DNA from: Haloprofundus salilacus
GTDB lineage: Archaea; Halobacteriota; Halobacteria; Halobacteriales; Haloferacaceae
Assembly: GCF_020150815.1 (NCBI RefSeq)
Contig: NZ_CP083723.1
Coordinates: 806,001 to 870,000 of the forward strand
DNA length: 64,000 nucleotides
Reading direction: 5' to 3'
Of the stretch, positions 1 through 64,000 are shown piece by piece. Both the position numbers and the translations under genes were made by a program. Below the pieces are notes generated by a model, which was not told where the DNA came from, searched no databases, and saw nothing but the letters and a program-made list of their open reading frames with translations. Positions within the stretch are counted from its first letter, which is position 1, and the number at the start of each line of letters is the position of its first letter.

Positions 1-65
1 CCAACGGCGCAGCGTTCAGGGCGCTGTCTCATAGGAGTCCGCAGGTTCAAATCCTGCTCCCTGCA
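1..65 (+). tRNA. tRNA-Leu (CAG anticodon), 5' end cut by the window edge
   Basis: This is the 3' part of a leucine tRNA, starting inside the D arm. A perfect 5-bp stem CAGCG/CGCTG (bases 10-26 region) closes a 7-base loop TTCAGGG, giving anticodon CAG. A long variable arm follows, as expected for Leu, then a T arm GCAGG-TTCAAAT-CCTGC. The acceptor strand TCCCTGC and discriminator A end at 65, and CCA is not encoded. It sits 27 bases before rpl18e, the usual haloarchaeal arrangement, and may be co-transcribed with it. The 5' half lies outside the window. Confidence 0.93.
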
Positions 66-92
66 CTCCCCTTCTCAGGAGGTTACTTCATC

Positions 93-446
93 ATGAGTAG
101 CAAGACGAATCCGAGACTCACAAGTCTCATCGCCGAGCTAAAGGCGGTTTCGCGCGATTCGGACGCCGCAGTATGGCGTGACATCGCAGACCGCCTCGAA
201 AAGCCCCGGCGCACCCACGCGGAGGTCAACCTCGGCCGCATCGAGCGGTACGCAGAGGAAGACGAAACCGTGGTCGTCCCCGGCAAGGTGCTGGGGAGTG
301 GTGTGCTGCAGAAAAACGTCACCGTCGCAGCGGTCGACTTCTCGGGCACCGCCCGCAAGAAGATCGAACAGGTCGGTGACGTGCTGACGCTCGAACAGGT
401 CGCAGAACAAAACCCCGAAGGGTCCAACGTCCGGGTGATTCGATGA
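93..446 (+). CDS. rpl18e: 50S ribosomal protein L18e
   Basis: A 117-residue L18e/L15P-family protein of the large ribosomal subunit. The N-terminal [16 protein letters not shown] and the central [11 protein letters not shown] segment are typical of archaeal L18e. The ATG has a strong Shine-Dalgarno AGGAGGT at 77-83, which is notable because many haloarchaeal genes lack one and which fits an internal cistron behind the tRNA. The stop overlaps the rpl13 start by 4 bases, so translation is probably coupled. It is the first protein gene of the rpl18e-rpl13-rps9-rpoN-rpoK-eno-rps2 operon. Confidence 0.97.
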
Positions 447-880
447 GTTACGCCGAGTTCGAAGCCGACGTGATCGTCGACGCGCGCGACTGCATCATGG
501 GTCGCGTCGCGAGCGAGGTGGCCCAGCGCGCGCTCGCCGGCGAGCGCGTCGCGGTCATCAACGCCGAACGCGCGGTCATCACCGGCAGCGACGAAGACGT
601 GATGAGCGTCTACCGGAAGCGCGCGGAGGTCGGCTCCGACCGCGGTCCGTACTACCCGAAGCGCCCCGACCGGATCTTTAAGCGAGCCATCCGCGGCATG
701 CTTCCGTACAAGCAGTCGCACGGCCGCGAAGCGTTCGAGAACGTCCGCGTCTACCTCGACAACCCGTACGACGAAGACGGCGAAGTGCTCGACGGCACGT
801 CGCTGGACCGACTCTCGAACATTAAGTTCATCTCCCTCGGAGAGGTCTCCGAAAAACTGGGTGCTAACGTCACATGGTAA
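443..880 (+). CDS. rpl13: 50S ribosomal protein L13
   Basis: A 145-residue universal large-subunit protein uL13. Visible family marks are [19 protein letters not shown] near the N-terminus (around residues 13-31), [12 protein letters not shown], and the [18 protein letters not shown] block (around 83-100). The start overlaps the rpl18e stop and the stop overlaps the rps9 start by 7 bases, so the three genes form a tightly coupled translational unit. Confidence 0.97.
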
Positions 881-1272
881 CCAACACGAGCGGTAAGAAG
901 AAGACGGCCGTCGCCCGCGCCACCGTGCGCGAGGGCGAGGGTCGCGTACGAATCAACTCCCGACCCGTCGAACTGGTCGACCCGGAGATCGCTCGCCTGA
1001 AGATGCTGGAGCCGTTCCGCATCGCCGGCGACGAACTCCGCGACGACGTCGACATCGACGTGCGCGTCAACGGCGGCGGCTTCAGCGGGCAGGCGGACGC
1101 CACCCGCACCGCCATCGCCCGCGGACTGGTGCAGTACTTCAACGACGCCGAACTCCGCGACGCGTACATGGAGTTCGACCGGTCGCTGCTGGTCAACGAC
1201 GTTCGCCAGTCCGAATCCAAAAAGTGGGGCGGACCAGGCGCTCGCGCCCGCTACCAGAAGTCCTACCGCTGA
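874..1272 (+). CDS. rps9: 30S ribosomal protein S9
   Basis: A 132-residue small-subunit protein uS9. The N-terminal [22 protein letters not shown] is the diagnostic S9 start. The conserved tail, with [13 protein letters not shown] at the extreme C-terminus, reaches the P-site tRNA in known ribosome structures. The start lies inside the end of rpl13. Twelve bases separate its stop from rpoN. Confidence 0.97.
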
Positions 1273-1284
1273 GGTGACCTAACC

Positions 1285-1479
1285 ATGATGATACCCGTCC
1301 GGTGTTTCACGTGCGGCAACGTCGTCGCCGAGCACTGGGAAGAGTTCAAAGCGCGCGCCCGCGAGGGTGACGAAGACCCCGCCGAAGTTCTCGACGAACT
1401 CGGCGTCGAGCGGGCGTGCTGCCGACGGATGATGGTTTCGCACAAAGACCTCGTCGACGTGGTGGCACCGTACCAATGA
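1285..1479 (+). CDS. rpoN: DNA-directed RNA polymerase subunit N (Rpb10 homologue)
   Basis: A 64-residue zinc-binding subunit of the archaeal RNA polymerase assembly platform. It starts [12 protein letters not shown], giving C7 and C10, and a later CCRRM pair (around 45-46) completes the atypical Rpb10 zinc site. Either of two adjacent ATGs (1285 or 1288) could be used. The stop overlaps the rpoK start by 4 bases. Confidence 0.97.
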
Positions 1480-1652
1480 TGCAACACTACAATCGGTACG
1501 AGAAGGCGCGCATCCTCGGCGCACGAGCGCTGCAGATATCGTACGGCGCACCCGTGCTCGTCGAATCGAAACAGACCGAACCGATCCTCATCGCGGCCGA
1601 GGAGTACGACGCCGGGGTGCTCCCGTTCACCGTCCGGCGGGGGGAGACGTAG
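1476..1652 (+). CDS. rpoK: DNA-directed RNA polymerase subunit K (Rpb6 homologue)
   Basis: A 58-residue RNA polymerase subunit. The core [18 protein letters not shown] followed by GAPVLVE and [18 protein letters not shown] is the standard archaeal RpoK. The reading frame is open further upstream, but the ATG at 1476 overlaps the rpoN stop and gives the usual family length, so it was chosen. The stop codon directly abuts the enolase ATG. Confidence 0.96.
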
Positions 1653-2858
1653 ATGACGCTCGTTACGAGCGTTCGACTCCGCCGCGTGCTCGACTCTCGG
1701 GGCAACCCGACCGTCGAAGCCGACGTGATGACCGAGTCCGGCGGATTCGGTCGGGCGGCCGCGCCGAGCGGCGCCTCGACCGGCGAGTACGAGGCCATCG
1801 AGCTGCCGCCGAACGAGTCCATCGCGGCGACGCGCGAACGCGCCGTCCCGCGTCTCGTCGGCGAAGTCCACGCCGGTAATCAGCGCGAAGTCGACGACAC
1901 GCTCCGCGCCGCCGACGGCACCAAGAACTTCTCGGAGATCGGCGCCAACAGCGCGGTCGCCATCTCGATGGCGGCCGCGAAAGCCGGCGCAGACGTGCTC
2001 GGCGCGCCGCTGTACCAGCATCTCGGCGGTGCGTTCCGCGGCGAAGAGTTCCCGACGCCGCTCGGCAACGTCGTCGGCGGCGGCGAACACGCCGCGAAGG
2101 CGACGCACATCCAGGAGTTCCTCTCGGCGCCCGTCGGCGCACCGAACATCGAAGACGCCGTCTTCGCCAACGCCGCAGTGCACGCTCGCGTCGCCGATAT
2201 TCTCGACGAGCGAGACATCGCAGCTGCGAAGGGCGACGAGGGCGCGTGGGCGCCCGCCGTAGACGACAGCGAAGCGTTCGAAATCGTCGACGAGGCCGTC
2301 TCCGACGTGGAGGACGACCTCGGCTTCGAGATTCGCTTCGGACTCGACGTCGCCGCCGCGGAGCTGTACGACGAGGACGACGACGTCTACCGCTACGGCG
2401 ACACGGAGCGCTCGACCGACGAGCAGATCGCGTACATCGCCGACCTCGTCGACGAGTACGACCTCGCCTACGTCGAGGACCCCCTCGACGAGAACGACTA
2501 CGAGGGCTTCGCCGACCTCACCGACGAGGTGGGCGACCGGACGCTCGTCTGCGGCGACGACCTGTTCGTCACGAACGTCGAGCGCCTGCAGACGGGTATC
2601 GACGAGGGTGCCGCGAACAGCATCCTCATCAAGCCGAACCAGATCGGCACGCTGTCGGACGCGTTCGACGCGATCGAACTGGCGACGAAACACGGCTACG
2701 ACTCCGTCATCTCGCACCGCTCGGGCGAGACGGAGGACACGACCATCGCACACCTCGCCGTCGCGACCGCCGCGCCGTTCATCAAGACGGGCGCGGTCGG
2801 CGGTGAGCGAACTGCCAAGCTCAACGAACTCATCCGCATCGCGGACGACGCAGTATGA
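1653..2858 (+). CDS. eno: enolase (phosphopyruvate hydratase)
   Basis: A 401-residue glycolytic/gluconeogenic enzyme that interconverts 2-phosphoglycerate and phosphoenolpyruvate. The catalytic-loop sequence [10 protein letters not shown] (around residues 39-48), the magnesium-site [11 protein letters not shown] and GDDLFVTN segments, the catalytic lysine in LIKPNQIGT and the SHRSGETED signature are all present. Length matches archaeal enolases. Its position between rpoK and rps2 is a conserved archaeal arrangement. The start is immediate after rpoK and the stop overlaps rps2 by 4 bases. Confidence 0.97.
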
Positions 2859-3649
2859 CCGAAAACGACAACGAAGCACTCGAAACCGCCGAGGAGGAGA
2901 TCGAGGAGGAGGCGACCGGCGAAGCCGGTGCCAACCCCGAGGTTGATCCCGACATCGAGGCGGACGACGACCTGCCCGCCGAGGGAGCCGACGAGGCCCC
3001 CGAGGCTGAAGAAGAAGAAGAAGCGGACGACAGTCCGATGTTCGACGAGGACGTGATGCCCGACGACGAGGCGGACCTCCTCATCCCCGTGGAGGACTAC
3101 CTCCAGGCGGGCGTCCACATCGGGACCCAGCAGAAGACCAAGGACATGGAGCGGTTCATCCACCGCGTCCGCGACGACGGTCTCTACGTCCTCGACGTGA
3201 GCCAGACCGACAAGCGCGTCCGCACCGCCGCGGACTTCCTCGCGAACTACGATGCCGAGCAGGTGCTCGTCACCTCCTCGCGCCAGTACGGTCGGTTCCC
3301 GGCCGAGAAGTTCGCAGACGCCATCGGCGCTCGCGCCCGCACCGGTCGGTTCATCCCCGGCACGCTGACGAACCCCGACTACCGCGGCTACATCGAACCG
3401 GACGTCGTGGTCGTCACCGACCCCATCGGCGACGCGCAGGCCGTCAAGGAGGCCATCACGGTCGGCATCCCGGTCATCGCGATGTGCGACTCGAACAACC
3501 AGCTGTCGAACGTCGACCTCGTCATCCCAACGAACAACAAAGGTCGCCGCGCGCTGTCGGTCGTCTACTGGCTACTCGCCAACGAGACGCTCGACCGCCG
3601 TGGCGCCGACACCGTCTACGCCCTCGAAGACTTCGAGGAAGGCATCTAA
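2855..3649 (+). CDS. rps2: 30S ribosomal protein S2 with acidic N-terminal extension
   Basis: A 264-residue small-subunit protein uS2. The conserved domain starts near residue 72 ([18 protein letters not shown]) and includes [27 protein letters not shown] and the C-terminal [20 protein letters not shown]. About 70 residues in front are almost only Glu, Asp, Ala and Pro, an acidic extension seen in haloarchaeal S2 and assumed to be a salt adaptation. It is the last gene of the operon; 74 bases follow before the next start. Confidence 0.96.
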
Positions 3650-3723
3650 GCCGACGACTTTCACCGATTCGATTCCGACTCATTTTCGGAGATGCTAAGC
3701 ACGTAGCGACAGCAATCGAACAT

Positions 3724-4239
3724 ATGACCGAGCCTCCACCCGGCCGAGCGACAGAGACCGCCGAGAGCCGACAGCGGTGGGGGTGGTCCGGCCACGGCGA
3801 GGGCGCGAAAGTGGAGAAGGACGCGATGGGGCTGTTTCTCGACGACGTCGCCTACGCGTTCGCGGAGATCTCGGTGTCGGCGTTGCCCGTGATACTCGCC
3901 GTCTACCTCGCGGGTGACATCCGCGTGTTCGGCGCGAGAACCGCCACGCTGGTGGCCTGGCTGACGATGGTCGTCGTCGCGGCGGTCATCCGCGGCGGGT
4001 GGGTGACGCCGCTCGGGTCCGACGTCCCCGGATGGGTGACGCTCGCGCCGTCGCTCGTTCTCCTTCGATTCGTGTACTTCAACGCCGCACTCGCGCTGGC
4101 GGGCTACGGCGGCGCGGCGATATCCGGCGAACTCGGACTCCCGCTCGAATCGGTCCTCTTCGCGTTCGTCGTCGGGGTTCTCTCCGTAGCTCTCTTCCCG
4201 CGTCTCGCCGAGGACGTTTCACGGCGACACGCGAGCTGA
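3724..4239 (+). CDS. haloarchaeal multi-pass membrane protein of unknown function
   Basis: A 171-residue protein not assigned to a named family. A hydrophilic N-terminus of about 40 residues is followed by roughly four hydrophobic segments: around 42-62 (VSALPVILAVYLAG), 72-92 (LVAWLTMVVVAAVI), 101-125, and 140-162 (SVLFAFVVGVLSVALF). The ATG at 3724 follows a CAT box-like CATATG context and gives a sensible cytoplasmic N-terminus. It stands alone between rps2 and a decayed gene. No enzymatic motif is visible. Confidence 0.72.
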   Translation: MTEPPPGRATETAESRQRWGWSGHGEGAKVEKDAMGLFLDDVAYAFAEISVSALPVILAVYLAGDIRVFGARTATLVAWLTMVVVAAVIRGGWVTPLGSDVPGWVTLAPSLVLLRFVYFNAALALAGYGGAAISGELGLPLESVLFAFVVGVLSVALFPRLAEDVSRRHAS

Positions 4240-4302
4240 CGAGCGGGGCGGCGTGTAACCGGTCGATAGGGGATTCAAACCGGCGGTACACGTCTTTGGT
4301 GT

Positions 4303-5077
4303 ATGAGCGGGATAGATGGAACGAGGAGGCTCTCGACGGGACACGTCGTCTCGCTGCCGCTGCGGTGCGAGGCCGACGTCACGGGCGCGACGTTCACCGC
4401 ACGATAGCACCGTCTCGACGCCGTCGTACCCGACGGTCTGACCCCGATTCGCGTCGCGCCGCGGTCGGGGCTGGTCACCCTCGCAGGTGTTCGGTACTGC
4501 TTCGTGGAGGGATTCGACCCCTACGAGGAGTTCGCGGTCGTCGTCCCCGTCGCGCGGCAAACGGTCGGCGTATGGGGCGTTCCACGGTTCGGAGTCGGAA
4601 GCCGATATCGGCGGCTACGTCCACGCGCTGCCGGTGACGACGGAGGCGTCGAGGGTGCTCGGCAGAGAGATCTGGGGCTATCCGAAGATGGTCGCCGATA
4701 TCTCCATCGGCGACGTCGACGACGGGGTGCGGGTGAGCGTCGGGCCGGACGGAGATAGAGACGAACGCGGAGACGGAAGCGGAGACGCCCCTGTGACGAC
4801 GACGCTGACCGTGCGAAACGGATTGACGCTCCCGCTCGACGTTCGGGCGGCGAGTTACAGCGTAAACGACGGCGTCCTCTCGCGAGCGTCGGTAGACCTC
4901 ATCGGTGAGGTTCGCGTCGGAGTCGGTGGCGCTCGCCTCGATATCGGCGACGGAGCAGTGGGGGCGACGCTCCGGGAACTCACCGTCGGTCGTCCCGTCG
5001 GGCAATTCGTCGCACAGCGGCTTCGAGCGCACGTCCACGTACCGGCGGCGGTGGGCGGCGAGACCCCGCGAGGATAG
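4303..5077 (+). pseudogene. acetoacetate decarboxylase-like gene, broken by an in-frame TAG and a frameshift
   Basis: From the ATG at 4303 the frame reads STGHVVSLPLRCEADVTG, hits TAG at 4405-4407, and then continues as HRLDAVVPDGLTPIRVAP, VRYCFVEGFDPYEEFAVVVPVARQ. Near 4555-4600 the homology moves to the next frame: GGYVHALPVTTEASRVLGREIWGYPKMVADI, ending at 5077. GREIWGYPK and the overall order match the acetoacetate decarboxylase-like (ADC) fold family, and the total (about 258 codons) is a full-length gene. Two independent lesions argue for a pseudogene rather than one sequencing error. The original substrate is unknown; haloarchaeal members are uncharacterised. Confidence 0.8.
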
Positions 5078-5139
5078 CGAGAGCGGATGCGGGACGTGAT
5101 TCGCATACCCTTAAGCGGACTCTCTTTCTTTGTTCGTTT

Positions 5140-6219
5140 ATGACCGTTTCGAGCGCCCCGGGCAAGGTGTACCTCTTCGGGGAGCACGCCGTCGTCTACG
5201 GCGAGCCCGCGGTGCCCTGCGCCATCGAGCGCCGCGCGACCGTCAGCGTCGAACCGCGAGCAGACGACCACATCCGCGTCACGGCGCGAGACCTGAGCCT
5301 CGACGGCTTCACCGTTGAGTACGGACAGTCGCCGGACGAGCGCCCGGACGTTGATGTCCCGACGCCGTTGGTCGAGGCGGCGACTGGCTACGTCGACGCC
5401 GCCGTCGAACAGGCGCGTGACGCCGTTTCCGACCCCGAGGCGGGGTTCGACGTCACCATCGAGAGCGACATTCCGCTCGGCGCGGGGTTGGGTTCCTCGG
5501 CGGCCGTAGTAGTCGCGAGCATCGACGCCGCGACGCGCTCGCTGGGCGTCGAACTCGACCCGGTGGAGATAGCGGAACGCGCCTACCAGGCCGAGTACGA
5601 GGTTCAGAGCGGCCAAGCGTCGCGGGCGGACACCTTCTGTTCGGCGATGGGCGGGGCAGTCCGCGTCGAGGGCGACGACTGCCGGACGATAGACACGCCG
5701 AACCTCCCGTTCGTCGTCGGCTTCGACGGCGGCGCGGGCGACACCGGCGCGCTCGTCGCGGGCGTCCGCGACTTGAAAGAACGCTACGCCTTCGCGGCCG
5801 ACACCGTCGAAACCGTCGGCGACATCGTCCGCGAGGGCGAGACGCTCCTCGCCGATGCCGACGCCGACGGCGACCCCGACGAGGAGTTGCTGGCGGAACT
5901 CGGTAACCTGATGGACTTCAACCACGGGTTGTTGGAGGCGCTCGGCGTCTCCTCGCGCTCGCTCGACAATATGGTGTGGGCCGCGCGGATGGCGGGCGCA
6001 CACGGCGCGAAACTGACCGGCGCGGGCGGCGGCGGCTGTATCGTCGCGCTCGACCCGACGCCGGAGACGGAGACCGGTCTCCGGTTCACTCCCGGCTGTG
6101 AGGACGTCTTCCGGGCGGAGTTGGCGACCGAGGGCGTCCGCGTGGAAGCCGAAAGTGCCGTCGGCGCTCGCGGCGACGACGGCGGCGAGGCCGGCGAGCG
6201 CGACGAGGGAGCCGAATGA
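5140..6219 (+). CDS. mvk: mevalonate kinase
   Basis: A 359-residue GHMP-family kinase that phosphorylates mevalonate, feeding archaeal isoprenoid lipid synthesis. GHMP motif 1 is APGKVYLFGEHAVVYGEPAV (residues 6-25), motif 2 is PLGAGLGSSAAVVVAS (around 112-127) and motif 3 is KLTGAGGGGCIVAL near the C-terminus. A TATA-like CCCTTAAG ends 25 bases before the ATG, so the mRNA is probably leaderless. The stop overlaps the isopentenyl phosphate kinase start by 4 bases. The two genes are consecutive parts of the alternative archaeal mevalonate pathway. Confidence 0.95.
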   Translation: MTVSSAPGKVYLFGEHAVVYGEPAVPCAIERRATVSVEPRADDHIRVTARDLSLDGFTVEYGQSPDERPDVDVPTPLVEAATGYVDAAVEQARDAVSDPEAGFDVTIESDIPLGAGLGSSAAVVVASIDAATRSLGVELDPVEIAERAYQAEYEVQSGQASRADTFCSAMGGAVRVEGDDCRTIDTPNLPFVVGFDGGAGDTGALVAGVRDLKERYAFAADTVETVGDIVREGETLLADADADGDPDEELLAELGNLMDFNHGLLEALGVSSRSLDNMVWAARMAGAHGAKLTGAGGGGCIVALDPTPETETGLRFTPGCEDVFRAELATEGVRVEAESAVGARGDDGGEAGERDEGAE

Positions 6220-6986
6220 CGATCGTCCTCAAACTCGGTGGGAGTGTCGTCACCGACAAGGACAGCCCTGAGACCGTCGACGACGACGCGCTCTCGGTAG
6301 CCGTCGAGGCCATCGCCACATCGGGCGTCTCAGACCTCGTCGTCGTCCACGGCGGCGGCAGTTTCGGCCACCACCACGCTGCGACCCACGGCGTCAGCAC
6401 CACCGAAGGGACGTCGGACGCGGCGGGGGCGCTCGCCATCCACGCGGCGATGAAGCGACTGAACGACGCCGTCGTCTCGCGGTTGCAGTCGCGAGGCGTC
6501 CCCGCGCTTCCGGTCCACCCGCTGTCGCTGGCGGCGCGACACGACACGGACGAGGGCAACGGGAAGCGGAGCGGCGATGCGGCGCTCTCGCTCCCGCTCG
6601 ACTCGACGGAGACGCTGCTCGGCGAGGGGTTCGTCCCGGTGCTCCACGGCGACGTGGTCGCGCACGCGGGCCGCGGCGTCACCGTCGTCTCCGGCGACGA
6701 ACTGGTCGTCCGACTCGCCGACGGGCTGAGGGCCGAGCGCGTCGGTCTCTGCTCGACCGTGCCGGGCGTCTACGACGAGAACGACGCCGTCGTCGACGAG
6801 ATTCGGTCGTTCGATGACGTGGCGGCGGCACTCGGCGAGAGCGAGTCGACGGACGTCACCGGCGGGATGGCCGCGAAAGTCCGGGCGCTGCTGGCGATGG
6901 ATGCCCCGGCGCACGTGTTCGGTCCCGAGAGCGTCGGTCCGTTTCTGGCGGGCGAGTCGCCAGGGACGCGCATTGACGGGCGGTGA
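6216..6986 (+). CDS. isopentenyl phosphate kinase
   Basis: A 256-residue amino-acid-kinase-fold enzyme that converts isopentenyl phosphate to isopentenyl diphosphate, the last step of the alternative mevalonate route. The N-terminal LKLGGSVVTDKDSPE, the HGGGSFGHHHAATHG loop with the histidine that marks this family, and VLHGDVVAH all fit. It is translationally coupled to mvk. The cofactor-binding GGMAAKVRALLAM near the C-terminus is intact. Confidence 0.93.
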   Translation: MTIVLKLGGSVVTDKDSPETVDDDALSVAVEAIATSGVSDLVVVHGGGSFGHHHAATHGVSTTEGTSDAAGALAIHAAMKRLNDAVVSRLQSRGVPALPVHPLSLAARHDTDEGNGKRSGDAALSLPLDSTETLLGEGFVPVLHGDVVAHAGRGVTVVSGDELVVRLADGLRAERVGLCSTVPGVYDENDAVVDEIRSFDDVAAALGESESTDVTGGMAAKVRALLAMDAPAHVFGPESVGPFLAGESPGTRIDGR

Positions 6987-7081
6987 GGGATTCCAGAGAC
7001 GGCGCATCGACCGCACGCTGCGCTCTGTTAGAGCGGAGAGCAGAAAAATCAGGGTCTCCGAGCGAGCGCACCCACTGAGCC

Positions 7082-7216
7082 TCAGGCTTCGAGGCCGAGT
7101 TTCACTAGTTCGTCCTCGGTTTGTTCTTCATGTAGCTCCGCTTCGTCGTGTTCTGCGAGCAGTTCGCCGCGCTCGGTCTCGGTCAGTTCGTCGATGGCTG
7201 TATAGTGGTGGCACAT
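7082..7216 (-). CDS. 44-residue CHH-start microprotein, function unknown
   Basis: A reading frame on the minus strand begins MCHHYTAIDELTETERGE and ends VKLGLEA. It is 44 residues, strongly acidic, with 12 Glu and a single Cys-His-His cluster at positions 2-4 that could bind a metal. The rest looks like a short charged helical hairpin. Similar tiny CHH-starting acidic proteins are, from memory, scattered through haloarchaeal genomes without known function. It lies alone between the isopentenyl phosphate kinase gene and the EamA gene. A TATA-like TACATACC lies upstream on its strand. Codon use matches the neighbours. Confidence 0.7.
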   Translation of the reverse strand: MCHHYTAIDELTETERGELLAEHDEAELHEEQTEDELVKLGLEA

Positions 7217-7290
7217 AACACTGTAGAGTTGGCTACCGGTATGTAAGTGGGTTACGGCGTTTCAGCGCGACAGACGGTCGTCGCCGGCCG

Positions 7291-8232
7291 TCAGTCTGAC
7301 CGCGAGTCAGCCGAAGTCGTGCGATTGCGGCGACGGTCGAGCGCCGTTCTGATGCTGTCGGCTTTCACGAACAGGAACGCGACGAAGACGCCGACGAAGC
7401 CGACCACCGTCGTCGCGTCGAGCGTCTCCTCGAGGACGAAGAAGCCGAACAGCGCCGCGAACGGTGGGATGGCGTACTCCAACAGCCCAGCCTGAATCGG
7501 ACCGATTCGGTCCAAGAGACGGAAGTAGGCGAAGAACCCGGCCGCGCCCGGGATCAGCGCGAGGTACACCAACCAGCCGAGCGCTTTCGGGGTCGCCGAG
7601 GCGAACGCGAGCGACCCCAGCGACTCGCCGGGGAGCGCGAGGGCGGCGGCGGCGAGCAGGAGCGCGCCGACGAGAAGCGTCCACGCTTGCAACGCGACCG
7701 GCGGGAGCGTTGCGTCGTCTTCGCGGGTGAATACGGCCCCGAACACCCACGCGACGGCGGAGGCGAGTACGAGGCCCGCCCCGACGCTCGCCGAGAGGTC
7801 GCCGGGGTCCGGACGGGCCATGAGCGCGACGCTCAGAAAGCCGACGAGGATTCCTACCGCGCCCGTCGCCGAGAGACTGTCATCGTGCCGAGAGAGGCGC
7901 GCGAAGGCGGGCGTCGCGACGGGGACGAGCCCCAGAAGCGTCGCCGCGACGGCGCTCGTGACGAACTGCTGGCCGGCGAACAAGAGCGCGTGGTGGAGAC
8001 CGATGTTGAACGCGCCGCCGGAGAGAATCGGCAGCCAGTCGCCGCGGCCGGTCGGAACCCGTCGCGTTCCGAGGGCGAAGACGACGGCGAACAGCGCCAG
8101 CGCCGCGAGCGAAAACCGGAGCGCGGCGAGCGTCACGGGTGGAAACGAGTCGAGCGCGGCCTTCGTCGCGACGAACGCGGTGCCCCAGACGGCGGCGATT
8201 CCGACGAACAGGGCGGCGTCTCTTCGACTCAC
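7291..8232 (-). CDS. EamA/DMT-superfamily transporter
   Basis: A 313-residue integral membrane protein of the drug/metabolite transporter superfamily, probably an exporter. About ten hydrophobic segments form two EamA repeats. The first begins ALFVGIAAVWGTAFVATKAALD and the second includes VAWVFGAVFTREDD. LEYAIPPFAALFGFFVLEETLD near the end is the family's typical late motif. The C-terminus is basic (RTALDRRRNRTTSADSR) and therefore probably cytoplasmic. Its 5' end is 21 bases from the stop of the metallo-beta-lactamase gene on the same strand, suggesting co-transcription. The substrate cannot be read from sequence. Confidence 0.88.
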   Translation of the reverse strand: MSRRDAALFVGIAAVWGTAFVATKAALDSFPPVTLAALRFSLAALALFAVVFALGTRRVPTGRGDWLPILSGGAFNIGLHHALLFAGQQFVTSAVAATLLGLVPVATPAFARLSRHDDSLSATGAVGILVGFLSVALMARPDPGDLSASVGAGLVLASAVAWVFGAVFTREDDATLPPVALQAWTLLVGALLLAAAALALPGESLGSLAFASATPKALGWLVYLALIPGAAGFFAYFRLLDRIGPIQAGLLEYAIPPFAALFGFFVLEETLDATTVVGFVGVFVAFLFVKADSIRTALDRRRNRTTSADSRSD

Positions 8233-8253
8233 TCCCCGAGGTTTCGCGCGTCG

Positions 8254-9039
8254 CTATTCAGGGATTTCGAAACGCAGGCCGTCGCGGGCGATTCGCACGT
8301 CGCCGTCGAAGTTGGCTTCGACACTGCCGAGCATCTCGCGGTGTTTGCCCTCCGTGTGCGGGTAGAGGTGGGTCAGGTAAAGGCGGTCGATATCGCACCC
8401 CGACAGCACCTCGCCCAACTGCGTTGGCGTCGGGTGGTTCGACACGTCGACTTCGTCAGGGAACGAGCAGTCGTGCGCGAGAACGACGGAGCCGTCGGCG
8501 AAGTTCGCGAGGCCCTCGAACGCCTCCGAGTCGCCGGAGAAGGTGAACGCGTCGTCGAAGCGGTAGGCGAGACACGGTATCGAGTGACGCGTCTCGTGAG
8601 CCTCGACCGGAAATCCGGCGACCTCGAATGGTTCGTTGGCGGTGACCTCGCGGACGGCGAGGTCGAGGCGGTCCTGCAGGTAGTCGTGGGCGGTCAGCAG
8701 GTCGTCGAGAAGCAATTTCGTCCCCGCGGGGCCGACGACTTCGAGGTGGTCCTCTCCCGCCAGCCAGCGGGCTTTCAGCAGGGCTAAGAGGTCCGAGACG
8801 TGGTCGAGGTGGTGGTGGGTGAGCAGTACGGTGGCGACACCCTCGTAACCCACGTCGGTCCGGCTGAGGCGGTGGAGGACGCCCGCGCCGCAGTCGACGA
8901 GCAGGGGGCGTCTGTCGCCGTTTTGGGCGCTCTCACCGTCTCCGTCGTCTCCGCCGGCGCTCGGTTCGAGGAGTAGTCCGGTCTGGACGCGCTCGGGGAG
9001 CGGCATCGCGCTGCCAGTGCCGAGAAACGTGACGTGCAT
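8254..9039 (-). CDS. MBL-fold metallohydrolase, RNase Z-like
   Basis: A 261-residue metallo-beta-lactamase-fold protein. The start MHVTFLGTGSAMPLPERVQTG and the metal motif LLTHHHLDHVSDLLALL (HxHxDH) are as in the RNase Z/ElaC-like branch. Later ligands appear in LAHDCSFPDE and near YLTHLYPHTEGKH. It lacks a clear exosite arm, so true tRNA 3' processing is uncertain; a related phosphodiesterase or general hydrolase is possible. It lies upstream of the EamA gene on the same strand. Confidence 0.85.
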   Translation of the reverse strand: MHVTFLGTGSAMPLPERVQTGLLLEPSAGGDDGDGESAQNGDRRPLLVDCGAGVLHRLSRTDVGYEGVATVLLTHHHLDHVSDLLALLKARWLAGEDHLEVVGPAGTKLLLDDLLTAHDYLQDRLDLAVREVTANEPFEVAGFPVEAHETRHSIPCLAYRFDDAFTFSGDSEAFEGLANFADGSVVLAHDCSFPDEVDVSNHPTPTQLGEVLSGCDIDRLYLTHLYPHTEGKHREMLGSVEANFDGDVRIARDGLRFEIPE

Positions 9040-9166
9040 ACCCGGAGGGTTGCGCTACACCCGGAAAGTGATTCGGGCGTCCGCGCTGCGCTTCGGTCGA
9101 CGACGCGCGGCGGCACGAACGACGCGTCTAACGAGAGAGGGGCGTCGGCCGCCTCCCGGCGACCGT

Positions 9167-10225
9167 TCAGTTCTCGGGTATCAGGTCGTCGAGCGTCGCC
9201 CGCGGGTTCCGGTAGCGACTGAGGACGGGTTCGTGGAGTTCGCCGTTCGTCGCCAAGACGTTGCCTCGCAGGATGGTCTGGACGTCGTCGTCGCCTTGGA
9301 AGTCGGTGACCCGGCCGCCCGCTTCCTGAACAATGAGCGTCCCGGCAGCGACGTCGACCGGTTTCAGCGCCCAGCAGGAGAACGTGTCGAACGCCCCCTC
9401 AGCCAAGAGGACCATGTCGACGGCCGCCGCGCCCAGTTGTCGAATACCGAGCGACTCCGCGACGAACTCGCGGAACAGGAGCAGGTACCGCGGATCGACG
9501 GCGCTCGCGCCACTGTAGAAGCCGACCGAGTTGAGCGACTCCTCGATGGTGGAGACGTTCGTCACCGACAGCGGGACGACCGACTCGACTTCGCTCGGGT
9601 CGCCGCCGGTGTCCTCGAACTTGATAGCACCCTCGCCGGCGACTGCGGCGTACACCTCGTCGCGCGGCGAGTAGTAGACGACGCCGGCGTGGAGTTCACC
9701 CTCCCTGACGACAGCGATGGAGACGCAGAAGTGCGGGATGCCGCGCACGTAGTTGGTCGTCCCGTCGAGCGGGTCGATTATCCAGACGAAGTCGCCCGAA
9801 CGCGTGCCGCCCTGCTCCTCGCCGAACAGCGCGTGGTTGTCGGCCTCGAACTCGTCGCCGAGTTCCTCTCGAATCCGCTGCCGGATGGCTTGCTCGGCGT
9901 TCCTGTCGACTTCCGTGACGAGTTGCTGGGGGGCCTTCGTCTCGGCAGTCTTTATTTGGCCGAACTGTTCGTCGTGAATCGCCGCCGCCTCGCGGGCGGC
10001 GAGCAGGGCAATTCGGAGATAGCGGTCCTCCAGCACCGCGCCGTCGGTCTGCTGTCTGGGAACTGTGGACCCGCCGCCGCGGCCGAGCGCGCTCGCCACG
10101 TCGCTCCACCCCGCGGTCCCGCCGACGCCGGCGGCCGCTCCAGCCGCGCCGAGCGCTTTCAGCGTTCGGCGGCGGTCCTCGTCGAGTTCGTCGTCGGTCT
10201 CTCCCTCTCTGTTTTCTCGGTTCAT
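9167..10225 (-). CDS. Tat-exported inositol monophosphatase-family protein
   Basis: A 352-residue protein with an IMPase/FBPase-like catalytic domain from about residue 65. Motifs are FGEEQGG, WIIDPLDGTTNYVRGIPHFCVSIAV (the metal-binding DPLDGT) and KPVDVAAGTLIVQEAGG. In front is a twin-arginine signal, DRRRTLKALGAAGAAAG (residues 17-34), which points to export in the folded state. IMPase-family enzymes are normally cytoplasmic, so export is unusual. The last motif has KPVD where W-D is common, but the metal-binding Asp remains. It is divergent from the helicase gene at 10363. Confidence 0.87.
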   Translation of the reverse strand: MNRENREGETDDELDEDRRRTLKALGAAGAAAGVGGTAGWSDVASALGRGGGSTVPRQQTDGAVLEDRYLRIALLAAREAAAIHDEQFGQIKTAETKAPQQLVTEVDRNAEQAIRQRIREELGDEFEADNHALFGEEQGGTRSGDFVWIIDPLDGTTNYVRGIPHFCVSIAVVREGELHAGVVYYSPRDEVYAAVAGEGAIKFEDTGGDPSEVESVVPLSVTNVSTIEESLNSVGFYSGASAVDPRYLLLFREFVAESLGIRQLGAAAVDMVLLAEGAFDTFSCWALKPVDVAAGTLIVQEAGGRVTDFQGDDDVQTILRGNVLATNGELHEPVLSRYRNPRATLDDLIPEN

Positions 10226-10362
10226 GGTGCGCGAAATCTAGCTGCAACTACGACAATAACTATCGACCATGATAGTACATGGAGCGAGACTGCAGTCCGG
10301 TGCTCGCGAAGGTGGCCATCTCCAGCACAACCGACTTACCCGCTCGGTTCTCAGGAGAACCA

Positions 10363-13125
10363 ATGAGTGGTCGGGAGCTGTTGGCGGCGTCGGACGTCGA
10401 TTTCGACCCCGATACGGCAACCATCGAAGACGAGTCGGTGCTCGACCTGCTGGAGCCGTCGGTTCGCGAGTGGTGGGTCGAGCAGTTCGGCGAGTACGTC
10501 CCCGGCAACGGCGGTTTCTTCACCCCGCCGCAACGCGAGGCGGTACCCCTCATCCACGAACGAGCGAACGCGCTCATCTGCGCGCCCACCGGGTCCGGTA
10601 AGACGCTCGCCTCGTTTACCGCCATCATCAACGAACTGTTCCGACGGGACAGAGAGCGGGGCGAGGGCCTCGAAAACTCGGTGTACTGTCTCTACGTCTC
10701 GCCGCTGAAATCGCTCGCCAACGACATCCACCGCAATCTGGAGGTGCCGCTGGCGGGCATCTCCGAGCGAATGGCCGAGCGCGACGTCGACACCGAGATT
10801 CGCCACGCCATCCGCCACGGCGACACCGACTCCGCGGCCCGGCAGAAGATGCTCGAGGAGACGCCACACATTCTCAACACCACGCCTGAGACGCTTGCCA
10901 TCCTGCTCAACTCGCCGAAGTTCAAGGAGAAACTACGGACGGTGGAGTACGTCGTCGTCGACGAGATTCACAGCCTCGCGGAGAACAAACGCGGGACGCA
11001 CCTGTCGGTCTCGCTCGAACGCCTCGAAAATCTTGCCGAGTCGTCGCCGACGCGAATCGGCTGTTCGGCCACTGTCGAACCGCTGTCAACGATGGCGGAG
11101 TTTCTCGTCGGGCGGGAGGACGGCGAAATCCGAGAGTACGAGATCGTCGACACGCGGTTCGTCCGCGACTTCGACCTCCGACTAGAGTGTCCGACCGACG
11201 ACCTCGTCGACACGCCGCGGCAGGTCGTCCAGAGTCGCTTCTACGACCGACTCCGCGAGCTCGTGGCCTCGCACACGAACACGCTCGTCTTCACGAACAC
11301 CCGGTCTGGCGCCGAGCGCGTGTTACAGAACCTCCGAGAGCGCTTTCCCAAGCACTTCGACGAGTCGAACTCGGGCTGTCACCACGGGTCGCTCTCGAAG
11401 GACCGACGACAGGAGATAGAGCGGCAGTTGAAAGCCGGAGAGCTGGACGTGGTGACGACCTCAACCAGTCTCGAACTCGGCATCGACATGCCGCACGTCG
11501 ACCTCGTCGTGCAGGTCGGGTCGCCGAAGTCGGTGGCGTCGCTGCTTCAGCGGGTCGGCCGCGCCGGCCACCGCCTCGGCGAGACAGTCCAGGGCCGCGT
11601 CGTCGCCCTCGACCGCGACGAACTCGTCGAGTGCGCAGTGATGCTGAAGAAGGCCGAGGAGGGGTTCGTCGACCGGGTGTTCGTCCCCGAGAACGCCTAC
11701 GACGTGGCGAGTCAGCAGGTGTACGGGATGGCGATAAACGGCGTCGAGCGCGAAGCGGACGTGAAGGCGACGCTCTACCGGGCGTACCCGTACCGGAACT
11801 TCTCGGACGACGAGTGGGAGCGTCTGATGGCGTACCTGACCGCCGACTACGAGGGGCTGGAGGAGAAGAACGTCTACGCCAAGATCTGGCGCGATACCAA
11901 CGACGCTCCGGACGGCGAGCACCACTACGAGGCGTTCGACGTGGGCGAACCCCTCATCGGCAAGCGCGGGCGACTGGCGCGCGTGATCTACATGACGAAC
12001 ATCGGCACCATTCCCGACTCGTTCACCTGCGACGTGTACGTCCGCAGTTCAAACGAGTGGGTCGGCAACCTCGACGAGGGCTACCTCGACACCCTCGAGA
12101 AGGGCGACGTGTTCGTCCTCGGCGGCGACAACTTCGAGTTCAGCTACCGCCGCGGGTCGAAGGTGTACGTCGACCGGACCGCCTCGCGTCCCACCGTCCC
12201 CTCGTGGTTCTCCGAGCGCCTCCCGCTGTCGTACGACCTCGGCCGCGAAATCCTCGACTTTCAGCGCGAACTGCTCGCTCACTTGGCGAGCGGCGGCCGG
12301 CCCGGCGTCCGCACGTGGCTCCGCGAGTTCCCAATGGACGAGAACAGCGTCCGCGCCGTCGCCCGGATGTTCGACGAACAGGTGCGCTACGCCGGTCCCG
12401 AGACGGTCAGCACCGAGTCGCGACTCGCCGTCGAGGAGGTGTTGGACCGCGACGAGTACCGCCGCAACTTCTACGTCCACTCCAACTACGGACGAAAGTT
12501 CAACGACGGTCTCTCGCGACTCGTCGCCGCCCGCTGCGCGCGGCGCTCGAACACGAACGTCAAAGTCGCCGTCGCTGACAACGGCTTCAGCATCTCGATG
12601 CCACTGAACCGGAAGGTGGACGTGGCGGACGTGATCCGCTCGCTGGACCCCGACGACGCCCGCGACGAACTCCGGCGGGCGCTCGACGGGACAGACCTCC
12701 TGAAGCGCTACTTCCGCATCAACGCGACTCGCTCGCTGATGATTCTGAAGCGGTACAAGGGGTACGAGAAGACTGCCGCCCAACAGCAGGTGTCTTCGGA
12801 GATGCTGCTGTCGTTCGCCCGGGAACTCGACGAGTTCGCGGTGATGGAGGAAACGTACCGCGAACTCGTCGAGGACAAACTCGACCTCGGGGGGATTCGG
12901 GAGGTTCTCGGGGACGTGCAGACGGGCGACGTGACGGTGACGCGCCGCGAACTCGACTCGCCGTCGCCGCGGGCGTTCGGTCTCGCCACGCTGATGGCCA
13001 GCGACGTGGTGCTCGCCGAGGACGAGTCGGCGGTGCTCAGAGAGTTTCACGAACGCGTCGTCGCCGAACTCGGCGACGAGGAGGCCGAAACAGCGTCGGC
13101 CGACCTTGGGTGGACCGACGACTGA
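10363..13125 (+). CDS. Lhr-type ATP-dependent DNA helicase (SF2)
   Basis: A 920-residue superfamily 2 helicase. Walker A is APTGSGKT (about residues 74-81), motif II is VVVDEIHSL (about 195-203) and motifs V/VI are TSTSLELGIDMPHVD and SLLQRVGRAGHR. The long C-terminal half resembles the winged-helix and Lhr-core regions of archaeal Lhr, linked to stalled-fork and recombination repair. The frame is open to 10279, but the ATG at 10363 is preceded by AGGAG (10353-10357) and begins at the conserved part, so it was chosen. A divergent promoter region is shared with the IMPase-like gene. Confidence 0.92.
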   Translation: MSGRELLAASDVDFDPDTATIEDESVLDLLEPSVREWWVEQFGEYVPGNGGFFTPPQREAVPLIHERANALICAPTGSGKTLASFTAIINELFRRDRERGEGLENSVYCLYVSPLKSLANDIHRNLEVPLAGISERMAERDVDTEIRHAIRHGDTDSAARQKMLEETPHILNTTPETLAILLNSPKFKEKLRTVEYVVVDEIHSLAENKRGTHLSVSLERLENLAESSPTRIGCSATVEPLSTMAEFLVGREDGEIREYEIVDTRFVRDFDLRLECPTDDLVDTPRQVVQSRFYDRLRELVASHTNTLVFTNTRSGAERVLQNLRERFPKHFDESNSGCHHGSLSKDRRQEIERQLKAGELDVVTTSTSLELGIDMPHVDLVVQVGSPKSVASLLQRVGRAGHRLGETVQGRVVALDRDELVECAVMLKKAEEGFVDRVFVPENAYDVASQQVYGMAINGVEREADVKATLYRAYPYRNFSDDEWERLMAYLTADYEGLEEKNVYAKIWRDTNDAPDGEHHYEAFDVGEPLIGKRGRLARVIYMTNIGTIPDSFTCDVYVRSSNEWVGNLDEGYLDTLEKGDVFVLGGDNFEFSYRRGSKVYVDRTASRPTVPSWFSERLPLSYDLGREILDFQRELLAHLASGGRPGVRTWLREFPMDENSVRAVARMFDEQVRYAGPETVSTESRLAVEEVLDRDEYRRNFYVHSNYGRKFNDGLSRLVAARCARRSNTNVKVAVADNGFSISMPLNRKVDVADVIRSLDPDDARDELRRALDGTDLLKRYFRINATRSLMILKRYKGYEKTAAQQQVSSEMLLSFARELDEFAVMEETYRELVEDKLDLGGIREVLGDVQTGDVTVTRRELDSPSPRAFGLATLMASDVVLAEDESAVLREFHERVVAELGDEEAETASADLGWTDD

Positions 13126-13162
13126 GACGAAGAGAGACTCGACCGGGCGACGGGCCGGCGTT

Positions 13163-13669
13163 TCAGACCTCGTACTGCGGAACCGCCGCGTAGCGGTCGT
13201 ACAGCACGCCGAGGACGTAGCCGTACGCCCAGTGGGAGACGAGCGTGAGGACGAGGTAGCCCGCCAGCGCCGCGCCCGTCTGCTCGGAGTAGAACGCGAT
13301 GGCGAACCCCGTCCAGATGATACTCGAAAACGAGACGCCGCGGCGGGCGAGCGTCGCTCCGGGGAGAAACACCGCCAGCGAGACGAAAAGCAGCGGGAGC
13401 GTCGTCATCCCGCCGCCGACGAAGATGACGGTCCCGATGAGGAAACTCGGTCCGAGACCGACGATCTCGGACAGTCCCGCGAACGCCGACGGCTCGAGGA
13501 CACCGAGGAGGATACCGATGGCGAGAATCGGCGTCATCGCCACCATCCCGCCGAGCCCCGCCCCGGCGGCGACGGTGGCCATGTCGAGACTCAGTCCCGC
13601 CTCCTGGTCGGATGTCTCTTGAGTCGCGCCCGAGTCTGTCATCGCCGGATTGTCGGAGCCCTTTGACAT
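13163..13669 (-). CDS. haloarchaeal integral membrane protein (DUF6789-like, uncertain)
   Basis: A 168-residue protein with a polar N-terminus and about four membrane segments: around 32-57 (VAAGAGLGGMVAMTPILAIGILLG), 68-85, 88-106 (TTLPLLFVSLAVFLPG) and 125-155. The glycine-rich first segment resembles haloarchaeal DUF6789 proteins as I remember them. The frame is open upstream to 13744, but the ATG at 13669 (MSKGSDNPAM) was preferred because the extra residues look like noncoding translation; MTDSG at 13642 is another option. No catalytic residue stands out. Confidence 0.72.
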   Translation of the reverse strand: MSKGSDNPAMTDSGATQETSDQEAGLSLDMATVAAGAGLGGMVAMTPILAIGILLGVLEPSAFAGLSEIVGLGPSFLIGTVIFVGGGMTTLPLLFVSLAVFLPGATLARRGVSFSSIIWTGFAIAFYSEQTGAALAGYLVLTLVSHWAYGYVLGVLYDRYAAVPQYEV

Positions 13670-13781
13670 AGGTCGGTAGTGGGAAGGACAAGGCAAAAGC
13701 ATTCGCGCGGGGTCGTCGAGGCCGTACTGTCCCGCTTCGCTCACTCTCTGTCCAGCGAACTCGATACAACGACGCGCCGCC

Positions 13782-16451
13782 TCACCGCGCCCAGTCGAGC
13801 ATCCGGGCGTAGAACGCGTCGGATTCGAGCGCCTCGGCGTCGCCGACGAGGACGAGCGACTTCTTCGCCCGCGTGAGCGCCACGTTCACCCGGCGGTAGT
13901 CCTCGAATAGCGGCCCGTCCAACTCGCCGGTGGCGACGAAGGAGACGACGATGACCTCCTTGCTCGACCCCTGAAACCGGTCGACGGTGTCGACGGTCAC
14001 GTCGAGGCGTTTCGTGAGTTCGGCGACCTGTGCGCGGAACGGCGCGATGACACCGATATCGGTGGCTTCGACGCCCGCCGCCTCGAACGACGAGACGACT
14101 TCCGCGACTCGGTCGGCTTCGATTGGATTAGCGTTGCCCTCGCGTCGCCCATCCGGGTCGACGAAGGAGACGCCGCCGCGGAGTTCTTCGGGAAGCACAG
14201 AGCCGTCGACGCCCGGCAAATCCGAGAGGCGCTGGGCGGCGACCTCCGGCGTCGCCGGGCGCAGTTTCCCGTCGTAGAACTCAGTGGACGAAAACGCCTG
14301 AATCCGCTGGGCCATCCGGTACTGGCGGTCGAGCATCACCGACGCCTCGGGGTAGGCGTCGATGAGGCGCTCGAACAGCGATTTCTGCAAGTCGTTCTCG
14401 GCCCTCACCACGGGCGGCAGTTGTTCGTGGTCGCCGACGAGGACGAACAGCTCGGCGAGGTTGAGCGCCGCGAGCGTCCCCGGTTCGGTGAGTTGCGACG
14501 CCTCGTCGACGAGCGCCACGTCGAACGCCTGCTCGCGGAGAACGCGCGACCCGCAGGAGGCCGTCGTCGCGGCGACGACACTCGCCCCGTTGAGTTCCGC
14601 TGCGCGCTCGTTCGGGTCGCCGTCGCGGACGAGACGGAGGTCCTGCATGTCGTCGCGGACGCCGGTCTCGGTGCCGACGCGCGCTATGTCCTCGAACCCC
14701 TGGTCGCGGAGTGCTTCGAGCGCGTTGTCGACGGCACGGTTCGTGAACGCGGTGAGAAGCACCCGGTCGCCCCGCTCGACCAGCGCGCGAATCGTCCGGG
14801 CGATAGTGTACGTCTTCCCCGTGCCGGGCGGGCCGTGGACGAGCGCGCAGTCCTCGGCGTTGACCGCCAAGTTCACCGCCGCGTTCTGCGCCTCGTTGTT
14901 GTCGATGTACTCAACCTCGTCGTCCTCGAACTCCGGTTCGCGGCGGCCGAACAGCACGTCCTTCCGATCCGCGTTCCCCTTCAACAGCGCGTCGTGCAGC
15001 GCCGTGAGCATCCGGTCGACCGAGAGGTCGGAGGGGTAGACGTCGAGGCGGCGCAGGTCGACTGGTTCGTCGGCGGTGACGACCACCTCTTCGCCCAGCG
15101 TCTGGATGCGACAGAGTTCGGCGTGACCCGTCACCGGGTTGCCGTCAGAGGCGAGCGCCACGTCGCCCTCGCGGAGCTTCGAGACGGCGTCGTCGGTCTT
15201 CCTCGCGCGGAGTTCCCAGCGCCCGCCCGGCAGTTCTCGGCGACCGAGCGGTTCGAGACCGATGACCGCTCTGTCGTCGTCCGCGCGTTCTTCCGCGGTT
15301 TGCTCCCAGAGTTTGCGGTACTCCTTGTGCGTCTCGCGGCGCTCCTCCTCGATGGCGTTGTAAAATCGGCGAAAGTAGTCGAGTTCGTCGTCGGGGAGCG
15401 GCTTTCCAATCTGTCCAGCCTTCGAGCGCTGGTCGAGGCGGCCGGAGACGACCATGCAGGTGTCCTGCTCGAAGCAGTACTGACACTTCGCGTCGGCTTC
15501 GAACCCCGTCGGAACGCCACCGTCGTACTCCAACGCCGCAATCTCGTTGCGGGTGCGGACCACGAAGTTGAGGAGGCCTTTGCCGATGGAGAAGTCCTTC
15601 GCAGGCGAGAGGTCGCCCGTCTCCTCAGAGCTGTCGAGCGCCGTGTTCTTCGTGTACAGCAGCGTCCCGGTGTCGACGGGGACGCCGCGCTCTTCGAGCA
15701 GCAGCGCGTAGCAGGCCGCTTGAATCTTGTCCTGGAATCGGGGGTCGCGCTTGAGGTTCTTACCCGTCTTGAGCTCGACGGGCGACCCGCGGCGGAGCGC
15801 GTCGGCGCGCCCCTTCACGCCGAATGTGGGGCTGATGAGCGTGTACTCGGAGCGCCACTCGTCCTCGTCGGTGAGCGTCCCCTGCGCCAACCATCCCTCG
15901 ATGGCGGCGGCGTTGCGCCGCACCTCGTCCTCCACCTCGTCGCGCTCGCGGCCGAGCAACCCGAGTTGGAGGCCTGCCTCCGCGACGCGGTCGGAGATGG
16001 CGTCGTCGAGGTCACAGCCCCGAAGCAGGTCGCCGAACACCTCGTGGACGATGGTCCCCTTCACGACCGGGTAGTTCAGTGGAATTCCGGAGAGCTTGTT
16101 CAGATAGTACATCCGCGGGCACTGCACCCACGAACGGATGTCGGTCACGTTCACCAGAAAACCGGGTTCGAGGACGACGTAGGAATCAGAGCCGGTCGTG
16201 TAGCTCAGTTCACCTCGATACTCGTTCGTCTCGGCGTTCGTGACGAGCAGTTCCATCCCCGCCTCGGCGTGTTCGGCGGTATGGGTCCACTTCCCCCAGA
16301 GCGTCACCGTCACCGAGTCGTCGCCGTCGAGCAGTTCCTCGGCGTCCTCGCCCGTCGGCCGGACCGCGAGGTCGGCGACGTTGCGCTCGCCGTGCTTCGT
16401 CTCGACCGTCCGGGGACCGTCGACGTTCACGATTGGACCGCGAATCTTCAC
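13782..16451 (-). CDS. Dna2-like protein: OB-like start, Cas4-type nuclease, SF1 helicase
   Basis: An 889-residue fusion. Residues 1-90 look like an OB-type domain. A Cas4/RecB-like PD-(D/E)xK nuclease follows: CPRMYYLNK (about 111), GRADALRR and VELKTGKNL (about 215-230), and CQYCFEQDTC (about 320), so four cysteines could hold an iron-sulfur cluster. The SF1 helicase has Walker A GPPGTGKT (about 537-544), VDEASQLTEPG, GDHEQLPPV, VDRFQGSSKEVI and VNVALTRAKKS. This is the architecture of Dna2, which acts in DNA end resection and flap processing. It is convergent with nothing else and lies near the Lhr helicase gene. Confidence 0.92.
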   Translation of the reverse strand: MKIRGPIVNVDGPRTVETKHGERNVADLAVRPTGEDAEELLDGDDSVTVTLWGKWTHTAEHAEAGMELLVTNAETNEYRGELSYTTGSDSYVVLEPGFLVNVTDIRSWVQCPRMYYLNKLSGIPLNYPVVKGTIVHEVFGDLLRGCDLDDAISDRVAEAGLQLGLLGRERDEVEDEVRRNAAAIEGWLAQGTLTDEDEWRSEYTLISPTFGVKGRADALRRGSPVELKTGKNLKRDPRFQDKIQAACYALLLEERGVPVDTGTLLYTKNTALDSSEETGDLSPAKDFSIGKGLLNFVVRTRNEIAALEYDGGVPTGFEADAKCQYCFEQDTCMVVSGRLDQRSKAGQIGKPLPDDELDYFRRFYNAIEEERRETHKEYRKLWEQTAEERADDDRAVIGLEPLGRRELPGGRWELRARKTDDAVSKLREGDVALASDGNPVTGHAELCRIQTLGEEVVVTADEPVDLRRLDVYPSDLSVDRMLTALHDALLKGNADRKDVLFGRREPEFEDDEVEYIDNNEAQNAAVNLAVNAEDCALVHGPPGTGKTYTIARTIRALVERGDRVLLTAFTNRAVDNALEALRDQGFEDIARVGTETGVRDDMQDLRLVRDGDPNERAAELNGASVVAATTASCGSRVLREQAFDVALVDEASQLTEPGTLAALNLAELFVLVGDHEQLPPVVRAENDLQKSLFERLIDAYPEASVMLDRQYRMAQRIQAFSSTEFYDGKLRPATPEVAAQRLSDLPGVDGSVLPEELRGGVSFVDPDGRREGNANPIEADRVAEVVSSFEAAGVEATDIGVIAPFRAQVAELTKRLDVTVDTVDRFQGSSKEVIVVSFVATGELDGPLFEDYRRVNVALTRAKKSLVLVGDAEALESDAFYARMLDWAR

Positions 16452-16591
16452 TACCGCAGGTGTGCGCCCCGTGTCTGAAAAACACTGTCGGTCACCGAGA
16501 GAAACCGGAGTACCGAAGGAGACGCCGCCCCCAGAGACCGATATGAGTGCCGCGAACGAAGGAAACGACGGCTACGAGACAAGCGACAGCC

Positions 16592-16999
16592 ATGAGTAAG
16601 GGAGAAAACGCCGACGAGAGGGAAGATACGGCCGGGGGTGCCGGAGAGGTAGATGCGACCGACGGAGGCGGTACCGCCCCACAGTTCGGCCGAAAGTGGC
16701 GTCTGCTCCTCTTGGGGATGCTCGGCTTCGTCGCCGCGACGACGGTGCTGCAGTTTCAGGTCGAGGGCGCGAGCGCCCTCCCTGAGATCCTCGTGAGCCT
16801 CTACGTCGTCGCCGTCGTCGCCTACGGCGTCGTCACCGACGCGATGCGGACGCGCCGGTTCCGCATCGCGCTCTACGCGGGGGCCGTCGCGTGGGGCGCG
16901 GTCAGACTCGGGGAGGGCGACACTAGCCTCGTCACGTACGCGCTGCTCGTGTTCGGCGCGTTCCTCCTGACGCGGGAGCTGACGTTCACGGACCGATAG
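16592..16999 (+). CDS. small haloarchaeal membrane protein, unknown function
   Basis: A 135-residue protein. The first 33 residues are acidic and low complexity. Four hydrophobic segments follow: WRLLLLGMLGFVAATTVLQF, a second around VSLYVVAVVAYGVVT, IALYAGAVAWGAVRL and VTYALLVFGAFLLTREL. The ATG at 16592 was chosen over the upstream 16547 one because the extra 15 residues are uninformative. It diverges from the Dna2-like gene. No family is recognised. Confidence 0.7.
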   Translation: MSKGENADEREDTAGGAGEVDATDGGGTAPQFGRKWRLLLLGMLGFVAATTVLQFQVEGASALPEILVSLYVVAVVAYGVVTDAMRTRRFRIALYAGAVAWGAVRLGEGDTSLVTYALLVFGAFLLTRELTFTDR

Positions 17000-17053
17000 C
17001 GGCCCGGACAGTCCGACCGACAAACTCATTCGAGCGGCACGCCAACGCGACCC

Positions 17054-17605
17054 ATGCGCGTGAGAGTGTGGCGAGACATCCTCGAAGACGTGACCGAGGA
17101 CAGCACCGACGCCGAAGACTGGCGAGCGGTCGCCGGTCACCGCCGCGACGGTGTCGGCGAGGACCTCGTGATCGGCCACCCGAGCCGAGGCGTCTACTTC
17201 CTGAAGACGTACGCGAAGAATCCCTACGAACTCCGCGGCGTCGGCGCGCGGGTCGCCCGCCGCGTCGACGACGGCATCGAACCGCTGCTACCGAACCGCG
17301 AGAGCGAGGGTCGCTTCGCCGTCCAAAGCCCACCGGAAGACGACGAGCACGCGAAGACGATGGCCAAGCGCGTCCAGGAGACGGTCCGAGTCCACGGCGA
17401 CGCGCCGACGACGCCCGACGACCTCTTCACCGACTTGATGGAGGCGCTCGACAGTCCCGCGTTCGGGCCGATGGAGTTCGCCCCCGAGCAGCGACCCGAC
17501 TCGCTCGACGCGTTCGCAGACGAGTTCGAGGAGGCCGAACGCCTGCTCGACGCCGAACTCGACGACTTGGTCGAAGCGGACGAGGTCGGTCGCGGCTTCC
17601 AGTGA
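17054..17605 (+). CDS. conserved haloarchaeal acidic protein, unknown function
   Basis: A 183-residue soluble, acidic protein. It starts MRVRVWRDILEDVTEDS, contains VIGHPSRGVYFLKTYAKNPYELRGVGARVARRVDD, and ends in a Glu/Asp-rich region that may form a helix (EFEEAERLLDAELDDL). No catalytic motif, signal peptide or membrane segment is seen. It is 54 bases after the membrane protein at 16592 and may share its transcript. I recognise it only as the kind of protein conserved in haloarchaea. Confidence 0.75.
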   Translation: MRVRVWRDILEDVTEDSTDAEDWRAVAGHRRDGVGEDLVIGHPSRGVYFLKTYAKNPYELRGVGARVARRVDDGIEPLLPNRESEGRFAVQSPPEDDEHAKTMAKRVQETVRVHGDAPTTPDDLFTDLMEALDSPAFGPMEFAPEQRPDSLDAFADEFEEAERLLDAELDDLVEADEVGRGFQ

Positions 17606-17685
17606 ACAGTGAGCGTGGCCGAGCGCGGTCAACGCTGTCGAACCGTCTCGACAGCGTTGAAATGCCCCCGAACCGTGGATTCGGT

Positions 17686-17742
17686 ATGAACGCCTTCGAC
17701 GCGACGCTTCCGACCGACGAGAGCCGGAACGGGACCTACTGA
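17686..17742 (+). CDS. possible 18-residue ORF coupled to the next gene
   Basis: A short frame from ATG 17686 reads MNAFDATLPTDESRNGTY and its TGA overlaps the ATG of the 71-residue membrane protein in the ATGA arrangement used for translational coupling here. It could be a leader peptide, a real microprotein, or chance. There is no Shine-Dalgarno before the downstream ATG, so reinitiation from this ORF is plausible. Confidence is low because of the size. Confidence 0.35.
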   Translation: MNAFDATLPTDESRNGTY

Positions 17743-17957
17743 TGGTCGGCCCGAGCCTCTCCGACGACGAGCGCGACGCCGCTTCGAGGCGGTTGAAACT
17801 GTTCTTCGTCGTCCTCGTGGGCGCGTCCGGCGGTCTCATCGCCCTGCAGGTCGAGCCGACGCCGCTGGAACTCGCGCTCTCGACAGTCGGCGGACTGCTC
17901 GTCGGGTGGGTGCTGTTGGTGTTTCTCGTTCGATCGTTCCGACAAGAACCGCGGTAA
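17742..17957 (+). CDS. 71-residue two-helix membrane protein
   Basis: A small protein, MVGPSLSDDERDAASRRLKLFF at the start, with two hydrophobic helices (about residues 19-37 and 43-64: GLIALQV and TVGGLLVGWVLLVFLVRSF) and a basic end SFRQEPR. The short amphipathic front with an acid-basic mix resembles other small haloarchaeal membrane proteins. It converges on the GH3 glucosidase gene, 26 bases away. Function unknown. Confidence 0.7.
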   Translation: MVGPSLSDDERDAASRRLKLFFVVLVGASGGLIALQVEPTPLELALSTVGGLLVGWVLLVFLVRSFRQEPR

Positions 17958-17983
17958 CTCCGCCGCTCGCCTCGGACGCTCAC

Positions 17984-20209
17984 TCACTCGGCTATCTCGA
18001 ACGTCGCCTCCTCGTCGCCGACAAACGCCCGATACTCGCCGGGTTCGACGACGTGGCCCTCGCCCGGTTTGTGGAAGCCGAACTCGGTCGCGGGAATCGA
18101 CACCGTGACCGACTCGGACTCGCTGGGTTCGACCGACACCCGTTCGAAGCCGACCAGCCAGCGCTCGGGTCGGACGCGCGAACTCACCTCCTGACGGCCG
18201 TAGACGTGGACGGTCTCGGTGCCCGGCCGGTCGCCGGTGTTCGAGACGGTTACCGTCACGTCGAGTTCCCCCTCCTCCTCGAGTTCGGCGTTCTCGACGC
18301 CGAGGTCGCCGTACTCGAACATCGTGTAGCTCAGCCCGTGGCCGAACTCGTACAGCGGCGCGTACGACGGCGGATGTTCGTCGTCGCCGATGGGCCGTGG
18401 ATGCGCGAGGTGGTCGTGGTACTGCGGCAGGTCGCCCGTCGACCGCGGCACCGAGATGGGAAGCCGTCCGCTGGGATCGTTCTCGCCGAACAGCGTCTCG
18501 GCGACGGCGCGGCCGCCCTCGGTACCGGGGTAGTACGCCATCAAGAGACCCGCGGCGTTGCGGTCGAGCCAGTCGACGGCGAGCGGGCGTCCGGTGACGA
18601 GCACGCCGACGACCGGCGTACCGGTCTCGTGAATGCGGTGGGCGAGTTCGCGCTGTGCGTCCGACAATCCGAGTTCCGAGCGCGTGGGCCACTCGCCCGT
18701 CGGAACGCCCGCCTGCGCGGCGGGACCGAACTCGTGGAGATACCAGCCCTCGCCGAGCGCCAGTACGGCTACGTCGGCCTCCGCGGCTTTCTCCGCGGCG
18801 GCGTCCAAATCGAGCGTCTCGTTGAGCGTCGCGCCCTGCTCGTAGGTGACGCTCGCGTCGTTGTCGTCGCGCTCGGCGCACTCGCGGAGCGCCTCCAGAA
18901 CCGTCTCGCCGACGGCGTCGTCGGCGTCGAGCACGCTCCACCCGCCGAGTTGGTGAACGAGATCGTCAGCGTTCGGTCCGCAGACGAACACGTCCTCGTC
19001 ACCCGACAGCGGGAGGATGCCGTCGTTTTTGAGCAGGGTCATGCTGGCGCGGGCGGCCTCGCGCGCCACCTCGCGGTGGTCGTCGCTGCCGACCGTCTCG
19101 ACGGCGGCGTCCGGGTCGACGAACGGGTCTTCGAACAATCCGAGTTCGAACTTGCGTTCGAGGACACGGCGGACGCTCGCGTCGAGTGTCTCCTCGTCGA
19201 GTTCGCCGCTTTCGACCAGGTCGACGAGGTTCTCGGCGTGTTCGACGCTGCCGACGGAGGCGACGTCGAGTCCGGCTGCGTGGGCCTGCTGGACGGCGTC
19301 GCGCTGATCTTTCGCCGTCCGGTGGTCGGCGGCGAGCTGTCGGACGCCGTTCCAGTCGGAGACGACGTGGCCGTCGAACCCCAGCTCGTCGCGGAGCAGG
19401 TCGGTGAGAACCGTCTGGGAGCCGTGGGAGGGTTCGCCGTTGACGGAGTTGTAGCTCGGCATCACCGAGTCGACGCCCGCTGAGAGCGCGTCCACGAACG
19501 GTCGGGTGAACGTGTTTCGGAGCTTGTACTCCGACACGTCGACGGGCGAGGCGTCCTCGCCGCGCTCGGGTTCGCTGTACGCCGGGAAGTGTTTCGCCGT
19601 CGCGAGAACGGGATCTTCGCCCTGCTGATAGCCGCGCACCTTCGCCGCCGCCAGCGTCGCACAGAGCAGCGGACTCTCGCCGAACGTCTCGAAGGTGCGC
19701 CCCCAGCGCAGGTCGCGCGCCACGTCGCAGGTCGGCGAGTAGTTCTGGTGCGCGCCGGACCGTCTGACCTCCGTCGCGGTGATTTCGGCGCTCTTTTCGA
19801 CCAATTCGGGGTCCCACGTCGCCGCCGCGCCGAGACCGTTCGGGAACACAGTCGTGTCCGCGACGTAGGCGTTGCCGTGGACCGCGTCGAGGTTGAAAAG
19901 CATCGGAATCCCGAGTCGCGTCTCCTCGCGGGCGACGCGCTGGAGTTCGTTGGCGAGTTCGGCGACGTCGACCGGGTCCGTCGCGAGCGGCGCGGCCCAC
20001 CCGAAGGGCGCGGCGACGCCGAGGTAGTACTCGCGGACCGCGTCCGCGACGTCCTCGAACGTCAGTTCCTCGCGGAGGTGACCGCCCCACGTCCCGACGA
20101 GCTGTCCAGCCTTCTCTTCGAGCGTCATCCGGTCGATGAGATCCAAGACGCGCTCGGCGGTGTCGAGGTCCTGTCGTCGATACGGCGGCGTCTCGTTGTC
20201 GTCACTCAT
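17984..20209 (-). CDS. glycoside hydrolase family 3 beta-glucosidase-like enzyme
   Basis: A 741-residue GH3 enzyme, probably cleaving beta-linked glucosides or related glycans. The N-terminal TIM-barrel part contains LDLIDRMTLEEKAGQL, NLDAVHGNAYV and the nucleophile region GFDGHVVSDWNGV (Asp about residue 284). The alpha/beta sandwich part holds ASMTLLKNDGILPL and ALGEGWYLHEFGPAAQAG, and a fibronectin-III-like end has VSNTGDRPGTETVHVY. No signal peptide is visible, so it is presumably cytoplasmic and acts on imported short sugars. No transporter is adjacent, so the substrate stays open. Confidence 0.93.
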   Translation of the reverse strand: MSDDNETPPYRRQDLDTAERVLDLIDRMTLEEKAGQLVGTWGGHLREELTFEDVADAVREYYLGVAAPFGWAAPLATDPVDVAELANELQRVAREETRLGIPMLFNLDAVHGNAYVADTTVFPNGLGAAATWDPELVEKSAEITATEVRRSGAHQNYSPTCDVARDLRWGRTFETFGESPLLCATLAAAKVRGYQQGEDPVLATAKHFPAYSEPERGEDASPVDVSEYKLRNTFTRPFVDALSAGVDSVMPSYNSVNGEPSHGSQTVLTDLLRDELGFDGHVVSDWNGVRQLAADHRTAKDQRDAVQQAHAAGLDVASVGSVEHAENLVDLVESGELDEETLDASVRRVLERKFELGLFEDPFVDPDAAVETVGSDDHREVAREAARASMTLLKNDGILPLSGDEDVFVCGPNADDLVHQLGGWSVLDADDAVGETVLEALRECAERDDNDASVTYEQGATLNETLDLDAAAEKAAEADVAVLALGEGWYLHEFGPAAQAGVPTGEWPTRSELGLSDAQRELAHRIHETGTPVVGVLVTGRPLAVDWLDRNAAGLLMAYYPGTEGGRAVAETLFGENDPSGRLPISVPRSTGDLPQYHDHLAHPRPIGDDEHPPSYAPLYEFGHGLSYTMFEYGDLGVENAELEEEGELDVTVTVSNTGDRPGTETVHVYGRQEVSSRVRPERWLVGFERVSVEPSESESVTVSIPATEFGFHKPGEGHVVEPGEYRAFVGDEEATFEIAE

Positions 20210-20297
20210 GGGTGACAGTAGCGGAGAGAGCGTGAAGAACGTTCAGGCGTCGGCGATTCGAACGGAAGTCGAGCGTCTGCTCTCGAACGGTCCGCTC

Positions 20298-21254
20298 TCA
20301 GGGGTCGACGCGCGCCAGCCAGAGGCCGGGGTCGTCGAGTTCCTTGTTGGTCGGCAGGTTCTCCGGTTTCTCCCAGACTTTGCTGGCGGCGGCTACGCCA
20401 CGGACCTCGGCGACGGACTCGAAGAAGCGCGCGCCGCGTTCGTACTGGCGACGCTTGAGGCCGAGTCCGAGCAGGCGGCGGGCGAGTTGCGCTAACGGAC
20501 CGCCGCCGCGACGGCGCGCGTCGAGTTTTCGTCGGAGGTCCTCGTAGTCATCGTCGAACGCGCGGTCCATCAGCAGTTCTGCGTATCCCTCGACGGCCGT
20601 CATCGCGGTGTCGAGTTCGCGGAACGCCTCCCGGTCGATGGTTCCCTCAGTGAGTGCGTCGACGCCGCGCTCCATCCGCGATTCGAGATGACCCGAGAGC
20701 CACGGGGCCGCGCCGAACTCCGCGGCGTGCGAGACTTCGTGGAACGCGATCCAGCGGCGGAAGCGGGGGTAGTCGACGTTCAACTGGTCGGCGACCTTGC
20801 GAATATTGGGGTGGACGAAGTAGAGACCGTGGGCGTCGTCGCCCTCGGCCAGGAGAAGGGGGTCGTACTGGCCGAGCACGTTGCCGCCGAGAAACGAGAG
20901 CATGAACGCCATCGACCCGGTGTTGAGGGTTCGGGCGACACCGGGGAAAATGCCCTCGGCGCGCTCTTCGAGCGGCCGCATTACGCGCTCGAACGTGAGG
21001 ATGTTGGCGTCTATCCAGTGGTGGCGGTTCTGCACCTCGATGGCGTCGGGGAGGTCGAACTCGACGTCGCCGACCGTTCGAAGTCGGTTGCGGGCGTCGC
21101 GTACGTCGGCGGCGTAGCCCGCCCGTTCGTCGTCAGAGAGAGTCAGATCCCCGGGCTCGGTGGCGGCTTTCGCGGCCTCTGCGACAGCGTCCCAGTCGAT
21201 GACGCCGGTGCCCGACGCGCCCGCGACTGCCCGGACGCTACGGTAGAGGTTCAT
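20298..21254 (-). CDS. zincin-like metallopeptidase (DUF2342/F420-associated family)
   Basis: A 318-residue protein with the zinc-binding sequence AFHEVSHAAEFGAAPWL (HExxH type, about residues 170-186). The segment around GNVLGQYDPLLL and LYFVHPNIRKVADQL is typical of the zincin_2/DUF2342 family, members of which are named as coenzyme F420 biosynthesis-associated although a role there is not proven. No signal peptide is seen. It is upstream of the GH3 gene on the same strand but separated by 88 bases. Confidence 0.85.
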   Translation of the reverse strand: MNLYRSVRAVAGASGTGVIDWDAVAEAAKAATEPGDLTLSDDERAGYAADVRDARNRLRTVGDVEFDLPDAIEVQNRHHWIDANILTFERVMRPLEERAEGIFPGVARTLNTGSMAFMLSFLGGNVLGQYDPLLLAEGDDAHGLYFVHPNIRKVADQLNVDYPRFRRWIAFHEVSHAAEFGAAPWLSGHLESRMERGVDALTEGTIDREAFRELDTAMTAVEGYAELLMDRAFDDDYEDLRRKLDARRRGGGPLAQLARRLLGLGLKRRQYERGARFFESVAEVRGVAAASKVWEKPENLPTNKELDDPGLWLARVDP

Positions 21255-21338
21255 ACGTGCTCTCCGTGCGCACGGCAGAAAACGCTTCGCGTGGAGACCG
21301 CTCCGCGCGGAGACGGAACGCCCGGTGGCGCGCGCGCC

Positions 21339-21719
21339 TTACGCTTCTTCGCTGAGTTCGTCGAGCTCTTCGAGTTCGTCGAACCCGGCGTCGTCGCCCA
21401 TGAGGCTCCGCGCGGCCGCTGTGATGACGACGACCAACACGAGCGCGAGAAGGAGTTTGCCGCCGCTGCCGCCGGAGTCGCTCTCGTCGTCTTCGACCTC
21501 GTCGGCGGCCGTCTCTATCTGGTCGACGTCGCCCTCGGTGTCGGCGGTTCCGTCGTCGCTCGCGGCTCCCTTGCCGAGCAGTTTCGAGACGCGACCCTTG
21601 GCCTCCTCGACCGCCTCGCTCTGCTGGCCTTTCTCGCCGCCGAGCATCGGCGCGGTGTTCGTCGGACTGAAGCTGAACCCGTCGTGCAGGTGAACCTCGA
21701 ATATCGTGAAGTCTGCCAT
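21339..21719 (-). CDS. acidic single-helix membrane-anchored protein, unknown function
   Basis: A 126-residue protein. MADFTIFEVHLHDGFSFSPTNTAPMLG begins it, followed by a charged region, one hydrophobic helix (about 92-108: LLLALVLVVVITAAARSLM) and an acidic tail FDELEELDELSEEA. The ATG at 21719 was chosen because it precedes the conserved-looking MADFTIFEVHLHDGF; the upstream extension to 21791 looks noncoding. It lies 84 bases upstream of the zincin gene on the same strand. Confidence 0.72.
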   Translation of the reverse strand: MADFTIFEVHLHDGFSFSPTNTAPMLGGEKGQQSEAVEEAKGRVSKLLGKGAASDDGTADTEGDVDQIETAADEVEDDESDSGGSGGKLLLALVLVVVITAAARSLMGDDAGFDELEELDELSEEA

Positions 21720-21829
21720 AGCTGTAGATAATCCGACGAGCACGAACTTAGACGTTGTGGCGGTTCCTCGCCCATCACAGCGAGTGCTCACATCGTCGGG
21801 TTCATGTCTGCGGTATGTAATCGTTGGGC

Positions 21830-22888
21830 ATGCACCACACTCAACGACGGTTTCTGGACGAGCTGCTCACCACGCCGAGTCCGTCAGGCTACGAGACGCG
21901 CGGCCAACGCGTCTGGGTCGACTACGTGAGCGAGTTCGCCGACGACGTACGTACCGACGCCTACGGCAACGCCGTCGCGGTCCACGAAGGCTCCGGCGAC
22001 GGTCCCGAACTCGCCTTCGCGGGCCACGCCGACGAAATTGGCTACATCGTCCGCCGCGTCGACGAGGAGGGCTTCGTCCGAATTGGCGCTATCGGCGGCG
22101 CGGACCGCACCGTCTCGAAGGGCCAGCACGTGACGATTCACGCCGACGAACCGGTTCACGGCGTCGTCGGCCAGACGGCGATTCACCTACGTAACTCCGA
22201 CGACGAACTCGAGAACATCGAAAAGCAACACGTCGACGTGGGCGCGACGAGCAGTGAAGAGGCCGAATCGCTGGTCGAAGTCGGCGACCCGGTCACCGTC
22301 TCCTCCACGGTCCAAGATCTCCACGGGACGCGCGTCGCCGCCCGAGGGATGGACAACCGCGTCGGCACGTGGTGCGCCGCCGAAGGACTTCGACTCGCTG
22401 TCGAAGCGGACGTAGACGCCACGGTGTACGCCGTCAGCACGGTTCAGGAGGAAGTCGGTCTACGCGGCGCGCGGATGGTCGGCTTCGACCTCGCGCCGGA
22501 CGCCGTCGTCGCCGTCGACGTGGGCCACGCCACCGACTCGCCGGACGTGAAGAGCGAACACCGAAACGGCGTCTCGCTCGGCGGCGGTCCGGTCGTCTCC
22601 CGCGGGAGTGCGAACCATCCGGTCGTTGTCGACCTCGCGCGGCGAGCGGCGCGGGAGGCCGACATCGAAATACAGCTGGAGGCGAGGGGGAGTGCGACCG
22701 GCACCGACGCCGACGCGTTCTACACCCAGCGCGGCGGCGTGCCGTCGCTGAACGTCAGCGTCCCGAACCGCTACATGCACACGCCGGTCGAAGTTGTCGA
22801 TACGGACGATTTAGACGATATCGCGGCGCTGTTCGGCGCGATGGCCGAGCAGGTGGGTGATATCGAGTCGTTCGCTGTCAATATCTGA
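21830..22888 (+). CDS. M42-family aminopeptidase
   Basis: A 352-residue M42 (TET/glutamyl aminopeptidase-like) metallopeptidase that trims peptides from the N-terminus. The two-metal centre is readable: GHADEIGYIV (His), ARGMDNRVGTWC (bridging Asp), VQEEVGLRGARM (Glu), VDVGHATDSP (Asp) and YMHTPVEVVD (His). The frame begins with TTG at 21824, but ATG 21830 (MHHTQRRF) is the likelier start. It is divergent from the 21719 gene; the shared upstream region is about 110 bases. Confidence 0.9.
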   Translation: MHHTQRRFLDELLTTPSPSGYETRGQRVWVDYVSEFADDVRTDAYGNAVAVHEGSGDGPELAFAGHADEIGYIVRRVDEEGFVRIGAIGGADRTVSKGQHVTIHADEPVHGVVGQTAIHLRNSDDELENIEKQHVDVGATSSEEAESLVEVGDPVTVSSTVQDLHGTRVAARGMDNRVGTWCAAEGLRLAVEADVDATVYAVSTVQEEVGLRGARMVGFDLAPDAVVAVDVGHATDSPDVKSEHRNGVSLGGGPVVSRGSANHPVVVDLARRAAREADIEIQLEARGSATGTDADAFYTQRGGVPSLNVSVPNRYMHTPVEVVDTDDLDDIAALFGAMAEQVGDIESFAVNI

Positions 22889-23069
22889 ACTGGGCGGTTC
22901 GAGCGTTCTTCATTTCTCACAGAAAACTTATTACTCGAACCACTAATCAGCAGACGTTACGCACCTCGGTGCTGACAGTCGGCCCTCCACGTCGGCACCT
23001 TCTGTTTCGGTCACCGTCCGGTGAGCGGAGCGTTTCGGCCGGAACGCGGGGGGTACGGGAGCCACGAAG

Positions 23070-23684
23070 ATGACGAAATATACGCGCCGTTTGGTGCTCG
23101 CCGCCCTCGGCGTCGCCGTCGGGAGTACGAGCATCGGTTGTCTGACGCGGACCCGAGAGTCGCGACAAACGCCGGCGGACGAACCTGTGACGACCGAACG
23201 ACTGACCCCCACGTCGACGCCCGACGAGACGCCGACGGCGTACTGGATCGAGAGAGCGTCGAACGCGCCTGACCCGAACAAACCGATCTACGTTCGAGGA
23301 CGCGACACCGACGGCGGGACGGTTCGAGTGCAAGTCGTCCGGGAAGCGACGGGGGAGACCGTACACGACCAGCGACACCCCGTTGTGCGCGGGAGAATTG
23401 AGGTGTACAACCTTCGAGACGCCGAACCCGATGGGGTGGAACGGTTCTCCGTCTGCGCGAAGTTGGTCCCCCGCGAGAAGACGGATACCGCGACGACAGA
23501 GACGACTACGGCGACGGACGACACCAACACAGCGGCAACCGACGCCGTAACGACCTCCGATTCGGACCCCGGGCCTCGGGCAACGTCCGATTGCTCGAGC
23601 ATCGAGACGAACGAGTGTTACGGTACCCTCGAAATCGTCATCGACGACGATGGACAGTTGAGAACCCAGTATTCGATTTGTTGA
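23070..23684 (+). CDS. secreted lipoprotein, unknown function
   Basis: A 204-residue protein with a Tat-like front (YTRRLVLAALGVAVG, residues 4-18) and a lipobox ending SIGC at Cys24, so it is probably exported and lipid-anchored. The mature part has Thr/Pro-rich stretches (TTERLTPTSTPDETPT) and a long Thr/Asp-rich linker before a C-terminal piece with three cysteines that could form disulfides (SDCSSIETNECYG and the last residue). No domain is recognised. AT-rich sequence at 22925-22940 may hold its promoter. Confidence 0.72.
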   Translation: MTKYTRRLVLAALGVAVGSTSIGCLTRTRESRQTPADEPVTTERLTPTSTPDETPTAYWIERASNAPDPNKPIYVRGRDTDGGTVRVQVVREATGETVHDQRHPVVRGRIEVYNLRDAEPDGVERFSVCAKLVPREKTDTATTETTTATDDTNTAATDAVTTSDSDPGPRATSDCSSIETNECYGTLEIVIDDDGQLRTQYSIC

Positions 23685-23770
23685 GCCCTCGACTGCGACG
23701 TCCACCGTTCGCCAGAAACGGCTCTGGCGTGCGTGAGCCTCTCACACCGTCTGCGGCCGAAAGACAATCG

Positions 23771-23777
23771 TTAAAAG
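23771..23777 (+). promoter_or_regulatory. TATA-like promoter of rpl11
   Basis: TTAAAAG lies 29 bases (start to start) before the rpl11 ATG, so the transcript should be almost leaderless. The stretch AGACAATCGTTAAAAGTCGTCGC is nearly repeated before the zinc-finger/aEF-1beta operon (29713-29733 region) at the same distance from the ATG. Confidence 0.7.
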
Positions 23778-23799
23778 TCGTCGCAGAAATATTCGGGAT

Positions 23800-24288
23800 A
23801 TGGCTGGAACTATCGAAGTGCTCGTCCCCGGCGGGCAGGCCAACCCCGGTCCGCCGCTCGGACCGGAACTCGGCCCGACGCCGGTGGACGTGCAGGCCGT
23901 CGTACAGGAGATCAACGACCAGACCGACGCGTTCGACGGCATGGAAGTCCCCGTCACCGTCGAGTACGAGGACGACGGCTCGTTCGAGATCTCCGTCGGC
24001 GTGCCGCCGACGGCGGCGCTCATCAAGGACGAGGCCGGCTTCGACACCGGCAGCGGGACGCCGCAGTCGGAGTTCGTCGCCGACCTCTCCATCGATCAGG
24101 TGAAGAAGATCGCCGAGCAGAAGAGCCTGGACCTGCTCGCCTACGACGTGAAGAACGCCGCCAAGGAGGTCGGCGGCACCTGCGTCACGCTCGGTGTCAC
24201 CATCGAGGGCGAGGACGCCCGCACGTTCAAACAGCGCGTCGACGACGGCGAGTACGACGACGTGCTCGCCGAGGAAGCGACGGCGTAG
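23800..24288 (+). CDS. rpl11: 50S ribosomal protein L11
   Basis: A 162-residue uL11, part of the ribosomal stalk base and GTPase centre. The N-terminal GTIEVLVPGGQANPGPPLGPELGPTPVDV is the classic L11 loop. FEISVGVPPTAALIKDEAG and the C-terminal rRNA-binding domain with GTCVTLGVTIEGEDART are present. It is a single-gene unit, separate from the L1-L10-L12 operon 2.1 kb downstream, which is the haloarchaeal arrangement. Confidence 0.97.
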   Translation: MAGTIEVLVPGGQANPGPPLGPELGPTPVDVQAVVQEINDQTDAFDGMEVPVTVEYEDDGSFEISVGVPPTAALIKDEAGFDTGSGTPQSEFVADLSIDQVKKIAEQKSLDLLAYDVKNAAKEVGGTCVTLGVTIEGEDARTFKQRVDDGEYDDVLAEEATA

Positions 24289-24315
24289 TTCCACTTCACG
24301 CCCTTTTCGCGGAGC

Positions 24316-25038
24316 TTAGAGGAAGAGCAACAGCACCGCGTACCCCGCTGCACCAACGACGAATGCGACGAAATTACTCTGCCGCTGTTCGGGCAGTTCC
24401 TCCTTGATGACGTTGAGGACGACGCCACCGGCCAGAAAGGCGAACAGCAGTGCGAGGTTCACCTCAGAGAGGCCGACGAGTTCACCGACGACCCACCCGC
24501 CGAGCACCGCACCCGCGAGCAGCCACCGACCGTAACGGTGGTACGGTCGCTCGTGAAGGCGGCGAAAGCCCGCGTCAGTCACGAAGAAGTGAAACCCCAT
24601 CGCGAGGAAGAAAAACAGCAGATTCCAAAGCCCGGTTTCGATGCGGTGGACCAGCAGGTAGCCGATGATGAGGTTGTAGAGACCGAACGAGGCGACGTGA
24701 ACCCAGAACACCCAGTCGCCCTCCTCCTCGTTCGCCTCGGATCGCGACCGCTGGGCCAGCCGTTCGAGGCCGTAGAACGTGGCGAACCCGCCGAGCGCGA
24801 CGAGGTAGGCGTGATGTTCAAGAAAGGGGAGGAGACCGAGACTCGACTCGCGCAGCGTCTCCTGTTCTTCGCTCAGTTCGGGGAGGATGTGGACGAACAC
24901 GTACGCGAGCGACGCGCCACCGGCGAACGATATCCAGACGCGCTGCGAGACGAGCGCGGTGGCGCGGAAGCGCTCGGCTTCGAGGTGGATGACCGCGAGA
25001 CCGACAGCGAGGACGAACGTCCACGGCGGCGAAAGCAT
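24316..25038 (-). CDS. multi-pass membrane protein, possibly ZIP-like
   Basis: A 240-residue integral membrane protein with seven or eight hydrophobic segments. A histidine in AYVFVHILPELSEEQETL, FLEHHAYLVALGG and AMGFHFFVTDAGFRRLHERPYHRYGRW could be metal ligands. The end, FAFLAGGVVLNVIKEELPEQRQSNFVAFVVGAAGYAVLL, resembles the last helices of ZIP zinc/iron transporters. The typical HxxPEG pair is not clear, so transport is only a guess. It converges with rpl11. Confidence 0.7.
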   Translation of the reverse strand: MLSPPWTFVLAVGLAVIHLEAERFRATALVSQRVWISFAGGASLAYVFVHILPELSEEQETLRESSLGLLPFLEHHAYLVALGGFATFYGLERLAQRSRSEANEEEGDWVFWVHVASFGLYNLIIGYLLVHRIETGLWNLLFFFLAMGFHFFVTDAGFRRLHERPYHRYGRWLLAGAVLGGWVVGELVGLSEVNLALLFAFLAGGVVLNVIKEELPEQRQSNFVAFVVGAAGYAVLLLFL

Positions 25039-25104
25039 CGGGTGAAAGAGAGGAGGCTACTCCAAAAGGGCCGGTGCTTGTCTGTGAACGTACTTCTTCG
25101 GTCG

Positions 25105-26103
25105 CTACGCCGACTCCCCGGTCGCCAAGCCCCGAAGCGCCTGCACGATTTGGTCGAGCGTCTCCGCCTGTCCGGTGATACCGTGGCGAGCGGCGAGGTA
25201 GGTCGGACGGTTGTAGCCGACGTGTACCTGCCCGACGGCGTCCTCCCAGACGAGCAGTTTCTGCGGGAGGTCGATGCCGACGGTCTGCGCTTCCTGCATA
25301 AGCCGCGTGCCGACGGCCGGGTTCCCGAAGACGAGGAGCGTCGTCGGACGGAGCTCGAGGTCCTCGTCTGCAGCGCTCTGGGCGTGGTCGACGGTCGTCA
25401 CGAGCGTGAACGGGCCGTCCTCGATGGCACTCGTCAGGCGGTCGACCGTCGCGTCGAACGAGTCGTCGCTCTCGACGGTTTCGAAACCCGGGACGACCCG
25501 CTCGCCGCGCAGTACGGCGGTGAGGCTGTGCTCGCCCGACTCGAACGTCCCGGTGTCGGAGTCGAGCAGAAAGCCGTCTTCGAGCGAGAGTGCGAGGCCC
25601 GCTTCGGAGAGTTCGTAGACGACGAGCGAGAGCGTCTGTACGCAGCCTTCGGCGACGGAGAACGTCACCGAGACAGTGCCGTCTGACTCGATGCGGATAG
25701 GGTCGCTGTCGACGCAATCGGCGATGCGGGAGTCGAGTGACGCTCCGTCCCCTTCGGTGACAACCGGCCGGGTCGTCGTGCCGACGACGTATCTGATGAC
25801 TCTCCGTCGGACGTCGAGCGTTTCCGACGTCTCCTCGGACTGCGGCGGCGACCCGGCGACGAGGGCAGCGACGTATCTACTCGTCGACTGGCTCTCGGAA
25901 CTCCCCCCGTTGACTTGCTTGGCGCTCGCGACTGGGACGCTCGCGGTGAGTCCGGTCGTCGCCGCCCCGACACCGAGGAGACGGAGAAAGTTTCGGCGGT
26001 CGAACCGGTCGCCGCGTGTCCTGTGCGTATCGACAGCTTCCGTGTTGACAGCGTCGTCGGTGGTCGCGGTGCGTTCGCTCGTCGATGGGTCGTCGCGGGT
26101 CAT
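25105..26103 (-). CDS. Tat-exported DUF302-domain protein
   Basis: A 332-residue protein. A twin-arginine signal RFDRRNFLRLLGVGAATTG (residues 33-51) with cleavage near VASAKQ indicates export. The C-terminal 130 residues match the DUF302 pattern: SAIEDGPFTLVTTVDHAQSA, TTLLVFGNPAVGTRLMQEAQ, IDLPQKLLVWEDAVGQVHVGYN. The middle (about 85-200) is an unrecognised domain with two cysteines. The frame is open for a further 208 codons upstream, but the ATG at 26103 gives a correct Tat signal. DUF302 proteins have no settled function. Confidence 0.82.
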   Translation of the reverse strand: MTRDDPSTSERTATTDDAVNTEAVDTHRTRGDRFDRRNFLRLLGVGAATTGLTASVPVASAKQVNGGSSESQSTSRYVAALVAGSPPQSEETSETLDVRRRVIRYVVGTTTRPVVTEGDGASLDSRIADCVDSDPIRIESDGTVSVTFSVAEGCVQTLSLVVYELSEAGLALSLEDGFLLDSDTGTFESGEHSLTAVLRGERVVPGFETVESDDSFDATVDRLTSAIEDGPFTLVTTVDHAQSAADEDLELRPTTLLVFGNPAVGTRLMQEAQTVGIDLPQKLLVWEDAVGQVHVGYNRPTYLAARHGITGQAETLDQIVQALRGLATGESA

Positions 26104-26288
26104 CGTACCGAACCGTACGGAGATGAAGACGATAAAGAACCGGCGCGAGAGTGCTTGGAACCATCGGACAATATCTTTTAATGTAGTGTACCATATTGAC
26201 GAATTACATCGAGCGGATATCGTGGACCGGCGCAGACGGCCGTTATCGACTGCGAACGCCTCACACACGGTGGCTCCCGCTTCGACGC

Positions 26289-26295
26289 TTTTAAG
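26289..26295 (+). promoter_or_regulatory. TATA-like promoter of the L1-L10-L12 operon
   Basis: TTTTAAG is placed so that transcription would begin around 26315-26320, exactly at the 5' side of the leader hairpin. This leaves a leader of about 65-70 bases, unlike most leaderless genes here. Confidence 0.65.
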
Positions 26296-26314
26296 TCCGC
26301 GATGACCCTCGTTC

Positions 26315-26344
26315 CGGTGAGACAGGCAGACGCCTGTTTCACTG
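26315..26344 (+). promoter_or_regulatory. leader hairpin of the L1 operon (probable L1 autoregulation site)
   Basis: Bases 26315-26327 and 26332-26344 form a 13-bp stem with two G-U pairs and an AGAC loop. It lies 40 bases before the rpl1 ATG. In halophilic archaea and methanogens L1 represses its own mRNA by binding a site that resembles its 23S rRNA target, so this hairpin is a good candidate. I have not aligned it to the rRNA site. Confidence 0.7.
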
Positions 26345-26383
26345 ACCCGTAGGAGCAGTTCCTGCGTACTACGGAGGTGAATA

Positions 26384-27025
26384 ATGGCAGACGACTCTAT
26401 CGTACAAGCGGTCTCTCGCGCGCTCGACGAGGCACCGGCTCGCAACTTCAGCGAGACGGTCGACCTCGCCGTTAACCTGCGCGACCTAGACCTCAACGAC
26501 CCATCGAATCGTGTAGACGAGAGTATCGTCCTTCCGTCCGGCACCGGCCAGGACACCCATATCGTGGTGTTCGCCACGGGAGAGACGGCGCTCCGCGCCG
26601 AGGACGTCGCAGACGACGTCCTCGACGGAAACGACCTCGAAGAACTCGGTGACGACTCCGACGCCGCCAAGGACTTGGCGGACGAGACGGACTTCTTCGT
26701 CGCCGAAGCCAACATGATGCAGGACATCGGCCGTTACCTCGGTACCGTGCTCGGTCCCCGAGGGAAGATGCCGACGCCGCTGCAGCCCGACGACGACGTC
26801 GTCGAGGTCGTCAATCGAATGAAGAACACGGTCCAGCTTCGGAGCCGCGACCGGCGCACGTTCCACACGCGCGTCGGCGCGGACAGCATGTCCGCCGACG
26901 AAATCGCGGACAACATCGACGTCATCGTGCGTCGCCTCGAAGCGGACCTCGAGAAAGGCCCACTCAACATCGACAGCATCTACGTGAAGACCACCATGGG
27001 CCCCTCCGTTGAGGTGGGCGCATGA
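26384..27025 (+). CDS. rpl1: 50S ribosomal protein L1
   Basis: A 213-residue uL1 of the L1 stalk. The central [25 protein letters not shown] and the end [17 protein letters not shown] are diagnostic. A strong Shine-Dalgarno GGAGGTG at 26373-26379 precedes the ATG, as expected for a gene with a real leader. The stop overlaps rpl10 by 4 bases. L1 is probably also the translational repressor of this operon. Confidence 0.97.
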
Positions 27026-28065
27026 GCGAGAGCGAATCCGTCCGCAAGACGGAGACCATTCCGCAGTGGAAGCAGACGGAGGTCGACGAACTCGTCGACT
27101 TCGTCGAGAACCACGCGTCGGTCGGCGTCGTCGGCGTTACCGGCATCCCCAGCCGACAGTTGCAGAACATGCGGCGGGAGCTTCACGGTAGCGCGGCCGT
27201 CCGGATGAGCCGCAACACGCTGCTCGTCCGGGCGCTCGAACAGGTCGACAGCGGCTACGAGGACCTCGTCGAACACATCGAGGGGCAGGTCGCGCTCGTC
27301 GGGACGAACGACAACCCGTTCGGGCTGTACAAACAGCTCGAAGCGTCGAAGACACCCGCCCCCATCAACGCGGGCGAGATCGCGCCCAATGACATCGTCA
27401 TCCCCGAGGGCGACACCGGCGTCGACCCGGGTCCGTTCGTCGGCGAACTCCAGCAGGTGGGCGCGCAAGCGCGCATCATGGACGGCTCGATCAAGGTGAC
27501 CGAGGACTCCACCGTTCTCGAAGCCGGCGAGGAAGTCAGCGCCGACCTCGCGAACGTGCTGAGCGAACTCGGTATCGAGCCAAAAGAGGTCGGTCTCGAC
27601 CTGCGCGCAGTCTACTCCGAGGGCACGCTGTTCGACCCCGAGGACCTCGACATCGACGTTGACGAGTACCGCGCGGACATCCAGTCCGCCGTCTCGGCAG
27701 CGACGAACCTCTCGGTCAACGCCGTCTACCCGACGACGCAGACCGCGCCGCTGCTCATCGCAAAAGCGACGAGCGAGGCGAAGGCCGTCGGCATCAGCGC
27801 CGCCATCGCCGAACCGGAGCTCGTTCCGGACCTCGTCGCGAAGGCGGACGCGCAACTCCGCGCGCTCGCGGCGCAGATCGACGACGAAGAGGCGCTCCCG
27901 GAGGAGCTTCGCGGCGTGGAAGCGCCCGCGGCGCCCGCCGAGGAGTCCGCGGACGAGGAACCGACTGACGAAGAAGACGCAGACGCCGAACAGGCGGCCG
28001 AGGAAGACGCCGACGACGACGAAGACGACGACGGCGGCGACGCGCTCGGCGCGATGTTCGGCTAA
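27022..28065 (+). CDS. rpl10: 50S ribosomal protein L10 (P0)
   Basis: A 347-residue archaeal P0-type uL10 which anchors the L12 dimers. The rRNA-binding domain ([40 protein letters not shown]) is followed by the P0 insertion domain and a long helical end. The last 70 residues are an acidic Glu/Asp/Ala tail ending [10 protein letters not shown], the shared stalk tail that recruits elongation factors and is mirrored in L12. Confidence 0.97.
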
Positions 28066-28089
28066 TCAACACCAACAGAGATCACAACA

Positions 28090-28422
28090 ATGGAATACGT
28101 TTACGCAGCTCTCATCCTGAACGAAACGGACGAAGAAATCAACGAGGACAACGTCACCGCGGTGCTCGAAGCCGCCGGCGTCGACGTCGAGGAATCCCGC
28201 GTCAAGGCGCTCGTCGCCGCGCTGGAAGACGTCGACATCGAGGACGCCATCGAGACGGCCGCCGCGGCACCCGCCGCCGCGCCCGCCGGTGGCGCCGCCA
28301 GCAGCGAAGAACTCGACACCGTCGACGAGGACGAGGCCGAGGAAGCCGAAGAAGCAGAAGCCGAAGAAGACGAGGAAGACGAAGAGGCCTCCGGCGAGGG
28401 TCTCGGCAACCTGTTCGGTTAA
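28090..28422 (+). CDS. rpl12: 50S ribosomal protein L12 (P1)
   Basis: A 110-residue P1-type stalk protein. [36 protein letters not shown] is the dimerising N-terminal domain, then an alanine-rich hinge, then an acidic tail ending GEGLGNLFG. It follows rpl10 by 24 bases and closes the operon. Confidence 0.97.
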
Positions 28423-28473
28423 AACGGACGCGTCAGCCGACTCCGCCGTCTCGTTTCGACACTCAATCCCGCG

Positions 28474-28479
28474 TTTTTT
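28474..28479 (+). terminator. T-run terminator after rpl12
   Basis: TTTTTT, 52 bases downstream of the rpl12 stop, is the only long T run in the spacer. Archaeal RNA polymerase terminates at such runs without needing a hairpin. Confidence 0.55.
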
Positions 28480-28574
28480 GAACTCGACCCGACGAGCGAC
28501 CGCGATATCCGCTGGCGGCTCAGACCTCAAAATCATGATCTCACCCGGTACGATGGGTTCACCTGGCACGACCA

Positions 28575-28582
28575 TTTAAATA
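28575..28582 (+). promoter_or_regulatory. TATA box of the TctA-like gene
   Basis: TTTAAATA sits 32 bases before the ATG at 28607, which predicts a transcript beginning at or next to the start codon. It supports 28607 as the true start of the shortened TctA-like protein. Confidence 0.7.
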
Positions 28583-28606
28583 CGAACGCGCGGCCAGTTC
28601 GCCGGG

Positions 28607-29656
28607 ATGGACCCGCTTTCGGTTCGGCCGACGTTCGCGCTCGCGCTCGGCGTCCCCGACCCGGCGATAACGGCGACGGCGCTTCCCGGCCACCGTCTCG
28701 TCGTCGCCGGGCGCGGCCGGGAGGCGCTCAGGCTCTCCGCACTCGGGAGCGTGCTCGCCGTCGCGCTGGCGGTTCCGCTCGCCCTCCCGGTGACGTGGCT
28801 GATGACGGAGGCGTATCCAACGGTCCGAGAACACCTTCCTGTCGTCCTTCTGGTCGTCGTCCTGTCGCTGCTGGTCACCAAGTCTTCGCGGCGCTCCGCG
28901 CTCGCGGGCGCGTTCTGTTTCGCGCTAGCGGCCCTCCTCGGCGTCTCGACGCTCGGTTTGGACCCGAACGCGCCACTAGCACTCGGCGGAATGCTCGCGC
29001 CGCTGTTCTCTGGCCTGTTCGGCGCGCCGGTGCTACTCGACGCGTTCGACGGCGCCGGCGTCCCGCCTCAGGACGACGCGACGTTGACGCTCTCGGGTCG
29101 GGAGATCGGGTGGACCGCGGGGGCGGGGTCGCTCGCGGGCGCTTTCGTCGGCTACTTGCCGGGTGTGTCGGCGGCCGTCGCATCGGTGCTCTCGCTGCCG
29201 CTCGTGCCGAACACCGGCGGTGAAGGAGCGCGCGGCTTTCTCGTCGCGTCGAGCGGTGCCAATACGTCGAACACGGTGTTCGCCCTCTTCGCGCTCGTCG
29301 CGCTCGGCACGCCGCGAACCGGGGTGATGGTCGCGCTCGACGACGGCGGGGGTGGCGTCGGTTCGGGCGCGCTGCCCGCGCTGCTCGCGGCTACTGCCGT
29401 CGCTGCACTCGTCGGATTCGTCCTCGTCCTGGTCGTCGGTGACCGCTACCTCCGCGTCGTCGGGCGGGCGAACTACGCCGTCGTCTCGGTGACGGTGCTC
29501 GCGCTGTTGGTCGCACTCTCGTGGTTGTTCGCCGGCCCGGTCGGCGTCGGCGTGTTCCTCGTCGCGTCGCTCGTCGGTCTCGTTCCAGTTCGACTGCGAA
29601 CCCGGCGCGTCCACCTGATGGGCGTGCTCGTCGGTCCGCTGATTCTGGGAGTCTGA
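28607..29656 (+). CDS. TctA-like membrane protein with short N-terminus
   Basis: A 349-residue hydrophobic protein of the tripartite tricarboxylate transporter permease (TctA) type. FSGLFGAPVLLDAF, a GSLAGAFVGYLPGVSAAVASVLS repeat (PGV motif, about residues 182-205) and VASSGANTSNTVFALFALVALG (about 220-240) fit. Family members usually carry a first PG(L/V) repeat near the N-terminus and are longer; here the protein starts in the middle of that part (MDPLSVRPTFALALGVPDPA). No frame upstream continues it. No TctB or TctC partner is adjacent. It lies between rpl12 and the zinc-protein gene, as in Haloferax. Confidence 0.8.
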   Translation: MDPLSVRPTFALALGVPDPAITATALPGHRLVVAGRGREALRLSALGSVLAVALAVPLALPVTWLMTEAYPTVREHLPVVLLVVVLSLLVTKSSRRSALAGAFCFALAALLGVSTLGLDPNAPLALGGMLAPLFSGLFGAPVLLDAFDGAGVPPQDDATLTLSGREIGWTAGAGSLAGAFVGYLPGVSAAVASVLSLPLVPNTGGEGARGFLVASSGANTSNTVFALFALVALGTPRTGVMVALDDGGGGVGSGALPALLAATAVAALVGFVLVLVVGDRYLRVVGRANYAVVSVTVLALLVALSWLFAGPVGVGVFLVASLVGLVPVRLRTRRVHLMGVLVGPLILGV

Positions 29657-29719
29657 GTCGCGTCCGCACACCGTCTGGCGGTTCCGAGCGGGCGACGAGA
29701 CGGGAGTGAAAGACAACGA

Positions 29720-29726
29720 TTAAAAG
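29720..29726 (+). promoter_or_regulatory. TATA-like promoter of the zinc-protein/aEF-1beta operon
   Basis: TTAAAAG starts 29 bases before the ATG at 29749, the same spacing as at rpl11. The surrounding TTAAAAGTCGTCGC is identical in both promoters. Confidence 0.7.
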
Positions 29727-29748
29727 TCGTCGCCGGGTTTGTCTGGGT

Positions 29749-29928
29749 ATGAGCCAGACGGACCAGCGACAGGAGCGCCAGTGTGTCTCCTGCGGTATCA
29801 ACATCGCCGGGATGAGCGCGGCGTCGTTCAAATGCCCGGACTGCGGGTTGACCATCTACCGGTGCGCGAAGTGTCGCAAGCAGAGCAACCTCTACGAGTG
29901 CCCGGACTGCGGGTTCATGGGGCCGTAA
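29749..29928 (+). CDS. 59-residue zinc protein with four C(P)XCG-type motifs (HVO_2753 type)
   Basis: A microprotein with cysteine pairs at 12/15 (CVSCG), 29/32 (CPDCG), 39/42 (CAKCR) and 51/54 (CPDCG), enough for two zinc sites. Length, motif spacing and position just before the aEF-1beta gene match the Haloferax volcanii HVO_2753 family, for which loss affects swarming and biofilm formation. The name is given from memory of that work. It is probably an RNA- or protein-binding regulator. The start is set by the leaderless promoter at 29720. Two bases separate it from aEF-1beta. Confidence 0.92.
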
Positions 29929-29930
29929 TC

Positions 29931-30197
29931 ATGGGGAAAGTCGCCGCCAAGATGAAAGTGATGCCGCAGAGCCCCGAAATCGACCTCGACGAACTGCAGG
30001 AGCGTCTCGAGGACGCGCTGCCCGAGGGCGGGAAGATCAACGGCTTCGAGCGCGACGAAGTCGCGTTCGGACTCGTCGCCCTCCTGCCGACGGTCATCGT
30101 CCCCGACGATGCCGGCGGCACAGAAGCCATCGAGGAGGCGTTCACGAACGTCGACGGCGTCGAGAGCGTCGCCGTCGAGAACGTCGGTCGCATCTAA
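29931..30197 (+). CDS. ef1b: translation elongation factor 1-beta (aEF-1beta)
   Basis: An 88-residue guanine-nucleotide exchange factor for aEF-1alpha. [27 protein letters not shown] and [25 protein letters not shown] with the end [15 protein letters not shown] are typical of the archaeal family. It follows the zinc protein with a 2-base gap and is surely co-transcribed. Confidence 0.96.
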
Positions 30198-30203
30198 CGC
30201 ACC

Positions 30204-30247
30204 TTTTTTAATGGGGTCCTCGCGCCGCTTTGCGGCGCTCGAACCCC
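30204..30247 (+). terminator. T-run plus long hairpin after aEF-1beta
   Basis: TTTTTT at 30204-30209 follows the aEF-1beta stop by 6 bases. Directly after it, 30213-30247 can fold: GGGGT/ACCCC (outer) and GCGCCGC/GCGGCGC with a TTT loop (inner), separated by a small internal loop. The T run is the likely terminator; the hairpin may protect the 3' end or terminate from the other side. Confidence 0.6.
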
Positions 30248-30355
30248 GCCAAAAAATCTGTACCAAAAAGGCCGCTCGGCCGTTCGACCTCGCTCGCGGT
30301 CCAACGACCTAACACGAACCGCACCGCCACCAGCGACCGCATCCAACCGCTCCGA

Positions 30356-30527
30356 GTGTTTATCAGTGAATATGGGACCAGACAGCCCCATGCGTTGACG
30401 AGTCGTTGCGGAGTCGGTCAAGGTGGGTGTACGGCGCGCCGCTCCGCGAGTCGTGGGTATCGCTGTGCCGTCTGTTCGCTACAATCGATTTCTCGCTTGC
30501 TTCATCGTTCGTCGCCACGACGAACGA
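30356..30527 (+). ncRNA. candidate small RNA locus, copy A of an intergenic element
   Basis: The 405-base space between the aEF-1beta stop and the PLP-enzyme stop (30198-30602) holds no supported gene. A TATA-like TTTATC (30359-30364) is followed about 30 bases later by a block at 30398-30480 that is repeated, diverged, at 50527-50600. Within it 30406-30413 and 30442-30449 form an 8-bp stem around a 28-base loop with a conserved GTGTACGGCG. The block ends in GTCTGTTCGC in both copies. Copy A is followed by a perfect 10-bp hairpin with a CCA loop (30505-30527). The plus-strand orientation is inferred from the TATA box. See findings. Confidence 0.5.
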
Positions 30528-30602
30528 ACAGTCAGAGGGAGAGATAGATGCTTCTGCGAACGCCGCGTCCGTCTCGGACTTCTGGTTCGTCTGCCGTCGG
30601 CG

Positions 30603-31769
30603 TCAGTCGAGCGCCGCGTCGAACGCCTGTTGGAGGTCCGCCTTCTGGTCGTCGACGTGCTCGATGCCGACGCTGACGCGGATGAGGCTATCCGTGAGAC
30701 CGGCCGCGACGCGCTCCTCGCGCGGAATCGCCGCGTGGGTCATGGGTGAGGGCTGTTCGATGAGGCTCTCGACGCCGCCGAGACTCTCCGCGAGCGTGAA
30801 CACCTCGGTGTTCGAGACGACGGCGCTGGCCTGGTCGAGCGTGCCGTCGAACTCGAAGCTGAGCATCCCACCGAAGTCGTCCATCTGCGCGGCGGCGACG
30901 TCGTGCTGCGGGTGGGCGTCGAGTCCGGGGTAGTAGACGTGGTCGACCGCCTCGTGGTCGTCGAGCCACTGCGCGAGTTCGCGGGCGTTGTCGCAGTGAC
31001 GGTCCATCCGGACGGGGAGCGTCTTCGTCCCTCGGAGGACGAGGAAGCAGTCGAACGGGCCCGGCGTCGCGCCGACGCTGTTCTGGTAGAAGCCGAACCG
31101 CTCGTCCAGTTCCTCGTCGTCGGTGACGAGTGCGCCGCCGACCACGTCGGAGTGCCCGCCGAGGTACTTCGTCAGCGAGTGGCTGACGACGTCGGCGCCG
31201 TGTTCGAGCGGGCGCTGGAGGTACGGCGTCGCGAACGTGTTGTCGACCGCGCAGAGTGCGTCGTTGTCGTGGGCGATATCGGCGAGCGCGGCGATGTCGT
31301 TGACGCGCATGAGCGGGTTCGTCGGCGTCTCGACCCACAGGAGCTTCGTCTCCGGGCGCATCGCGTCGGCGACGGCGTCGTGGTCGGTGGTGTCGACGAA
31401 GTCGAACTCGACGTCGTACTGCTCGTACACCTGCGTGAAGATACGGTGGGTGCCACCGTAGACGTCGTCGCCGGTGACAACGTGGTCGCCGGATTCGAGC
31501 AGGTTCATCACGGTGTTTATCGACCCCATCCCCGAAGAGAAACATCGCCCGTACGCGCCGCCTTCGAGGCTGGCGAGGTTCTCCTCTAAGGCCGTCCGCG
31601 TCGGGTTGCCCGTCCGCGAGTACTCGTAGCCGCGGTGCTCGCCCGGCGCGTCCTGTTCGTACGTGGAGTTGGCGTAGATAGGCGTCATCAGCGCTCCCGT
31701 CTCGGGGTCCGGTTGCTGTCCGTCGTGGATGGCGCGCGTCTCGATTCGTGGCTCCGAACGGTCGTCCAT
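30603..31769 (-). CDS. Cys/Met metabolism PLP enzyme (cystathionine gamma-synthase/lyase type)
   Basis: A 388-residue PLP-dependent enzyme of the Cys/Met metabolism family acting on cystathionine or O-acyl-homoserine. STYEQDAPGEHRGYEYSRTGNPTR near the front, VDNTFATPYLQRPLEHGADVV, and the lysine in SHSLTKYLGGHSDVVGG (about residue 201) are the cofactor-site sequences. VGIEHVDDQKADLQQAFDAAL ends it. The frame extends far upstream, but ATG 31769 matches the family start. Gamma-synthase, gamma-lyase and homoserine sulfhydrylase cannot be separated by eye. It is divergent from rpl21e. Confidence 0.92.
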   Translation of the reverse strand: MDDRSEPRIETRAIHDGQQPDPETGALMTPIYANSTYEQDAPGEHRGYEYSRTGNPTRTALEENLASLEGGAYGRCFSSGMGSINTVMNLLESGDHVVTGDDVYGGTHRIFTQVYEQYDVEFDFVDTTDHDAVADAMRPETKLLWVETPTNPLMRVNDIAALADIAHDNDALCAVDNTFATPYLQRPLEHGADVVSHSLTKYLGGHSDVVGGALVTDDEELDERFGFYQNSVGATPGPFDCFLVLRGTKTLPVRMDRHCDNARELAQWLDDHEAVDHVYYPGLDAHPQHDVAAAQMDDFGGMLSFEFDGTLDQASAVVSNTEVFTLAESLGGVESLIEQPSPMTHAAIPREERVAAGLTDSLIRVSVGIEHVDDQKADLQQAFDAALD

Positions 31770-31828
31770 ACGGAGACCTGTTCGCAATAACGTGTTACTC
31801 TTACTCTTCCGCGGCGCGGGAACGTGTC

Positions 31829-31836
31829 TTTTATAA
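31829..31836 (+). promoter_or_regulatory. TATA box of the rpl21e operon
   Basis: TTTTATAA lies 37 bases before the rpl21e ATG. A direct repeat TTACTC-TTACTC (31795-31806) is 23 bases upstream, in the space shared with the divergent PLP-enzyme gene, and could be a factor site. Confidence 0.65.
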
Positions 31837-31865
31837 TCCGACCGTGAGTAACCCACTCCACGACC

Positions 31866-32159
31866 ATGCCGAGTTCGAACGGTCCACTCAAGGGAAGCAC
31901 GAGAGGCAAACTGACGAATCATCCGCGAGAGCGCGGGACATCCCCGCCACAGCGCGCGATCCAGGAGTTCGAGGTCGGACAGAAAGTCCACCTCAACATC
32001 GACCCGAGCGTCCGTAAAGGGCGTTTCCACCCGCGTTTCAACGGCCACACCGGCGAGGTTCTGGGTAAACAGGGCCGCGCGTTCAAGGTCGAAATCAACG
32101 ACGGCGGTAAGGCCAAGACGGTCATCACGCGCCCGGCGCACCTCCGCGCGCAGAAGTAG
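31866..32159 (+). CDS. rpl21e: 50S ribosomal protein L21e
   Basis: A 97-residue archaeal/eukaryotic large-subunit protein. [30 protein letters not shown] and [33 protein letters not shown] are the full family signature. It starts the rpl21e-rpoF-DUF655-ksgA cluster, an archaeal arrangement. The stop is one base from rpoF. Confidence 0.97.
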
Positions 32160-32160
32160 G

Positions 32161-32517
32161 ATGACGATATTCAAAGAGAAGCTCGACGAGGAGAACCTCA
32201 CCATCTCGGAGGTAAAGCCGCTGCTGCAGGAGGTCGAAGCAGAGCGCGCGGCCGACGAAGAGCGCGAGCTTCGCTACGAGTTGGCGCGCTCCATTGAGCA
32301 CGTCAACCGGTTCGCCGTGCTCGATCCCGAGGAGTCGCGCGAACTCGTCGAAGAGCTGCTCGAGGTGGAGAAGGTCGACGAACAGACCGCGTTTAAAATC
32401 ACCGACCTCCTCCCGCAGGACCGCAACGAACTCCGCGCCGTCTACGCACAGCAGCGCTACGCGCTCTCGGGCGACGAACTCGACGAGATTCTCGATATCG
32501 TCGCCAAGTACGCGTAG
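32161..32517 (+). CDS. rpoF: RNA polymerase subunit F (Rpb4 homologue)
   Basis: A 118-residue Rpb4-like protein which with RpoE forms the polymerase stalk. MTIFKEKLDEENLTISEVKPLLQEVEAERA begins it; LARSIEHVNRFAVLDPEESRELVEELLEVEKVDE and the HRDC-like end LLPQDRNELRAVYAQQRYALSGDELDEILDIV are characteristic. One base behind rpl21e, so the two are co-transcribed. Confidence 0.95.
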   Translation: MTIFKEKLDEENLTISEVKPLLQEVEAERAADEERELRYELARSIEHVNRFAVLDPEESRELVEELLEVEKVDEQTAFKITDLLPQDRNELRAVYAQQRYALSGDELDEILDIVAKYA

Positions 32518-32561
32518 ACCTGGCCTATTTTTTAAATAGCCCGTCACCGTATACGACGGTT

Positions 32562-33161
32562 ATGGCTGGTTCAGAACGCGGTGACGACGAGGCGGAGAGT
32601 CAACCGCAGTACGCAGTCGTCCTCGACTATCTCCCGTACGGGAGGCCGGACGACGACCGGCCGCGGTACCAGAAGCAACCGATAGCGTACGCGCTCGGCG
32701 AGGAGCAGTTCCGCCTCGTCGAACTCACCTTCGACGACGACGCCGACGTGGGTATCGGAGACCGCGTCGTGATAGAACCGAACGCAGCGCGAGAGCACAT
32801 CCAACGTATCCGCACCGTCGACTACGACGAGCTCTCGAACAGCGCAATCAACGAACTGGAGTACGTCGTCGCCGACGTTATCGACGCCGACGAGGAGCGT
32901 TTCGTCACCTTCTACAACGACGCCCAACCCATCACAATCCGTCTCCACCAGTTGGACCTGCTCCCCGGAATCGGCAAGACGCTCCGAAACAACATCCTCG
33001 AACAGCGCAAGCGGAAAACGTTTGAGGACTTCGAAGACCTCCAAGAGCGCGTCTCTGGTCTCCACAGGCCGAAGGAGGTGCTCGCGGAACGAATCATCGA
33101 GGAACTCCGCGACGAGGACCTCAAGTACAAGACGTTCGTCCGTCGGTCGGCCGACGGATGA
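32562..33161 (+). CDS. DUF655 nucleic-acid-binding protein
   Basis: A 199-residue DUF655 protein. AVVLDYLPYGRPDDDRPRYQKQPIAYALGEEQF is the family start, an OB-like domain follows, and the end contains a helix-hairpin-helix stretch LHQLDLLPGIGKTLRNNILEQRKRKTFEDFEDL (about residues 125-157). The conserved place between rpoF and ksgA suggests a role in RNA handling or ribosome assembly. A TATA-like TTTTTTAAATA (32528-32538) before it may give a second, leaderless transcript. Confidence 0.9.
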   Translation: MAGSERGDDEAESQPQYAVVLDYLPYGRPDDDRPRYQKQPIAYALGEEQFRLVELTFDDDADVGIGDRVVIEPNAAREHIQRIRTVDYDELSNSAINELEYVVADVIDADEERFVTFYNDAQPITIRLHQLDLLPGIGKTLRNNILEQRKRKTFEDFEDLQERVSGLHRPKEVLAERIIEELRDEDLKYKTFVRRSADG

Positions 33162-33254
33162 GGCGTCTCCGACCGCTTTCTCGTCGACAGAGTCGCTCTC
33201 CGGCGAGCGACCGCGAACGGGAACTTTACCCACGTCGGGTGTGAAGCCCGTTCA

Positions 33255-34127
33255 ATGACTGGGTCGGACGGAGAGTCCCACAGCCCCGAGCGACGTAACC
33301 CGGACGCCCTGATCCGACGGGCGGGCGTCCGCGGCGACCCCGACCACGACCAACACTTTCTGGTCGACGACCGCGTGCTCGACCGCATCCCCGACTACCT
33401 CCCCGAAGGAACCGACACGAGCCACGTCCTCGAAATCGGCGGCGGTCCCGGCGCGCTGACCGACCGCCTGCTGGCCGTCGCCGACCGCGTGACCGTCGTC
33501 GAACGCGACCCGACGTTCGCGGCGTTTCTCGAACGGGAGTTCCGCGAAGAGATCGAGGCGGGCAAGTTGACGGTCGTCGAACGCGACGCGCTCGACGTCG
33601 AGTTGCCGGAGTTCACCGCGTGCGTCGCGAACCTCCCGTACGGCGTGTCGAGCGAAATCGCCTTTCGACTGCTGCCCGAGAAGCGCCCGATGGTGCTGAT
33701 GTTCCAGAAGGAGTTCGCCGATCGGATGGTCGCAGAATCCGGTAGCGCCGACTATGGCCGCCTCTCAGTGAGTACCCAACACTACGCCGAGGCCGAACTC
33801 GTCGAGCCCGTACCGCCAACGGCGTTTTCGCCGCCGCCCGCCGTCGACAGCGCAATCGTTCGATTGACGCCGCGCGACCCGGACTACGACGTCGACAACG
33901 AGCAGTTCTTTCTCGACTTCGTGAAGGCCATCTTCACCCAGCGCCGCAAGACCGTCAGAAACAGCATTCGGAACACGGCGCACATCTCTGGACTCGCGGA
34001 CCCCAACGCCGTCGTCGACGCCGCGCCCGAGGAACTGCTCCGAAAGCGCGCCGGGAAAGTGACGCCGAGGGAGTTCGCCGAACTCGCCGCCATCGCGGCC
34101 GAGTACCGCGGAGGTGGCGATGGATAG
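33255..34127 (+). CDS. ksgA: 16S rRNA adenine dimethyltransferase KsgA
   Basis: A 290-residue SAM-dependent enzyme that dimethylates the two adjacent adenines near the 16S rRNA 3' end. DQHFLVDDRVLDRI, the SAM motif VLEIGGGPGALTDRLL (about residues 58-73), VERDPTFAAFLE, the catalytic NLPYGVSSEIAFRLL (about 124-138) and KAIFTQRRKTVRNSIRNT are all present. The stop overlaps the MscS gene start by 8 bases. Confidence 0.96.
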   Translation: MTGSDGESHSPERRNPDALIRRAGVRGDPDHDQHFLVDDRVLDRIPDYLPEGTDTSHVLEIGGGPGALTDRLLAVADRVTVVERDPTFAAFLEREFREEIEAGKLTVVERDALDVELPEFTACVANLPYGVSSEIAFRLLPEKRPMVLMFQKEFADRMVAESGSADYGRLSVSTQHYAEAELVEPVPPTAFSPPPAVDSAIVRLTPRDPDYDVDNEQFFLDFVKAIFTQRRKTVRNSIRNTAHISGLADPNAVVDAAPEELLRKRAGKVTPREFAELAAIAAEYRGGGDG

Positions 34128-35289
34128 CGCCCACGTTCTCGTCGCTGAGGAGACGGGGTGGCGGGGGCTGATTCCGTGGTTAGCGAACGCCGAACCGTAT
34201 CCCGAGGCGCAGATTCTCGTCACGGTGATCATCTCCGCGACGCTGCTCGCGTTCAGACGCGGCGCGCACCAGTGGGCCGACAATCGCGGGTGGGAAGTCT
34301 CGGAGTTGGGCGTCTCCGGCGTTGTCGCGCTCATCACGACGGGAGGCATCGTCGTCCTCATCGGGACGTGGGGGCTGACGACGCAGTTGGAGAACGCGTA
34401 CACCGACTTGGATCTCGCCTCCCAGTTACCGAAACTCGCGCTGTCGTTCATCCTCGTCGGTGCGGCGTACGCGCTCACCGGGTTCATCGGCCGCCTCATC
34501 CAGCGACTCGCTGTGTCGAGCAACATCACCGAACACCAGCGCGAACTCGTCTACCGACTGACGCAGGTCGGCATATACTCGCTCGTCGGACTCGTCGTCA
34601 TCGGCCTGCTCACCGAGAACGTCGGAAACCTGCTCGTCGGTGCCGGCTTCCTCGGCATCGTCGTCGGGATGGCTGCCCGTCAGACGCTCGGGTCGGTGTT
34701 GGCGGGGTTCGTCCTGATGTTCTCGAGACCGTTCGAGATCGGCGACTGGGTCGAAATCGGCGAGAACGAGGGCATCGTCACTCATGTCTCCATCGTCACG
34801 ACCCGCCTCCAGACGTTCGACGGCGAGTACGTGATGATACCCAACGACGACGTGAGCGCGAAATCCATCGTCAACCGCACCCGGAAGGGACGACTCCGCA
34901 TCGACGTCGAAGTCGGCGTCGACTACGATGCCGACGTCGACCACGCCGCCGACGTGGCGCTCGACGCCGTCAAGGGTATCGACGAGGGGCTGTCAGTGCC
35001 GTCGCCGCAGGTCGTGCTCAAGGAGTTCGGCGAGTCGGGCGTCATCCTGGGCGTCCGCATCTGGATAGACAACCCCAGCGCGCGCCGGAAGTGGCGCGCC
35101 CGGACGGCGGTCATATTGGCGGTGAAATCCGCCTACGAGGAGGAGGGAATCAACATCCCGTTCCCGGTTCGCGAACTGATGGGCCGCGAAGCCAGCGGCG
35201 GGTTCAAACTCGCCGAGGGGTCGCGCTCGGTGCAAGCCAGCGCCAGTACCGACGGCGGCGAGAGCGGTGGGCGAGGCGAGAGCGAATGA
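34120..35289 (+). CDS. MscS-family mechanosensitive ion channel
   Basis: A 389-residue membrane protein. Four or five helices precede the pore helix (NVGNLLVGAGFLGIVVGMAARQTLGSVLAGFVLMFSRPFEIGDWVEI, about residues 168-214), which carries the glycine/alanine packing of MscS. The beta domain follows (VTTRLQTFDGEYVMIPNDDV). The end is a Ser/Gly-rich tail. GTG at 34114 is possible, but GAGGTG (34111-34116) makes a good ribosome site for ATG 34120. It would protect cells against osmotic down-shock. Confidence 0.93.
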   Translation: MDSAHVLVAEETGWRGLIPWLANAEPYPEAQILVTVIISATLLAFRRGAHQWADNRGWEVSELGVSGVVALITTGGIVVLIGTWGLTTQLENAYTDLDLASQLPKLALSFILVGAAYALTGFIGRLIQRLAVSSNITEHQRELVYRLTQVGIYSLVGLVVIGLLTENVGNLLVGAGFLGIVVGMAARQTLGSVLAGFVLMFSRPFEIGDWVEIGENEGIVTHVSIVTTRLQTFDGEYVMIPNDDVSAKSIVNRTRKGRLRIDVEVGVDYDADVDHAADVALDAVKGIDEGLSVPSPQVVLKEFGESGVILGVRIWIDNPSARRKWRARTAVILAVKSAYEEEGINIPFPVRELMGREASGGFKLAEGSRSVQASASTDGGESGGRGESE

Positions 35290-35924
35290 GCGACGACGAA
35301 ACGCCCGAGTCAGACGCGACGACCCGCCACTCGCTGGCCGAGCGCCGCGGCGTCGAGACGCGCGTCTACCAACCGGCCGAGGACTCAGGTCTCCTCGCGA
35401 GAGCCGCGGTCGAACGCGCCCGCGGGCGGACGCTCGAAGTCGGCACCGGGTCGGGGTGGGTCGCCGCGAAAGTCGCCGCCGAGACCAATGCCGAAGTCGT
35501 CGCCTCCGACCTCAACCCCCACGCCTGTCGCGAGGCGAAAAAACGGGCGGACGACCTGCGAGCGGAGGGCGGGGAAGGGTTCGACGTCGTTCGCGGGGAC
35601 CTCTTTTCGCCCTTTGCCGACGGCGCGTTCGACACCGTGCTTTTCAATCCGCCCTATCTTCCGACCGACCCCGACAACGACTGGGGTGACTGGATGGAAG
35701 TTGCGCTCTCGGGCGGCGAGTCCGGCCGAAAGCTCATCGACCCGTTCGTCGACGACGTAGGTCGCGTACTCGCTTCGGGCGGACAGGCGCTGCTCCTCGT
35801 GAGCAGTCTGTCGGGCTACGACGAGGTGGTTCAGCGGGCGAAAGACCGAGGGTTCGACGTGGAGAGCGTCGCCGAAGAGTCGTACCCGTTTGAGACGCTG
35901 TCGATTCTTCGGCTCGTCGACTGA
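35286..35924 (+). CDS. HemK/Mtq2-type SAM methyltransferase
   Basis: A 212-residue enzyme with YQPAEDSGLLARAAVE (the Mtq2/HemK2 start), SAM motif TLEVGTGSGWVAAKVA and the NPPYLPTD sequence (about residues 119-126) of enzymes that methylate Gln, Asn or adenine N. Archaeal homologues are thought to modify release factor aRF1 on Gln in GGQ, with Trm112-type partners. The ATG overlaps the MscS stop (ATGA), so the two are coupled. Confidence 0.9.
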   Translation: MSDDETPESDATTRHSLAERRGVETRVYQPAEDSGLLARAAVERARGRTLEVGTGSGWVAAKVAAETNAEVVASDLNPHACREAKKRADDLRAEGGEGFDVVRGDLFSPFADGAFDTVLFNPPYLPTDPDNDWGDWMEVALSGGESGRKLIDPFVDDVGRVLASGGQALLLVSSLSGYDEVVQRAKDRGFDVESVAEESYPFETLSILRLVD

Positions 35925-36024
35925 CTCACGCCCGTCCGTTCGACCCCGTTCGCCGCGCCGGATAACCCACAATTATTTTCTCCATTAGCAAATATTAAGC
36001 GTCGGCATTTCTTAGCCACGAGTG

Positions 36025-37047
36025 ATGACCGAACTCGTAGCCACGACGCCAGGGCTGTATCCGTTGCCCGACTGGGCGAAACAGCGACTCTCGGAGTTGA
36101 AAGGCCACCAGAAAGGCGACCTCGTCAGCGGTGACGAGGGTCCCGAAATCGTCGACGCGTACGACCGCGCCCGCGAAGAAGTCGTCGCCGACCAGACGTC
36201 TGCCGGGGTGGACCGAGTCGTCGAGGGGCAACTCCGCTGGGACGACAACCTCGCGCACCCGCTGACCGTCCACGACAGCGTCGAGACAGGCGGTATCGTC
36301 CGGTACTACGACAACAACAACTTCTACCGCGACCCGCAGGTCGTCGGCGAACTCGGGTTCTCCGGCGACGTGGCCGCGGAACTCGAGGCGACAAAGGAAC
36401 TGCTCGGCGGTGACGACTCGCTGCAGGCGGTTCTCCCCGGCCCGTACTCGCTTTCGGACCTCGCGACCGACGAGCACTACGGCGACGAGGAGGCGTTCTT
36501 GGAGGGTGTCTCGGAGTTCCTCGCCGGTGAGGTCGAAGCGTTCCCCGAGCACGAGACACTGTTCCTCCTCGAACCGTCGCTCGTCGAGAACGCGCCCGAA
36601 GACGGCCTCGACGCGCGAGCGAGCGAAGCCATCGACACGGTCGCGTCGGCGACGGACGCCGACGTGGTCGTCCACAGCTACTGGGGCGCGCTGGAGGAGA
36701 AGGTGTACGCGCACCTGATGGACGCCGACGTGGACGCCGTCGGCTTCGACGTGGTGGCAGGCGACCGCTCGCAGACGCTGTACAACATCAACGAGTACGG
36801 CACGAAAGACAGCGTTGCGCTCGGCCTCGTCGACGGCCAGAACACGCTCGTCGAGTCGCCCGAGACCGTCTGCGACCGCATTGAGTGGGTCCAGGATCAG
36901 ATCCCCGCACAGGAGTTCGACACCGTCTACGCGACGAGCAACACCGAACTGTTCTACCTGCCCGTGAACAAATATCGAGAGAAACTGGCCGCGCTGGCCG
37001 AGGGCGTCGCCCTCGCTCGTGGCGAGGAGACGGAGGTACAAGCATGA
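36025..37047 (+). CDS. methionine synthase-related protein, MetE-like N-terminal partner
   Basis: A 340-residue protein of the UROD/MetE-like superfamily. TTPGLYPLPDWAKQRLSELKGHQKGDL at the start, the VDRVVEGQLRWDDNLAHPL block, VLPGPYSLSDLA and VVVHSYWGALEEKVYAHLMDADVDAVGFDVVAGD are MetE-like barrel motifs. It lacks the full set of zinc ligands seen in the next gene, so it is probably a structural or regulatory partner; similar paired genes occur in other haloarchaea. GTG 36022 precedes ATG 36025. The stop overlaps the next start by 4 bases. AATATTAAG at 35991-35999 is the probable TATA box. Confidence 0.85.
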   Translation: MTELVATTPGLYPLPDWAKQRLSELKGHQKGDLVSGDEGPEIVDAYDRAREEVVADQTSAGVDRVVEGQLRWDDNLAHPLTVHDSVETGGIVRYYDNNNFYRDPQVVGELGFSGDVAAELEATKELLGGDDSLQAVLPGPYSLSDLATDEHYGDEEAFLEGVSEFLAGEVEAFPEHETLFLLEPSLVENAPEDGLDARASEAIDTVASATDADVVVHSYWGALEEKVYAHLMDADVDAVGFDVVAGDRSQTLYNINEYGTKDSVALGLVDGQNTLVESPETVCDRIEWVQDQIPAQEFDTVYATSNTELFYLPVNKYREKLAALAEGVALARGEETEVQA

Positions 37048-38117
37048 GCCGAGACGCCGACAACAGAGCGCAGTTCCGCCCGGACGTGCACGAGAACGAC
37101 CACTTCCTCCTGACGACGGTGGTCGGCAGCTATCCGAAGCCGAAGTGGCTCAACCGCGCGAAAGAGCTCGCCGAGGACGAGGAGGCGCGCTTCGACGCCG
37201 ACAACCTCGCGGAGGCGTACGACGACGCCTCGGAGGTCATCACCCACGAACACGAGCGCACCGGACTCGACACCGTCGTCGACGGCGAGATGCGCAGAAA
37301 CGAGATGGTCGAGTTCTTCGCCGACCGCATCGACGGCTACGAGTTCAACGGTCCGGTGAAGGTGTGGGGCCACAACTACTTCGACAAGCCGAGCGTCGCC
37401 GACGAGGTGGAGTACGACGAACCGTGGCTCGTCGACGAGTTCGAGTTCACCCGCGACGTGGCCTCACGACCCGTCAAAGTCCCCATCACGGGACCGTACA
37501 CGCTGGCGAACTGGTCGTTCAACGAGGCGTACGAGAACGAGGAGGAACTCGCCTACGACCTCGCGGACCTCGTCAACCTCGAAATCGAGAAGTTGGTCGA
37601 AGCGGGCGCGCGCTACGTCCAGATAGACGAACCCGCGCTGGCGACGACGCCCGACGATCACGCCATCGTCGGCGAGTGTCTCGAACGCATCGCCGACGGA
37701 ATCCCCGAGGAGGTTCGCATCGGCCTGCACGTCTGCTACGGCGACTACTCGCGCATCTACCCCGAACTCAACGAGTTCCCCATCGACGAGTTCGACGTGG
37801 AACTCTGCAACGGCGACTACGAGCAGATCGACGTGTTCACCGAACCCGACTTCGAACCTGACCTCGCGCTCGGCGTCGTCGACGCCCACACCGCCGAGGT
37901 CGAACCGGTCGAGGAGATCAAGGAGAACATCAAGCAGGGGCTGAAGGTCGTCCCACCGGAGAAACTCACCATCTCGCCTGACTGCGGGCTCAAACTCCTG
38001 CCGCGCGAGATCGCCTACGGGAAGATGAAGAACTTGGTCACGGCCGCCCGCGAGGTCGAGAAGGAACTCGACGCGAACGAGATCGACCTCGACGCACCGG
38101 TACCGACGGCAGACTGA
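37044..38117 (+). CDS. metE: cobalamin-independent methionine synthase, catalytic part
   Basis: A 357-residue MetE C-terminal-type enzyme that transfers a methyl group to homocysteine. TTVVGSYPKPKWL starts the barrel; GEMRRNEMVEFFADRIDGYEF and PITGPYTLANWSFNEAY follow. The zinc ligands lie in GLHVCYGDYSRIY (His/Cys) and SPDCGLKLLPREIAYGKMKNL (Cys). Bacterial MetE is one 750-residue chain; archaea use a short form like this. The ATG overlaps the previous stop, so both are made together. Confidence 0.93.
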   Translation: MSRDADNRAQFRPDVHENDHFLLTTVVGSYPKPKWLNRAKELAEDEEARFDADNLAEAYDDASEVITHEHERTGLDTVVDGEMRRNEMVEFFADRIDGYEFNGPVKVWGHNYFDKPSVADEVEYDEPWLVDEFEFTRDVASRPVKVPITGPYTLANWSFNEAYENEEELAYDLADLVNLEIEKLVEAGARYVQIDEPALATTPDDHAIVGECLERIADGIPEEVRIGLHVCYGDYSRIYPELNEFPIDEFDVELCNGDYEQIDVFTEPDFEPDLALGVVDAHTAEVEPVEEIKENIKQGLKVVPPEKLTISPDCGLKLLPREIAYGKMKNLVTAAREVEKELDANEIDLDAPVPTAD

Positions 38118-38144
38118 CGCGCCGCGGGGAATCGAGCGCCGATC

Positions 38145-38351
38145 TCAGGCGTCTATCATCACGTCGGTCGCCTTCACGACGGCGTCGACGGAGTCGCCTT
38201 CCGAGAGGTCGAGACGCTCCGCCGAGTTCGCGGTGATGACGGACGTCACCGTCTGGCCGTCGTCGAGTTTGAGCTGTACCTCCGCGGTGTTCTCGCCGAC
38301 TTCGAGGTACCGAATGGTCCCCGAGAGACGGGTGCGCGCGCTGAGCGTCAT
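38145..38351 (-). CDS. molbindin-like TOBE-domain protein
   Basis: A 68-residue protein made of a single TOBE/molbindin domain: SARTRLSGTIRYLEVGENTAEVQLKLDDG, then VTSVITANSAERLDLSEGDSVDAVVKATDVMI. Such proteins bind molybdate or tungstate as oligomers and may store or sense it. It stands alone, convergent with metE. Confidence 0.9.
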   Translation of the reverse strand: MTLSARTRLSGTIRYLEVGENTAEVQLKLDDGQTVTSVITANSAERLDLSEGDSVDAVVKATDVMIDA

Positions 38352-38451
38352 GCAGGTGTGGTGCCACGAGCAGCCGCAAAAGCGTTCGCCGCCGCCGCAG
38401 GGTGCCGGTTTCGACGGGCGACGGAGCCGTCAATACCATTTCTCGAATTCA

Positions 38452-38460
38452 CATAAATTT
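38452..38460 (+). promoter_or_regulatory. TATA-like promoter of the symporter operon
   Basis: CATAAATTT lies 37 bases before the ATG at 38489, in the only AT-rich stretch of the spacer. It would serve the 49-residue protein, the symporter and the following gene. Confidence 0.6.
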
Positions 38461-38488
38461 TTGACCCCCGTCAAACAACACGCACAGT

Positions 38489-38638
38489 ATGCCAGCGATG
38501 AGCACGCTCGACTGGATCGGGTTAGTCGTCCCGTTCGTCGCGTTTTTCGCGATGTTGATCGGCTACTACGTCCTCGAAGGACGGCGGGAACAACGGCTTC
38601 GCGCGGAGTACGAATCGGAGGGTGACCGTGCGAGCTGA
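38489..38638 (+). CDS. 49-residue single-helix membrane protein in front of the symporter
   Basis: The frame begins MPAMSTLDWIGLVVPFVAFFAML, has one membrane helix (about residues 8-30) and a charged cytoplasmic end GRREQRLRAEYESEGDRAS. Its last 17 bases overlap the symporter gene. Haloarchaeal solute:sodium symporters are often preceded by such a small subunit-like protein, so it may assemble with the transporter. Start chosen by TATA position; an ATG at 38498 is an alternative. Confidence 0.78.
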   Translation: MPAMSTLDWIGLVVPFVAFFAMLIGYYVLEGRREQRLRAEYESEGDRAS

Positions 38639-40397
38639 CGGCGCCGCAGGGATACTCCTGCAGGCCGACGGAATCGCGGGAACGATCCTGCAAGCGGACG
38701 GAATCGCGGGAACCGCGGGCACCTGGGTGCTCGTCACGTTCGCGGCGTACCTGCTGATACTCATCGGTATCGGGCTCTACACCTCCCGGTTCATGGACAC
38801 CGTCGGCGACTACGTCATCGGCGGCCGCCGCATCGGTCCCGTCGTGACGGGGTTCTCCGAGCGCGCCTCCGAGATGAGCGGGTGGCTGACGCTCGGCGTT
38901 CCGGGCGACGCCTACTCGACCGGTATCATGGCGTTCTACAACGGACTGGGGATGATTCCGGCCGACCTGTTCGCGTGGGCCGGCATCGCGAAACGTCTCC
39001 GCAAGTACACCGAAATCGTGCGGGCAGTCACGCTGCCGACGTTCTTCGAGTACCGTCTCGGCGACGACACGGGGATGGTCAAGGGCGTCTCCTCGGTCGT
39101 CCTCATGCTGTTTGAGGGCGGCTACGTCGGCGCGCAGATCGTCGCCGCCGGTACCCTCCTAGAGGTGCTCACCGGCGTCGACACCGTCGTCGGCATCCTC
39201 GTCGGCGGCGTCATCGTCATTGGCTACACGTTCCTCGGCGGCTACTTCGCCGTGGCGTGGTCCGACTACTTCCAAGGTGCGATCATCCTCATCGCGTTCA
39301 TCATCCTCCCGGTCATCGCGTTCGCCAACTACGGGCTCCCGTTCGAGGACGTCGCCGAGACGGCGGGGTCGTCGTTCACCAGCATCACCGCCGGAATGAC
39401 GGGGTGGGCGGCGCTGTTCGGCATCATCAGCTACGCCGCCATCGGGTTGGGTGTCCCCGGAAATCCGCACATCATGGTGCGGTTCATGGGTATCGACCGC
39501 GTGAAGAACGTCCGAACCGCGGCGCTCGTCGCGCAGCTGTTCATGTTCGTCGCGTACATCGGCGCGGCACTGATCGGCCTGTACGCGCTCGTCGTCTTCG
39601 GACAGAACGGCGTCGCCGACATCGACAACGCGATGCCGCGACTCACGCTCGAACTCCTGCCGGGCGTCGTCGCGGGCATCGTCCTCGCGGCCGCGCTCGC
39701 GGCCATGATGTCGAGCGCGGACTCCCAACTGCTCGTCGCGACGAGCGCCGTCGTCGAGGACGTCTACCACGGCTTCTTCAACGAGGACGCCACCGAGGAG
39801 CAGTTGGTCCGCTACTCCCGCGTCGTCACGTTCGTCCTCGGCGGGGCGAGCGTCGCGTTCGCGTTCGCCGCCTCCGGGACGCCCATCTACACGCTCGTGC
39901 TCGATTACGCGTGGGGCGGACTCGGGGCTGCCATCGGTCCGACGGTCATCGCCGCGCTGTGGTGGAAGCGCGTCACCGCCGAGGGCTCCGTCGCCAGCAT
40001 GGTCGTCGGGACGGTGACGATGATCGGCTGGACGCAACTGGAGACCGTACTCGGGATGATGAACGCGATGCCGTCGGCGGAGGCGTCGCCGTTTCTCTCG
40101 GGGCTCGTCGGCGTCTACGGGCTGTTCCCGGCATTCATCCTCTCGTCGCTCACGCTGATCGTCGTCTCGCTTCTCACCCGACCGCCGGAGGGCGTCGACG
40201 ACGATTTCGACGTGTTCGAGAAGCCGCTGTCGGCGGTCGTCTCCGAGCGCCAGCGCGGTGGGGCACCCGACTACGTGACCGACGGCGGTCGCGACCGGCC
40301 GAAAGCCGTCACCGAAGCCGACAACATCCGCGCGCACGTCGCCGCGTCGAACTACTGGGACGACGGCGCGGCGGACGAAAAGCGGACGGAGGAGTGA
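38622..40397 (+). CDS. sodium:solute symporter (SSS family, PutP-like)
   Basis: A 591-residue transporter of about 13 helices. GDYVIGGRRIGPVVTGFSERASEMSGWL and GTLLEVLTGVDTVVG, PGNPHIMVRFMGID and AALAAMMSSADSQLLVATSAVVEDVY (sodium site region) fit PutP-type proline/sodium symporters. The start codon is GTG (38622 or 38628) and overlaps the small gene. An oddity is a tandem repeat near the N-terminus: ILLQADGIAGT-ILQADGIAGT, encoded by a 30-bp DNA repeat (38656-38715). Confidence 0.92.
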   Translation: MTVRADGAAGILLQADGIAGTILQADGIAGTAGTWVLVTFAAYLLILIGIGLYTSRFMDTVGDYVIGGRRIGPVVTGFSERASEMSGWLTLGVPGDAYSTGIMAFYNGLGMIPADLFAWAGIAKRLRKYTEIVRAVTLPTFFEYRLGDDTGMVKGVSSVVLMLFEGGYVGAQIVAAGTLLEVLTGVDTVVGILVGGVIVIGYTFLGGYFAVAWSDYFQGAIILIAFIILPVIAFANYGLPFEDVAETAGSSFTSITAGMTGWAALFGIISYAAIGLGVPGNPHIMVRFMGIDRVKNVRTAALVAQLFMFVAYIGAALIGLYALVVFGQNGVADIDNAMPRLTLELLPGVVAGIVLAAALAAMMSSADSQLLVATSAVVEDVYHGFFNEDATEEQLVRYSRVVTFVLGGASVAFAFAASGTPIYTLVLDYAWGGLGAAIGPTVIAALWWKRVTAEGSVASMVVGTVTMIGWTQLETVLGMMNAMPSAEASPFLSGLVGVYGLFPAFILSSLTLIVVSLLTRPPEGVDDDFDVFEKPLSAVVSERQRGGAPDYVTDGGRDRPKAVTEADNIRAHVAASNYWDDGAADEKRTEE

Positions 40398-40398
40398 G

Positions 40399-40926
40399 AT
40401 GGTCGACGCCGCGCCCGTCTCGAACGACGCAGCACCCGTCTTCGACGACCGAACGGCCGTGGGACGGGTCGAACGCGCCGACCTTCCGGTCGTCAGCCCC
40501 GCTGTCTCTCGAGAGGAGATCGAATCGGACGGCCGCGTCGGCGTCGTCGCCTACCCCTACCGCGTCTACGAGACGCGCGTCACGATGGCGCGACCTCTCC
40601 TCGGCGACCGGGTCGCGACGGTGACCGCGAGCGTCGACCGGTCGCGACGGGTGGCGCTCCGCGCCGACGAGTTCCCCGAGGTGGAGACGCAGACGGTGAC
40701 GGACGCTCTCGTGCTCCCGGCGGAACTCTCCTCGGCCGCCTGCGACGAGGAGGCGCGCGAGGCCGCGTTCAAGTGGACGCTCCGGAAGTTCTCGCTCAGC
40801 CGCGCGCCCGACATCGAGTTCGAGCGCGTCGTCGACGCCTACAAGCTGTTCTGGCTCGCCGAGCGCGACGACGGCGACGTAGTTGTCGACAGCGTGCGGG
40901 GCACCGAGCGGTCGCTGGACGAATAA
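40399..40926 (+). CDS. conserved protein downstream of the symporter, unknown function
   Basis: A 175-residue soluble protein, one base after the symporter stop and so in the same operon. It has ISREEIESDGRVGVVAYPYRVYETRVT-like beta-rich sequence, a central TVTDALVLPAELSSAACDEEAREAAFKWTLRKFSLSRAPDIEFE and a WLAERDDGDVVVDSVRG end. No motif is recognised. The tight linkage suggests a role in control or cytoplasmic handling of the transported solute. Confidence 0.78.
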   Translation: MVDAAPVSNDAAPVFDDRTAVGRVERADLPVVSPAVSREEIESDGRVGVVAYPYRVYETRVTMARPLLGDRVATVTASVDRSRRVALRADEFPEVETQTVTDALVLPAELSSAACDEEAREAAFKWTLRKFSLSRAPDIEFERVVDAYKLFWLAERDDGDVVVDSVRGTERSLDE

Positions 40927-41069
40927 TCGTCGAGCGGCCGTCTCTCTGCCGCTGGAAGCTACGGACGGTACTCGAGCCAGCGGTCGCGGCTACGATTTTA
41001 CTGTCGGGGTCAGAGCGAACTGAACGAAGAGGTTCGCTCGCGATGGCCGGAGCGGTCACGGAGCGCCCC

Positions 41070-41972
41070 TCACTTCGCGATGTCGCGACTCTCATCTCCG
41101 GAGACCTGCTTGGGAGGGACGACGACACCGGACCCGGCGTCGTCGGTTTCGACGCGCGTTCCGTGCGAGTGTCTGACTCCGTGCGAGTGCCTGGCGGTGT
41201 GTACACCGACCGTCGCGAGGACGCCACCGCTCAGACTTAGCGAAACGACGCGCACCGCCGGCGGGAGCACCGCGACCGCTGCACCGCCAGCAACCACCCC
41301 GAAGACGAAGGTCGCCTGAATCGCGAGGACGGCGGCGATGCCTCTTTGCCGACTTCGCGCGCCGTAGAGACCGCCGACGGCCGCAGTCTCCCCGGCGGCG
41401 TGGAGCGCGAGCACCAACGCGCCCGCGACCCCGAAGATCACGTTGGCAGCCGCAGCAGTGGCGAGGAGTCCTCCTTCGAGACACCGGTGAACGAGGACCG
41501 CTCCGAACGCCGCGTCGGCCTCAATCTCGCGACCCTCGCGCCGGTATCGCAGACCGGTCGCCGCCACACCGCCGACGCTCATGCCGAGGAGGCCGAAAAG
41601 CGGGTCGTCGAAGAGAGCTGCGATGATAGCACCCCCTCCGAGGACGACGAGTAATGCGGCGAGCGCGCGATTCGGAAACTCTGAGCCGGCCGCACGGCGC
41701 GCGACGGCGACACCGCCGACGAGGCTCACGACGACCGACAGCGCCACTACCAGACCGACGCTCAGCGCCACTCCGGTCGGCTGTCCCCCGGACCCCGGCG
41801 ACTCGTGGGCGATGGCGATATCCGACACTCCGACGGGAGCCGGAACCGCGAGGACGGTGACGACGACGGCGACCACCATCGCGGCGGTGACAGCCGCGAT
41901 ACCGACTGGTCGGATCTGCATGCGGACGCGATCGAGACAACTATGGGTGGAGCGACGACGGGTTCGGGTCAT
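41070..41972 (-). CDS. ZIP-like membrane protein with a His-rich tail
   Basis: A 300-residue protein from ATG 41972, which overlaps the ferredoxin stop (ATGA); M at 41921 would give 283 residues. About eight helices are visible. VLVHRCLEGGLLATAAAANVIFG and LVLALHAAGETAAVGGLYGARS occupy the places of the HxxPEG and HxxxE motifs of ZIP transporters, with Cys-Leu and Ala-Ala-Gly in place of usual residues. The end HTARHSHGVRHSHGTR is His-rich, also a metal-transporter trait. Metal transport is inferred, not proven. It is the third gene of the SBP56 operon. Confidence 0.72.
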   Translation of the reverse strand: MTRTRRRSTHSCLDRVRMQIRPVGIAAVTAAMVVAVVVTVLAVPAPVGVSDIAIAHESPGSGGQPTGVALSVGLVVALSVVVSLVGGVAVARRAAGSEFPNRALAALLVVLGGGAIIAALFDDPLFGLLGMSVGGVAATGLRYRREGREIEADAAFGAVLVHRCLEGGLLATAAAANVIFGVAGALVLALHAAGETAAVGGLYGARSRQRGIAAVLAIQATFVFGVVAGGAAVAVLPPAVRVVSLSLSGGVLATVGVHTARHSHGVRHSHGTRVETDDAGSGVVVPPKQVSGDESRDIAK

Positions 41973-42286
41973 AGCCACGGGTTCTCCGTCAGTTCGGCCT
42001 GCACGTCGGCTCCGACCGCGAGACGGCAGTCCGTGCGCGGTTCGGCGACGCAACAGAGCACGTATCCCTTCCGACACTGTCGCTCCTTGAGCGCTCTCGG
42101 CGGACGACGGTACTCGACCTCGCCCGCTAATAACCGGCCGGTGCACGTCCCGCATGCGCCGGTTCGACAACCGAAGGGGAGCGCGACGCCCGCCCGCTCT
42201 GCCGCCGTCAACACCGTCTCTCCGGGTTCGACGTCGACCGTCGCTTCCCTCCCGTCGAGCCAACCGAGGGTGACTCTCGCGGTCAC
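41969..42286 (-). CDS. [2Fe-2S] plant-type ferredoxin
   Basis: A 105-residue ferredoxin. The cluster motif is C40-x4-C45-x2-C48 (FGCRTGACGTCTG) with the fourth ligand at C78 or C79 (YVLCCVAEP). It is encoded one base after the SBP56 gene and overlaps the ZIP-like gene, so it probably carries electrons for a reaction tied to them. It is unlike the longer haloarchaeal ferredoxins with acidic insertion that serve 2-oxoacid oxidoreductases. Confidence 0.93.
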   Translation of the reverse strand: MTARVTLGWLDGREATVDVEPGETVLTAAERAGVALPFGCRTGACGTCTGRLLAGEVEYRRPPRALKERQCRKGYVLCCVAEPRTDCRLAVGADVQAELTENPWL

Positions 42287-42287
42287 T

Positions 42288-43694
42288 TCATATCCAGACG
42301 TCGCTGGTGCAGTCTGCGTCGGGCCAGCGAATCTCGTGGGCGCGCGCCGGCCCCGCAGGCAACTCCCCGAAGTCGACGAGGAACTCCTCGTCGAGCATCA
42401 TCGTCCCCTTTCGTGGATTGACGTTCGCTTTCATCATCACCGACCCTCGCTCGGCCTCCTCGGGGAAGAACTGGTTGTCCCACGTCGAGTACAGCGACGT
42501 GGTGAAGTACAACCGCTCGCCGTCGAGCGAGAGTTGGAGCATCTGTGGCCCGGCGATGACCGGTCGGTCACGCTCTTCGGTTGCTTGCGTCGGGTACCGC
42601 TCTCCGAACATTCCACCTGCAGAGAGCGTATCGCTCAGTCGTGGGTTCGACGGGTCGCTGATGTCGTACATGTGGACCTCACCGTGAAGCCAGTTCGAGA
42701 AGACGAGGTAGCGGTCGTCCATCGAGACCAGGAGGTCGGTGATGAGACTCGGTACGGGCATCTCCCAGTCGTCGTGTTCGCGCGCCTCGACGTCGATGAC
42801 CTTGTCGGCGTGCCAACTGCCGTCTCGCTCGTAGAAGTGGAACATGTTCGAAGAGAGCGCCGCCCCAACGTAGCCGTGGGCCGATTCCGGACTGTGCATG
42901 AACCGCACTTCGAGCGGAATCATCCCCTCCTCGCCGAGGTCGAGCGTCTGTTTCGGCGTCTGGTTCTCCCAGTCCCAGATGTGGATTTTGTGGCCGTACT
43001 TCCCACTTTCCACGTCTTCGAGGTCGAACCCCGGTTGGTAGATCTTCGGGGCCGCCCACTCTGAAGAGATCATCACGTTGCGACGTGGTTGGTACCAGAA
43101 GTCGTAGTTCATCTCGATATCGCCCGGCGAGTCGAAGCGACCGACGACGTTGAACGACTCGTTCAGTTCGAGGAACCCACCCGGCAGGTCTCCGTCTCTG
43201 TCGCCGAGCATGCTGACGAGGATGCGCCCACCAGGCGCACAGTGAACTGTGTGCGGCGCAGAGAGGCCGTGTTCGAAGACCTCCTCGGGTTCGATAACGG
43301 TCTCCATCTCCGGTTCACGTCGGGTCTCCGTGTCGATAATGTGGAGTCGTGAGGAGCGCTGGCCGGGAACGACGAGATACCGGCGGTCCAGGCCTTCGAT
43401 GTGACACGACGACGAACAGGCGTTCCATCCGAAGTGATGTAACTCGTCGCCCTTGTTTGGCATCGACACTCGGTTGACGATTTCGCTGTACGTCTCCGAT
43501 TGCGGGTCGGTATCGACGACGGCCAGAAAATCCGGCTCGTCGATGTCTGTTCCGACGTAGAGTCCCATCACGTACGCTACTTCTTCCGGCTCGGATTGTT
43601 CGATGGCCGCCTGCGGCGTCGTGTAGCCAACGCCGCTGTGGTCGTGGTGTGCGTGGTGGCTGTCGTCTGTATGATGTGTGTTACCAGAGCTCAT
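42288..43694 (-). CDS. selenium-binding protein 56 family (methanethiol oxidase type)
   Basis: A 468-residue SBP56 beta-propeller. GWNACSSSCHIEGLDRRYLVVPGQRSSRLHIID (C93 and C97), EHGLSAPHTVHCAPGGRILVSMLGD, MFHFYERDGSWHADKVI and GGPQ-like AGPQMLQLSLDGERLYFTTSLYSTWDNQFF are family hallmarks. Some family members oxidise methanethiol to sulfide, formaldehyde and hydrogen peroxide and use copper. The N-terminus HHTDDSHHAHHDHSG is His-rich and could hold metal. A TATA-like TCTAAAATAC lies about 45-50 bases upstream (43737-43746, minus strand). Confidence 0.92.
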   Translation of the reverse strand: MSSGNTHHTDDSHHAHHDHSGVGYTTPQAAIEQSEPEEVAYVMGLYVGTDIDEPDFLAVVDTDPQSETYSEIVNRVSMPNKGDELHHFGWNACSSSCHIEGLDRRYLVVPGQRSSRLHIIDTETRREPEMETVIEPEEVFEHGLSAPHTVHCAPGGRILVSMLGDRDGDLPGGFLELNESFNVVGRFDSPGDIEMNYDFWYQPRRNVMISSEWAAPKIYQPGFDLEDVESGKYGHKIHIWDWENQTPKQTLDLGEEGMIPLEVRFMHSPESAHGYVGAALSSNMFHFYERDGSWHADKVIDVEAREHDDWEMPVPSLITDLLVSMDDRYLVFSNWLHGEVHMYDISDPSNPRLSDTLSAGGMFGERYPTQATEERDRPVIAGPQMLQLSLDGERLYFTTSLYSTWDNQFFPEEAERGSVMMKANVNPRKGTMMLDEEFLVDFGELPAGPARAHEIRWPDADCTSDVWI

Positions 43695-43762
43695 AATTCG
43701 ACAGTCACCGCAGAACGGCTTGACCTATTCGTCAGTATTTTAGATATCACAGCACACGTAGA

Positions 43763-43782
43763 CTATCAGTCTGGACTGATAG
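43763..43782. promoter_or_regulatory. perfect 20-bp palindrome upstream of the SBP56 operon
   Basis: CTATCAGTC-TG-GACTGATAG is a perfect 9-bp inverted repeat. It lies 17-45 bases upstream of the probable SBP56 TATA box, the position of activator or repressor sites in archaea, and 9 bases before the end of the next gene. A transcribed hairpin serving as terminator of the 44376 gene is the alternative. Confidence 0.6.
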
Positions 43783-43791
43783 ACGCAGGAG

Positions 43792-44376
43792 CTACGTGCG
43801 GCGGTCGTACCGTTCGAACACCCACCGAGCGGTACCGTACGCCAATACTCGTGCAGCAGGCGCTTCCCGCCGTGGTTCCCAGTCGACGATCCACTCGCCG
43901 TTCGGCGCTCTTCGGACCGGGACTTCGGTTCCCAGTAGCTCCGAGAGGTTGCTCGGCGGAACGTCGTACCGCCGCAGAAGGGCTTCGAGTCGTGACCGCC
44001 CGTCGAGTCGCTCCGGCAGCGGGAACCACTCGCCGACGATAGGACCGCCGGGCGTCGGGATGGCGACGTCGATACGGACACCCTCGACGGGGTCTCTGGC
44101 GTACGCCGCCGGGCCGCGGCCGGGTCGGCGTCGCTCGGGGTCGACGGCCCGGACGACGCCGGTGTCGACGTGGCGTTCGAGCGCGAGCGATTCGAGTTCC
44201 CGTTCGACGTCTCCGAGAGTTCGATCGTCGGGGACGACCGTCGCCGTTCTCGCGGTGAGCGCGCTCGCGACCCGCGCGAGAAGCAGCGCGCCGGTTAACA
44301 CGACGAAGACGTATCCGACGACGACGACGACCAGGAGTATCGTGAAGAGGGCGAGCAGTTGTGAGATGTCGACCAT
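43792..44376 (-). CDS. membrane-anchored protein, unknown function
   Basis: A 194-residue protein. MVDISQLLALFTILLVVVVVGYVFVVLTGALLLA is one long or two short N-terminal helices. The remainder is soluble, with RTLGDVERELESLALERHVDTGVVRAVDPERRRPG and a repeated GGPIVGEWFPLPERLD. The frame reaches 44604, but ATG 44376 gives a clean membrane anchor. It could be a secreted or envelope protein, as no catalytic motif is seen. Confidence 0.68.
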   Translation of the reverse strand: MVDISQLLALFTILLVVVVVGYVFVVLTGALLLARVASALTARTATVVPDDRTLGDVERELESLALERHVDTGVVRAVDPERRRPGRGPAAYARDPVEGVRIDVAIPTPGGPIVGEWFPLPERLDGRSRLEALLRRYDVPPSNLSELLGTEVPVRRAPNGEWIVDWEPRREAPAARVLAYGTARWVFERYDRRT

Positions 44377-44566
44377 GATTACCTTCCCGCGGCGGCGTGG
44401 TGCCTCCGCTGATTCACGCTGAGAGAAGATGGCCGTGCGCATATCGCTTTGCGCGCCGCGGTTGAACTCTCTCGGGGGTGGGAGACTCAGGTGCACGGGA
44501 TGAACGAAACCGAATCGAGAACAGCGGTCGCTCGGGAGTCGAAAAGCGAGAGAAACCGCCCGCGGT

Positions 44567-45046
44567 TCAGTGGTCTTCGTCTTCGTAGAGCCACTGCTCG
44601 TCAACGCGCTCGTAGTCGAGCAGTTCCTCGTCGTCGAAGAACAGACTGATCTCTCGTTCGTTCGCGCCCTCGTCCTCGTGGTCGGAGCCGTGGATGACGT
44701 TCCGGCCGAGGTCGAGACCGAAGTCGCCGCGGATCGTGCCCGGCGCGGAGTCGGCGGGGTCGGTCTCGCCCATCATGCGGCGGACCTGCTGGGTCGCGTC
44801 CGCGCCCTGCCAGACCATCGCGAAGACCGGCCCGGAGGTGATAAAGTCGACGAGTCCGTCGAAGAACGGTTTATCCTCGTGCTCGCCGTAGTGCTCGTGG
44901 GCGAGTTCCTCGTCGATCTGCATGAACTTCGCCGCGACGATTTTCAGGCCGCGGTCCTCGAATCGGGAGACGATGTCGCCGATGAGGCCGCGCTGGACGC
45001 CGTCGGGCTTGACCATCACGAACGTACGCTCGTCGTGGTGGCTCAT
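44567..45046 (-). CDS. ndk: nucleoside diphosphate kinase
   Basis: A 159-residue enzyme that equilibrates nucleoside tri- and diphosphates. [41 protein letters not shown], the catalytic histidine in [23 protein letters not shown] and the end [17 protein letters not shown] are complete. It overlaps rpl24e by 4 bases and is the last gene of the L7Ae operon, an archaeal arrangement. Confidence 0.97.
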
Positions 45047-45225
45047 TCGGCTCCTCCGCCGGCTTCGGTCCACTCGAGGTCGCGAGATTCGCGGCCGAGG
45101 TCGGCGTTCTTCTCGCACTTCGAGGAGCAGTAGTGAATGACTGTTCCGTCGGTGCGGACGAACATCGTGCCCGTGCCGGGTTCGATGTCCGCACCGCAGT
45201 AGTCGCAGTTTCGATTCTGTGGCAT
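45043..45225 (-). CDS. rpl24e: 50S ribosomal protein L24e
   Basis: A 60-residue zinc ribosomal protein. [34 protein letters not shown] carries the four zinc cysteines. The start [11 protein letters not shown] was chosen over an upstream frame because of family length. Stop overlaps ndk. Confidence 0.96.
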
Positions 45226-45229
45226 TGGC

Positions 45230-45454
45230 TTACTGGCCTCCGATGGAGTCCGCGTCACGCTGGGTCTCGCGGAGTTGGAGCACGTCGCCCTCTCGGACGG
45301 GACCCAACACGTTTCGCGTGATGATGCGGCCCTGGTTCGAGCCTTCGCGGATGCGGCATTTGACCTGCATGGCCTCGCCGTGCATCCCGGTCTTGCCAAC
45401 GATCTCGATGACCTCCGCGGACGTCGAGTCGTTGGTACTCTCTTCTGCGCTCAT
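45230..45454 (-). CDS. rps28e: 30S ribosomal protein S28e
   Basis: A 74-residue OB-fold small-subunit protein: [57 protein letters not shown] is almost the complete family pattern. The gaps to its neighbours are 6 and 4 bases, so it is part of the rpl7ae-rps28e-rpl24e-ndk operon. Confidence 0.96.
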
Positions 45455-45460
45455 GGTCGC

Positions 45461-45823
45461 TTACTGCAGGTCCTCGACCTTCGAGGCGATGTCTTCGACG
45501 TCCTCGTCCGCCTCTCCGGCGTCGACGACGGCGGCAGCGGCGCTGCCGACTTCGAGACCGGCCGCGTGGCCGATGTCGTCCTGCGTCTCGACGAAGATGT
45601 ACGCGATGCCCTTCTCCTCCGCGAGTTCGGGCAGGTGCATGACGATCTCCTCGGGGGAGACGTCTTCGGCGATGTAGACGAGGTCGGCGTTGCCGCGCTC
45701 GATGGCTTTGGTCGTCTCGTTGGTTCCCTTCTTTACCGTACCGGTGTCTCGGGCGACCTCGAGCGCTTCGAGAGCGCGCTCGGCGAGGTCGGCCGGAACT
45801 TCGTAATCAACGTAAACTGGCAT
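45461..45823 (-). CDS. rpl7ae: 50S ribosomal protein L7Ae
   Basis: A 120-residue kink-turn-binding protein. [60 protein letters not shown] is complete. Besides the ribosome it serves box C/D and H/ACA guide RNPs and RNase P. In archaea it is known to bind kink-turns in mRNAs including its own, see the leader feature. Confidence 0.97.
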
Positions 45824-45925
45824 TGGTTGTTCACCTCCCTGTTCGTAGGCTCGCGCCCCACACCAGATGGTCGGTCCCTGATGGCGTGGGGCATCATCAA
45901 CCTCGAACAGGTTGTACACTCCTGT
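45824..45925 (-). promoter_or_regulatory. structured leader of the rpl7ae mRNA
   Basis: On the minus strand a TATA-like CTTTTATGGGG (45938-45950 region) is followed by a leader of roughly 100 bases. It contains two hairpins: AACCT/AGGTT with a 5-base loop (45899-45913) and an 11-bp stem, one G-U, with a 16-base loop (45855-45865 with 45882-45892). A TTGATGATG piece, similar to box C/kink-turn sequences, lies between them (45893-45901). A strong ribosome site GGGAGGTG (45831-45838) precedes the start. Long leaders are rare here; L7Ae self-control is the likely reason. Confidence 0.6.
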
Positions 45926-46098
45926 AACGGAGCACCCCATAAAAGCGCTTTCAAAGCGTACAGGGCGTGGTACGCCGGCGCATGGCGATTTTCAGAAACG
46001 AGAGAGCGAGCGAGTTGACAGGAACCGGGCGGGCGTCGAGTCGGGTCGACCGCCGCCCAGACGAAATCGACATTACCCGCAAGCGACCAGTACGGACG

Positions 46099-48396
46099 AT
46101 GGACGTGGCCGCCCTCGCCGACCGCCTCCGCGCCGAGGCCGAGCGCGCGAACGAACGCCGACTGCTCGTACTCGCTGGCGACCGCGACGCCGGTATCGAC
46201 GCCGCCTACACCGCCCTCGACGCCGCCGGAATCCACGACGACGACGTGACCATCGTCACCTCGCGCGAGGGGTTCCGCTTCGAGCGCTACGCGCCGAACC
46301 ACGCCGCGAACCTCCTCGGCCGAACTCGGAAGGCCGTCGTCCTCGACGCTCACGAGAAGTTCTCGCCGAACGCGCTCGGACAGGTCGTCGGTGCCGTCGA
46401 CGGCGGCGGCCTGCTCGTCCTCCTGACGCCCCCGCTCTCGGAGTGGCCCGAGCGCCGCGAGTGGTTCGACGACCACCTCGCCGTGCCGCCGTTCGGCATC
46501 GACGACGTGGGAAGCGAGTTTCGTCGGCGACTCGTCGGGACGCTCCGCGAGCATCCGGGTATCGCCGTCGTCGACCTCGAGTCGAAAACCGTCGAACGCG
46601 ACGGGCTCACCGACCCGTGGCCCGTCCGTCGCCGCGACCCGCGGAAACGTCCGGAGGCGACGACGGCGGCGACGGCAGCGGCGACACCGGCATTCCCCGA
46701 GACCGCCTACGACGCCTGTCTCACCGAAGACCAGGCCGACGCCGTCGACGCGCTGGAAGCGCTCCGCGACCCCGGACACGCCGTCGTCGTCGAGGCCGAC
46801 CGCGGACGGGGGAAGTCGAGCGCCGCGGGTATCGCCGCGGGCGCGCTCGCCGCAGAGGGGAAAGACGTACTCGTCACCGCACCGACGTTCCGGAGCGCCC
46901 GCGAGGTGTTCGTCCGCGCCGCCGCGGTCGTCGAATCCCTCGACTGCCGGTCGGACGGGGGCGAGAACGAACGCCGAATCGAGACGACGACCGGCGGTCG
47001 AGTTCGCTTCGCGACTCCCGTCGACGCCGCCGAACGGTTCGCGAACTCCGACGGCGACGAGGACACCTCCGACGTCGTCCTCGTCGACGAGGCGGCGGCG
47101 CTCCCCGTTCGCCTCCTTTCGAAGTTCCTCGACGCGCCCGCCGTCGGCTTCTTCACCACTGTTCGCGGCTACGAGGGCGCGGGCCGCAGTTTCTCGGTGC
47201 GCTTCCGCGACAGGCTCGTCGAGAGCGACCTCTCGGTGACGGACGTGACGCTCGCGGAGCCGATTCGCTACGCGTCGGGCGATCCGCTCGAAATCTGGGC
47301 GTTCCGGGCGCTGCTGCTCGACGCTCGCCCGCCGGTAGACCAACTGGTCGCGGACGCGACGCCCGAGTCGGTCACGTATCGGTCGTTCGACGCCGACGAC
47401 CTGCTCGCCGACGAGCACCTGCTTCGCGAGGTATTCGGTCTGCTCGTGCTCGCGCACTACCGGACGGAGCCGAACGACCTCGCGCGCTTGCTCGACGCGC
47501 CGAACCTCTCGGTTCGCGCGCTGCTGTACGACGGTCGCGTCGTCTCCGTCGCGCTGTTAGCTCGCGAGGGCGGGCTGTCGGAGTCGACACGGTGCGGGAT
47601 GTACGAGGGCCAGCGCGTCGCCGGAAACATGATTCCCGACGTGCTGACGAGTCAACTCAGAGACGAGGGGGCCGCGTCGCCGGTCGGCTACCGCGTGCTC
47701 CGCATCGCGACGCACGACGCCGTCCGGTCGCGAGGACTCGGCTCTCGACTACTCGCCGAGGTGAGAGACGAGTTCGAAGAGAGCGCCGATTGGCTCGGCG
47801 TCGGCTACGGCGCGACGCCCGAACTGCTCTCCTTCTGGCGCGAGAACGGCTACGGGACGGTACACCTCTCGACGACGCGAAACGACACCAGCGGCGAGTA
47901 CTCCGCGGTCATGCTCGACCCGCTCTCCGAGTCGGGACGGAAACTCGCCGAGCGACACTCGCGGTGGTTCCGAGAGCGCGCCATCGGCGTTCTCTCCGAC
48001 CCGCTCCGAGACGCGGACCTCGACGTGGTCCGGGCGACGCTCCGGGCGACCGAATCGGCGGTCGAACCGGCGCTCTCCGACCACGAGTGGCGCGTCGTCG
48101 TCGGCGCGTCGTACGGGCCCGGTCTCTACGTCGCCGCACCCGGCGCGTTCCGTCGTCTCGCGCTCTCGCACCTCGTCGACGGCGTCGCGGACCTCTCCGC
48201 GCTCGAAGAGCGCTTACTCGTCCGAAAAGTGCTGCAGGCCCGGCCGTGGGACGTCGTCGCCGACGAACTCGACTACGTCTCGACTGGGCAGTGCATGCGG
48301 GCGCTCGGGACGGCGTTTCAGCCGCTCGTCGACCACTACGGCGCGGACGAACCGGTCGTCGCCGAGGAACGGGCGCGATTCGACAGGGGAGAGTAG
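46099..48396 (+). CDS. tmcA: tRNA(Met)/RNA cytidine acetyltransferase TmcA
   Basis: A 765-residue ATP-dependent enzyme that forms N4-acetylcytidine. Order: N-terminal LLVLAGDRDAGIDAAYTAL domain; TcmA/NAT10-helicase domain with Walker A EADRGRGKSSAAG (about residue 235) and VVLVDEAAALPVRLL; GNAT domain with STRCGMYEGQRVAGNMIPDVL and VLRIATHDAVRSRGLGSRLLAEV; then a C-terminal LSHLVDGVADLSALEERLLVRKVLQARPWDVVADEL. The frame begins upstream at 45967, but ATG 46099 (MDVAALADRL) matches the family start. It is divergent from the L7Ae operon. Confidence 0.95.
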   Translation: MDVAALADRLRAEAERANERRLLVLAGDRDAGIDAAYTALDAAGIHDDDVTIVTSREGFRFERYAPNHAANLLGRTRKAVVLDAHEKFSPNALGQVVGAVDGGGLLVLLTPPLSEWPERREWFDDHLAVPPFGIDDVGSEFRRRLVGTLREHPGIAVVDLESKTVERDGLTDPWPVRRRDPRKRPEATTAATAAATPAFPETAYDACLTEDQADAVDALEALRDPGHAVVVEADRGRGKSSAAGIAAGALAAEGKDVLVTAPTFRSAREVFVRAAAVVESLDCRSDGGENERRIETTTGGRVRFATPVDAAERFANSDGDEDTSDVVLVDEAAALPVRLLSKFLDAPAVGFFTTVRGYEGAGRSFSVRFRDRLVESDLSVTDVTLAEPIRYASGDPLEIWAFRALLLDARPPVDQLVADATPESVTYRSFDADDLLADEHLLREVFGLLVLAHYRTEPNDLARLLDAPNLSVRALLYDGRVVSVALLAREGGLSESTRCGMYEGQRVAGNMIPDVLTSQLRDEGAASPVGYRVLRIATHDAVRSRGLGSRLLAEVRDEFEESADWLGVGYGATPELLSFWRENGYGTVHLSTTRNDTSGEYSAVMLDPLSESGRKLAERHSRWFRERAIGVLSDPLRDADLDVVRATLRATESAVEPALSDHEWRVVVGASYGPGLYVAAPGAFRRLALSHLVDGVADLSALEERLLVRKVLQARPWDVVADELDYVSTGQCMRALGTAFQPLVDHYGADEPVVAEERARFDRGE

Positions 48397-48454
48397 CGGC
48401 GCGTCGAAGCCGACCGGGCGGTACGCCGAAGAGGGACGGCCGCGTACGAGGCCC

Positions 48455-48937
48455 ATGGTCGAACCTCTCGGATGGATTGCACTCGCGCTGTTGGTCGTCG
48501 GGGTCGTCGGGAGCGTCGCGCCGTTGGTGCCCGGCGCGCTCGCGTCGCTGGCGGGCGTCTACCTCTACTGGTGGTCGACGGAGTTCGGCGAACCCGGGCT
48601 GCTGGCGGTCGTCGGTCTCACGTTCGTTGGTCTCACTGCCGTGGTCTTCGACTACTTCGCCGGTCCCATCGCCGCTCGGTACGGCGGGGCGTCGAACGGA
48701 ACGACAGTCGTTGCGGCCGTCGTGGGCTTCCTGGCGTTCTTCGTCGCCGGGCCGCCGGGCATCCTCCTCGGCGTCGCCGGAACGGTGTTCGCGCTCGAGT
48801 TCTACAGAAATCGGGACGCCAACGCCAGTTTCAAATCGGCGCTGCTCGCGACGGTCGGCGTGCTGGCGTCGACGGCCGTACAGGTCGTGTTGACGCTGTT
48901 GATGCTCGTAGCGTTCGTCCTTCTCGTGTTCGTTTGA
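48455..48937 (+). CDS. DUF456 membrane protein
   Basis: A 160-residue protein with about five helices: WIALALLVVGVVGSVAPLVPGALASLAGVYLYWW is the typical DUF456 opening with the PLVPG motif. FVGLTAVVFDYFAGPIAARYGGAS and VAGPPGILLGVAGTVFALEFYRNRDANASFKSALLATVGVLAS are also conserved. Function is unknown. It is 58 bases after tmcA. Confidence 0.88.
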   Translation: MVEPLGWIALALLVVGVVGSVAPLVPGALASLAGVYLYWWSTEFGEPGLLAVVGLTFVGLTAVVFDYFAGPIAARYGGASNGTTVVAAVVGFLAFFVAGPPGILLGVAGTVFALEFYRNRDANASFKSALLATVGVLASTAVQVVLTLLMLVAFVLLVFV

Positions 48938-49098
48938 GCGTCGCCGTCTCTCGGCCGTTCCCTCCGAGACCTCGTCGCCGTCTGCGACGCCGTAGGAGAC
49001 GATTCGACGGCGACGGCATCACCCGAGTCGGCCACATCGTACCTGGAGACCTCCGGGAAAAACGATGGTAATTCGTAGCTCCGTGCGAATGGGTACCT

Positions 49099-50421
49099 AT
49101 GTCCGAGCAGACTAGGCGAACCGCATCGAATCGAGACGTCGAGACACGGTACGAAGAGTACCTGATGCCCATCTGGAAGAGCCTCAACGTGCCGGTCGAG
49201 CGCGCGTCGGGTTGTACGCTCGAAGATTTCGACGGCAACGAGTATCTCGACGTCTTCTCCGGCATCTCCGTGGTCAACGTCGGCCACGGCAACGAGGCGG
49301 TCGTCGACGCGGCGAAGGCCCAACTCGACGAGTTCGTCCACGGCTGTACCTACGTCCACCCGCACGAACCCGCGGCCGACCTCGCGGAGAAACTCGCCGA
49401 TATCACGCCCGGCGACCTGCAGAAGTCGTTCTTCTGCAACTCCGGGACCGAGGCGGTCGAGGGGGCGATCAAACTCGCGCGGAAGTACACCGGCGGCAAG
49501 GAGATTCTCGCCTTAGAGATGGCGTTCCACGGCCGCACGCTCGGGAGTCTCGCGCTCACTGGCAACAAGACGTACAAGCGGGGGATGGCGCCGGTCATCA
49601 ACGACGTGACGCACGCGCCAGCGCCGTACGGCTACCGCTGCGAGACGTGCGACGGCGACGCCTGCACCGCCGAGTGCGCCGACCGAATCGACCGCATCAT
49701 CGACACCCACACGTCAGACGACCTCGCGGCCATCGTCGTCGAACCGGTGATGGGCGAGGGCGGCATCATCGTCCCCTCCGAGGCGTGGTTCCGGCGCGTG
49801 CGCGAAATCGCCGACGACAGGGGGGCGCTCCTCGTCGTCGACGAGGTGCAGGCGGGCTACGGCCGGACCGGCGAGATGTGGGCCATCGACCACTTCGACG
49901 TCGAACCGGACATCGTCACGCAGGCGAAGGGTATCGCTAACGGACTGCCGCTTGGCGCGTTCACCGCGTCGGCCGAGGTGGCGGACGCGTTCGGTCCGGG
50001 CGACCACCTCTCGACGTTCGGCGGGAACCCGGTCGCCTGCGCCGCCGCGCTCGCGACCATCGACGAACTGGAGAACGGCGTCGTCGACAACGCCCGCGAG
50101 CAGGGCGCGTGGCTCTCCGACCGACTCGCCGAACTGGAAGAGGAGTTCGACGTCGTCGGCGACACCCGCGGCCTCGGGCTGATGCAGGGCGTCGAACTCG
50201 TCGACCCAGACGAGACCGGACCGCTCGGCGTCGCCGCCGCACCGGACGCCGCGCTCGCGAAGCACGTCGGCGAGCGCCTCCGCGAGGACGGCGTCGTGAT
50301 GGGCGTCGGCGGGTTCTACAAGAACGTGATGCGGTTCCAGCCGCCGCTCGTCATCTCCCGAGACCAACTGGAGCGCGCCGTCGAGGCGCTCCGAGACGCC
50401 ATCGAAGCCGAGACGGCCTGA
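49099..50421 (+). CDS. class III aminotransferase (4-aminobutyrate/omega-amino acid type)
   Basis: A 440-residue PLP enzyme. GCTLEDFDGNEYLDVFSGISVVNVGHGN and CNSGTEAVEGAIKLARKYTGGKEIL are the fold's front; VDEVQAGYGRTGEMWAID holds the PLP Asp and QAKGIANGLPLGAF the lysine (about residue 276). It probably removes the amino group of GABA, beta-alanine or a related omega-amino acid. An odd feature is YRCETCDGDACTAEC (about 176-190), four cysteines that may bind a metal. ATTCG/CGAAT arms separated by 10 bases lie directly before the ATG (49071-49090). Confidence 0.88.
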   Translation: MSEQTRRTASNRDVETRYEEYLMPIWKSLNVPVERASGCTLEDFDGNEYLDVFSGISVVNVGHGNEAVVDAAKAQLDEFVHGCTYVHPHEPAADLAEKLADITPGDLQKSFFCNSGTEAVEGAIKLARKYTGGKEILALEMAFHGRTLGSLALTGNKTYKRGMAPVINDVTHAPAPYGYRCETCDGDACTAECADRIDRIIDTHTSDDLAAIVVEPVMGEGGIIVPSEAWFRRVREIADDRGALLVVDEVQAGYGRTGEMWAIDHFDVEPDIVTQAKGIANGLPLGAFTASAEVADAFGPGDHLSTFGGNPVACAAALATIDELENGVVDNAREQGAWLSDRLAELEEEFDVVGDTRGLGLMQGVELVDPDETGPLGVAAAPDAALAKHVGERLREDGVVMGVGGFYKNVMRFQPPLVISRDQLERAVEALRDAIEAETA

Positions 50422-50485
50422 GAACGGAGCTAGCGAGCGACCGATTTCGTTCGAATCGACGCGAACGACGACGCCGACGGGCGCA

Positions 50486-50600
50486 GGTTTTTGAACGAAA
50501 AGGCGACCACCCCCGGCCGTGAGCTAACGAGTCGTCGCGGGGCGGTCGAGGCGAGTGTACGGCGAACCCCCCGCGAGAACGGAATCGTCGTCTGTTCGCA
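50486..50600 (+). ncRNA. candidate small RNA locus, copy B of the intergenic element
   Basis: It lies in the 261-base space between two convergent genes. TTTTTGAACGAA (50488-50499) resembles a TATA box, and the block 50527-50600 matches copy A (30398-30480) with about 57 identical positions of 74 and a few gaps. The 8-bp stem is 50535-50542 with 50569-50576. At two places where A and B differ, pairing is kept (A-U to G-C and G-U to C-G). It ends with the same GTCTGTTCGC. There is no reading frame conserved without gaps. See findings. Confidence 0.5.
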
Positions 50601-50682
50601 ATCTGTGCGCCATCCGTTCGGCCATCGGCCCGAGAAGGAAGAGGAATCCGAGCGTTGGAACCGGGCCGAGAGGCGTCTCGGC

Positions 50683-52161
50683 TCAGCGATTCTCGTCGGG
50701 CCAGCGTTCGATGTAGACGGTCTCGTCGGTGTAGAACCGTATCATATCGTCGCCCTGTGCGTGGAGGTCGCCGAAGAACGACTCCTTGGCTCCGCCGAAG
50801 TGGTAGAACGCCATCGGCGCGGCGGTGCCGACGTTGACGCCGAGGTTACCGGCGTCGACCTCGTGGCGGAAACGCCGCGCCTCGCCGCCCCGCTCGGTGA
50901 AGAGGCTCGCGGCGTTGCCGAAGCGCGACTCGTTGACGATCGCGAGCGCGTCGTCGAAGTCGTCGGCGCGAATCAGCCCCAGCACCGGGCCGAATATCTC
51001 CTCACGCGCGACGGTCATCTCCGGAGTGACGTCGCCGAAGACGGTCGGCGCGAGGAAGGTGCCCGTCTCGGGGACCTCGGCGTCTCGGCCGTCGTAGAGG
51101 AGGGTCGCCCCCTCGGAGACGCCCGTTTCGACGTACTCCAGGACGCGCTCGCGGTGCTCGGCGGTGATTAGCGGGCCCACGTCCGACCCTGCGTAGAGAC
51201 CGTTGTCGACGGTGAGGTCGGAGACCGCCTCGACCAGCCGGTCGGCGAACTCGTCGTACACCGCCGCCTCGACGACCGCCGTCGGGTTCGCGAGACACCG
51301 CTGCCCGGAGTTGGCGAACGCCGAGGCGACGGTCTGCTCGACGGCGAACTCGAGGTTCGCACTCGCCGAGACGACGACGTGGTTCTTCGCGCCACCCTGC
51401 GCCTGCACGCGCTTGCCGTGTTTCGCGGCGGTCTCGTAGACGTGTCTGGCGACGGGGGTGCTGCCGACGAAGGAGACGCCGGCGACGTCCTCGTGTGCCA
51501 ACAGCGCGTTCACCGTCTCCGGACCGCCGTGCAGGAGGCTGACGACGCCGTCGGGAAAGCCCGCCTCCTCGACGAGTTCGACGATGCGCGTCGGCGTGAG
51601 CGGGTCGCGCTCGCTCGGTTTGAGGACGAACGCGTTGCCCGTCGCCACCGCGTACGGCAGGAACCACAGCGGGATCATCGCCGGGAAGTTGAAGGGCGTA
51701 ATCGCCGCGAAGACGCCGAGCGGCTTTCGGACCGCCGTCTCGTCGATGCCCGGCGCGGCGTTCGGCAGGTGTCCGGCCTGCATCAGCGACGGGATGCCGC
51801 AGGCGACCTCGACGTTCTCAATGCCGCGGCGAATCTCTCCCTTCGCTTCGGCGAGCGTCTTGCCGTGCTCCTGGACGAGTACCTCGGCGAGGTCGTCCTG
51901 CTGGTCCTCGAGGAGCGACTTCAGCCGGAACAGCGGCTGGATTCGTTCCTCGACGGGGGTTCGACGCCACTCGTCGAACGCGTCGAGGGCGGCCGCGACC
52001 GTCTCGTCCACGTCGGCGTCGTCGCTGAAGGCGACTTCGGCGAGCGTCTCTTCGGTCGCGGGGTCGACGACGTCTCGCCGCTCGTCTCCGGACGGGGCGC
52101 GCCACTCGCCGCCGACGAAGTTTCGTACAGTCTCGCCCTCGGCGATCGGTCTGACCGGCAT
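50683..52161 (-). CDS. mmsA: CoA-acylating methylmalonate-semialdehyde dehydrogenase
   Basis: A 492-residue aldehyde dehydrogenase of the MmsA type that turns methylmalonate or malonate semialdehyde into propionyl- or acetyl-CoA. ITPFNFPAMIPLWFLPYAVATGNAFVLKPSE and QGGAKNHVVVSASANLEFAVEQTVASAFANSGQRCLANPT (catalytic Cys about residue 286) are diagnostic: this family has no Glu in the usual ELGGK place, here QGGAK. It lies two bases after the previous gene on this strand, and ends a long operon-like run. Confidence 0.93.
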   Translation of the reverse strand: MPVRPIAEGETVRNFVGGEWRAPSGDERRDVVDPATEETLAEVAFSDDADVDETVAAALDAFDEWRRTPVEERIQPLFRLKSLLEDQQDDLAEVLVQEHGKTLAEAKGEIRRGIENVEVACGIPSLMQAGHLPNAAPGIDETAVRKPLGVFAAITPFNFPAMIPLWFLPYAVATGNAFVLKPSERDPLTPTRIVELVEEAGFPDGVVSLLHGGPETVNALLAHEDVAGVSFVGSTPVARHVYETAAKHGKRVQAQGGAKNHVVVSASANLEFAVEQTVASAFANSGQRCLANPTAVVEAAVYDEFADRLVEAVSDLTVDNGLYAGSDVGPLITAEHRERVLEYVETGVSEGATLLYDGRDAEVPETGTFLAPTVFGDVTPEMTVAREEIFGPVLGLIRADDFDDALAIVNESRFGNAASLFTERGGEARRFRHEVDAGNLGVNVGTAAPMAFYHFGGAKESFFGDLHAQGDDMIRFYTDETVYIERWPDENR

Positions 52162-52163
52162 GG

Positions 52164-53300
52164 TCACTCGATGCGCTCCTCTTCGATGACGATGTCGCGC
52201 GCCGCGAGTTCGTCGACGAACGCCTCGGGGTCGAGAACCTCCTCGGGCGGCTTCGCGCCGGTCGAGAGTGCGTCTCCGCGCCCGACCACGGCGGCGGCGA
52301 TACCCATGGGGACGCCGGTCCAGACGGCCGTCGCCTTCAGTCCCCAGTCGTCGAGGCGCGACTCGACCACCACCGACTCGCGGTAGTGCGCCCGCTCGCC
52401 GTCGGCCTCGCCGACCACGTCAACGCGGAACGACTTCCACTCCTCGACCGCCCCGGGCTTGGGCTGTCGGTCGAGGTGGAAGTCGAGGAACTCCCGCGGC
52501 GTCGTCTCGACGCCCTCGAACTCGACCGGCTCCTCGCTCGTCAGGTTCAGTCCGATGAGCACGTCGCAGATGTTCACGAGATCCGGCGAGAAAGCGACGC
52601 GGAAGTCGACCTCTCGGACGCCCTCGAAGACGTACGGCATCGTCGCGAGCTCGGAGTGGATGCTGTGGAACCCCTCGACCTCGCCGACGGGGTCGGGCAT
52701 CTCGTAGCGCTCGCGGCCCGAGAGCGGTTCGACCTCCGCGAACTCGCCGTCGTGGAAGACGACCGGGTTCATCGTCAGCTCGTCAAGAATCGTCTTCGCG
52801 GAGTAGGCGAACCCCTCGCCGCCGCCCTTCGCGCCGGTGCGGATGTGGATCTCCTCGACCCGGTTGAGGTGACTCGCCGCCTTCGCCGTCGCGACGTTCG
52901 TCAGGCCGGGGCTCGCGCCGATGCCGAGGACGGCCGTGAGGCCCGCCTCACGGAACCGGTCGTCCAGCTCCAGCTGTTCCTGCGTCTTGTGGTAGAGGCC
53001 GCCGAGGTCGAGGTAGTGCGCGTCGGCTTCGAGGCAGGCCTCCATCACGTCGAGGTTGAACGCGTACGGGAGCGCGTTCGCCGCGACGTCGCTGTCGGCC
53101 AGCAGGTCGACGACCGCCTCGTGGTCGGTGACGTCGACCGTCGCCGTCTCGACGGTTCCGGGGAGTTCGGCCGCGAACGCCTCGGCCGCCTCGCGGTCGA
53201 CGTCGGCGATGCAGAGTTCGTCGACCTCGTCGTTCTCCGCCAGTTCTCGCGAGGTGGCTCGGCCCATCGCGCCGCAGCCACCGAGTGCAGTAACCTTCAT
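52164..53300 (-). CDS. saccharopine dehydrogenase-family enzyme, lysine 6-dehydrogenase-like
   Basis: A 378-residue NAD(P)-dependent protein. It opens with a Rossmann segment MKVTALGGCGAMGRATSREL. ANALPYAFNLDVMEACLEADAHYLDLGGLYHKTQEQLEL, LGIGASPGLTNVATAKAASHL and the end ATAVWTGVPMGIAAAVVGRGDALSTG...PPEEVLDPEAFVDELAARDIVIEEERIE follow the layout of L-lysine 6-dehydrogenase rather than bifunctional saccharopine enzymes. The likely reaction is oxidation of a terminal amino group to an aldehyde, consistent with an aldehyde dehydrogenase gene one base upstream. Carboxyspermidine dehydrogenases are related, so polyamine chemistry is possible. Confidence 0.82.
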   Translation of the reverse strand: MKVTALGGCGAMGRATSRELAENDEVDELCIADVDREAAEAFAAELPGTVETATVDVTDHEAVVDLLADSDVAANALPYAFNLDVMEACLEADAHYLDLGGLYHKTQEQLELDDRFREAGLTAVLGIGASPGLTNVATAKAASHLNRVEEIHIRTGAKGGGEGFAYSAKTILDELTMNPVVFHDGEFAEVEPLSGRERYEMPDPVGEVEGFHSIHSELATMPYVFEGVREVDFRVAFSPDLVNICDVLIGLNLTSEEPVEFEGVETTPREFLDFHLDRQPKPGAVEEWKSFRVDVVGEADGERAHYRESVVVESRLDDWGLKATAVWTGVPMGIAAAVVGRGDALSTGAKPPEEVLDPEAFVDELAARDIVIEEERIE

Positions 53301-53301
53301 C

Positions 53302-54726
53302 TCAGTAATCTCTGTAGTTCATCATCACGGCCTTTACCTGCGTCATCGATTCGAGGTGCCACTTGCTGCCGTAGCGACCGCCCGACCCGCTCTCGCCGTA
53401 GCCGCCGAACGGGAGCAGTCGTTCCCAGTAGTTGTTCGTCTCGTTGACGAAGACGCCGCCCGCCTTGAGGCGATTGGCGGCGTCGTGCGCGCGGGCGAGC
53501 GAGTCCGTGAAGATGGCAGCCTGCAGCCCGTACCGCGAGCGGTTCGCTATCTCGATGGCCTCGTCGTAGTCGCGAGCGCGGATGATCGGGGTGACGGGTC
53601 CGAACGTCTCCTCGCGGGCGACCTCCATCGACTCGGTCACGTCGTCGAGCACCGCCGGCGTGTAGTAGAGACCGTCCGTCTCGCCGCCCGTCAGGAGCGT
53701 AGCACCCTCGCCGACCGCCGCCTCCACGTGGTCGACCGCCTTCCGCTGGATGCGCTCGGAGACCATTGGCCCGACGTCGGTCCCCTCCTCGAGGGGATCG
53801 CCGACGACGAGTTCGCGCGTCTTCTCGACGACCGCCTCGGCGAGCGCGTCGTGGACGCCCTCGGTGGCGATGACGCGCTCGGTGCCGCAGCAGACCTGTC
53901 CGGCGTTCCAGTTGCTCCCGACGACGATGCTCTCGGCCGCGTGGTCGACGTCGGCGTCGTCCAGCACGAGGATGGGGTCCTTCCCGCCCATCTCGAGGAG
54001 GCACTGCGCGTTTCGCTCGGCGGCCACCTTTGCGATCTCCTGTCCGACCGCCGTGCTCCCGGTGAAGGCGATGAGCCGGATATCCTCGTCGGCGACGAGC
54101 GAGGCGCCGGTGTCGCCCGCGCCCGTGACGAGGTTGAACGCGCCGTCCGGCAGCGAGGACTGGTCGAACGCCTTCGCGATGTGGTAGGCGGTCAGCGGCG
54201 TCTCCTCGGCGGGTTTGAACACGACCGGGTTCGCCGTCGCGATGGCCGAGTAGATGCTGCCGCCGGGCACCTCCAGCGGGAAGTTCCACGGGCTGATGAC
54301 GGCACACGGACCGTACGGCTCCCGCTGGGTGTACGCGAAGCGTCCGCGGTGTTCCGAGGGGACGACGTCGCCGAACAGTCGAATCCCGTCGTGGGCGTAG
54401 TCGTCGCTCGAACTGATGACGTACTCCGTCTCCTCGTACGACTCGTGGAGGGGCTTGCCCTCCTCGCGGGTGATGAGTTCGGCGATCTCGTCCTCGTGCT
54501 CTTCGAAGTAGTCGGTCACCTCGTCGAGCACGGCGGCTCGCTCGAAGGCGGTCATCTCGCGGAGTTCGCGCTCGGCCTCGCGGGCGGCCACAACCGCCTT
54601 TCCTACGTCGCGGTCGTTCGCCGCCGGGATCGTGTCGATAACCTCGCCGTCGATCGGGGACACCACGTCGATGCCCTCGTCGGAGTCGGCGTCGACCCAC
54701 TGTCCGTCTATGTACAGTTGTCTCAT
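53302..54726 (-). CDS. aldehyde dehydrogenase (NAD(P)-dependent)
   Basis: A 474-residue classic aldehyde dehydrogenase. ISPWNFPLEVPGGSIYSAIATANPVVFKPAEETPL, GSTAVGQEIAKVAAERNAQCLLEMGGKDPILVLDDADVDHA (Glu general base) and NAGQVCCGTERVI (catalytic Cys about residue 282) are present. It best resembles the lactaldehyde/succinate-semialdehyde branch. It is one base from the lysine 6-dehydrogenase-like gene, so it could oxidise aminoadipate semialdehyde or a similar product. An AT-rich TTTTTCAT about 35 bases upstream may be its promoter. Confidence 0.92.
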   Translation of the reverse strand: MRQLYIDGQWVDADSDEGIDVVSPIDGEVIDTIPAANDRDVGKAVVAAREAERELREMTAFERAAVLDEVTDYFEEHEDEIAELITREEGKPLHESYEETEYVISSSDDYAHDGIRLFGDVVPSEHRGRFAYTQREPYGPCAVISPWNFPLEVPGGSIYSAIATANPVVFKPAEETPLTAYHIAKAFDQSSLPDGAFNLVTGAGDTGASLVADEDIRLIAFTGSTAVGQEIAKVAAERNAQCLLEMGGKDPILVLDDADVDHAAESIVVGSNWNAGQVCCGTERVIATEGVHDALAEAVVEKTRELVVGDPLEEGTDVGPMVSERIQRKAVDHVEAAVGEGATLLTGGETDGLYYTPAVLDDVTESMEVAREETFGPVTPIIRARDYDEAIEIANRSRYGLQAAIFTDSLARAHDAANRLKAGGVFVNETNNYWERLLPFGGYGESGSGGRYGSKWHLESMTQVKAVMMNYRDY

Positions 54727-54830
54727 GGCGTGCTCTCACACACGATACTCGGGAGTCTATGAAAAACTTTTCTTAGGAATGCGACTTTGCCCGTAAAGAG
54801 TTCGGATTAACTCCCGCCTGAGGAAAACTC

Positions 54831-56357
54831 CTACAGGCTCGGCACGTCGAGGGCGACGTTCACCGCTTTGCTCTGGGTGTACTCCGCGAGCGCCTCCGCG
54901 GCGCACTCCCGTCCGATGCCCGACTGCTTGAAACCGCCGAACGGCGTCCCCGGGACCGTCCCGAAGTACTGATTCACCCAGACGCTCCCGGCCTGGATGT
55001 CGGCGGCCGCCCGGTGGGCCAAAGAGAGGTCGCTCGTCGCGACGCCGGCCGTCAGTCCGTACTCGACGCCGTTGGCGATTTCGATGGCCTCCTCGTACGA
55101 CTCGAACGTCACGAGGAACTGGACGGGACCGAACACCTCCTCGCTCGCGATTCGCATGTCGGGCGTCACGTCGTCGAAGACGGTCGGTTCGAGGTAGTAG
55201 CCGTCGGCCAGCGCCTCGCCGTCGGGGCGCGCGCCGCCGGTCAGCACCGTCGCCCCCTCCTCCCGCCCGAGTTCGAGGTACTCCGTCACCTTCTCGCGGT
55301 GGCTCTCGTAGCAGAGCGGTCCGAGATTCGTCTCCTCCGCGAGCGGGTCGCCGGGTTCGTAGGCGGCGACCTCGTCGAGGTAGCGGTCGAGGAACGCCTC
55401 CTTGACGTCCTCGTGGACGAGGATACGCGAGGCCGAGTCGCAGGACTGGCCCGCGTTGTAGAACCCGCCGACCGCGGCGGTCGACGCCGCCGCGTCGAGG
55501 TCGGCGTCCGGGAACACCACGAAGGGGTTCTTGCCCCCGAGTTCGAGCGTGACCGGCGTCACGCGGTCGGCCGCCGCGCGCATGACCTCTCTGCCGACCG
55601 GGACCGACCCGGTGAACGAGAGTTTCCGGACGTCCGCGTGGGCCGTCAGCGCCGTTCCCGCCTCCTCGCCGAAGCCGGGGACGACGTTCAGAACGCCGTC
55701 GGGGAGCACGCCTTCCGAGAGCTGCGCCGCGCGGACGACGGCGAGCGGGGCCTGCTCGGCGGGCTTGCAGACGCTCGCGTTACCGGCCGCCAGCGCCGCG
55801 CCCACCTTCCACCCCATCAGGAGGATGGGGTAGTTCCACGGGAGAATCTCCCCGGTGACGCCGTAGGGTTCGCGCCGGACGTAGGCGTGGGAGTCCGACC
55901 CCGTCGCGACCTGGTCGCCGCCCTGCGCCCGGGCGACGTCCGCGTAGTACTCGAAGAAGTTGAGGCCGTTCTCCACGTCCGCGCGCGCGAAGGAGAGCGG
56001 CTTGCCGACCTCGAGGCTCTCCAGTAGGGCGAGTTCGTCGAGGTGGTCGCGCATGACGTCGATCCACTCGCGGATGAGCGCCGAGCGCTCCGAGGCGGTC
56101 CTGTCGGCCCACTCGGTCTCGTAGCCCTCGCGGGCCGCCGCGACGGCGGCGTCGACGTCCGCTTCGGTGCAGCGGGCGACCGGGGCGATGGGTTCGTCGA
56201 CCGCGGGGTCGCGCGGGGAGAACGTCCGGCCGTCGGCGGCTGCCGCACGCTCTCCGCCGATCCACGCGTCGAAGGACGTCTCCGCGGCGGCTCGGTTCCT
56301 GGCTCGTTCGTGATTCTCGTCGATGCTGTCGGTGAAGTCGGTGAAGTCGGTAGACAT
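54831..56357 (-). CDS. aldehyde dehydrogenase (betaine/aminobutyraldehyde type)
   Basis: A 508-residue aldehyde dehydrogenase. LPWNYPILLMGWKVGAALAAGNASVCKPAEQAPL, RVTPVTLELGGKNPFVVFPDADLDAA and YNAGQSCDSASRILVHEDV (catalytic Cys about residue 306) with the ending GTPFGGFKQSGIGRECAAEALAEYTQSKAVNV fit enzymes for betaine, 4-aminobutyraldehyde or 3-aminopropanal. The extreme N-terminus carries a DFTDFTDSID repeat. It follows potA by 132 bases and is probably in the same transcription unit or has its own promoter. Confidence 0.92.
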   Translation of the reverse strand: MSTDFTDFTDSIDENHERARNRAAAETSFDAWIGGERAAAADGRTFSPRDPAVDEPIAPVARCTEADVDAAVAAAREGYETEWADRTASERSALIREWIDVMRDHLDELALLESLEVGKPLSFARADVENGLNFFEYYADVARAQGGDQVATGSDSHAYVRREPYGVTGEILPWNYPILLMGWKVGAALAAGNASVCKPAEQAPLAVVRAAQLSEGVLPDGVLNVVPGFGEEAGTALTAHADVRKLSFTGSVPVGREVMRAAADRVTPVTLELGGKNPFVVFPDADLDAAASTAAVGGFYNAGQSCDSASRILVHEDVKEAFLDRYLDEVAAYEPGDPLAEETNLGPLCYESHREKVTEYLELGREEGATVLTGGARPDGEALADGYYLEPTVFDDVTPDMRIASEEVFGPVQFLVTFESYEEAIEIANGVEYGLTAGVATSDLSLAHRAAADIQAGSVWVNQYFGTVPGTPFGGFKQSGIGRECAAEALAEYTQSKAVNVALDVPSL

Positions 56358-56489
56358 TGGTCTCGTGTCGCTGTTAGCTGTGGTCGTACTACTGTGCGGG
56401 ACGCGCTCGTGGCGCTGCGCCGGGTCCAGTTCTGCAACGGGGTGGGAAGCGGTGTCGACGCCGTCGCGAACGCGGAGTCGAACCGGGAG

Positions 56490-57716
56490 TCACTCGGTGA
56501 GGACGACGGCGTTGCTCGGCTTCCACCCGACGCGTATCTGTCGCCCGACGCTGAGATACTCTCCCTGATCTCGAATCTGCATGTCGACGGTCAACTGCTG
56601 GCCGTTGCGGAGGCGGACGACGAACTTCCCGACGTTCCCCTTGTAGATCTCGTCGACGACCTCCGCCTCGAAGTCGTTCGGCAGTCCCGAGACCTCGTCG
56701 CCGATGCGTATCTTCTCGGGGCGGACGGCGAAGGCGACCCGGCCGCTCGCCTCCGGCGTCTTCGGGACACGGAAGGAGAGACCGTTTCGTTGGACGACCG
56801 CCTCTCCGCCCGCTTCCCCGTACTCGCCGTGGACGAGGTTCGTCTCGCCGATGAAGTCCGCGACGAACTCGGTGTTCGGCTCCTCGTATATCTCGGTCGC
56901 GGTGCCGAGCTGTTCGAGGTGGCCGTCGTTCATCACCGCGATCTCGTCGCTCATCGTCAGCGCCTCCTCTTGGTCGTGCGTGACGTAGACGAACGTCGTG
57001 TTCAGCTCCTCCTGGAGGTTCTTCAGTTCGACCTGCATGTTCTTCCGGAGCTTCAGGTCGAGCGCGCCCAGCGGTTCGTCGAGCAGCAGGACGGTCGGCT
57101 CCGTGACGAGCGCGCGAGCCAGCGCGACGCGTTGCTGCTGGCCGCCCGAGAGTTCGCTGATGCGTCGGTCCTCGTACTCCGGCAGTTCGACGAGGTCGAG
57201 CGCGCGCGAGACGCGGGCGTCTATCTCCTCGCTCCCTTGGCGGCGGACGAGTCGCCGAAGCGACCCTGTGATACCGGTCGGACGCGTCGTCGCGCCGCCG
57301 GAGTCGCTTGTCTCGCCGCCGTCTCCAGCGACCTGTGACGAGGCGCGGGTCGCCTCGTCCGTCCCCTCGCCGGTGACGGTCCGTCGTTCGGGGATTCCCT
57401 GCATCTGGAGCCCGAAGGCGACGTTCTCGCCGACGGTCATGTGCGGGAACAGCGCGTACGATTGGAACACCATACTCGTGTCCCGTTCGAACGGCGGGAC
57501 GTCGTTGACCCGCTCGTCGCCGATGTAGACGTCGCCCTCCGTCGGCGTCTCGAAGCCCGCGATGCAGCGGAGCGTGGTCGTCTTCCCGCAGCCGCTCGGC
57601 CCCAGGAGCGTCAGAAACTTCCCGCGCTCGATAGAGAGGCTCACGTCGTCGACCGCGGTTACGTCTCCGAATCGCTTCGTGATGCCGTCGAGGCGTACGT
57701 CGTAGGTTTCGGGCAT
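56490..57716 (-). CDS. potA: ABC transporter ATPase, PotA-like, with a 50-residue insertion
   Basis: A 408-residue ATPase of the spermidine/putrescine importer class. Walker A is GPSGCGKTT (39-47), Q-loop [13 protein letters not shown] (83-95), signature [15 protein letters not shown] (189-203), Walker [13 protein letters not shown] (209-220), and a TOBE domain (about 310-400) ends it. Between the Q-loop region and signature, residues about 112-162 form an acidic, Gly/Thr/Ser-rich stretch followed by LRRLVRRQG that normal PotA lacks. It lies 12 bases after potD. Confidence 0.93.
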
Positions 57717-57728
57717 GGAATCTGTCGA

Positions 57729-58964
57729 TCAGGCGTTTTGGATCTCCGTCCAGGCCTCGTCGTACATCGTCGTCGCCTGGCCGATGTTCTGGATGAACTC
57801 GAGGTTCTCCATCGTCTGGTCGCTCGGATAGATGGACTCGTTCTCCAGTATCTCGGAGTCGATGTGCTCTTTGGCGGCTTCGTTCGGACTGGCGTAGTAG
57901 GTCCAGTTCGTGATCTTCGCGCCGATCTGTGGGTTCAGGTAGTAGTTCATGAACGCGTGCGCGGCGTTCGGATGCTTCGCCTCCGACGTGATGGCTCCGT
58001 TGTCCACCCAGACGACGCCGCCCTCCTTCGGGACGACGTAGTCGATGGGCGACGAGCCGTCCTCGTACGTCTCCCAGTACGCCGCGAACACGTCGCCCGA
58101 CCAGCCGTGGACCGGGCTGGCCTGCTTGTTGATGAGGTTCGTCTTGAAGTTCGAGGAGTCGTACGTCTTGAGCAGGTCCTTCTGCTGGATGAGCAGCTCT
58201 TTCGCCTCCTGTACCTCGCTCTCGTTTTTCGTGTTCAGCGAGTAGCCGAGCTGTTTCAGCGCCGCGCCGATCGTCTCGCGCATGTCGTCGAGCATCGTTA
58301 TCTGGCCGGACCACTCCTCGTTCCACATCGCGTCCCAGGAGTCGATGCTCACGTCCTCGCCGAGCATCTCCCTGTTGAAGCCGATGCCGGAGGTACCCCA
58401 CTGATAGGGCACCGAGTGCAGCGCATCGCCGGGGTCGTACGGCGCATCAGTGAAGCGTTCCGTGATGTTCTCGAGGTTGGGCACCTTCGACCGCTCGACC
58501 TGTCGAATCATCTCCTGGTCGGCCAGAACGCTGATCATGTAGTCGCTGGGGAAGATGAGGTCGTACTGGCCCGTCCCGCCGGCGTTCAGCTTGTTGAACA
58601 TCTCCTCGTTCGAGGCGTAGTTAGAGACGTTTACCTCCACGCCGTACGCCTGTTCAAACTCTGAGACTGTCTCGTCGGGCCAGTAGTCACCCCACTGGAA
58701 GATGTTCAGTCGGTCCTCCAGTTCGTAGTCCAGTTCCTGAAGCCCGTACTCCTCGCGAAGCGACGCGTCGCCGCCGTCTGCGCTTCCTCCGCCGCCCCCG
58801 GAGCCGTTCCCTCCGCCGTCCCCCGAGCCGTTCCCTCCGCTGTTCTCGCCGTCTCCGCCGCTGGTACAGCCGGCGAGTCCGGTGAGACCGACCGCGGTCA
58901 ACGAGCCGCTCGCTTTCAGGTACGTCCGCCGACTAATTTTTCGTTGCTTGTTCATCTCTTGCAT
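57729..58964 (-). CDS. potD: polyamine-type ABC solute-binding lipoprotein, PotD-like
   Basis: A 411-residue exported lipoprotein. The Tat motif is SRRTYLKASGS (11-21) and the lipobox LTGLAGC has Cys33. A linker of Gly, Ser and Asp follows (about 35-70), then the binding domain: EDRLNIFQWGDYWPDETVSEFEQAYGVEVNVSNYASNEEMFNKL, DLIFPSDYMISVLADQEMI and VVPKEGGVVWVDNGAI, as in spermidine/putrescine-binding proteins. TTG at 58982 opens the frame, but ATG 58964 gives a normal signal peptide. Potential ligands: polyamines or small cationic compounds. Confidence 0.94.
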   Translation of the reverse strand: MQEMNKQRKISRRTYLKASGSLTAVGLTGLAGCTSGGDGENSGGNGSGDGGGNGSGGGGGSADGGDASLREEYGLQELDYELEDRLNIFQWGDYWPDETVSEFEQAYGVEVNVSNYASNEEMFNKLNAGGTGQYDLIFPSDYMISVLADQEMIRQVERSKVPNLENITERFTDAPYDPGDALHSVPYQWGTSGIGFNREMLGEDVSIDSWDAMWNEEWSGQITMLDDMRETIGAALKQLGYSLNTKNESEVQEAKELLIQQKDLLKTYDSSNFKTNLINKQASPVHGWSGDVFAAYWETYEDGSSPIDYVVPKEGGVVWVDNGAITSEAKHPNAAHAFMNYYLNPQIGAKITNWTYYASPNEAAKEHIDSEILENESIYPSDQTMENLEFIQNIGQATTMYDEAWTEIQNA

Positions 58965-59041
58965 GCTTCTCTTTTCGCCCAATGGGTAGTATGTGGGATA
59001 AATATTGTGCTAAATTGGGGCCACAGACGAAGGATTTTCCT

Positions 59042-59896
59042 TCACCAGATCGGTCCTTCGATCCACTGCGCCGCGGCGACCACAGCCAGGGTGACCACGA
59101 GAATCAGCGTCGCGATGACGTTGACGCCGGGCGAGATGCCCTGTCTGACCATCGAGAAGAAGAAGATCGGGAGCGTGTTCTGGTTTCCGATGATGAAGAA
59201 CGTCACGACGAAGTCGTCGAAACTCATCGCGAACGCGAGCAGCGCACCCGCGACGACTCCGGGTTTGATCACCGGGAACGTCACGTAGCGGAACGTCTCG
59301 AGTTCGGTCGCTCCGAGGTCCTTCGCCGCCTCCTCGAGCGTCCGGTCGAAGCTCCTGAGCCGCGCGGCGACGACCACCGCGACGAAGCTGATGTCGAACG
59401 CGACGTGGCCGATGATCGCCGTGTGGACGCCGAGACCTATCCCGACCAGGTTGAAGAACAGAAGCAGCGAGATGCCCATCACGATGCTCGGGATGATGAT
59501 CGGCATGTAGACGACGCCGAGGAGGAACCGCTTGCCGGGGAAGTCGTGGCGGTCGAGCGCGAACGCGAGCATCGTCCCGAAGACGGTGCTGACGACGACG
59601 GTGACGAAGGCGATCTCGATCGAGTGGGCGAGGGCGGTGAACGCCGCTTCGGGGTTGACGCGCGCGACGACCTCACCGGCCAGAAGCGCCTCGTACCACC
59701 TCGTCGTGAAGCCCTGCCAGACGAGCGCGTACCGAGAGTCGTTGAAGGAGAGGACGACGAGGACGAAAATCGGGACGTAGAGGAAGAGGTAAACCAACAC
59801 CGTCTGCAGGAGCAGGAGGCCGTTCCCGCGCTCGAACAGTCGCGAGCGGGCACGCTTGAGCCGTGCGCCGAATCCGGGACCGTCGGCGAGGCTCAT
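59042..59896 (-). CDS. potC: ABC transporter permease, PotC-like
   Basis: A 284-residue inner permease with six helices. The EAA loop is EEAAKDLGATELETFRYVTFPVIKPGVVAGALLAF (about residues 185-220). VYLFLYVPIFVLVVLSFNDSRYALVWQGFTTRWYEALL is the PotC-type front. The start overlaps potB by 4 bases. Confidence 0.94.
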   Translation of the reverse strand: MSLADGPGFGARLKRARSRLFERGNGLLLLQTVLVYLFLYVPIFVLVVLSFNDSRYALVWQGFTTRWYEALLAGEVVARVNPEAAFTALAHSIEIAFVTVVVSTVFGTMLAFALDRHDFPGKRFLLGVVYMPIIIPSIVMGISLLLFFNLVGIGLGVHTAIIGHVAFDISFVAVVVAARLRSFDRTLEEAAKDLGATELETFRYVTFPVIKPGVVAGALLAFAMSFDDFVVTFFIIGNQNTLPIFFFSMVRQGISPGVNVIATLILVVTLAVVAAAQWIEGPIW

Positions 59897-60906
59897 ACCG
59901 ACTCAGCCTCCCCATACCGCAGGTAGACGGCGATCGCAGCGAGCATGACGCCCATGAGGACGAACGAGGCCGCCGAACCGAGCGGCCAGTTGCCGGCCGC
60001 GCCGAACTGGTTGGCGATGAAGTTCCCGATCATCTGACTGTCGGGTCCACCGAGCAGCTCCGGGATGACGTAGGCGCCGGTGCTCGGGATGAACACGAGG
60101 ATGCTCCCGGCGACGACGCCGGGCGCCGACAGCGGGAAGACGACGCGGCGGAACGCGTCGAATCGGTCGGCGCCGAGGTCCATCGCCGCCTCCTGCAGGG
60201 TGAAGTCGATCTGCTCTATCGTCGCGTACACCGGGAGAATCATGAACGGAATCCAAATGTAGACGAGGCCGATGAGAACCGCGAGCCGCGAGTTCATGAG
60301 GGACGCGCCGGCTTCGACGAACGGCAGAATCCCGAGCGCGTTCGTCAGGACGCTGTTGCCCGAGAGGAGAATCTGGATGGCGTAGATTCGGACGAGAAAC
60401 GACGCCCAGAACGGCAGGATGACCAACACGAGCAGCAGATCCTGGTACTCCTCGGGGGCGATGCGCCCGATGTAGTACGCCGCCGGGTAGCCGACGGCGA
60501 GCGAGACGAGCGTCGCGAACAGTCCGTAGGCGATGCTCTTCAGCGTGAGTTGGACGTACGGGGTCGGGTCCGTCGCGGCGAGTTCGAAGGGGACGACGAA
60601 CTCGACGAGCCACGCGAGCGTGTACCAGATCGCCTCCAGCACGTTCGCTCCGTCGGGGACGAAGAACGTCCGATACTGGTCGAGTCCGAGATACTCGAGA
60701 CCGATGAGCACCTCCCCGAACGCCCCGCGCTGGCCGAAGCTGTAGTAGAACATCACCCCGAGCGGGATGAGGAAAAAGAGCCCCAGCCAGAACGCGCTCG
60801 GCGCGAGATTGACCACGAGTCCGGCGAGGCGGTGGTTCCGCGCTGCGTCGATGGCCGCGCCCGACCGCCCGCGGGAGTCACGTTTTGACGTGGTTTCACT
60901 TGCCAT
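59893..60906 (-). CDS. potB: ABC transporter permease, PotB-like
   Basis: A 337-residue permease. LAPSAFWLGLFFLIPLGVMFYYSFGQRG, TFFVPDGANVLEAIWYTLAWLVEFVVPFEL, ILPFWASFLVRIYAIQILLSGNSVLTNAL and the EAA loop LQEAAMDLGADRFDAFRRVVFPLSAPGV are present. An extended first loop is longer than in bacterial PotB. It is the first gene of the potBCDA order and is divergent from the Lrp-type regulator 177 bases away. Confidence 0.93.
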   Translation of the reverse strand: MASETTSKRDSRGRSGAAIDAARNHRLAGLVVNLAPSAFWLGLFFLIPLGVMFYYSFGQRGAFGEVLIGLEYLGLDQYRTFFVPDGANVLEAIWYTLAWLVEFVVPFELAATDPTPYVQLTLKSIAYGLFATLVSLAVGYPAAYYIGRIAPEEYQDLLLVLVILPFWASFLVRIYAIQILLSGNSVLTNALGILPFVEAGASLMNSRLAVLIGLVYIWIPFMILPVYATIEQIDFTLQEAAMDLGADRFDAFRRVVFPLSAPGVVAGSILVFIPSTGAYVIPELLGGPDSQMIGNFIANQFGAAGNWPLGSAASFVLMGVMLAAIAVYLRYGEAESV

Positions 60907-61083
60907 GCGATGTGGTCGAGATGAACACGGGAGTCAAAAAACCTTTTGCAGTATCCGCCTCTCCACCGAGAGTCGAGTATCAATATGGGCGAGGAAACGA
61001 ATTTGTATCGGGAGCCCACTCGAATCAACAGGGGAACATCCGTGAGCAGAACACATACGAAACCGGGGATACAAGCGACCGAT

Positions 61084-61533
61084 ATGGACCTTGACGAGGT
61101 CGACCGCAAAATCCTGAAGATTCTACAGGCGGACGGTCGGCTCGCACTCTCGGAGATCGCTCGGCGGTTGAACATGGGTAATGCGACGATTCACGAGCGC
61201 GTCAACAGCCTCGAATCTCAGGGGTACATCCGACAGTACCGGGCGGTACTCGACGCCGAACTCCTCAGTATCGACCAGGTCGCGTTCGTCCGAGTGAAGA
61301 CCAACGCGGGACACTTCTCGAAAGTCGCCGAGCGGTTGGCCGAGGAGGCGGCCATTCAGGAGATCCACGAGATCACGGGGGATGCGGACCTCCTCCTGAA
61401 GGTCCGGGTGCGCGAACAGGCGGTGCTGAGCGAACTTCTGGCCACCATCGGGTCGTACGACGGCGTCACGGAGACAGCGACCGAGGTCGCTCTCCGCAGC
61501 GTGAAAGAAGAGTACGACTTGAACTTGGAGTGA
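61084..61533 (+). CDS. Lrp/AsnC-family transcriptional regulator
   Basis: A 149-residue regulator. DLDEVDRKILKILQADGRLALSEIARRLNMGNATIHERVNSLESQGYIRQYRAV is the HTH domain and VAFVRVKTNAGHFSKVAERLAEEAAIQEIHEITGDADLLLKVRV the RAM/ACT ligand domain. ATG 61084 gives the usual size; the upstream frame adds 46 low-quality residues. Divergent from potBCDA and followed two bases later by the deiminase-like gene. It probably senses an amino acid and controls both. Confidence 0.93.
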   Translation: MDLDEVDRKILKILQADGRLALSEIARRLNMGNATIHERVNSLESQGYIRQYRAVLDAELLSIDQVAFVRVKTNAGHFSKVAERLAEEAAIQEIHEITGDADLLLKVRVREQAVLSELLATIGSYDGVTETATEVALRSVKEEYDLNLE

Positions 61534-61535
61534 CC

Positions 61536-62408
61536 ATGTGGGACCTCGAACCTTCGGCGCGTAGCGAGTGGGGCCGCCTCCGACGGGTCCTCGTCCACGA
61601 ACCGGGCGAGGAGTTCAAATCCGTCGTCGATCCCGACGAGTGGAACTGGAGCGGCCTCCCCAGACAGGAGTCGGTCGCCGACGAACACGCGGCGCTCGTC
61701 GAGCAGTTGAAAGCCGACGGCGTCACCGTCGACACGCTCGGGACCGTCGGATCAGAGCTCGCGGAGTCGCTTTTCGTCCGCGACGTCGGTTTCGCCGTCG
61801 AGGGCGGAATCGTCGTCGGCAAGATGGTCGAGTCGACGCGCGTCGGCGAGGAGCGACGGCTGGTGGAGCGCGTCGTCGAACTCGGCGCGCCCATCTACCA
61901 CTCGGTCCACGGCTCCGGCGGGTTCGAGGCGGGTAACATGATCTGGATAGACGAGTCGACGGTGGCGGTCGGACGCTCGAAGACGACGAACGCCGAGGGA
62001 ATCCGTCAGGTCCGAACCGTCCTCGAGACGTTCGACGTCGACATCGTCGAGGTCCCCATCTTCGGAAGCACCGAGAGCTCCGGCCAGACGCACCTCGCGC
62101 TCGTCTTCGGCATGGTCGCACCCGATTTGGCGCTCGTCTATCCGCAGGCCGTTCCCGCCGAGTTCCTCTCGCTGCTCTCTGACCGCGGTATCGACGTCGT
62201 CGAGGTTCCGATGCGCGAACAGCGAAACCGCGCGACCAGCACTATCATGACCGAACCGGGGCGCGTGCTCCTGCCCAACGGGAATCCGACCGTCCGGTCG
62301 GCGCTTGAGTCACGCGGTCTCGACGTCGTCACGCTGGACATCCCCGAAACTCGAAAGACGGGCGGCGGTCTCAAGGGGCTCATCCTCCCCCTCGAACGAG
62401 ACGACTGA
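61536..62408 (+). CDS. arginine deiminase/amidinotransferase-fold protein lacking the catalytic cysteine
   Basis: A 290-residue protein of the guanidine-modifying (pentein) superfamily. RRVLVHEPGEEF (16-27), FVRDVGF (80-86, Arg-Asp), GSGGFEAGN (126-134, Glu131), GQTHLAL (183-189, His186) and the final TGGGLKGLILPLERDD follow the family order. In arginine deiminase and DDAH the last block carries the nucleophile Cys; here that position is Gly281. The HxD pair is HLA, and the whole chain has no cysteine. It may therefore be inactive, a binding protein, or use other chemistry. It begins two bases after the regulator. Confidence 0.85.
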   Translation: MWDLEPSARSEWGRLRRVLVHEPGEEFKSVVDPDEWNWSGLPRQESVADEHAALVEQLKADGVTVDTLGTVGSELAESLFVRDVGFAVEGGIVVGKMVESTRVGEERRLVERVVELGAPIYHSVHGSGGFEAGNMIWIDESTVAVGRSKTTNAEGIRQVRTVLETFDVDIVEVPIFGSTESSGQTHLALVFGMVAPDLALVYPQAVPAEFLSLLSDRGIDVVEVPMREQRNRATSTIMTEPGRVLLPNGNPTVRSALESRGLDVVTLDIPETRKTGGGLKGLILPLERDD

Positions 62409-62437
62409 GCGGCGTTATCCCCCACCGTTCGTACGAG

Positions 62438-62455
62438 GTGACAAATGTGTCACCC
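62438..62455. promoter_or_regulatory. perfect inverted repeat, candidate operator
   Basis: GGTGACA-AATG-TGTCACC, a 7-bp perfect repeat with a 4-base spacer, is 53 bases upstream of the TTTATT box of the aminotransferase gene and 30 bases after the previous stop. Its symmetric form and size fit a dimeric regulator such as the neighbouring Lrp-type protein, or an RNA hairpin at the end of the previous transcript. Confidence 0.55.
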
Positions 62456-62507
62456 CATTCGCGCTTGTAGCAGAACTTTTTCGGATGTTGTTCGTACTCT
62501 CCAAAGA

Positions 62508-62513
62508 TTTATT
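62508..62513 (+). promoter_or_regulatory. TATA box of the second class III aminotransferase
   Basis: TTTATT lies 31 bases before the ATG at 62539. It decides that start: transcription would begin around 62535, so the ATG at 62527 would be upstream of or at the very end of the RNA. Confidence 0.6.
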
Positions 62514-62538
62514 GTCACTGTTATCCATGTGGCGTTCA

Positions 62539-63933
62539 ATGAGTCTCGGTGACAAACAGCAAGACATCGACCACGCCGAACGTCTCCGCGAACGGACGCC
62601 GAAGAGCCGCGAGTTCCACGACCGCGCGGCGGCGATAACGCCGCTCGGAGTCGAATCGAACGTGCGCGCGTTCGACCCGTATCCGTTCTACGTCGAGAGC
62701 GCCAGTGGGTCGTACATCACGGACATCGACGAGAACGAGTATCTCGATTTCCTGCTCGCGCTCGGACCGATCATCCTCGGACACGGCAACGAGGAGGTTC
62801 GCGAGGCGGTGAAGGCGCAGGTCGACAAGTGCGACCTGACGGCGACGCCGCAACCCATCGCCTTCGAGTACATGGAGAAGGTCGCGGAGATGACGCCGAG
62901 CATCGAGACGGTCCGCCTCGCCAACAGCGGCACCGAGGCGACGATGCACGCGATGCGGGTCGCGCGCTCGTACACGGGGAAAGACAAGGTGGCGAAGCCG
63001 GAGGGCGGCTACGCAGGGGCACACGATTACGCGCTGCAGAGCGTCTACGCTACCGAAGAGGCGCTCGGCCCGGCGGACGAGCCGAGCACCGTCTCCTACG
63101 GCACCGGCATCCCAGACGCGGTGAGCGAGACGATGGTCGCGTTCCCGTTCAACGACAAGGAGGCGACCGAGAAGATTCTGCGCAAGCACGCCGACGACCT
63201 CGCGGCGGTCATCATCGAACCGGTGATGTTCTCGGCCGGCTGTCTGAAGCCCCGCGACGGGTACCACGAGTTCCTCCGCGAGCTTACCGAGGAACTGGGC
63301 GTCGTCCTCATCTGGGACGAGGTGATGACCGGCTTCCGCCTCGGCCCCGACAGCGCGCAGGGGCGTTTCGGCGTCACCCCCGACATGACGGCGTTCGCCA
63401 AGGTGGCCGGCGGCGGTTACCAGCTCGCCGGCTTCGGCGGCAGGGCCGAGATCATGGAGGAGATCATCCCGCCCGGAAAGGACGAGGGGCACAAGTGGAA
63501 CTCCTCGGCGTTCCACGGCGGCACATACAACGGTCACCCGGTGTCGGCCGCGGCGGGGCTGAAGACGCTCGAAATCCTGCAGGAGGGTGACGTCTACGAC
63601 CACATCGAGCGACTCGGCGACAAACTCTTCGGCGGACTCCAGGAGGTGGCCGACGACGTCGGTCTCCCGGTGAACGTCCAGCACATCGGCTCGATGGGCC
63701 AGGTCTACATGACCGACCACGACATCCACTACTACCGCGACACCTGGCACGCGAACGAACAGCGGTTCGCCGACTGGTGGCTCGAAGCCGCCGGCCGCGA
63801 GGTGCTCTTCGGAAATCCGATGCAGGGCGAGCGGTTCTTTACAACCTACACCCACACGGACGAGGAGATCGACCGCGCGCTCGAAGTCGCCGAGGAGGCG
63901 TTCCGGGCCGTCGACCACGAGTACGAGGACTGA
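62539..63933 (+). CDS. class III aminotransferase/aminomutase-like PLP enzyme
   Basis: A 464-residue enzyme. DPYPFYVESASGSYITDIDENEYLDFLLALGPIILGHGN and RLANSGTEATMHAMRVARSYTGKDKVAKPEGGYAGAHDYAL are close to glutamate-1-semialdehyde aminomutase. WDEVMTGFRLGPDSAQGRFGVTPDMTAFAKVAGGGYQLAGFGG supplies the PLP Asp and lysine (about residue 288). The genomic context (Lrp, deiminase-like protein, Pot transporter) suggests an amino-acid or polyamine substrate instead of tetrapyrrole synthesis. Start fixed by the TATA box. Confidence 0.86.
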   Translation: MSLGDKQQDIDHAERLRERTPKSREFHDRAAAITPLGVESNVRAFDPYPFYVESASGSYITDIDENEYLDFLLALGPIILGHGNEEVREAVKAQVDKCDLTATPQPIAFEYMEKVAEMTPSIETVRLANSGTEATMHAMRVARSYTGKDKVAKPEGGYAGAHDYALQSVYATEEALGPADEPSTVSYGTGIPDAVSETMVAFPFNDKEATEKILRKHADDLAAVIIEPVMFSAGCLKPRDGYHEFLRELTEELGVVLIWDEVMTGFRLGPDSAQGRFGVTPDMTAFAKVAGGGYQLAGFGGRAEIMEEIIPPGKDEGHKWNSSAFHGGTYNGHPVSAAAGLKTLEILQEGDVYDHIERLGDKLFGGLQEVADDVGLPVNVQHIGSMGQVYMTDHDIHYYRDTWHANEQRFADWWLEAAGREVLFGNPMQGERFFTTYTHTDEEIDRALEVAEEAFRAVDHEYED

Positions 63934-64000
63934 ACTCGTCCGACGATGACCGGGGACCGCACCGCCGTCCGCGGAACGACTCGGGGAGACAGGCGGGATG

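Follow-up and report, generated by a model that had tools for sequence, protein, structure and literature searches.

A multicopy pseudoknotted RNA family of Halobacteriales with a conserved start-X-stop at its predicted 5' end

Introduction

Two-codon minigenes, such as bar of phage lambda, consist of a start codon, one sense codon and a stop codon, and are expected to engage ribosomes and to drop or hold peptidyl-tRNA. These minigenes are leadered pieces of bacterial mRNA without a pseudoknot. The readthrough signal of murine leukaemia virus gag-pol contains an H-type pseudoknot about 8 nt after the stop codon, and the RNAs of type III toxin-antitoxin systems (ToxI) are small H-type pseudoknots. 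PMC8708949 deals with a minigene located in a toxin-antitoxin operon.

Most haloarchaeal mRNAs are leaderless, with leaderless transcripts accounting for 72% in Haloferax volcanii, and leaderless GUG starts are a small minority in this organism and weak in reporter tests (PMC4983044). Two short intergenic RNAs with their own TATA box, rancRNA_s194 and sRNA132, have been described in H. volcanii; s194 is ribosome-associated, sRNA132 is predicted to form two plain stems, and both are reported within Haloferax only (PMC6104027, PMC6560208).

The family described here has the start codon, single sense codon and stop codon of the bar minigenes, and is distinguished from them by its predicted leaderless start, its fusion to a conserved pseudoknot and its presence in up to 29 chromosomal copies. 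Unlike ToxI, it occurs as single units without tandem repeats whose neighbours vary between copies, and none of the neighbours inspected was recognised as a toxin gene. It is order-wide, multicopy and pseudoknotted, unlike s194 and sRNA132; identity with either was rejected, both being reported from Haloferax only.

Two copies in the window

The window, a stretch of 64,000 nt of Haloprofundus salilacus (contig NZ_CP083723.1, positions 806,001 to 870,000), contains two copies of the element, A and B. A first-pass annotation had matched them at about 57 of 74 positions; end-to-end alignment gives 62/73 paired positions. Both of the 10-base identities that it described are found in the sequence, as is an 8-bp stem in each copy with two covarying positions that keep pairing. 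The similarity of the two copies exceeds chance by far. The covariance model R1, built from 20 copies of the own genome and of congeners with stem P1 only, scores copy A at 101.4 bits and copy B at 79.0 bits, the next match in the window reaching 15.7 bits.

Copy A is flanked by an open reading frame whose end is at 30197, in a ribosomal/elongation-factor region, and by a cystathionine gamma-synthase-like gene in convergent orientation. The neighbours of copy B are an aminotransferase gene and, again convergent, an aldehyde dehydrogenase-like gene; all these gene names are by-eye readings. The copies are intergenic, so that a coding gene tail, which the first reading had named as a refuting outcome, does not account for the match. 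Most copies lie between convergent genes; one (L155) occupies a short dhaK-dhaL gap (names by eye), inside an operon. Neighbour functions are unrelated from copy to copy, save at orthologous sites, which argues against cis regulation of one pathway.

A 10-bp hairpin at 30505-30527 had been attributed to copy A. It belongs outside the element, because it lies 25 nt beyond the last base that is conserved and has no counterpart downstream of the other copies. The hairpin is near-perfect in the window and imperfect in the closest congener, and is likely to be local (perhaps a terminator) or a chance feature. The window also contains a tRNA-Thr gene (CGT anticodon) at 40510-40599 on the minus strand (ARAGORN).

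Promoter and RNA ends

The promoter proposed before both copies is conserved over 171 loci. In the promoter profile of these loci, positions -37 to -34 read CRAA (BRE-like), a TATA box occupies -30 to -27 and a GAA..CGGGACCA motif (containing GGGACCA) occupies -21 to -9; the initiator has C at -1 (85%) and a purine at +1. From the BRE, TATA and GGGACCA elements and the pyrimidine-purine initiator, the transcription start is predicted at alignment position 1. Conservation stops about 3 bases beyond the 3' tail, and no T-run terminator follows it (TTTT within 40 nt in just 5/171 loci). The product would be an independently transcribed, non-coding RNA of about 80-95 nt (~85). With a basal promoter of its own and an intergenic position, the element is a candidate haloarchaeal intergenic sRNA.

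The features of the two copies upstream of the fold, and the extent of the predicted RNAs, are as follows.

30359..30364, + strand: copy A TATA box (TTTATC), -31 to -26 (sequence; promoter profile, 171 loci)
30374..30380, + strand: copy A conserved promoter motif GGGACCA (sequence; promoter profile)
30390..30480, + strand: copy A predicted RNA, from the inferred transcription start to the last conserved tail base (R1 101.4 bits; -1 C/+1 purine initiator; conservation stops ~3 nt after tail)
30390..30398, + strand: copy A putative leaderless mini-ORF AUG-CGU-UGA (sequence; family statistics)
50488..50493, + strand: copy B TATA-like box (TTTTTG) (sequence; promoter profile)
50503..50509, + strand: copy B promoter motif (GCGACCA) (sequence; promoter profile)
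50519..50600, + strand: copy B predicted RNA, from the inferred transcription start (R1 79.0 bits)
50519..50527, + strand: copy B putative leaderless mini-ORF GUG-AGC-UAA (sequence; family statistics)

The GGGACCA-type motif (30374-30380 and 50503-50509) is kept family-wide, whereas conservation is lost upstream of the promoter. This motif may be a dedicated regulator site common to all copies.

Copy number and distribution

BLAST of the window's own genome turned up one more close copy and signs of others, and four congeners carry several copies each. R1 detects 28 copies in the own genome at E <= 2.3e-4 (next match 0.35), and the broader model R2 detects 29 (next match E 0.033); the supposed paralogous pair is therefore part of a set of 29. 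The 3.24-Mb contig carries all 29 copies, leaving the 0.49-Mb contig without any (chance 0.017).

The search of other haloarchaea with a covariance model, which the first-pass annotation had suggested, returned matches in 84/146 genomes of Halobacteriales from eight families (R2, E <= 0.001), with per-genome counts from at least 1 to at least 29 (29 candidates scored per genome). A phylum-wide sample of 197 genomes contained 17 positives, all of them Halobacteriales, and none was seen in this sample outside that order. Copies number 25 in Haloarchaeobius iranensis, 22 in Halegenticoccus tardaugens, 18 each in Halobium salinum and Halorarius litoreus, 15 each in Salinigranum salinum and Halobellus inordinatus, 9 in Halostella pelagica, 4 in Haloarcula and 1-2 in Haloferax. 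Haloferax has two genuine sites. In H. prahovense one is at NZ_AOLG01000047.1 94983-95061 (minus strand), flanked by a gene for a 137-aa protein and one for a HAD-type hydrolase, with rtcB and lsm nearby; the other is at 57802-57881 of contig C46 (minus strand), next to a ycaO-like gene. Weak third matches (L314-L316) in Haloferax were discarded, as they coincide with the beginning of an ABC transporter gene. No copies were found in the six Natrialbaceae genomes or in the Haloquadratum, Halonotius, Natronocalculus or Halococcus genomes examined.

BLAST of plasmid and phage records with the consensus gave no match. A pattern search of viral contigs returned 34 loci with only the L1/P2 string in common, none with a pattern spanning both element ends, and R2 gave only two marginal matches on these loci (E 0.008 and 0.06).

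The high and variable copy number and the patchy distribution would suit a mobile or repeated element scattered through the genome (MITE or SINE-like), the structure of which is a by-product of transposition. This explanation is very unlikely. As judged from flanking proteins, the site of copy A is occupied both in the genus of the window and in family f4 (Halostella among others), an aroA-like site in families f1 as well as f2, and a moaC-like site in f1 as well as f4. The occupation of orthologous sites across families indicates that the element is no transposon, which also disposes of the earlier worry that the match was a transposon end. No terminal repeats were seen by eye in the aligned copies, the promoter and start point are conserved, and the helices are under compensatory selection.

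Secondary structure

The element folds, on comparative sequence evidence, as an H-type pseudoknot. The 8-bp stem described earlier is real and corresponds to P1 (columns 18-24 with 53-59, extension 27-28 with 50-51), and it constitutes only half of the fold. In the second helix, P2, the conserved GUGUACGGCG (ACGGCG after L1) pairs with the bases immediately preceding the 3' tail; the two helices cross, which makes the fold an H-type pseudoknot. P1 has about 10 bp and P2 7 bp, loop L1 has 13 nt (UCGAGGCGGGUGU), and the 3' tail is CUGUUCGCC. The parts of the fold were assigned in the two copies as follows.

30406..30417, + strand: copy A P1 5' strand (UUGCGGAG, bulge, CGG) (covariation)
30418..30430, + strand: copy A loop L1 (UCAAGGUGGGUGU), conserved (column frequencies)
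30431..30437, + strand: copy A P2 5' strand (ACGGCGC) (covariation)
30439..30449, + strand: copy A P1 3' strand (CCG CUCCGCGA) (covariation)
30465..30471, + strand: copy A P2 3' strand (GUGCCGU) (covariation)
30472..30480, + strand: copy A tail (CUGUUCGCU), conserved (column frequencies)
50536..50545, + strand: copy B P1 5' strand with CGG extension (CGCGGGG CGG) (alignment)
50546..50558, + strand: copy B loop L1 (UCGAGGCGAGUGU) (alignment)
50559..50565, + strand: copy B P2 5' strand (ACGGCGA) (alignment)
50567..50575, + strand: copy B P1 3' strand (CC CCCCGCG) (alignment)
50585..50591, + strand: copy B P2 3' strand (UCGUCGU) (alignment)
50592..50600, + strand: copy B tail (CUGUUCGCA), conserved (alignment)

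Among 166 unique pooled sequences, the 13 column pairs with the highest mutual information all belong to P1 or P2. In alignment A4 (100 sequences), 95.5% of cells pair and double changes occur in 16/16 pairs; 306 double-changed cells were observed versus 63 in shuffles, and 0/500 shuffles reached the observed value. Alignment A2, made by MAFFT from sequence only, has 93.7% of its cells paired, versus at most 52% in slid controls. The percentages for P1 cells lean upward where P1 was part of the models that gathered the sequences, A2 having been built without P1, whereas the support for P2 is unbiased because P2 was absent from every covariance model. Compensatory changes thus abound in other haloarchaea; a lack of them was named at the outset as the finding that would speak against a structured RNA. 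Folding of single sequences without pseudoknots gave z 0.44 for copy A (uninformative) and z -2.1 for copy B (modest).

L1 has 13 nt in 129/166 sequences. L3 is shorter than 6 nt in a single sequence and mostly has 7 nt or more, as expected of a loop that must span the 10-bp P1. No other unpaired parts are as conserved as L1 and the tail, which are identical in almost every copy. GGCGGG of L1 and UUCGCC of the tail are complementary in most copies (e.g., 30422-30427 with 30475-30480), which possibly represents an alternative fold or a partner site. Pairing of L1 with the tail as part of the fold itself was rejected, since the two do not covary and their pairing would be incompatible with the combination of P1 and P2.

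The initial reading, a structured small RNA that has its own promoter and a covarying stem, is supported by these data; the copy number, the second helix and the 5' start-X-stop are features beyond it.

Start-X-stop at the 5' end

A/GUG, one sense codon and a stop codon follow from the inferred start point in 152/166 copies, and in 56/60 copies of a held-out set from six other genera. The pooled figure is 208/226 copies with the sequence of a two-codon minigene, the exact pattern being absent from 18/226. GUG is the commoner start (about 77%). The second Haloferax copy starts AUU-CUG-UGA in five species (L307-L311), a consistent exception to A/GUG. The RNA would be leaderless, because transcription is predicted to start on the start codon (GUG or AUG).

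The 5' RTG-NNN-TRA may also be regarded as a protein- or RNA-binding motif that merely resembles start-X-stop. Such a motif could account for the frequency of ACC at codon 2 (36%), and any transcription start would be expected to have a purine at +1. This reading is unlikely in view of the stop triplets, which in the pooled set are UGA (197), UAA (16), UAG (4) and UGG (0). A third base G occurs in four copies, all of which have A at the second base (Fisher p 5.4e-5), and the absence of UGG compares with 3.6 expected under independence. Three-base indels also keep the frame from start to stop, the length variants being AUG-UGA (L138, L350), GUG-GAG-GAG-UGA (L262) and GUG-AUC-GAG-UGA (L352). Comparison of the copies demonstrates selection for a start-X-stop that would be read as leaderless.

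Codon 2 is represented by 24 different sense codons. It prefers ACC/CGY and is almost never G-initial, the opposite of usual haloarchaeal codon frequencies. Codon 2 is therefore not neutral, and part of the leader may act as RNA sequence.

The spacer between the stop codon and P1 is 7-8 nt in 146/152 copies, within the 5-9 nt of the gag-pol type of pseudoknot. A stop codon followed by C, with a pseudoknot 7-8 nt on, is the layout of viral readthrough signals, and C follows the stop in about half of the copies. Pseudoknot-stimulated recoding, in which the stop is read through to give a longer peptide as in murine leukaemia virus gag-pol, would require coding sequence downstream. Unlike gag-pol, the family has no conserved reading frame beyond the stop: stop-to-tail lengths are spread evenly over the three frames (58/49/45), the in-frame path past the stop is no more open than the other frames, and the helices and loops vary in an RNA-like and not a codon-like manner. 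Readthrough coding is largely refuted by the frame statistics, and recoding is extremely unlikely.

Comparison with known RNA families

No Rfam 15 family matches the window at gathering score, and permissive Rfam scans of both copies and 20 loci gave chance-level matches only, unrelated to the element. The C/D sR families likewise gave no match at gathering score, with one chance-level sR15 match just upstream of copy B (E 5.6). Archaeal C/D box guide RNAs carry boxes C (RUGAUGA) and D (CUGA), which close a kink-turn. CUGA is present in the leader of the element, but column frequencies show no conserved RUGAUGA, and a C/D box guide RNA was rejected. A guide RNA with the variable part as the guide was rejected as well: most of the variable sequence lies in helices, where it does no more than maintain pairing. 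No link with H225.2R was found; the TATA-binding-protein gene, which presumably lies beside H225.2R, is absent near both Haloferax sites. The open-access literature searched contains no description of the family, and supplementary sRNA tables of Haloferax may hold one or two members as anonymous transcripts. The family is previously undescribed.

Proposed function

The RNA family itself is near certain to be real. Its best explanation, to which a probability of roughly 0.55 is given on sequence grounds, is a leaderless RNA with a two-codon minigene, on which a ribosome would be parked against the pseudoknot. The ribosome would initiate at the 5' end of the RNA, form at most one peptide bond and arrive at the stop codon. 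With the ribosome at the stop, the foot of the pseudoknot would be at the mRNA entry, so that the ribosome would be held or slowly released. Near-immediate termination with a pseudoknot at the entrance implies that the RNA would hold ribosomes or be read by them. Its job, which is less certain, may be to occupy or sense ribosomes (parking, translation tuning or sensing of translation status), with the dose set by many near-equivalent copies.

Ribosome stalling alone leaves the high conservation of L1 and the tail unexplained, and this conservation suggests a further partner. A trans-acting regulatory or protein-binding RNA would use L1 and the tail to bind one protein or RNA target, as a sponge or a base-pairing sRNA, and RTG-NNN-stop would shield or silence the 5' end. 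The many equivalent copies per genome, in nearly all of which these two most conserved unpaired parts are the same and without covariation elsewhere, are consistent with such a role. It is nevertheless rather unlikely, as it explains neither the fixed 7-8 nt distance from stop to pseudoknot nor the keeping of frame through length changes.

The ribosome-parking minigene could be extended to a new ribosome-directed RNA class, with dozens of leaderless start-X-stop transcripts in a genome, that reversibly parks or counts ribosomes and so provides a haloarchaea-specific device: a dosage-tuned translation brake, a hibernation aid or a sensor. This extension is tentative, at somewhat less than even odds.

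Significance

To our knowledge, few large structured RNA families are conserved throughout an archaeal order. Among the H. volcanii sRNAs tested, 22/27 were species-confined, and their poor conservation has been stressed (PMC3956466). The strong covariation, shared promoter, up to 29 copies per genome and absence from Rfam would mark a clear gap in the RNA catalogue. As Haloferax has just two copies, the family is testable at once. If the start-X-stop and the pseudoknot act on ribosomes, they would represent a new form of translation control, fitting organisms with mostly leaderless mRNAs.

Follow-up and report, generated by a model that had tools for sequence, protein, structure and literature searches.

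Introduction

The methanethiol oxidase (MTO) of Hyphomicrobium sp. VS is a periplasmic SBP56-family enzyme with a signal peptide and named copper-ligand histidines, and metal-centre accessory genes accompany it in an mtoX-SCO1/senC-mauG operon (PMC5739008). A second group, the cluster 1 MTOs of Rhodobacterales (RdMTO and RlMTO), carries three cysteines in the motifs GWNACS, HTV/IHC, and (G)DCS/T; these motifs and the methanethiol activity of the enzymes have been described (PMC10936201). Expression in E. coli with no dedicated ferredoxin gave active enzyme for both characterised members of cluster 1 (PMC10936201), and a term search of the main text of that paper found no mention of ferredoxin. 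The copper chaperone PpoB2 of Marinomonas mediterranea (COG5486) is a membrane metal protein encoded in a copper-oxidase operon (PMC2855505). BbZIP (5tsa, 6pgi, and others) has HxxxE in two successive helices at the M1 transport site; a second site, M2, is found in the majority of ZIPs, and transport is only modestly lower when it is lost, according to an excerpt of PMC11549095. For archaea, an excerpt of a 2008 survey reports that neither a copper importer nor a copper chaperone was found (PMC2147054). In this study, we analysed a 64,000-nt stretch of Haloprofundus salilacus DNA (the window), in which an SBP56 gene adjoins genes for a ferredoxin and a ZIP-like membrane protein.

Materials and methods

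The profile search of genome contigs covered haloarchaea, and SBP56 beyond haloarchaea was viewed via plasmid records. SBP56 was detected in 136 of the 391 haloarchaeal genomes searched (approximately a third), and 150 SBP56 loci among the matches listed were examined; 3 of the 136 genomes (G078, G235, and G389), which have weak or partial SBP56 matches, lie outside this locus set. Ferredoxin neighbours were counted by stop position, and membrane-protein neighbours were counted from all open reading frames. SBP56 matches were present in 74 plasmid records, and views were limited to 9 among the 40 matches listed. The copper-ligand histidines were mapped via PDB chain 2ece onto the list in an excerpt of PMC10277263. 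SCO1 and MauG families were searched in 80 of the 136 SBP56 genomes.

Results and discussion

Organization of the locus

The features of the locus are listed in Table 1. A single base (42287) separates the SBP56 stop from the ferredoxin GTG, and the ferredoxin TGA overlaps the membrane-protein ATG as ATGA, so the coordinates bear out both junctions given in the preliminary description. The codon caller favours an alternative membrane-protein start (Met at 41921); the ATGA start is also seen in the alignment with the sister species. The His-rich strings quoted earlier for the SBP56 protein and the membrane protein are both present.

Table 1. Features of the SBP56 locus (positions in the window)
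Feature	Position	Strand	Remarks
SBP56 protein, 468 aa	42288..43694	(-)	Cluster-1-type methanethiol oxidase candidate; Pfam SBP56, 643 bits
His-rich N-terminal tail of SBP56, residues 1-20	43635..43694	(-)	7 His within the 22 residues preceding GY
Plant-type [2Fe-2S] ferredoxin, 105 aa, GTG start	41969..42286	(-)	Pfam Fer2, 69 bits
ZIP-like membrane protein, 300 aa	41070..41972	(-)	AlphaFold2 model closest to BbZIP
Perfect 20-base palindrome CTATCAGTCCAGACTGATAG, possible operator	43763..43782	.	69-88 bases ahead of SBP56 start

The SBP56 protein

The window protein matches Pfam SBP56 (PF05694) over the whole model (643 bits; gathering score, 34 bits), and its closest PDB chain is 2ece (E 4e-110). 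H86, H87, H148, and H151 are retained in all 148 near-full relatives and H453 in 147 of them; by sequence, the protein has the copper-ligand histidines of copper-dependent methanethiol oxidase, as the Hyphomicrobium enzyme does. C93 and C152 (148/148) and C462 (147/148) are equally constant, and the protein has the cysteines of the three cluster 1 motifs (GWNACS, HTV/IHC, and GGDCS/T). The third motif reads PDADCTSD, in which DC(T) is retained but the preceding glycines are not. Distinct from the cluster 1 MTOs, haloarchaeal SBP56 proteins display a CSSSC spacing and a His-rich tail. The His-rich end pointed out earlier is a general haloarchaeal trait: at least three His occur in the N-terminal tail of 142 of 149 haloarchaeal SBP56 proteins, and the tail is 21% His versus 3.6% elsewhere in the protein. 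No hydrophobic signal peptide was seen when the sequence was read by eye, unlike in the periplasmic Hyphomicrobium MTO.

Conservation of the SBP56-ferredoxin pair

A Fer2 gene lies directly downstream of SBP56 on the same strand in 138 of the 150 loci, spanning 42 genera and 8 families. Every other neighbour family occurs at 37 loci or fewer; hence, the adjacency of SBP56 and Fer2 is more than chance. The membrane protein is encoded at 37 loci (18 genera): 25 of them, in 12 genera, hold the full triple, and the other 12, which form one clade (support 0.975), have no ferredoxin gene. None of the 150 loci was devoid of both partners; two such loci were found among 80 named loci that partly overlap with these 150. 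Conservation applies to SBP56 and the ferredoxin as a pair; the membrane protein is an accessory with several gains or losses. Of the three-gene operon proposed at the outset, the SBP56-ferredoxin part stands, whereas the membrane protein is not a fixed member; the triple itself recurs in other haloarchaea, as had been suggested for checking, and is not confined to the window. Among the matches listed from 294 genomes of the phylum, no SBP56 fell outside class Halobacteria.

The ferredoxin passes Fer2 (PF00111) with 69 bits (cut-off, 21 bits) and has the plant-type CX4CX2C...C arrangement, its cysteines lying in GCRTGACGTC and a later CC. When it was compared with the plasmid records by tblastn, seven records matched; in six, the match adjoined SBP56, and the seventh (L296) has no SBP56 within 8.3 kb. 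The ferredoxin subfamily is common to haloarchaea and bacteria, with 42% identity and the same C-terminal end.

The pair also occurs on plasmid records of two alphaproteobacteria, Paracoccus and Phaeobacter. In Paracoccus seriniphilus the order is SBP56-Fer2-PpoB2; the PpoB2 gene (Pfam 'Copper chaperone', 89 bits) overlaps Fer2 by 4 bases, as the membrane-protein gene does in the window, and an S-(hydroxymethyl)glutathione dehydrogenase gene lies 0.6 kb past the three genes. In Phaeobacter inhibens, SBP56 and Fer2 are followed by genes for CoA_binding, rhodanese, sulfur dioxygenase-like, enoyl-CoA hydratase, acyl-CoA synthetase, and DmdA-like proteins, the last scoring 377 bits against a cut-off of 410; the pair thus stands at the head of a DMSP-demethylation-like cluster. 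An inherited chromosomal block, in which the three genes adjoin with no functional tie, could be read from flanking genes that are often common within lineages; this explanation is very improbable, since it is contradicted by the cross-domain conservation of the pair, which is found in 42 genera and 8 families with changing flanks and in the two alphaproteobacteria. Pure lineage synteny was rejected, as the pair persists while the flanks change.

The substrate bears on a second alternative, in which the haloarchaeal SBP56 enzyme, while still a copper thiol oxidase, would act in the cytoplasm on other thiols, sulfane sulfur, or peroxide rather than on methanethiol. The window protein scores 137 bits on the NCBIfam MtoX equivalog (NF052453), below the curated cut-off of 650 bits (the Fer2-linked Phaeobacter homologue scores 151 bits); DMSP/DMS genes were not recognised among the commonest haloarchaeal neighbours, surveyed by eye and not by family scan; and human SELENBP1 is called a copper-dependent thiol oxidase in the title of PMC10362175. 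Against this, the protein retains the copper histidines together with the full cluster 1 set of three cysteines, and the closest ferredoxin-linked bacterial relatives lie near DMSP-demethylation-like or formaldehyde-detoxification genes. We regard this alternative as somewhat doubtful.

Rarity of SCO1 and MauG near SBP56

The mtoX arrangement, with SCO1/senC and mauG downstream, was not found in the 80 SBP56 genomes searched. SCO1-SenC is encoded in 60 of them, with one gene among the matches listed near SBP56 (approximately 5 kb, G290); CCP_MauG is encoded in 5 and is never near SBP56. A SCO1/MauG maturation set was rejected, neither gene being a usual SBP56 neighbour in these genomes, in line with the initial remark that the partners differ from those of bacterial mtoX. 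In place of SCO1 and MauG, the window has the ferredoxin and the ZIP-like protein.

The rarity of CCP_MauG and its distance from SBP56, together with the strict adjacency and the ferredoxin subfamily common to bacteria, would suit an enzyme that works as a methanethiol:ferredoxin dehydrogenase, with the ferredoxin as electron acceptor, rather than as an oxidase. We consider this rather doubtful. The cluster 1 relatives functioned without a ferredoxin (PMC10936201), and SBP56 loci with no ferredoxin gene exist: 12 of the 150 haloarchaeal loci, Rubrobacter (L281), and two named plasmid loci. The ferredoxin is therefore not indispensable.

The ZIP-like membrane protein

The membrane protein alone matched no Pfam family. 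It does not reach the gathering score of Pfam Zip (PF02535), which only 1 of 25 relatives matches (E 0.0015), and no PDB relative was found by sequence up to E 1 with the single protein or E 10 with a profile. A profile match to true haloarchaeal ZIPs was obtained (E 2.5e-5). For the AlphaFold2 model (pLDDT 75), BbZIP was the sole Foldseek match with E <0.001; in the structural ranking, BbZIP entries took ranks 1-8 with Z 11.0-12.0, and the next row had 8.2. The model thus probably has the ZIP fold, with a Z below 13, the threshold recommended by the tool for helical bundles, and the ZIP-like label given earlier is supported by fold.

H162, R163, E166, G167, H191, and E195 are invariant in 25 of 25 relatives. 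The M1-type residues, arranged like those of BbZIP as HxxxE in two consecutive helices, are kept in all 25 and the M2 positions are substituted, the BbZIP M2 ligands N178 and D208 corresponding to the invariant R163 and to A192; this mapping is by spacing and profile alignment, not residue-by-residue superposition. The His-rich end that the preliminary description emphasised did not generalise, since the His run occurs only in the window and the sister species among the 25 aligned. A tblastn search of the plasmid collection with the membrane protein found no match, although pHTUR01 carries a divergent copy.

Copies scoring at least 79 bits number 51. Of these, 36 are within 2 kb of SBP56; 15 are within 4.2 kb of a Cu amine oxidase gene, 6 of which are also counted as SBP56-linked; and 6 are near neither. 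In a genome with no detected SBP56 (G334), all three copies stand beside Cu amine oxidase. The linkage to Cu amine oxidase comes mostly from one genus (g13), in which the two clusters share an island; much of it may therefore reflect tandem duplication. This genomic company points to metal supply, as first proposed, and copper as the metal is suggested by SBP56 itself, by the PpoB2-type chaperone slot in Paracoccus, and by the copies beside Cu amine oxidases. PpoB2 is of another family than the haloarchaeal protein, as far as Pfam tells.

A general divalent-metal importer (zinc, iron, or manganese), serving iron-sulfur assembly of the ferredoxin or homeostasis and not SBP56 copper, is unlikely. 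The solved ZIP structures matched here are zinc/cadmium transporters and iron would fit the adjoining ferredoxin, but the 12-locus clade has the membrane protein and no ferredoxin, other copies adjoin copper amine oxidases, and in Paracoccus the corresponding position is occupied by a copper chaperone of the PpoB2 type. With 113 of the 150 SBP56 loci lacking the membrane protein, another metal route must exist.

Proposed mechanism

With about even confidence, we interpret the operon as encoding a thiol oxidase that depends on copper and acts in the cytoplasm, most probably a methanethiol oxidase of the cluster 1 type, along with a redox partner and a metal supply dedicated to it. The ZIP-like protein would bring copper into the cytoplasm via a single M1-type site (H162, E166, H191, and E195), and the His-rich SBP56 tail may gather the metal and hand it to the buried H86, H87, H148, H151, and H453. 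Methanethiol would be held on Cys462 as a mixed disulfide, and its oxidation with O2 would yield formaldehyde and sulfane sulfur. Electron exchange might take place between the [2Fe-2S] ferredoxin and the copper/cysteine centre; the ferredoxin would most likely reset or reduce this centre and could thereby stand in for the MauG/SCO1 set of bacterial mtoX.

More tentatively, the third gene may represent a new lineage within the ZIP superfamily, one with an M1 site alone, whose members take up copper for cytoplasmic SBP56 and copper amine oxidase, with SBP56 as a ferredoxin-coupled methanethiol oxidase independent of MauG and SCO1. For haloarchaeal 'selenium-binding proteins', these results provide a specific hypothesis that includes a constant partner. 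If true, the picture of methanethiol oxidation would be altered (a ferredoxin partner, in the cytoplasm, without MauG), and there would be a testable candidate for copper delivery to cytoplasmic copper enzymes in archaea.

Upstream region

The palindrome CTATCAGTCCAGACTGATAG has no counterpart in the sister species (L090) and is therefore weak evidence for an operator. A conserved palindromic operator was rejected, as the inverted repeats upstream of SBP56 have no common sequence and CTATCAGTCCAGACTGATAG is missing in the sister species. A 6-base inverted repeat was present in 56 of 149 upstream regions, versus 25 expected from mononucleotide shuffling.

Organization of the SBP56 operon

The SBP56 gene in the window, the single copy in its genome, is followed by genes for a ferredoxin and a ZIP-like membrane protein. 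The preliminary description had taken these three genes as one operon and suggested a metal-supply system for the enzyme. The row and its tight junctions (a 1-base step, then an ATG/TGA overlap) were confirmed by the coordinates, and the interpretation was supported in part. The row is a probable SBP56 thiol-oxidase operon with a different helper set, in which the ferredoxin is the conserved helper and the divergent ZIP-like protein the optional one.

The neighboring methionine synthase pair was also found in the sister species (locus L090) and in an island of the haloarchaeal genus g13, in these relatives by sequence likeness only. The symporter and the 175-aa protein, the latter without any family match, are missing from that place in L090.

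Location of the features
Feature	Location	Strand	Remarks
SBP56, 468 aa	window 43694-42288	minus	Pfam SBP56, 643 bits
[2Fe-2S] ferredoxin, 105 aa	window 42286-41969	minus	Pfam Fer2, 69 bits; GTG start 1 base past SBP56
Membrane protein, 300 aa	window 41972-41070	minus	ATG overlaps ferredoxin TGA; no meaningful Pfam family match alone
Two adjacent cobalamin-independent methionine synthase genes	window 36022-38117		near the operon
PutP-like sodium:solute symporter and 175-aa protein	window 38622-40926		between methionine synthase and operon
Second ferredoxin upstream of SBP56 (Fer2-SBP56-Fer2)	locus L033, 5978-6349	same strand
Fer2-SBP56-Fer2	locus L052		same strand
SBP56 interrupted by in-frame TAG	locus L149, G277:C1:2248893-2250266
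Copper amine oxidase-Amt-PII-membrane protein	locus L182, 4994-9348	one strand
Copper amine oxidase-Amt-PII-membrane protein	locus L191, 3256-7633	one strand
Copper amine oxidase-Amt-PII-membrane protein	loci L289, L290, L292	one strand

Distribution of the ferredoxin and the membrane protein in haloarchaea

A search for SBP56 in 391 haloarchaeal genomes gave matches in 136, spread over 44 of 86 genera. The window and 149 other listed copies, with about 10 kb around each (less at contig ends), made up a set of 150 loci from 133 genomes and 43 genera. In 138 loci (42 genera, 8 families), the gene immediately after SBP56, in the same orientation, encoded a Fer2 protein resembling that of the window; in a stricter count, 111 of 114 ORFs started at most 40 bases past the SBP56 stop. 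The membrane protein gene followed SBP56 in 37 loci (18 genera, 4 families), 12 of them without Fer2. The triple, sought in other haloarchaea, recurs, with both partners present in 25 of the 150 loci in 12 genera. None of the 150 loci had neither partner. In a second set of 80 named haloarchaeal loci, partly overlapping the first, 69 had Fer2, 13 the membrane protein, and 4 both; two (L219 and L276) carried neither, so the rule of one partner or the other has exceptions. On the L276 plasmid, a PAS-domain protein gene comes next after SBP56. No other family of neighbors exceeded 37 of the 150 loci, and those seen often resemble flanks shared across a lineage.

In 27 of the 150 loci, SBP56 is also directly preceded, on its own strand, by a second ferredoxin gene belonging to the same subfamily. 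The interrupted SBP56 of L149 is probably a decaying copy.

A FastTree tree was built from 149 haloarchaeal and 6 bacterial SBP56 sequences, with the fragment L151 left out. Ferredoxin-linked loci were scattered across the whole tree, and the two ferredoxin-linked bacterial SBP56 branched beside the haloarchaeal clade. Loci that had the membrane protein alone, 12 in all, formed one clade (support 0.975); those with both partners were dispersed. Most simply, this pattern points to an old SBP56-ferredoxin pair and to a membrane protein gained and lost over time.

Bacterial relatives

A tblastn search of a plasmid collection with SBP56 yielded 74 records. The closest bacterial SBP56 among the matches listed (51-55% identity) were from Rubrobacter, Paracoccus seriniphilus, and Phaeobacter inhibens. 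No annotated Fer2 was present near the Rubrobacter SBP56, where the next gene is a weak ABM match. In P. seriniphilus, SBP56 and Fer2 are followed by a DUF2182 protein, overlapping by 4 bases, that matches Pfam PpoB2 'Copper chaperone' (89 bits); an S-(hydroxymethyl)glutathione dehydrogenase gene lies near this group. According to the available text of PMC2855505, PpoB2 of Marinomonas hands copper to tyrosinase. In P. inhibens, SBP56 and Fer2 (4-base overlap) precede genes for a CoA-binding protein, a rhodanese, a sulfur-dioxygenase-like protein (367 bits to part of Blh, cut-off 625), an enoyl-CoA hydratase, an acyl-CoA synthetase, and a DMSP-demethylase-like protein (377 bits, cut-off 410). 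The pair heads a DMSP-demethylation-like cluster on the conjugative plasmid pP30_b (L283, L288). DmdA/B/D-type genes release methanethiol. DMSP degradation has been tied to methanethiol oxidase (MTO) (PMC10936201). Remoter SBP56 loci that were opened (about 39-40% identity; L284, L287, L295) had different, unannotated genes downstream.

In the reverse test, the window ferredoxin matched seven records of the plasmid collection, six with SBP56 alongside; in the seventh, Natronococcus sp. AD-5, no SBP56 was seen within 8.3 kb.

A search of literature listings, mainly from non-subscription journals, returned no paper describing an SBP56-ferredoxin linkage and none reporting a metal transporter in a haloarchaeal SBP56 operon. 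Ferredoxin did not come up in term searches of the accessible text of PMC5739008, PMC10936201, and PMC10277263. In 2022, a study of the Haloferax mediterranei genome listed CopD and a ZIP of the ZupT type as candidate importers (PMC9240420).

Residues and N-terminal tail of SBP56

Histidines have been proposed as SBP56 copper ligands (PMC5739008; numbering through 2ece, PMC10277263; both in partial text). Their window counterparts, H86, H87, H148, H151, and H453, are kept in 147-148 of 148 near-full sequences. The three conserved cysteines of cluster 1 MTOs, a Rhodobacterales group (PMC10936201), are retained in haloarchaeal SBP56 as C93, C152, and C462. Methanethiol chemistry is plausible, because two cluster 1 enzymes expressed in E. 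coli degraded methanethiol (PMC10936201), but the window SBP56 scored below the cut-off of the NCBIfam MtoX equivalog (137 of 650 bits).

His-rich ends on SBP56 and the membrane protein had been put forward as signs of metal supply. For SBP56, the hydrophilic N-terminal tail is widely His-rich, with at least three His in 142 of 149 relatives (start codons picked by a simple rule; of five tails without His, at least two look like start errors) and a His content of 21% versus 3.6% in the rest of the protein. The C-terminal His run of the membrane protein was confined to the window and its sister species in an alignment of 25. A cysteine occurred in 1 of 149 haloarchaeal tails. The three closest bacterial SBP56 (L281, L282, L283) have a CC pair just before the shared GPGY, where haloarchaeal tails are His-rich.

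Among the 80 of 136 SBP56 genomes searched, 60 had SCO1-SenC, near SBP56 in one (G290, about 5 kb), and 5 had CCP_MauG, in none near SBP56.

ZIP likeness of the membrane protein

The AlphaFold2 model (mean pLDDT 75) comprises an N-terminal helix and seven long helices. In Foldseek, the prototype ZIP transporter BbZIP was the sole match at E <0.001, and its entries held the first eight places. With VIA-align 2, BbZIP entries reached Z 11.0-12.0 and the next entry 8.2; helical bundles below about 13 can be chance, so sequence evidence matters. Haloarchaeal ZIPs were matched weakly by the family profile (for the two of five that were tested, Pfam Zip scored 142 and 146 bits), profile-profile comparison with them gave E 2.5e-5 (probability 75), and the Pfam Zip model matched 1 of 25 family members (E 0.0015). 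H162 R163 xx E166 G167 and H191 xxx E195 are invariant in the 25 relatives, and the profile alignment pairs HRxxEG with HNxxDG and HxxxE with HEIPQ. In BbZIP, H177 and E211 belong to the M1 transport site and N178, D208, and E240 to M2, according to the text available of PMC11549095. By spacing, the family would keep M1, while two of the M2 positions would be taken by R163 and A192 in the window protein.

Genomic company of the membrane protein and the candidate metal

The membrane protein was detected in 49 of 391 haloarchaeal genomes. Of 51 copies scoring at least 79 bits, 36 lay within 2 kb of SBP56; 15 had a copper amine oxidase no more than 4.2 kb away, and six of these also belong to the SBP56 group. 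The rough chance of such proximity to a copper amine oxidase is about 0.0013 per copy. Genome G334, which gave no SBP56 match, holds three copies, at 0.9, 1.8, and 4.1 kb from its three copper amine oxidases. In g13, a second copy closes a row of copper amine oxidase, ammonium transporter (Amt), and PII protein genes, which suggests amine-nitrogen use with dedicated metal supply; L200 and L291 carry the amine oxidase gene on the opposite strand. Row parts in L289-L292 were identified by short motifs and by coordinates. The g13 cases probably go back to one arrangement passed on by descent, and SBP56 lies in the same island. Of 25 copper amine oxidase copies, only 9 had the membrane protein nearby, and the genome of the window gave no copper amine oxidase match.

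Six of the 51 membrane-protein copies lie near neither SBP56 nor a copper amine oxidase; family copies with neither nearby include L183 and L184 (genomes G033 and G127) and L185-L188. Taken together, this copper amine oxidase company, the Paracoccus PpoB2, and the fact that SBP56 enzymes depend on copper in bacteria (PMC5739008) and in man (PMC10362175) make copper the best bet for the metal, not a result.

Follow-up and report, generated by a model that had tools for sequence, protein, structure and literature searches.

The locus

The window (the whole stretch of Haloprofundus salilacus DNA analyzed here, 64,000 nucleotides) contains a small gene for a protein of the ADI/DDAH fold that lacks cysteine, hereafter the pentein. 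It lies directly behind a gene for an Lrp/AsnC regulator and ahead of a class III aminotransferase gene (AT3), and genes for transport and catabolism run in the opposite direction. The relevant features are the following:

49099..50421, plus strand: second class III aminotransferase (AT3b), which adjoins AT3 in some other loci
50683..52167, minus strand: CoA-acylating methylmalonate/malonate-semialdehyde dehydrogenase (TIGR01722, 538.7 bits; cut-off 448.5)
52164..53300, minus strand: saccharopine-dehydrogenase-like protein
53302..54726, minus strand: aldehyde dehydrogenase 2
54831..56357, minus strand: aldehyde dehydrogenase 1 (an aldehyde ferredoxin oxidoreductase instead in 5 of 21 loci)
56490..57716, minus strand: potA-like ABC ATPase (TIGR01187, 364.4 bits; cut-off 355.6)
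57729..58982, minus strand: potD-like solute-binding protein
59042..59896, minus strand: potC-like ABC permease
59893..60906, minus strand: potB-like polyamine-type ABC permease
61084..61533, plus strand: Lrp/AsnC regulator, the obligate partner, present in exactly those 17 of 391 genomes that encode the pentein
61530..62408, plus strand: cysteine-less pentein with a probable GTG start (ATG at 61536)
62376..62378, plus strand: codon of Gly281, at the place of the catalytic cysteine; Gly in 21 of 21 orthologues
62533..63933, plus strand: AT3, with its own promoter-like box, CAAAGATTTAT, at 62502

The pentein gene is intact and its product carries glycine at the nucleophile position

Translation of positions 61536–62408 (plus strand) yields 290 residues, numbered here from the ATG at 61536, in a frame that is open throughout. 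The sequence-only reading had taken this ORF for an intact gene without frameshift, which was borne out; the start, however, is probably the GTG at 61530 because the GTGA there overlaps the stop codon of the Lrp/AsnC gene, and 18 of the 20 other orthologues have a 4-bp ATGA overlap at that place. Arg82-Asp83, Glu131, the EAGN block (131–134), His186, and the HLA block (186–188) are all present as described earlier, and the C-terminal block is KTGGGLKGLILPL.

The product matched Pfam ADI (PF02274) with 52.4 bits (cut-off 22.8), DDAH_eukar with 51.8 bits (cut-off 23), and the sequence of a solved structure (PDB) at 1.1e-13. An AlphaFold2 model of moderate quality (pLDDT 64, pTM 0.68; 85 of 290 residues under pLDDT 50) matched the folds of 4bof (VIA Z 16.3) and 1h70 (Z 14.6) over the whole length, the maximum being 16.5. 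By its alpha/beta propeller fold and by sequence homology, the protein is a member of the pentein (guanidino-group-modifying) superfamily. Gly281 aligned with the catalytic cysteine in pairwise alignments to 4bof and 1h70 (the latter being the C249S mutant, with Ser there), in the profile-to-PDB alignment, and again in profile-to-profile alignments (hhalign) against the bacterial and haloarchaeal cysteine-bearing groups. The ORF is, thus, an intact ADI/DDAH-type pentein with Gly281 in place of the catalytic cysteine, as the earlier reading had it.

With ADI (PF02274; solved as 4bof and 1rxx), it shares the whole-length fold, the REQ and GGG blocks, and the equivalents of Asp83, Glu131, and His186, but it lacks the cysteine, has Ala188 for the second guanidinium-binding Asp, and is shorter (∼290 versus ∼405 residues); it remains far below the NCBIfam arcA equivalog cut-off (76.9 versus 489.1 bits). 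DDAH (1h70) and haloarchaeal DDAH/arginine-dihydrolase-like proteins agree with it in length and single-domain fold and can be aligned end to end, and its EAG motif is that of 1h70. Those proteins do carry the cysteine, however, and the scores remained below the NCBIfam DDAH cut-offs (57.2/340, 53.9/450, and 24.8/300). The nearest relatives found are plasmid-borne proteins of Thermomicrobium, Kozakia, Ensifer, and Shinella, annotated as “arginine deiminase family protein” and 28–36% identical from end to end (hhalign probability 100 for the group); all four contain GGGxHC, the cysteine of which is missing from the pentein. They are encoded next to amino-acid or other ABC transporters, and the annotated stretches show no pairing with an Lrp gene (that of Ensifer is unannotated).

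The complete lack of cysteine, although real, is not unusual by itself: given the cysteine content of 12 genes of the window (32 of 4,823 residues), the chance of finding none in 290 residues is ∼0.15, and the neighboring Lrp, PotB, and PotC proteins have none either. What matters is the loss at the one catalytic place. A hidden cysteine or a frameshift can be dismissed, as the frame is open and the family has no conserved cysteine column; orthologues contain zero to three scattered cysteines each, and at most 3 of 17 rows share a Cys in any one alignment column. This also excludes that the catalytic cysteine resides elsewhere in the family.

The cysteine-less proteins form one clade kept by selection

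Among 391 haloarchaeal genomes, 17 (H. salilacus included) encoded a protein 64–100% identical to the pentein, the remaining matches being distant (24–38%). Four further sequences from named records (L048, L049, L066, and L125) brought the set to 21 distinct orthologues. An alignment-based search of genome contigs returned nine haloarchaeal loci, of which L048 and L049 were new and the other seven, on contigs of matching length, were taken as genomes already found; the corresponding single-protein query of the contigs gave no match. Bacterial relatives were drawn from plasmids only; of the 32 plasmid records whose identity was below 60%, 9 were read. No viral relatives were found. Annotated records label the orthologues, too, as “arginine deiminase family protein.”

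All 31 distant relatives inspected have the C-terminal cysteine (18 of 18 in the alignment and 13 of 13 further ones by motif), whereas none of the 21 close homologues does. The cysteine-less proteins constitute a single clade (support 100/100) on a long stem (0.98). Its nearest group comprises the four bacterial proteins and a paralogue from genome G060, but this link is weak (81/56). The dN/dS values were 0.06–0.13 in nine closer pairs and 0.16–0.27 in three distant ones.

A PF02274 search of 28 genomes identified the pentein as the sole match in 16 of the 17 genomes that have it, with one more ADI in G346; the 11 genomes with AT3 but no pentein gave no ADI-type protein by this profile. A distant, cysteine-bearing paralogue is additionally present in G017 and G060. 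That the pentein is the helper of an active paralogue was rejected since 16 of the 17 genomes lack a second PF02274 protein.

Pentein, Lrp, and AT3 are patchily distributed, as are genes that move between haloarchaea; several of the other loci lie on large plasmids, and four other genomes of the same genus (G019, G022, G081, and G099) have no close pentein, Lrp, or AT3.

Part of the guanidinium pocket is retained

One alignment of the 21 cysteine-less orthologues and 18 cysteine-bearing relatives was used to compare the pockets (cysteine-less; cysteine-bearing):

Position 281: Gly 21/21; Cys 18/18
Position 235: Ser 21/21; Asn 18/18
Position 150: Thr 21/21; Arg 16/18
Position 188: Ala 20/21 (one Thr); Asp 15/18
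Position 134: Asn 21/21; Asp or Ser (Asp 12/18)
Position 132: Ala or Val 21/21; Gly 18/18
Position 83: Asp 21/21; Asp 11, Asn 7
Position 131: Glu 21/21; Glu 18/18
Position 186: His 21/21; His 17/18
Position 102: Arg 21/21; Arg 18/18

Gly281 and His186 are, therefore, conserved as a group among the haloarchaeal homologues. Compared with the catalytic hydrolases, the clade has lost the C-terminal cysteine nucleophile and kept the His-Glu pair and the first guanidinium-binding Asp (21 of 21). The second guanidinium-binding Asp and the carboxylate-binding Arg of ArcA are gone (Ala188 in 20 and Thr150 in 21 of 21), and Arg102 is kept. In its enzyme fold, kept by selection without the catalytic motif, the clade shows one of the two marks of a pseudoenzyme, the other being a lack of catalytic activity.

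In ADI and DDAH, a histidine is stabilized by a glutamate and a cysteine acts as the nucleophile via a covalent intermediate, according to an excerpt of PMC11659421; an excerpt of PMC8826395 assigns to the shared enzyme core a cysteine, a histidine, and a pair of acidic residues that bind guanidine. Read against this scheme, the alignment leaves the cysteine-less clade with the pair that activates water and with one of the acidic binders, but without the nucleophile. Ala188 alone is no argument against activity since the bacterial DDAH 1h70 has HLK rather than HLD at that place. Both Arg150 and Arg102 equivalents presumably bind the carboxylate of the substrate. If so, the replacement of Arg by Thr150 would make arginine the less likely ligand, and a polyamine or agmatine-like compound, which has no alpha-carboxylate, would fit better.

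Pentein and Lrp/AsnC genes travel as a unit

The upstream neighbor contains the helix-turn-helix (PF13412/PF13404) and the AsnC ligand domain (PF01037) typical of Lrp/AsnC regulators. In 21 of 21 loci, the pentein gene directly follows this gene, overlapping it by 4 bp in 18; the spacing is −8 in one and −1 in another, and that of the window is +2, or −4 with the GTG start, which makes it the 19th case. With the Lrp protein as the query (E up to 1e-45), exactly the 17 of 391 genomes that have the pentein were matched, and a search of 72,556 plasmid records (E up to 1e-20) gave four matches, exactly the records with a pentein more than 60% identical. The pair was still together in L045 and L046, where AT3 is 2.7 and 1.4 kb off, respectively, and both its members were missing from 12 of 12 loci with AT3 only (the 11 pentein-less genomes and, in Haladaptatus caseinilyticus, an additional AT3 copy). 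Two loci without the pentein, L097 (99/76 with L031) and L165 (91/81), fall inside the pentein-bearing AT3 clade, and their positions suggest that Lrp and pentein were lost jointly there. The pentein and this one specific Lrp/AsnC thus travel as a unit; the coupling asserted by the sequence-only reading turned out to be stronger than claimed, the regulator being an obligate neighbor in every locus seen.

Some caution is nonetheless due. On the aminotransferase tree, the pairing requires only three changes, so that with two to three independent pairs, the sign test (p 0.5) cannot reach significance, and 4-bp gene overlaps are common in compact genomes. No clear palindrome that could serve as a shared Lrp operator was seen by eye in 16 aligned divergent intergenic regions (L032 was left out because of an inserted nitrilase-like gene).

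AT3 is located downstream of the pentein on the same strand and within 140 bp in 19 of 21 loci, and the box CAAAGATTTAT, a candidate BRE/TATA element, precedes it in 19 of 19 adjacent loci. The window contains a single copy of this box, as do 14 of 16 context stretches, and the box is also found ahead of AT3 in the pentein-less L097. AT3 is, therefore, probably transcribed from a promoter of its own, and Lrp and pentein look like a two-gene operon. Copies of AT3 at least 66% identical were found in 28 of 391 genomes, 11 of which have no pentein; neither these nor the second H. caseinilyticus copy have an Lrp or pentein gene nearby. AT3 slightly exceeded the cut-off for HemL (NF000818; 398.5 versus 398), but its restriction to 28 of 391 genomes rejects such a housekeeping function.

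A conserved transport and catabolism cluster surrounds the pair

The genes potB-potC-potD-potA are divergent from lrp-pentein in 20 of 21 loci. The exception, L037 (genome G017), has no potB, potC, or potD in the stretch and only a 59-residue remnant of potA, and its lrp, pentein, AT3, and aldehyde dehydrogenase genes are intact. The PotA-like ATPase reaches its subfamily cut-off; as the PotB-, PotC-, and PotD-like proteins are below the equivalog cut-offs, a polyamine as the substrate of the transporter is only putative. The match of the ATPase to PotA profiles is split in two, and the protein has an acidic/Ser-rich insert around residues 112–157. Beyond the pot genes follow either an aldehyde dehydrogenase (16 of 21) or an aldehyde ferredoxin oxidoreductase (5 of 21: L034, L036, L043, L045, and L066, where it lies between potA and aldehyde dehydrogenase 2), with both enzymes at this place in none of the 21 loci, and then a second aldehyde dehydrogenase. 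Within the fetched stretches, a saccharopine-dehydrogenase-like gene is present in 14 of 21 pentein loci; the malonate-semialdehyde-type dehydrogenase was matched in the window, L043, L045, L066, and L126 (same genome as L036). An FAD oxidoreductase gene is found near AT3 in 21 of 21 (that of H. salilacus itself was seen through L047). In four loci (L032, L048, L049, and L125), a gene for a nitrilase-like carbon-nitrogen hydrolase, which scores far below every NCBIfam equivalog cut-off, is inserted between potB and lrp. The polyamine-type cluster recognized earlier, thus, consists of conserved uptake and catabolism genes.

In contrast, loci with AT3 only have a glutamine-synthetase-family gene in 7 of 12 cases and a class I glutamine amidotransferase (GATase1) gene in 6 of 12, a layout that resembles that of gamma-glutamyl polyamine breakdown; a glutamate-putrescine ligase is reported for Haloferax mediterranei in an excerpt of PMC8394153. 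Neither gene was present in any of the 21 pentein loci within the fetched stretches, which is why the pentein cluster looks like one for polyamine-type amine catabolism without gamma-glutamylation, with a putative substrate. Two alternative polyamine-type routes would, then, be arranged around one aminotransferase (L097–L102, L106, and L164–L166 versus the pentein loci).

A possible sensor or cysteine-independent enzyme

Tentatively, we favor a repurposed pentein that would act as a ligand-sensing pseudoenzyme with its Lrp, the ligand probably being a cationic amine or a compound with a guanidine group. Covalent cysteine catalysis would have been lost once, at the base of the haloarchaeal clade, after which the protein was kept, along with Asp83, Glu131, and His186 of the former guanidinium pocket. 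The ligand, probably of the polyamine or agmatine type, would be imported by the adjacent Pot-like transporter and most likely be sensed by the pentein together with the Lrp/AsnC protein encoded just upstream in the overlapping frame; through contact with each other, the two may adjust expression of both the divergent transport/aldehyde dehydrogenase operon and the aminotransferase operon. Precedents for a pseudoenzyme with an enzyme fold that does the ligand sensing on behalf of a transcription regulator are Gal3/Gal80 of yeast and DhaQ/DhaS of Lactococcus; their folds and regulators are different, and for the pentein, such sensing is a proposal. Some observations count against it: Lrp has a ligand-binding domain of its own (PF01037), so that an extra sensor is not needed; His186, the partner of the catalytic base, is more than binding strictly needs; and the few independent pairing events, the common 4-bp overlaps, and the lack of a visible operator weaken the link to Lrp.

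The main rival, which we consider less likely, is an enzyme in which His186-Glu131 activate water, or Ser235 is the new nucleophile, and which would hydrolyze or rearrange an intermediate of the polyamine-type pathway without a covalent thiouronium step. His186, Glu131, Asp83, and Arg102 are fixed throughout the clade, and Ser235 has replaced an Asn that is invariant in the cysteine-bearing relatives. The distribution of glutamine-synthetase and GATase1 genes would also suit a pentein serving a different route. In L037, moreover, the pentein, Lrp, and aminotransferase genes are intact although most of the pot genes are gone. Against this, the pentein gene is coupled to a regulator, whereas AT3 has its own promoter-like box in every adjacent locus, and every hydrolase or transferase of the superfamily known to us uses cysteine. 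The cysteine is also part of the enzyme core in the excerpt of PMC8826395.

It is improbable that the pentein serves, without catalysis of its own, in the structure or assembly of a pathway enzyme (the aminotransferase or the FAD oxidoreductase) rather than as a partner of Lrp: both enzymes are present in all 21 pentein loci, but they also occur without the pentein, which Lrp never did in what was searched. A dead, decaying copy, to which the loss of the cysteine and of four further active-site residues might point, is refuted as far as sequence goes by 21 intact orthologues in a fully supported clade, dN/dS of 0.06–0.13 in the closer pairs, and invariant pocket residues. The sequence-only reading had proposed a pseudoenzyme that binds arginine or agmatine, or else a new activity; either may hold, arginine itself being the less likely ligand. 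Probably, the pentein is either a metabolite sensor for Lrp or a cysteine-independent enzyme (with water or Ser235 as the nucleophile) of an uncharacterized haloarchaeal polyamine pathway.

Implications

A pentein that does without cysteine catalysis has a precedent: the translation factor eIF6, a non-enzymatic protein, shares the superfamily and has the fold without that chemistry, but no link to an Lrp. An excerpt of PMC11659421 lists eIF6 as a superfamily member that forms a separate cluster in the network. Within the open-licence literature, no report was found of a Cys-less ADI/DDAH group in which this loss is fixed, or of a pentein-Lrp pair. Either a sensor or a cysteine-independent enzyme, if proved true, would have no precedent known to us: an ADI/DDAH-type group that has a defined genetic partner and in which the loss of the nucleophile is fixed and selected.

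Cysteine catalysis is what defines the enzymes of the superfamily, and the database label “arginine deiminase family protein” is contradicted by the residues of the clade. A selected, clade-wide exchange of the nucleophile, accompanied by four pocket changes and one regulator, makes it possible to test cleanly how an enzyme fold becomes a sensor or changes its mechanism. The finding also suggests that haloarchaea have a polyamine-type catabolic route separate from the gamma-glutamyl one, which in other species lies beside related aminotransferases.
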